DNA from: Candidatus Desantisiibacteriota bacterium
GTDB taxonomy: Bacteria; JACRDZ01
Reading direction: 5' to 3'
DNA: 14,582 nucleotides
Assembly (NCBI GenBank): GCA_016209155.1
Contig: JACQWU010000126.1
Span: 2,550 to 17,131, forward strand
The position numbers and the translations under genes were made by a program. The notes below the pieces were generated by a model that was not told the DNA's origin, did not search any database, and saw only the letters and a list, made by a program, of their open reading frames with translations. Positions within the stretch are counted from its first letter, which is position 1; the number at the start of each line of letters is the position of its first letter. Positions 1 through 14,582 of the stretch are shown one piece after another.

Positions 1-227
1 ACCCTATTTGCCTTAAGTTCCTTCTCGAGCAATAATGGAGCATTAATCCTTACATCAAGAAATGTTCCCCATGCTTTACCTTTTTTGCTCATAATCCTGT
101 TTGATTTTACATAACAATAAAGACATGAATATTCGCATCCCATATAAGGATTAATCACATATTCACCAAGATTAATACTGGTAGGATTTAATATTCTCTG
201 AATTTCAACTTCATTTATCTCAAACAT
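1..227 (-). CDS. SPL-like radical SAM protein, N-terminal fragment (runs off window start)
   Basis: Reading the minus strand from the ATG at 227 gives 75 residues without a stop before the window edge. Residues 26-39 carry NPYMGCEYSCLYCY, a CX3CX2C cluster (C31, C35, C38) that binds a 4Fe-4S cluster and S-adenosylmethionine. The NPYxGCxxxCxYCY form is typical of the SPL family (spore photoproduct lyase-like, Rv2578c-like) radical-SAM proteins, whose substrates are mostly unknown. The start is supported by a GGCAGGG Shine-Dalgarno-like stretch just upstream. That stretch lies inside a decayed copy of the 3' end of the radical-SAM gene now found at 9168-10484. The gene was therefore probably the translationally coupled downstream partner of that gene before the island separated them. 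The family call is good; the exact reaction cannot be told from this fragment. Confidence 0.8.
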   Translation of the reverse strand, partial: MFEINEVEIQRILNPTSINLGEYVINPYMGCEYSCLYCYVKSNRIMSKKGKAWGTFLDVRINAPLLLEKELKANR

Positions 228-271
228 TTTAATTCCCTGCCTTTTCAACTAAATTTTCCTAAAAAGCAATT
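225..271. repeat. Left flanking direct repeat of the defence island
   Basis: This stretch matches 9164-9209 in the same orientation, with four substitutions and three single-base indels. On the minus strand it reads as a decayed 3' end of a radical-SAM gene: NLVEKAGN-stop at 255-229, against NLIEKAGT-stop at 9194-9168. Several differences are synonymous or conservative, so this is a true coding fossil. An in-frame TAG and shifted bases upstream show decay. It overlaps the ribosome-binding site and start codon of the SPL-like gene. It may be an att-like site or a relic of insertion at the gene end. Confidence 0.7.
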
Positions 272-331
272 TTATAGCATATTCAATTTTGTAAATCAAA
301 TCTTTATCCATGTATTCAAATTATTTCTTTA

Positions 332-360
332 ATTTTATTGAAATTTCTGTTATATTTCAA
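332..360 (-). promoter_or_regulatory. Possible minus-strand promoter towards the SPL-like gene
   Basis: On the minus strand, TTGAAA (360-355) and TAAAAT (337-332) are separated by 17 bases, each one mismatch from the sigma-70 consensus. The pair could now drive the SPL-like gene at 227 from inside the island. The TTGAAAT/ATTTCAA inverted repeat (339-345 with 354-360) overlaps it and may be an operator or chance in AT-rich DNA. I see no convincing plus-strand promoter for hsdR here. The rest of 272-457 holds no gene I can support. Confidence 0.3.
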
Positions 361-457
361 ATGTCCAATTACCTATAAATATATTACCTTTAATATTTTT
401 ATGAATAAATTCCGAATATGAATAAGTGTTTTGATAATAATATGGAATTTAATAAAT

Positions 458-2728
458 ATGATCAATAAAAAAGATATGTCCGAAAGAGATATTTGTACAA
501 AATATATAACCCCTGCACTTCTGAAAGCAGGCTGGGATATACAGCTGCAAATAATGGAAGAGGTTAATCTTACAAAAGGGCGAGTTATTGTTCGCGGCAA
601 TCTTCATACTCGCGCAAAAAATAAACGCGCTGATTATATTCTTTATTACAAACCAAATATTCCAATCGCAATAATCGAAGCAAAAGACAATAATCATACA
701 GTTGGTGATGGGATGCAGCAGGCGCTAAGTTACGCGGAAATATGTGATGTTCCTTTTGTGTTTTCATCAAATGGCGATGCATTCCTATTTCACAATAAAT
801 TAGCAAAAGACGGTAAAATTGAAAAAGAAGTTACTTTAGATAAATTTCCATCTCCTCTTGAATTATGGCAACAATATTGTGAATCAAAAAGAATTGATAA
901 AACTCAAGAGGCAATTATAACTCAGGATTATTATGTTGATGGCAGCGGTAAAGCTCCAAGATATTACTACACTGCATTTCAAATTATATGGCGCTTATGG
1001 AAATCTAAAGCACGCAAGAGAATACTGTTTTTAGTTGATAGAAATATTCTGGCAGATCAGACCAAGACAAACGACTTTAAACCATTTGGTTCTGTTATGA
1101 CAAAAATCAAAAAACGTCAGGCAGATAAATCATACGAAATTTACCTCTCACTATATCAGGCAGTAACAGGTACTGAAGAAGAGCAAAACATATATAAACA
1201 ATTTTCTCCTGATTTCTTTGATCTGGTAATAATCGATGAATGCCACCGTGGAAGCGCGAAAGAGGATTCAAACTGGAGAGCTATTTTAGAATATTTCACA
1301 TCAGCTACGCAAATTGGCTTAACAGCAACCCCAAAAGAGACAAAGGAAGTATCAAATATTCATTACTTTGGAGATCCACTTTACACTTACTCTTTAAAAC
1401 AGGGAATAGAAGATGGCTTTCTTGCTCCTTATAAAGTAGTGAGAATTGATATTGATAAAGATCTGGCAGGCTGGCGTCCTGAAAAAGGGAAAAGAGATAA
1501 ATATGGCAATGAGATTGAAGATAGAATTTATAATCAGAGTGATTTAGATAAAAAACTAATACTCGAAAAAAGAACAGAACTGGTAGCGCAAAAAATATCA
1601 GAATTTTTAAAAGCAACAAACCGCTATGATAAAACCATTGTTTTCTGTGAGAATATTGATCATGCTGAAAGGATGCGTCAGGCACTTGTTAATGAAAATT
1701 TTGATTTAGCAGCTGAAAATGATAAATATGTTATGCGCATAACAGGAGATAATGAAGAAGGAAAAGCAGAGCTGGATAATTTTATTAATCCGGAATCAAT
1801 ATATCCTGTGATTGCCACAACATCAAAATTAATGTCAACAGGAGTTGATGCTCAAACATGTAAGCTGATAGTTCTTGATCAAACAATTCAATCTATGACA
1901 GAGTTTAAACAGATAATAGGACGCGGTACAAGAATAAATGAAGATTATGATAAATTCTACTTCACAATAATGGATTTTAAAAAAGCAACAGAACTTTTTG
2001 CTGATCCGGATTTTGACGGAGATCCGGTACAGATTCACAATCCAGGTCCGGATGATCCTCCAGTACCTCCTGATGATATTACAGATGATCCGCCAGAGGA
2101 TTCACCAGAACCAACGATAATTGATATATTTCCTAATGGAGGAGATGAACCACCCGGTGTAATTTATAGATTTGTAGTTGATGATGTCCCTGTTAAAGTT
2201 ATTGCTGAAAGAGTGCAATATTACGGTAAAGACGGCAGACTCATGACCGAATCGCTTAAAGACTATACAAAAAATACAATCACAAAAGAGTTTAAATCCT
2301 TAAATGATTTTTTAAAATACTGGTCTGACGCGGAAAAAAAAGATGCAATAATACATGAGCTGGAATCACATGGAATTTTTTTTGAAGCATTAAAAGAAGA
2401 AGTTGGAAAAGACTATGACCCATTTGATATGATTTGTCATATTGCATGGGGACAACCACCTCTAACTCGCAGGGAACGGGCAAACAATGTAAAAAAACGC
2501 GATAGTTTTACAAAGTACGGAGTCATAGCAAAAAAAGTTTTAGATGCATTGCTTGATAAATATGCCGACCAGGGAATAAAACATATAGAAGGTTTTAATG
2601 TTTTAACCATCCAACCTCTTTCAGCAATTGGAACACCAAAAGAAATTGTAGATGCTTTTGGAGGTAAAGACAATTACGTTACCGCAGTACACGAACTGGA
2701 GCAGGAACTATACAGAATAAGCGCTTAA
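458..2728 (+). CDS. hsdR: Type I restriction enzyme R subunit (HsdR, EcoEI-like) lacking Walker A segment
   Basis: This is the restriction and translocation subunit of a type I R-M complex. It would cleave unmethylated DNA after ATP-driven translocation. In the 756-residue product the N-terminal PD-(D/E)xK nuclease is present (D59, then EAK at 74-76). Helicase motifs DECH (260-263), GLTATP (287-292) and QIIGRGTR (485-492) follow, then an acidic, proline-rich linker and the EcoEI-type C-terminal domain. The Walker A P-loop is missing. Homologues run from PRYYQ through about 30 residues ending in GTGKT to YTAFQIIW, whereas here PRYY (167-170) joins YTAFQIIW directly (DNA near 965-970). The protein should not bind ATP normally and is probably dead for restriction. 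I prefer ATG 458 to the in-frame TTG at 431, because family members begin about here with [14 protein letters not shown]. The ribosome-binding site is weak. hsdM follows after 22 bases. Confidence 0.9.
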
Positions 2729-2750
2729 TCGAAAATCGGAGAAAAAATAA

Positions 2751-4214
2751 ATGTCAATAACTACCCTTATAAAAATGATACAGGACATAATGCGTAAAGA
2801 CGTTGGTGTTGATGGTGACGCACAGCGTATAAGTCAGATAGGATGGATGCTCTTTCTTAAAATATTTGACGACAAAGAAAAAGAATGGGAAATAACAATT
2901 CCGGATTATAAATCTCCAATCCCAAGCCGATTTCAATGGTCAAACTGGGCAAGAAATCCTGAGGGAATGACAGGTGAAGAACTTATAGAATTTATTAATA
3001 TTGAGCTTTTCCCAAAATTAAAAACTTTAGCAACAAAAGCAGGTTCTGACGAACGCGCGCGAGTTGTTGGCGCAGTGTTTGAAGATGGATACAACTACAT
3101 GAAATCAGGAACACTGCTAAGGCAAGTAGTAAATATCATACAAGAAGATCTGGATTTTAATTCATCCACAGACAGACACATGTTTAATGATATTTACGAA
3201 AAAATTCTTAAAGACTTACAATCAGCGGGTAATGCCGGAGAATACTACACACCAAGAGCAGTAACACAATTTATGGTTGAAATGATAAATCCGCGATTGG
3301 GTGAAAAAGTGCTTGATCCGGCCTGCGGAACAGGTGGATTTTTAGCGAATACAATAGAACATTTAAGAAAACAGGTTAAAAATAAAGAACACGAGAAACA
3401 GTTGCAAGACTCAATAAATGGAGTAGAGAAAAAACCCTTGCCTCATTTATTGGCAACAACAAACATGCTTCTGCATGGTATTGAAGTACCATCAAAAATA
3501 AGACATGATAATACACTCGCAAAGCCATTAATATCTTATGGCCCGGAAGACCGTGTTCATTGTATTATAACAAATCCTACATTTGGCGGAATGGAAGAAG
3601 ATGGAGTAGAATCAAATTTTCCAAAAAGCTTTCAAACTCGTGAAACAGCAGATTTATTTTTAGTGCTTATAATACATCTTTTAAAACCAAACGGCAAAGC
3701 AGGAATAGTTCTGCCTGATGGAACACTGTTTGGTGAAGGAATTAAAACCCGTATAAAAGAAAAACTTTTGGAAGAATGCAATTTGCACACAATTGTCCGT
3801 TTGCCAAACGGTGTTTTTAGCCCGTATACTGGAATAAAAACAAACCTGCTTTTTTTTACCAAAGGCGAAAAAACAAAAAATATCTGGTACTACGAACATC
3901 CATATCCGGAAGGATGCAAATCATACAATAAAACAAAACCAATGAGCATAGAAGAATTTGAGCCGGAAAAAAAATGGTGGAAAAAAAGAGCAGAAAATGA
4001 ACAAGCATGGAAAGTCTCAATAGAACAAATAAAAGCAAACAACTATAATCTGGATATAAAAAATCCAAATACTCAAGCTGAAGTTCATGCCGATCCCAAA
4101 GACATACTTAAAGACTATAACCTCCTTTCAAAAGAGATAGAACAAATTAGAAACAAACTGAAAAAAGAGTTGTCCACTGCTTGGGAGAAAGTAAATAATG
4201 AATTTTTTATTTGA
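2751..4214 (+). CDS. hsdM: Type I restriction-modification DNA methyltransferase subunit (HsdM)
   Basis: This 487-residue N6-adenine methyltransferase is the catalytic part of the M2S modification core and is of normal family length. It has an N-terminal helical HsdM domain (about 1-135), then the methyltransferase domain beginning near NAGEYYTPR (about 161-169). The S-adenosylmethionine motif DPACGTGGF is at about 189-197. The catalytic motif reads NPTF (275-278) where the family normally has NPPF; ACA replaces the usual proline codon at 3579-3581. The tail is a coiled-coil-like helical segment that should contact HsdS. A GGAGAAAA ribosome-binding site precedes the ATG. The stop codon lies 17 bases inside hsdS, so translation is probably coupled. 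The subunit assignment is firm; activity is doubtful because of the motif change. Confidence 0.93.
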   Translation: MSITTLIKMIQDIMRKDVGVDGDAQRISQIGWMLFLKIFDDKEKEWEITIPDYKSPIPSRFQWSNWARNPEGMTGEELIEFINIELFPKLKTLATKAGSDERARVVGAVFEDGYNYMKSGTLLRQVVNIIQEDLDFNSSTDRHMFNDIYEKILKDLQSAGNAGEYYTPRAVTQFMVEMINPRLGEKVLDPACGTGGFLANTIEHLRKQVKNKEHEKQLQDSINGVEKKPLPHLLATTNMLLHGIEVPSKIRHDNTLAKPLISYGPEDRVHCIITNPTFGGMEEDGVESNFPKSFQTRETADLFLVLIIHLLKPNGKAGIVLPDGTLFGEGIKTRIKEKLLEECNLHTIVRLPNGVFSPYTGIKTNLLFFTKGEKTKNIWYYEHPYPEGCKSYNKTKPMSIEEFEPEKKWWKKRAENEQAWKVSIEQIKANNYNLDIKNPNTQAEVHADPKDILKDYNLLSKEIEQIRNKLKKELSTAWEKVNNEFFI

Positions 4215-4318
4215 TAACTTTGAAGCTTTGATCGACGCTCCTAATGGAATAAAAAAAATTAAAGAGATGATACTGCAACTTGCAGTGCAGGGGAAGCTTG
4301 TAGATTTTTGGAAAAAAC

Positions 4319-4327
4319 AAAAAAAAA
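4319..4327 (+). repeat. A9 homopolymer at the hsdS frame break
   Basis: Nine consecutive As directly follow A6-C. The upstream frame reads CAA AAA AAA ATA and the downstream frame reads AAA AAT AAC GAG, so adding one A (or a -1 slip on A-AAA-AAA) restores HsdS. Homopolymers of this length are known to change length during replication and to cause RNA polymerase slippage. Confidence 0.7.
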
Positions 4328-4874
4328 TAACGAGCAATTATATAAAGAGGGGAAACTTAAAAAACAGAAAGAATTTGAAGTAGTTAAAAATGAAGAAATC
4401 CCTTATGAAATCCCACAAGGCTGGATTTGGGATAGAATTGGTAACACTGGAATAATATTTAATGGTGATAGTTTAAACTCAAAACAGAAAGAATGTTACA
4501 GCAATTGTAAAAATGGATTACCCTATATTTCAACAAAACATGTTGGATACGGTTCTAAAATTACTAACTATAAAGTGGAAATGAAGATACCATATGATGA
4601 ACCAAAATTTAGAATCGCACATAGTAATTCTGTTTTAATTTGTTCCGAAGGTGGTAGTGCTGGTAAAAAAATAGGTCTCATTGATAGAGATATTTGTTTC
4701 GGGAATAAGCTTTATGCAAATGAAACATTCTTGGGAATAACACCTAATTATATATACTATTTCTATCAAACTCCTTTTTTCTTTTATGAATTTAAAAAAA
4801 GGATGACTGGTATCATTGGTGGTATTTCAATAAATAGTTTCATAAATATTCCTATACCTATTCCTCCTACATTA

Positions 4875-4924
4875 GAACAAAAACGTATTGTTGCCAAAGT
4901 TGACGAGCTTATGGCTCTTTGTGA
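4875..4924 (+). repeat. hsdS central conserved repeat, copy 1
   Basis: This 50-bp stretch is a direct repeat of 5724-5773 with only two differences seen (cgt/cgc and gag/gaa). It encodes EQKRIVAKVDELMALC at the end of the first recognition half of HsdS. Such repeats bracket the recognition domains and allow recombination that swaps or moves them. Confidence 0.8.
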
Positions 4925-5723
4925 TGAGCTGGAAAAAAAGAAGGAAAAACAAAATAAAAAACGCATATCATTAAATAATGCATCATTAGATAAGCTGCTT
5001 AAATCAACTAAACAATCAGATTTTAATTATAATTTTAAAATCATTACTGACAATTTCGATATAATTTATAACACCCCTGAAAACGTAAAAAACTTAAAAC
5101 AGGCAATTCTTCAACTTGCAGTACAAGGCAAACTCGTCCCTCAAGACCCAAACGACGAACCTGCAAGTGTACTTTTGAAAAAAATAAAGAATGAGAAAGA
5201 AAAATTAATTAAAGAAGGAAAAATAAAAAAACAAGAACCTCTACCGGAAATAACAGAACAAGAAAAACCTTTTGAATTGCCAAAGGGGTGGGAGTGCTGC
5301 AGACTTGGGAATGTTACTAATTATGCATTAACCCAAAAAATAGAACCATCAAGCCTTAAATCTGAAATATGGGTTTTAGAACTTGAAGATATAGAAAAAG
5401 AAACTTCCAGAATTATTAAAAAAATGAGATTTGCAGAAAGACAATCTAAAAGTACTAAAAATGTATTTAATACTGGTGATGTCATATACGGTAAGTTACG
5501 TCCATATTTAGACAAGGTTATTATTGCAGACGAACCAGGAGTGTGTACAACGGAAATGATACCAGTTAATGGATATGGTTTTATATCACCACAATATCTT
5601 AGGTGGTTCTTAAAATCTCCATATTTCATAGAATATGCAAACTCTTCAACACACGGAATGAAAATGCCAAGATTGGGAACCGATAGAGCTTTAAATTCAA
5701 TTTGTACTTTACCTCCTCTCAAC

Positions 5724-5773
5724 GAACAAAAACGCATTGTTGCCAAAGTTGACGAACTTATGGCTCTTTGTGA
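5724..5773 (+). repeat. hsdS distal conserved repeat, copy 2
   Basis: This is the second copy of the 50-bp direct repeat at 4875-4924, about 850 bp downstream, and encodes the same EQKRIVAKVDELMALC helix. Homologous recombination between the copies would delete one recognition half. Confidence 0.8.
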
Positions 5774-5944
5774 CAATCTAGAAAATAAATTAACATCCAT
5801 CAGTCACAAAAGTGAGAAAATGATAAACGCAATAGCAAATAAGATAGGGTATAAATGAATATCGAAGCATAATTGGATAGTTTTAAGAAATTTATGGGAA
5901 TTATTAATAATAATTAAGTTGTTTCTCATAGAAGGTAATAAAAA

Positions 5945-6979
5945 ATGGAACTAAAAGATTATAAAAGTGTTGTTAATTATTTAAATAGTAAAAAACGAGA
6001 AAAGCATCTTTTGTTGGGTAATGGTTTTAGTATGTCTTATGATAGGACTATCTTTTCTTACAATGCATTGAGTGACTTTCTAAACCAGTCAGAGGATAAG
6101 TTACTTAAAAAACTATTTAGTATAATCAATACGCGTAATTTTGAGTTGATAATGAAACAGCTGGATGTTTTTTATGAATTAGCAAAAGAGTTTTCAAAAG
6201 ATAAGAATTTCGCAAAAAATGTAATAATCGCAAGAGATTCCTTAAAAACAAAACTTATTGATGCGATAACCACATTACATCCAGAGCATGTTTTTAAAAT
6301 TCCTGAAGAAAAGAGTCTCAAATGTGCTGATTTTCTTAATGAATATCTTGGCTCTGGAGGACATGTATTTTCGACTAATTATGATTTGTTATTGTATTGG
6401 GTGCTTATGAAAAACAAAGAACGGTTAACCAACATTGAAGATGGTTTTGGTCGTGACCTTATTGAAAAAGATGCATTTGAGTCGGATTGTCAACCTGAGT
6501 TTGGTGAGTTAGAGTGGGGAAATAACAGGAATGTTCAGTGTGTTCATTATGTACACGGGGCATTACATTTATTTGATTCAGGAGTAGCTATTAGGAAAGA
6601 AACATATGATGGAGAATTTTTACTAGAGAATATTAAAAAACGTATAGAAAAGAAAGAATACCCAATCTTTGTTACTGCTGGTGATGGAAAGCAAAAGCTT
6701 GACCATATACTGCATAATCAATATTTAGACTATTGCTATAAGCAATTGTCTTCAATACAGGGATCCTTAATAACATTTGGTTTCAACTTTGGAGCTTATG
6801 ATAAGCACATTATTGATGCAATTAATAAGGCAGCTAAACAAGATAAATCAAAACGACTTTGGAGTATATATATTGGAGTTTATTCAGATGAGGACAAAAG
6901 GCATATTGAGAGTATTAGCTCAAAGTTTAAATGTAAAGTTAATCTCTTTGATTCTAAAACCGTTTCTATTTGGGAATAA
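5945..6979 (+). CDS. DUF4917 family SIR2-like protein, putative NAD-linked defence effector
   Basis: This is an intact 344-residue protein with the pattern I recognise as DUF4917, a family with SIR2-like sequence features. LLGNGFSMSYD at 23-33 resembles the nucleotide-binding start of SIR2-like proteins. STNYD at 143-147 matches the TTNYD-type motif, and HYVHG (H204) corresponds to the catalytic histidine region. GFNFGAYDKHI at 279-289 matches the C-terminal G-x-S-x-x-D-x-H-I type motif. SIR2-like proteins in defence islands often deplete NAD+; this function is inferred and not shown for this family. There is no signal peptide or membrane segment. A GAAGGT ribosome-binding site precedes the ATG, 86 bases after hsdS. 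It is the only island gene without a visible lesion. It could also be a metabolic or regulatory NAD-binding protein. Confidence 0.8.
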   Translation: MELKDYKSVVNYLNSKKREKHLLLGNGFSMSYDRTIFSYNALSDFLNQSEDKLLKKLFSIINTRNFELIMKQLDVFYELAKEFSKDKNFAKNVIIARDSLKTKLIDAITTLHPEHVFKIPEEKSLKCADFLNEYLGSGGHVFSTNYDLLLYWVLMKNKERLTNIEDGFGRDLIEKDAFESDCQPEFGELEWGNNRNVQCVHYVHGALHLFDSGVAIRKETYDGEFLLENIKKRIEKKEYPIFVTAGDGKQKLDHILHNQYLDYCYKQLSSIQGSLITFGFNFGAYDKHIIDAINKAAKQDKSKRLWSIYIGVYSDEDKRHIESISSKFKCKVNLFDSKTVSIWE

Positions 6980-7060
6980 TAAATTTTTCTGTTTATTTGG
7001 AGTTTATTAAAAAAAGATTATAAATATTCTTAAAAAGGAAAATCATATAAATGGGAATAA

Positions 7061-7364
7061 TGGGGTTTGCCATTGACATGGGACAAATTAAGACAAAAAA
7101 GTACATTATGTACTAATTTTAATTTAATCAAAGACTGGGTGTATCCCGATAATATCATCAAAGCCGATATTTAGCGGAATTGTTAGATATTGTGAAAGAT
7201 AATAAATATAATTTTATAAATAATAGTTACAATAAAAAATTAAAGAGATATTAAAATTTTATAATATAAGCTATGAAAATATTAAATATGGTACAAATAA
7301 AAAAACCACATGCAACATACAAAAATCAATTAAAGAAATTCTAGCGACGTTGTTTTTTAAGTGA
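7061..7364 (+). pseudogene. Relic of an unidentified gene, in three frames
   Basis: Three open segments follow one another, each continuing the last after a one-base shift. The first (7061-7171) begins WGLPLTWDKLRQKS and ends VYPDNIIKADI. The second (7174-7254) begins AELLDIVKDNKYNF and ends NKKLKRY. The third (7251-7364) begins LKFYNISYENIKYG and ends IKEILATLFFK. Both shifts are in the same direction, as expected for single-base losses, and a TAA sits just before the first piece. I do not recognise the family. Fragments of this length arise by chance in AT-rich DNA, so the call is tentative. Apart from this, the 440 bases between the DUF4917 gene and darT hold no gene I can support. Confidence 0.35.
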
Positions 7365-7421
7365 TTTATTATTTTGGTTTTTAATATTTCTATTTTTTCT
7401 TTAATAAGCTAAAGGTATTGT

Positions 7422-8015
7422 ATGAATAGAAATGATATACCTGAATTACATTTTATTACATATATTGAAAATATCCCATCTATATTGCGGTATGGAATTT
7501 TATCTCATAATAAAATAAAAACGCAAAAATTGAACTATTGTGATATTTCAGAGTAAGGAGTTCAAGATCGAAGGGCAGTTAAAAGAATTCCCAATATAAA
7601 TAAGAGCTTACATGATTATGCTAACCTGTATTTTGATGCACATAATCCGATGTTAAGTGCAAGAAGGTCAAAAAATGATATTATTTGTGTTCTTAGAATA
7701 AAAAATACAATTTTAGAAATTGAAGGTGTAATTGTAACGGATAAAAATGCTGCAAGGGATTGCTGGTTTAAAACAGTTAATGAAGGATTGCCATTATTGA
7801 GTACAGATGAAATTTTTTCAACTTATTGGACTAAAAATGATGATTATTTAGAGAAAGAGAGGTTAAAAGGAATAAAGTGTGCGGAAGTTTTAGTTCCATA
7901 TTGCGTTAAACCGGATTATATTTTCGGGGCTTATGTTGCTAATGAAATAGCTTTAAATAAATTATGTAAAATTTCAAATATAAATGTTATAATTAAAAAT
8001 AATCTATTTTTTTAA
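7422..8015 (+). pseudogene. darT: DarT-like DNA ADP-ribosyltransferase toxin (DUF4433), interrupted by in-frame TAA
   Basis: DarT transfers ADP-ribose from NAD+ onto thymidine in single-stranded DNA and blocks replication. The frame from ATG 7422 spans 198 codons and is interrupted only by TAA at codon 45 (7554-7556). The first part reads ELHFITYIENIPSILRYGIL, a family-typical start. After the stop come VQDRR (47-51), LHDYANLYFDAHNPML, TDKNAARDCWF and AEVLVP, whose glutamate (residue 155) corresponds to the catalytic Glu. No frameshift is present, so a single base change would restore a full-length toxin. AAAGG lies upstream of the start. Re-initiation at ATG 7650 would give a 121-residue C-terminal piece without the NAD-binding N-terminus. 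darG follows after 13 bases, the normal toxin-antitoxin order. Family call is firm; the toxin is almost certainly off unless the stop is read through. Confidence 0.88.
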
Positions 8016-8028
8016 AGAGGTATTAATT

Positions 8029-9153
8029 ATGAATATGAAAATTTTAATCGGCGATATTTTTCAATCTGAAGCGCAGACTATTATAAATACTGTAAATTGT
8101 GTTGGGATTATGGGAAAAGGGATTGCCGCTGAATTTAAAAAACGATATCCCCTGATGTTTGAAGATTATGTTGCTCGTTGTGAGCGAAAAGAGGTTCTTC
8201 CGGGGATACCGTATTTATTTAAAGAATCTATGTTTGATCCTCAAATAATAAACTTTCCTACAAAATCACATTGGCGTGCTGCTTCTAATATTGATGATAT
8301 TGATAAAGGATTAAAAATACTTTCAGGAAAATATAAAGAATGGTGTGTTGAATCTATTGCAATACCCCCGCTTGGTTGTGGAAATGGCCAACTGCTCTGG
8401 GAGTCTGTTGGGCCTCTTATTTAGAAATATGTATCAGAGTGGGATATCCCTGTTAAATTATATGCTCCCTATGGTACGCCTGCTTCACAATTAACAATTG
8501 ATTTTTTATCCAGTGAATCCAGCAGTTTGATAAAAGTAGCATGGTCTGGTATGAAAATACTGCAAAAAATAAATCCTGCATGGATTGTATTAACTGAAAT
8601 TATATATCGGATTGAACAGCAAAAATATCATATGCCAATAGGCCGAACTATATTTCAAAAAATTGCTTATGTTGCGACTGTACTTGGTTTGCCAACAGGA
8701 TTGAATCATATAAGAGCATCTTATGGTCCATATTGCAGTGAGCTGGATGAAGTTAAAAAAAGATTAGCAAATGCAGGATTAATTCAAGAACAGAGATTAG
8801 GAAGTATGTTTAAAGTACTTCCAGGATTGGAATATAAAAACACCAGAGAAAAATATCAGGAAGAGATAAAAAAATGGGATTGTTTAATTAATAAAACAAC
8901 TGATTTATTCCTGCGTTTAGATACAAATAAAGCTGAGATTGTAGCTACAGTTTTATTTGTTGAAAAAGAAATAAATAAAAAAAATGATAAAACAGAACAA
9001 GATGTTTTAAATGAAGTGATGAAATGGAAACAGAAAAGAAGACCCCCTGTGAATGAAAAAGAAGTTGCAGAAACAATACGTAATCTTGGTATTTTGAAAT
9101 GGTTTAATTTAAAACCATCGCATGAATTACTAGTTAATGATTATGAATTTTAA
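8029..9153 (+). pseudogene. darG: DarG-like macrodomain antitoxin, interrupted by in-frame TAG
   Basis: DarG removes ADP-ribose from DNA through its macrodomain and also binds DarT through its C-terminal part. The frame from ATG 8029 runs 375 codons with one internal stop, TAG at codon 132 (8422-8424). Before it lies the macrodomain: INTVNCVGIMGKGIAAEFKK (20-38), FPTKSHWR with the catalytic-type lysine K79, and IPPLGCGNGQL (112-122). After it, in the same frame, come KYVSEWDIPVKLYAPYGTP and the DarT-binding-type C-terminal region ending DYEF. The stop falls where related proteins usually have tyrosine in an LYxYL-like segment. As it stands, a nearly complete macrodomain of 131 residues would be made, and a C-terminal piece could start at about 8527. 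AGAGG precedes the start. Confidence 0.87.
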
Positions 9154-9163
9154 TTTTATCAAG

Positions 9164-9209
9164 CATTTTAAGTCCCCGCTTTTTCAATTAAATTTCCTAA
9201 AAAAGCATT
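9164..9209. repeat. Right flanking direct repeat of the defence island
   Basis: This is the partner of 225-271. It forms the last codons and stop of the radical-SAM gene at 9168-10484 (minus strand), followed by one base and an ATG. Beyond that ATG the minus strand reads MLDKIKIHNH-stop, perhaps a trace of the start of a gene like the SPL-like one (MFEINEVEI). The repeat marks the right boundary of the island, next to the end of darG at 9153. Confidence 0.7.
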
Positions 9210-10484
9210 AGTATATTTAAAACTATGTTTTTTGATTTGCTCAACAAAAATTCCCATTCTTTTCATAGATTCGGGGTTGGTTTTATAATCAAAAGAAACA
9301 TCCGTATCTGTGCCGTCATAATACGTAAAAGGATTTATCTGCTCGATCTTGGGGATAATATTTTTTCTTTGGATAACAAAATTAAGACTATCCCAAAAAT
9401 CCTCTTCGGTTTCTCCGGGGTAGCCGACAATGATGCTTATTCCAAAAAATAAATCCGCGTCAATAAGTTTCTTAAAAAAATTCTCCGCGTCAAAAGCGGT
9501 AAATCCTTTATTCATGCGTTTAAGTGTATTTTCTGAACCTGATTCAAGCCCGATAAATAAATTATAGCAGCCGCTCTTTTTCATTTTTTTAAAAAGATTT
9601 ATATCCATATCGTTTCTTACGGCAATCTGAGCTTCCCAGTTTATGCTTCCGAAATTATTTATAATTTCATCACACAACTCCTCAAGCTTATTTACATCAG
9701 CGTTTAGCATTGAATCAAAAAATATAAAATATTTTATATCTTTGTTCTCTCTATGATATTTAATCTCATTAATAACGCTTACAACAGATCTGCTTCTAAA
9801 ACCTTTAAAAAGCAATTTTTCCGAGCAAAAACCGCATTTTCTTATACACCCTCTTGTGAAAAGTAATGGAATTGCACTGGTTTTTTGATAATTATTTAAA
9901 TTAGTTTCTGTAAATTCCGGGTATGGAATATTGTCAAGATTTTCCAATTGTGAAAATACTCTCACTGTCCCCTTCTCAATTCTTTCTTCAACATAATCAT
10001 AAACACTCTTTTCACCTTCACCGACTACAATAAAATCTGCAATCTCTTTTATCTCATTTGAAATTCTTTTTCCGGATTTAAAATACTGTCTTGCTATTTC
10101 CGGTCCTCCTAAAATAATTTTGATACTATTTTTGCGGAATTTTAACATTTTTATTACTTCAATAGTAGTTTTAAAATTACTTTTAAAACAGGAAAAACCA
10201 ACAATATCATATTGAAGCATTTTATTTATACTTTCATAAAATTTATCAGAATGCTCATTTTTTATTAATGACAGAATATTTTCCTCCAGAAATGTGTTAC
10301 AGCTTATGAACCAGGATTTTTTTATATCTTCTCCCGACAGATTAAAAAAAGTATTATTCAAATCTAAAATATCCGCATTAATAGATTTATCCTTGAGATA
10401 CACTTGCAAATAAGAAATCCCGAGCGTCGGCATTTTTGGCCAGAATACAGGAAGAATAGTAAGAAGTATTTTTTTATTAGACAT
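9168..10484 (-). CDS. B12-binding-type radical SAM protein
   Basis: This 438-residue enzyme has an N-terminal cobalamin-binding-like Rossmann region (about 1-160: LGISYLQVYL, IVGFSCF, GGPEI at 126-130, VVGEGE). A radical-SAM domain follows, with TRGCIRKCGFC (C213, C217, C220) and GLESGS at 312-317. It belongs to the broad class of B12-dependent-like radical-SAM enzymes, which perform methylations and C-C bond chemistry. The classical DXHXXG cobalamin motif is not visible, so cobalamin may not be bound. The substrate cannot be told. The start has no strong Shine-Dalgarno sequence and I see only weak promoter candidates in 10485-10540. The gene runs divergently from the PAS sensor and convergently with darG (14 bases between ends). 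Its last codons lie in the right island repeat, so the extreme C-terminus may be supplied or altered by the insertion. Confidence 0.85.
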   Translation of the reverse strand: MSNKKILLTILPVFWPKMPTLGISYLQVYLKDKSINADILDLNNTFFNLSGEDIKKSWFISCNTFLEENILSLIKNEHSDKFYESINKMLQYDIVGFSCFKSNFKTTIEVIKMLKFRKNSIKIILGGPEIARQYFKSGKRISNEIKEIADFIVVGEGEKSVYDYVEERIEKGTVRVFSQLENLDNIPYPEFTETNLNNYQKTSAIPLLFTRGCIRKCGFCSEKLLFKGFRSRSVVSVINEIKYHRENKDIKYFIFFDSMLNADVNKLEELCDEIINNFGSINWEAQIAVRNDMDINLFKKMKKSGCYNLFIGLESGSENTLKRMNKGFTAFDAENFFKKLIDADLFFGISIIVGYPGETEEDFWDSLNFVIQRKNIIPKIEQINPFTYYDGTDTDVSFDYKTNPESMKRMGIFVEQIKKHSFKYTNAFLGNLIEKAGT

Positions 10485-10541
10485 TTAATTTTTATATCAT
10501 ATTCAATTTAATAAAGCAAATAAGCAAATACAATTTTCGGG

Positions 10542-10570
10542 TTGACAAAGAATAACTCTGATAGTATTAT
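10542..10570 (+). promoter_or_regulatory. Sigma-70-type promoter for the haem-c/PAS sensor gene
   Basis: TTGACA at 10542-10547 is a perfect -35. After exactly 17 bases, TATTAT at 10565-10570 is one mismatch from the -10 consensus. An AAGGAT ribosome-binding site at 10588-10593 precedes the ATG at 10598. This is the best promoter in the window. Confidence 0.75.
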
Positions 10571-10597
10571 TTTTATCTAAATATTATAAGGATATCT

Positions 10598-12010
10598 ATG
10601 CACAAAAATGATGATATTGTTTCAGGAAATAAAATAGCAATAATTATCGGTATTTTTGCAAGTATTATTGTGATCGCTTTGTTTCTTCAATTTGCTTATA
10701 AAGAAAAAAACGGTATTTTAGAAGAAAGCAAAAAAAGGGGCCGGATGTTATTTACGCAAATATACCTTACCCTGCTTACAGAATCCAAAAGCGGCAATGT
10801 TCACTTCAATCCCGCCGTATTATCAAAAAAAATTAATGAAATTTCATTATCAAAAGGTTTAGTAAATTTTAAATTCATAAAATCATCCCAAAAAAATCTT
10901 GCTGCTTTTGAACAAGATGCTCTTATACGTTTTGACGAAGGTGATGATGAAGTTTACAATGCATCAGGAAATCGCTATCAATATATTGCTCCAATACAGG
11001 CGGAAATATATTGTAAAAAATGTCATCCTGCTATGAGAGAAGGGAATTTAGTCGGCGGTATAAGTTTAACTTTTCCTATTATGGATTCAAATAAATGGGG
11101 AAAGAATATTGCGATAAAAGCATCTGTTTTAGTATTATTTAATTTTATTATTATATTTTTTCTTACAAAAATTATATTAAAAATTTATACTCATAATATT
11201 ACTCACAGGCAAAAAAATGATTTTGAAAAACAACCAGCCGAAATAAAAGAAAAAAAAGAAAAAGAATCAATTGAAAGCCCTAAAATTAGTCCCGAAATTC
11301 TTAAGCAGAAAATTCTACTTGAACAAAATTTAGAACAATTGCAAAAAGATCTGGAAAACAACAAAGATTGGCATAAGCAGGAAATAGGAAAACGTAAAAT
11401 AGAACATGGATTATTAACAAATGAATTGAATGAAATAAAGTATGATCTCAATATTCAAAAAAACTTAGTCCAGATGATAAGTCATTATAGCGGTGAAGGG
11501 ATATATATTGCCGATAAAAACGGTAAAATAACTCTCTGGAATTCATCTGCTGAAAAAATAACCGGATTTTCAAAAGAAAAAATGACAGGTTCAATTCTAA
11601 ACGAGGATATATTTTCATATAAAGACAAAGAAGGGCGTATATTCACAAAAGAAATTTATCCTTTGATGCGCGTCCTGCAAAAATCTGAAAGCATTAATAC
11701 AAAAAATATTTACTTAAAAAAGCAGGATGGAAAAACTATACCTGTCAGACTAAAAGCTTTCCCTGTAAAGGATAATCAAAGCAGAAACATTGGAGCTGTA
11801 ATAATCATGGGTGAAGAAATAATCTCCGAAGCTAAAGAATCAGTAAAAACCATTGCTCCTCAAAACTTAATAGTAAAGGAAATAGTTAAAGATCTCGAGG
11901 ATCACATAGAAATTATGCGTGACGGAGATACAGGAGATTTAAATGAAGTTCAGATGGAATTCATGGATGAACTCTATGCTGCACTTAAACAGCTTAAAAG
12001 TAATGTATAA
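10598..12010 (+). CDS. Membrane-anchored haem-c (DUF3365/Tll0287-like) sensor with cytoplasmic PAS domain
   Basis: In this 470-residue protein a hydrophobic segment at about 12-33 is followed by an extracytoplasmic domain (about 35-168) with CKKCH at 139-143. CXXCH is a covalent haem-c site in the context seen in DUF3365/Tll0287-like domains. A second membrane segment lies at about 172-194, then a charged coiled coil (about 205-290) and a PAS domain (about 288-405: GEGIYIADKNGKITLWN, AEKITGFSKEKMTG). The last 60 residues are helical and acidic. There is no histidine kinase, GGDEF, EAL or methyl-accepting domain. It probably senses redox or a small gas or ligand and passes the signal to a separate partner. 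Haem attachment would need cytochrome c maturation genes elsewhere. It has its own promoter and is transcribed alone towards a hairpin at 12011-12036. Confidence 0.82.
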   Translation: MHKNDDIVSGNKIAIIIGIFASIIVIALFLQFAYKEKNGILEESKKRGRMLFTQIYLTLLTESKSGNVHFNPAVLSKKINEISLSKGLVNFKFIKSSQKNLAAFEQDALIRFDEGDDEVYNASGNRYQYIAPIQAEIYCKKCHPAMREGNLVGGISLTFPIMDSNKWGKNIAIKASVLVLFNFIIIFFLTKIILKIYTHNITHRQKNDFEKQPAEIKEKKEKESIESPKISPEILKQKILLEQNLEQLQKDLENNKDWHKQEIGKRKIEHGLLTNELNEIKYDLNIQKNLVQMISHYSGEGIYIADKNGKITLWNSSAEKITGFSKEKMTGSILNEDIFSYKDKEGRIFTKEIYPLMRVLQKSESINTKNIYLKKQDGKTIPVRLKAFPVKDNQSRNIGAVIIMGEEIISEAKESVKTIAPQNLIVKEIVKDLEDHIEIMRDGDTGDLNEVQMEFMDELYAALKQLKSNV

Positions 12011-12036
12011 CCTGAATCTTGCACTTCAGATTCAGG
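12011..12036. terminator. Hairpin between convergent genes, probable bidirectional terminator
   Basis: CCTGAATCT (12011-12019) and AGATTCAGG (12028-12036) form a perfect 9-bp stem with an 8-base loop directly after the sensor's stop codon. The tatD-radical SAM gene ends at 12046 on the other strand. There is no clean T-run on either side (TATAATCATTT on plus), so termination is likely but not certain. Confidence 0.6.
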
Positions 12037-12045
12037 TATAATCAT

Positions 12046-13419
12046 TTAACCTACCACATCAAATTTTCTGATTTTATATGCAACTCCCAAATTTTGTGCC
12101 AATTTACGGCACGCATCCAAATCAAGATCCGGTAGTTCCACAAAAGTTATTACTACTTTAGGAATAACTTTTTTACACTCCAGAATAAATTTCATAACCT
12201 CATCAAATGTGCCTTCACCGAATTCCGGACAGCATACCTGCATATATTTATTTTTATCAAGAGCATTAAGGCTGATGCATATTTCATCAATAATACCGGA
12301 AAATTTCGGGACAATATTTTCTATGCTCATTAAATATCCATGCACGTTTGTGTCAATTCTCACATGTTTTACTCCCATATTTTTCAGCGCAGCGGCTATT
12401 TTAAGCACAACCTCAATACGTAATAACGGTTCTCCATAACCGCAAAATACAACTTCACGATATTTTGAAATTACCGGTTTTATTTCCTTAAGGAGGTCAT
12501 CAACAGTCGGTTCAATATTAAACTTAAGCAGGTGTCCCTGTAAAAAATCCTGTTTATATCTTAAACAAAAAAAACAGCTGTTACTGCATTGATTGGTAAT
12601 ATTAAGATATAATGAATCGCGTATAGGATAAACAATCACAGGTTTTTGTTGTATTGGCAGATTAAATAATTTTATCGCATTTAAAGCAGTAATACGTCCA
12701 ATATCATCAGATGAAAGCATTTTAATTTCCGCTAACTTTTGAGCTGTATATTTAACATATGCCGGCATATTTCTTTTGCCTCTCTCAGGCTGAGGTGAAA
12801 GATAAGGACAATCAGTTTCTATCAGAATTCGTTCCATGGGGATATAACTTATTAATTTATTTATATTTTCATTTTTTTTAAATGTTATCTGTCCCGCAAA
12901 AGATATATGGAAATTCATATCCATAAATTTTTTAGCTATTTCAATATCACCCGAAAAACAATGAGCAACACCCCCGATCTCTTCAGCACTTTCCTGTTCC
13001 ATAATTTTCAAAGTGTCGTCAAAAGCTTCACGGGAATGAATTATTAAAGGCTTTTTTACTTCTCTTGCCAATCTGATAAATCTTGCAAAAACTTCTCTCT
13101 GTTTATCAACAGGTGAAAGATTTCTATAATAATCAAGCCCTACTTCACCGACAGCTATTGCTTTTTTATGTAACAAAAGCTCCCTTATGGCAATGTAATC
13201 TTCTTCCTTCATTTTATTGGCATCATGCGGATGAAAACCGCAGCTGGCATAAATAAAATCATATTTTTCAGACAATTTGACAGATTCGATACTGCTTTGC
13301 GTATTAAGTCCTATATTTAACATTAGCTTTACATTTTCGCTCAATGCCGTATTTATAACAGTATCTCTGTCCGGATCAAATATACTATCATCTAAATGCA
13401 CATGAGAATCAAAATACAT
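12046..13419 (-). CDS. TatD family hydrolase fused to a radical SAM domain
   Basis: This 457-residue protein has two parts. Residues 1-255 form a TatD-type metal-dependent hydrolase with its usual metal ligands: DSHVH (H6, H8), GEVGLDYY (E92), H128 in IIHSRE, H153 in AHCFSG and D203 in ETDCPYL. TatD proteins are 3'-5' DNA exonucleases or deoxyribonucleases. Residues 265-457 form a compact radical-SAM domain with TNQCSNSCFFC (C278, C282, C285), CGYGEPLL and an IDTNVHG motif, matching the TatD-associated radical-SAM family. Its substrate is unknown to me. A GGAGG site lies before ATG 13419, and the metG stop is only 17 bases upstream, so the two are probably co-transcribed. The classic neighbour order metG-tatD is kept. 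All key residues are present. Confidence 0.9.
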   Translation of the reverse strand: MYFDSHVHLDDSIFDPDRDTVINTALSENVKLMLNIGLNTQSSIESVKLSEKYDFIYASCGFHPHDANKMKEEDYIAIRELLLHKKAIAVGEVGLDYYRNLSPVDKQREVFARFIRLAREVKKPLIIHSREAFDDTLKIMEQESAEEIGGVAHCFSGDIEIAKKFMDMNFHISFAGQITFKKNENINKLISYIPMERILIETDCPYLSPQPERGKRNMPAYVKYTAQKLAEIKMLSSDDIGRITALNAIKLFNLPIQQKPVIVYPIRDSLYLNITNQCSNSCFFCLRYKQDFLQGHLLKFNIEPTVDDLLKEIKPVISKYREVVFCGYGEPLLRIEVVLKIAAALKNMGVKHVRIDTNVHGYLMSIENIVPKFSGIIDEICISLNALDKNKYMQVCCPEFGEGTFDEVMKFILECKKVIPKVVITFVELPDLDLDACRKLAQNLGVAYKIRKFDVVG

Positions 13420-13436
13420 GTAATTCCTCCATGAAA

Positions 13437-14582
13437 TTAAATTTCAATTCTGGGAAAAAGAGGTCCGCTTTTATTGATTTTGGTTCCGGAAACCATACAT
13501 CCCCATTTAGCGGCTGTATTAATGTGAATATCGGCAAAGGATTTATCAACTCCCAGCTGTTCCTTCATGTTAATAGCTGTTTGCGGCATAAAAGGATAAA
13601 TATATACCGATATTATTCTTAAAACTTCAAGCAGATTATACATTATTGTAAAAAGCCGGTCTCTGTTTTCAGGTTTTTTTGCAAGCGTATAGGGAGCGGT
13701 TACTTCTATATATTTATTAGCTTTATTTATTATCTCCCAGATTCTTATTAATACTTCACTAAAGTTAAGATGAAGAATATATTCTGGAATTAAACCCGCC
13801 AGACTGATTGCTTTTTCTATTAGTTCCTTATCAATATTTTCATTATATGCATAATTAAGAGGGACTTTTCCTTCGCAATATTTTTCCACCATATTTAATG
13901 TTCTATGCAATAGATTTCCCAGATCATTTGCCAGATCGCTATTAAAACGCTGAATGAGAAATTTTTCTGAAAAATTTCCATCTGCACCAAAATGAACCTC
14001 ACGTAATAAAAAATATCTGAAAGCATCCGCTCCGTATTTTTTAACCATCTCAAACGGTTTGACTACATTGCCCAGAGATTTGGACATTTTCTTTCCTTCA
14101 ACAGTCCACCAGCCATGAGCGAATACTTTTTCAGGCAGGGGTAATTCCGCCGCCATAAGCATACATGGCCATATAACAGCATGAAATTTTATAATATCCT
14201 TGCCGACTATATGGACATTAGCCGGCCATAAATCGGAAAATTTTCCGGTATTATTGAGATAATCGCAGGCAGACACATAATTCACCAGTGCATCAAACCA
14301 AACATATATTACATGATCCGTTTCCTGTGTTATGGGTATTCCCCATTTAAAACTTGTCCGTGTAATGCTTAGATCTTTAAGTCCGCTCTGTATAAAATTA
14401 ATCACTTCCATGCGCCTTGATACAGGCTCAATAAAATATGGATTTTTATCTATATATGATAAAAGCTCTTCCGCGTATTTTGACATTTTAAAAAAATAAC
14501 TCTCTTCCTGCAATCTTTCCACATCTCTTCCACAATCAGGACAATGCTTGTCGACAAGCTGAAGCTCTGTCCAGAATGTTTC
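13437..14582 (-). CDS. metG: Methionine--tRNA ligase (MetRS), C-terminal part (N-terminus outside window)
   Basis: MetRS charges tRNA(Met) with methionine in the cytoplasm. The minus-strand frame is open to the window edge, giving 381 visible residues; about 130 N-terminal residues, including the HIGH motif, are missing. Visible are a zinc-knuckle half (CPDCG, fragment residues 14-18), YVWFDALVNY, and the catalytic KMSKS loop (fragment residues 165-169). The helical anticodon-binding domain follows, ending WGCMVSGTKI...PLFPRIEI. The protein stops there, so it lacks the C-terminal tRNA-binding (EMAP/Trbp111-like) domain found in longer MetRS. A GTG at 14522 is internal and not the real start. 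The tatD-radical SAM gene follows after 17 bases. Confidence 0.95.
   Translation of the reverse strand, partial: ETFWTELQLVDKHCPDCGRDVERLQEESYFFKMSKYAEELLSYIDKNPYFIEPVSRRMEVINFIQSGLKDLSITRTSFKWGIPITQETDHVIYVWFDALVNYVSACDYLNNTGKFSDLWPANVHIVGKDIIKFHAVIWPCMLMAAELPLPEKVFAHGWWTVEGKKMSKSLGNVVKPFEMVKKYGADAFRYFLLREVHFGADGNFSEKFLIQRFNSDLANDLGNLLHRTLNMVEKYCEGKVPLNYAYNENIDKELIEKAISLAGLIPEYILHLNFSEVLIRIWEIINKANKYIEVTAPYTLAKKPENRDRLFTIMYNLLEVLRIISVYIYPFMPQTAINMKEQLGVDKSFADIHINTAAKWGCMVSGTKINKSGPLFPRIEI

Follow-up and report, generated by a model that had tools for sequence, protein, structure and literature searches.

Insertions of restriction-modification (R-M) genes accompanied by long target duplications have been described (PMC3031569, PMC1643837, PMC3874152), among them one in Helicobacter pylori for which these papers cite Nobusato et al. 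(2000). Target duplications published for R-M genes measure around 100 bp, and type I systems are described as less mobile (PMC3874152). Another kind of insertion is known from the dusA elements (e.g., IMEVchUSA3) and from SXT in prfC, which split a protein-coding gene and supply it with a new promoter (PMC8409611). Here, we analyzed a window of 14,582 nucleotides in which a block of defence genes lies between a radical-SAM gene, RSAM, and an SPL-like radical-SAM gene (Table 1). The window belongs to a fragmented draft genome (352 contigs, 79% complete, 3.08 Mb), and its first nucleotide borders a scaffold gap of 107 N that interrupts the SPL-like gene. We consider it probable, if well short of certain, that foreign defence genes were inserted at this site together with a target duplication of ~1.36 kb, and that one copy of the duplicated DNA then collapsed to a leader with a promoter and a ribosome-binding site.

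Repeat copies, borders, and cargo of the island

An earlier note on this DNA, made from the sequence alone, had described an imperfect direct repeat of the RSAM 3' end on both sides of the defence genes. We recovered both copies, at 225-271 and at 9164-9209, and they share one orientation. Aligned without gaps, they are identical at 38 of 47 positions, compared with 33/47 for the best of 300 dinucleotide shuffles; by BLAST, they share 87% identity over 44 nt, and the 47-bp sequence has two sites only in the 3.08-Mb genome. Overall, the copies differ at 13-19% of positions (81-88% identity). The right copy is, as the note had it, the live end of the intact RSAM gene (NLIEKAGT-stop). Translated in the same frame, the left copy gives AF*ENLVEKAGN-stop and is thus the fossil that the note had taken it for; its stop codon (TAA) is found one base ahead of the SPL-like ATG.

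Table 1. Features of the window, with positions counted from its first nucleotide
Feature	Position	Strand	Basis
SPL-like radical-SAM gene, 5' part; continues across the 107-N scaffold gap to C271:1941	1-227	-	tblastn, 73% to residues 1-71 of the G003 orthologue; remainder past the gap
Left repeat, fossil of the RSAM 3' end (last ~45 nt)	228-268	-	BLAST, shuffles, frame reading; holds AGGGA
Copied RSAM upstream region (TTGATT-17-TATAAA), joined directly to the RSAM 3' end	270-301	-	28/32 to 10490-10521; promoter reading presumptive
Inserted defence cargo	302-9155	.	Absent between the orthologues in six relatives; ~8.85-8.9 kb
HsdR, type I restriction subunit of the EcoAI family; probable start codon ATG at 461	431-2728	+	NCBIfam NF046051, E=0, 1119 bits; Pfam HSDR_N, ResIII, EcoEI_R_C
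HsdM, type I N6-adenine methyltransferase	2751-4214	+	Pfam N6_Mtase 6e-79; PADLOC MTase_I 9e-230
HsdS specificity subunit, main ORF 4308-5858	4250-5858	+	PADLOC Specificity_I 1.5e-149
DUF4917/SIR2-like protein, PADLOC candidate defence family PDC-S21	5945-6979	+	Pfam DUF4917 2e-43; PDC-S21 8e-109
DarT (ssDNA thymidine ADP-ribosyltransferase), in-frame stop near 7555	7422-8015	+	Pfam DarT 7.9e-11
DarG (macro-domain antitoxin), interrupted near 8423, between the two domains, by an in-frame stop	8029-9153	+	PADLOC DarG 2.5e-57 and 7.8e-21
Right repeat, RSAM 3' end plus ATG and at most 3 codons resembling the SPL-like gene start	9164-9209	-	
RSAM, intact B12-binding radical-SAM gene, live copy	9168-10484	-	Pfam Radical_SAM 1.1e-19 and B12-binding; 65/66% to G001/G003
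RSAM upstream region, TTGCTT-17-TATAAA, 6 nt before ATG, original of 270-301	10490-10521	-	Sequence comparison

Homology to other DarG genes at the DNA level extends to 9152-9155 and no farther, so that the right border falls at 9154-9167, no more than 14 nt away from the stop codon of RSAM; the left border lies between 302 and the start of HsdR. Because DarG has its natural end at 9153, any extension of the repeat at the right border is limited to the first codons of the SPL-like gene, and a repeat reaching far into that gene was rejected. We judged an assembly artefact to be unlikely, since long identical runs are absent from the repeat and each border coincides with the natural end of a gene, although the window does start at the scaffold gap.

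Pfam and PADLOC profile matches agree with the earlier description of the block between the repeats as defence cargo, which includes a complete type I R-M set (HsdR, HsdM, and HsdS). A single in-frame stop lies in each of DarT and DarG, so that toxin and antitoxin are both interrupted beside the intact frames of HsdR, HsdM, and DUF4917, and the start of HsdS (MILQLAVQGKLV, 4250-4310) is out of frame with the main HsdS ORF. In G001, a genome of the same candidate phylum, DarG is intact and DarT is uninterrupted over the stretch that is broken in the window. Judged from these frames, the island is decaying. Since the repeat copies have diverged and three cargo genes (DarT, DarG, and HsdS) are damaged, the event is old, as had been suggested from the repeat. 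Over its C-terminal part, DarG shares 82% identity with the homologue in G001 and 76% with that in G118, which belongs to another phylum. The cargo has moved horizontally, because DarG shares this 82% with G001 compared with 65% for RSAM, and because DarTG of G001 is found at another location, adjoining other restriction-type genes. Two side observations concern the decay of such genes. The interval between DUF4917 and DarT (6980-7420; ~440 bp) has a low GC content and no long ORF and may represent the remains of a gene. The window genome (G000) also has a second, more distant homologue of HsdR (C308:3015-4807; L054, L056, and L057), which is fragmented with several stops and, from its reading frames, looks like another decaying R-M remnant.

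The RSAM and SPL-like genes in related genomes

The earlier note had called for an empty site, in which the RSAM homologue directly precedes the SPL-like homologue. We found this arrangement in 6/6 loci of relatives that have a complete RSAM-SPL pair (54-66% protein identity), i.e., two genomes of the same candidate phylum and four Omnitrophota, the latter obtained from a scan of GTDB genomes. The intergenic distance in these six relatives is -14 to +13 nt. In both G001 and G003, which are the genomes of the phylum holding RSAM, the SPL-like gene comes directly after RSAM, and among the compared genomes the pair is split in the window genome alone; its nearest relatives share 65% protein identity (RSAM). 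Tandem RSAM paralogues in relatives, the case that the note had named as speaking against an insertion, were looked for and not found. Each related locus has one RSAM gene, and we rejected a tandem pair as the ancestral state in the relatives searched.

The divergence between the repeat copies is what would be expected from separate lineages, and it could mean that the right RSAM is foreign and arrived with the cargo, the left relic then being the native gene, deleted after its replacement. We regard this as very improbable. In protein trees, the live RSAM and the SPL-like gene are both placed with the same phylum (60-65% identity), so that neither is an obvious import, and GC and GC3 of RSAM resemble those of the flanking genes.

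Some further observations on these genes were made. The RSAM-SPL pair is conserved across the candidate phylum and Omnitrophota, often with overlapping frames (L034, L035, and L039-L042). The match of the SPL-like protein to "radical SAM mobile pair protein B" (TIGR04470) reaches 105 of 410 bits and marks it as a sub-threshold relative. Elsewhere in the window, a single ORF at 12046-13419 encodes a TatD-type DNase fused to a radical-SAM domain.

RSAM upstream sequence at the left junction

Next to the left repeat, positions 270-301 match the RSAM upstream region at 10490-10521 in 28 of 32 positions, a similarity that the earlier note had missed. The best chance match among 573,218 positions of fetched DNA was 23/32, and a degenerate search of the whole genome that allowed three mismatches returned only these two sites, leading us to reject a repetitive promoter motif as the source of 270-301. 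Together with the shuffles and the uniqueness of the repeat by BLAST, these values rule out chance similarity of the repeat copies. The left copy thus has the order RSAM upstream region, last ~45 nt of RSAM, SPL-like gene, and both order and orientation are those of RSAM. Because both ends of RSAM are fused at the left junction, we read the left copy as a second RSAM gene that has lost ~1.3 kb, such that its presumed promoter adjoins its last ~45 nt. The remnant is 77 bp; the full-length duplication would have been ~1.36 kb.

Several features of the remnant are consistent with a function in expression of the SPL-like gene. The AGGGA in the left repeat is likely the ribosome-binding site of this gene, and G003 has AGGGGA at the equivalent place, inside RSAM. 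Read by eye, TTGATT-17-TATAAA at 270-301 is presumably a promoter-like stretch; a promoter scan did not call this site, as the scan requires the -10 element to end in T. Based on these elements, the leader at 225-301 would drive the SPL-like gene. Separately, we noted a 14-nt exact match (AAAATTGCTTTTTA) between 9806-9819, inside RSAM, and 256-269, at the left junction, which could be a trace of a stepwise (two-step) deletion.

The earlier note had likened the repeat to attL/attR formed by integration at a gene end. Of this reading, the old insertion exactly between RSAM and the SPL-like gene is supported, and site-specific integration is not: the left repeat continues into RSAM upstream DNA, which an att site does not predict, and plain attL/attR are therefore not supported. 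An elaborated version would have an element that has since lost its integrase integrate at the RSAM/SPL-like junction, bringing a replacement gene end, a promoter, and a ribosome-binding site, with the repeats as attL and attR. We consider this unlikely, even though the insertion lies exactly at a gene junction, the direct repeat is imperfect, and islands that give a split gene a new promoter are a precedent (PMC8409611). The element's promoter would have to resemble that of RSAM at 28/32 by coincidence. No recombinase is present among the identified genes of the 17-kb contig, in line with the note's remark that none was in sight. There is no identical crossover core between the copies, the longest in-register identical run being 8 nt, although age could have erased such a core. 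The queried cargo also has no relatives in viral contigs or plasmids: viral contigs gave no matches for the C-terminal part of DarG, DUF4917, or RSAM, and plasmids gave none for the C-terminal part of DarG, and for these parts we rejected a viral or plasmid origin. As for the note's proposal to look for the 47-bp sequence next to other islands, the sequence occurs nowhere else in its own genome and, taken as an exact degenerate 32-nt pattern, is found in no viral contig. Transposon ends were rejected as well, as no long inverted repeat links the two borders.

A collapsed second RSAM gene would also result from two independent events, i.e., a tandem duplication of RSAM that collapsed to the leader, followed by a module-by-module build-up of defence genes in the non-essential space. 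The final anatomy would be identical, and the cargo modules occur separately elsewhere, as in G001 with its DarTG beside other restriction-type genes. A tandem RSAM pair is, however, found in no relative, and the cargo meets the duplicated DNA at tight junctions on both sides, which points to a single event. We therefore hold two events to be distinctly improbable.

Proposed origin and comparison with known systems

For the insertion with target duplication, we propose the following course. RSAM and the SPL-like gene form an old operon-like pair, abutting or overlapping in the relatives. Foreign defence genes would have been inserted at their junction with duplication of a ~1.36-kb target that spanned RSAM with its upstream region and the first SPL-like codons, giving the order RSAM copy, cargo, RSAM copy, and SPL-like gene. 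The recombination route was likely driven by homology or microhomology, either with a long target duplication as for R-M genes or by a Campbell-type event, in which a circle carrying the RSAM region would integrate and give the same product. Later, the RSAM copy on the side of the SPL-like gene would have lost ~1.3 kb, the surviving part being what the SPL-like gene needs, namely the promoter region of RSAM and its terminal ~45 nt with the likely ribosome-binding site. A target duplication might, we tentatively suggest, make such an insertion tolerable, in that the downstream gene of the split operon keeps a promoter and a ribosome-binding site and the spare gene is later trimmed by selection. 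If so, operons could acquire defence genes with neither a recombinase nor polar damage.

The event is of an ordinary kind, and the example is clear. It would be a readable record, from a candidate phylum about which little is known, of how a recombinase-free defence island came to lie inside a conserved gene pair. More generally, what looks like an att repeat at a protein-coding gene can consist of the two gene ends left over when a duplicate collapsed, and the two cases may be told apart by comparing the outer side of the repeat with the upstream region of the gene.

Known defence islands that combine type I R-M with DarTG have the same gene families adjacent to each other; here, the island is decaying, with DarT and DarG interrupted and the start of HsdS frameshifted. 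With insertions of R-M genes that duplicate their target, the locus shares R-M genes without a recombinase, a direct duplication of the target on both sides, and relatives with a single copy and no insert. It differs in that the island is composite (type I R-M, DUF4917/SIR2-like, and DarTG), that the empty-site relatives are distant only, and that the target would have been ~1.36 kb rather than ~100 bp, of which 77 bp survive in the collapsed copy. The dusA and prfC elements resemble this island in being inserted at the start of a gene that is then expressed from across the junction, as we infer here for the SPL-like gene. In contrast to these elements, the island has no integrase or RDF and no identical att core, and its leader is derived from the neighbouring host gene.

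Follow-up and report, generated by a model that had tools for sequence, protein, structure and literature searches.

The hsdR gene on this stretch of DNA raises the question of whether a restriction subunit that lacks its ATP-binding loop, and is uneroded elsewhere, represents a new kind of protein or the remnant of an ordinary restriction system. The window (the whole stretch of 14,582 nucleotides that was analysed) comprises bases 2550-17131 of a 17131-base contig and belongs to a draft genome of 352 contigs, which is 79% complete and contains N-gaps nearby. The second is the most likely answer, with an ordinary restriction-modification (R-M) system that is dead or dying; more specifically, it is probable (about 0.8) that the locus is a recently inactivated type IB R-M operon inside a decaying defence island. 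The gene and its lesion are located as follows.

458..2728, + strand: hsdR, type IB (EcoAI/EcoEI family), 756 aa, assigned by Pfam domains, PADLOC and an alignment with 90 relatives
965..970, + strand: deletion junction TAC/TAC, with 90 bp gone between 967 and 968, from a codon-level comparison with relatives

The open reading frame of hsdR spans positions 431-2728, and the start codon typical of the family, the ATG at 458, yields the protein of 756 amino acids. PADLOC recognizes it as REase_I (1127 bits), and the Pfam domains HSDR_N, ResIII, Helicase_C and EcoEI_R_C are found in the same order as in the type IB systems EcoAI, EcoEI, CfrAI and StySKI (the 'EcoAI/FtnUII family' of NCBI). The operon order hsdR-hsdM-hsdS is also shared with these systems, as hsdM and hsdS directly follow hsdR. 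HsdR of the window is 65-70% identical to many HsdR proteins of the EcoAI/EcoEI family, its nearest solved structure is 3h1t, a HsdR fragment of Vibrio vulnificus, and a fold search with its model retrieved HsdR (3h1t, EcoR124I) and other SF2 helicases only. The N-terminal PD-(D/E)XK nuclease (PF04313 and PF13588) carries an intact D...EAK motif, the SF2 motifs II, III and VI (DECH, TATP and QIIGRGTR) are all present and invariant, and the EcoEI_R_C domain is complete (PF08463 positions 1-163 of 163, 120.7 bits). SF2 motif I, i.e., the Walker A sequence ATGTGKT together with the Q-motif helix, is missing, and the protein is therefore filed as a broken descendant and not as a working HsdR. The loss of this 30-residue P-loop segment is also the reason why the ResIII match begins only at profile position 33. 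Of the 172 alignment columns with at least 97% invariance in the family, 15 are gaps in the window protein that coincide with the deletion, and none of the other 157 positions is substituted, which bears out the preliminary description of the nuclease, the DECH box and the later helicase motifs as intact. Three differences set the window apart from the known type IB systems: the 30 residues with Walker A are gone, hsdS is frameshifted and motif IV of HsdM is altered.

In the window protein, the sequence PRYY (through position 967) abuts YTAFQIIW (from 968), and relatives have exactly 30 additional residues at this point. The additional segment shows no length variation across the close HsdR family and is kept in all 90 aligned bacterial and archaeal relatives as well as in all nine relatives from viral contigs. 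The alignment with EcoEI-type proteins that had been proposed as a check therefore confirms a precise in-frame loss of about 30 residues including GTGKT, and a functional clade of HsdR proteins lacking the segment, which would have spoken against a lesion, was found neither among the 90 bacterial and archaeal nor among the nine viral-contig relatives. The lost part is larger than GTGKT: besides the ATGTGKT loop, it takes in the Q-motif helix and the first RecA1 strand. The AlphaFold model of L009, a relative with an intact HsdR, shows these elements as the helix 169-183, the strand 188-193 and the loop that follows.

The preliminary description had seen a TAC microhomology at positions 965-970, an idea that the codon comparison rejects. 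The codons before the junction are TAT TAC and those after it TAC ACT, and each pair is native to its own side, as RYY and YTAF occur separately on the two sides of the segment in relatives. Since one Tyr codon belongs to either side, the doubled TAC is what a blunt join is expected to leave. Given the codons of the relatives (Q = CAR, T = ACN), the sequence common to both sides of the junction amounts to at most 1 nt (one C), and the break point would shift to 966/967 had the missing Thr codon been ACC. Words shared by the 70-base flanks do not exceed 7 nt. A blunt deletion of 90 bp by illegitimate recombination, with at most 1 nt of homology, would have removed the Q-motif helix, the first RecA1 strand and the P-loop. 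The junction sequence was not found in viral contigs, and a close HsdR homologue by which the deletion could be dated was absent from three other genomes of the phylum. The pristine state of the remaining protein is compatible with a young deletion, an artefact or selection on the remainder, and suggests, as far as can be judged from the sequence, a young event.

It is almost certain that the window HsdR no longer has a working motor. Replacement of one Walker A residue in the HsdR of EcoKI (K477R) is sufficient to eliminate ATP hydrolysis, translocation and cleavage (PMC4231737), and the same three activities are expected to be absent here. The EcoKI mutation is an engineered point substitution, whereas the window protein is devoid of the whole P-loop and the preceding helix and strand. 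By analogy with K477R, which is already inactive (PMC4231737), the earlier proposal is supported in so far as this HsdR, although almost of full length, should neither bind nor hydrolyse ATP in the normal way. In the AlphaFold predictions, the RecA1 (ATPase) domain has a mean pLDDT of 56 compared to 83 in the intact L009, and the nuclease and C-terminal domains reach 81 and 81 in the window protein and 91 and 84 in L009, so that these two domains are predicted with fair confidence in both proteins. If made, the window HsdR would accordingly retain its nuclease and C-terminal domains and would be unable to bind ATP, translocate or cut DNA. A natural counterpart is known from Staphylococcus aureus JSNZ, in which an in-frame deletion removes HsdR residues 705-876 next to intact M and S subunits (PMC12554148), and its authors inferred that restriction is abolished (PMC12554148). 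Both cases are in-frame internal losses; however, JSNZ lost 172 aa of a C-terminal domain with M and S intact, and the window lost 30 aa around the P-loop and has damaged M and S. An EcoAI-type hsdR is present in 965 E. coli genomes, of which 935 cover 80% or more of the gene, a count that is blind to a 90-bp loss, and strongly truncated copies thus make up around 3% in nature.

The two genes downstream of hsdR carry lesions of their own:

2751..4214, + strand: hsdM, 487 aa, full length (N6_Mtase, 266 bits)
3579..3581, + strand: P277T (ACA) in HsdM, changing catalytic motif IV from NPPF to NPTF; proline in all 67 relatives
4198..4383, + strand: 5' part of hsdS (MNFLFDNFEALIDAPNGIKKIKEMILQLAVQGKLV), followed by out-of-frame sequence up to a stop, from three-frame translation and the N-termini of relatives
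4303..4308, + strand: net loss of 31 nt in hsdS; the GKLV-LEKT interval measures 5 nt, compared to 36 in most relatives
4308..5858, + strand: remainder of hsdS, which lies in a different frame and encodes both target recognition domains (Methylase_S; Specificity_I, 498 bits)

HsdM is 72% identical to the HsdM of the relative L059 over 480 residues, and P277T is its sole deviation among 136 invariant columns and unique among 68 sequences. In gamma-class methyltransferases, the site of methyl transfer is formed by the NPPF motif (PMC3874165), and a functional type I R-M system would be expected to carry it in place of NPTF. The effect of P277T in this HsdM family is read from the sequence, and the protein could keep some activity, which weakens the decay interpretation at this point. 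hsdS starts with the ATG at 4198 and the usual FDNFEAL...QLAVQGKLV, after which the frame is lost, so that an uninterrupted HsdS with the N-terminal conserved helix and two target recognition domains (TRDs) is no longer encoded. GKLV and LEKI are separated by 12 aa in nine of the 13 matched segments of relatives and by no fewer in any of them. A tract of nine A residues lies just downstream of the 31-nt deletion. Slippage in this homopolymer was considered, but the frame already matches that of the relatives from LEKT on, i.e., before the tract, and is better explained by the upstream loss of 31 nt. Both TRDs remain in an ORF of 516 codons with a possible TTG start.

Damage extends into the neighbouring genes of the island:

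5945..6979, + strand: DUF4917 SIR2-like candidate defence gene (PDC-S21), matching PF16263 at 1-311 of 311 and PDC-S21 at 1-334 of 336
7422..8015, + strand: darT with an in-frame TAA at 7554-7556; read through, it matches DarT positions 2-200 of 201 (114 bits)
8029..9153, + strand: darG with an in-frame TAG at 8422-8424; two ORFs in the same frame match DarG 3-129 and 159-325 of 329

darT and darG form an adjoining toxin-antitoxin pair, and each stop lies within a single, otherwise continuous frame with profile matches on both sides; the 3' ORF of darT alone scores 42.5 bits, compared to 114 bits when the TAA is read through. Lesions are thus present in each of the R-M subunits and in darT as well as darG, and the DUF4917 gene, judging from its profile matches, is apparently intact. 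Further downstream (12046-13419), a TatD DNase domain and a radical SAM domain are joined in one ORF. According to the preferred reading of a decaying operon, the 90-bp deletion would have disabled HsdR, separate lesions affect HsdM (NPPF to NPTF) and hsdS (the frameshifting 31-nt deletion), and the adjoining darTG pair is stopped in both genes. The deletion, its length, its absence from relatives and the other lesions are observed, and from them we infer the loss of activity, the recency and order of the events and a lack of selection. The uneroded remainder of hsdR and the in-frame nature of its deletion speak against this reading, since both would equally be expected of an artefact or of a variant under selection, and it is based on one draft assembly (352 contigs, 79% complete) of a single strain.

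Gene integrity in the rest of the genome was sampled by family. Internal stops were absent from 44 ABC_tran, 50 Radical_SAM and 5 tRNA-synt_1 matches (approximately 99), and a genome-wide error rate is therefore not supported as the cause of the lesions, although one Radical_SAM gene on contig C82 looks split. Stop or frameshift lesions affect three of the six defence genes of the window compared to 0 of the 99 matches (Fisher p ~1e-4), a comparison that was made post hoc with unequal screening and is only indicative. Stop-codon recoding was rejected, because TAA, TAG and TGA all occur among the lesions and all three also terminate genes on the sampled contigs. Two further hsdR loci were found. 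A remnant on contig C308 (L119 3009-4777) is scattered across three frames and contains stops, and its Walker A region is also gone; its neighbours are an oligopeptide-type ABC transporter gene on one side and, on the other, a Fic-like ORF that was recognized by eye. A third type I hsdR on contig C186 (L127 1577-4747) has a single in-frame TGA (FKHC-stop-MEPV), and the accompanying hsdS and hsdM look intact. On contig C289 (L121 3211-3726), the ORF of an ABC transporter ATPase starts past Walker A (profile 38-137) and is preceded by an unrelated ORF.

An assembly or sequencing artefact, in which the hsdR of the organism is intact and the assembly dropped the 90 bp, for example because of a chimeric read or a mis-joined contig, is the alternative that survives best, and we regard it as unlikely. 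It would account for the pristine remainder of hsdR, and it is favoured by the fragmented state of the draft (352 contigs, N-gaps nearby). However, homology at the junction is limited to 1 nt at most, and within 70 bases the flanks have no word above 7 nt in common, which makes a k-mer collapse no ready explanation; moreover, the island carries four further lesions, in contrast to about 99 non-defence matches that are free of internal stops.

Another alternative is that restriction is switched off and modification left on, with the HsdR motor lost first (the safe order) and the methyltransferase persisting as a regulatory enzyme. The full-length HsdM, the 516-codon ORF with both TRDs and the precedent of JSNZ, where M and S are intact (PMC12554148), would fit such a scenario, but it is very improbable given the frameshifted N-terminus of hsdS, the NPTF motif at a proline found in all 67 relatives, and the stops in darT and darG. 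Least plausible of all, and barely credible, is a P-loop-free HsdR that is expressed and selected as a non-catalytic component, e.g., a DNA-bound decoy or an inhibitor that titrates the subunits of other type I enzymes: the in-frame deletion and the pristine nuclease and C-terminal domains would suit it, but a second example is absent among the 99 relatives, site-specific DNA binding would require the damaged HsdM and HsdS, and the predicted RecA1 domain is poorly ordered. As the whole island is damaged, the suggestions of the preliminary description, i.e., modification without restriction or a DNA-bound decoy, are unsupported.

An in-frame internal HsdR deletion that was inferred to abolish restriction is already known from S. 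aureus JSNZ (PMC12554148), and the findings do not change any view of the mechanism of type I enzymes. The locus adds a further clear case in which a type I R-M operon falls silent: all three subunits carry lesions, as does the neighbouring DarTG pair, while the surrounding genes look sound. It furthermore serves as a warning for annotation: a domain search would still call the hsdR of the window a type I restriction enzyme, and a long, unfrayed HsdR reading frame need not equal working restriction.
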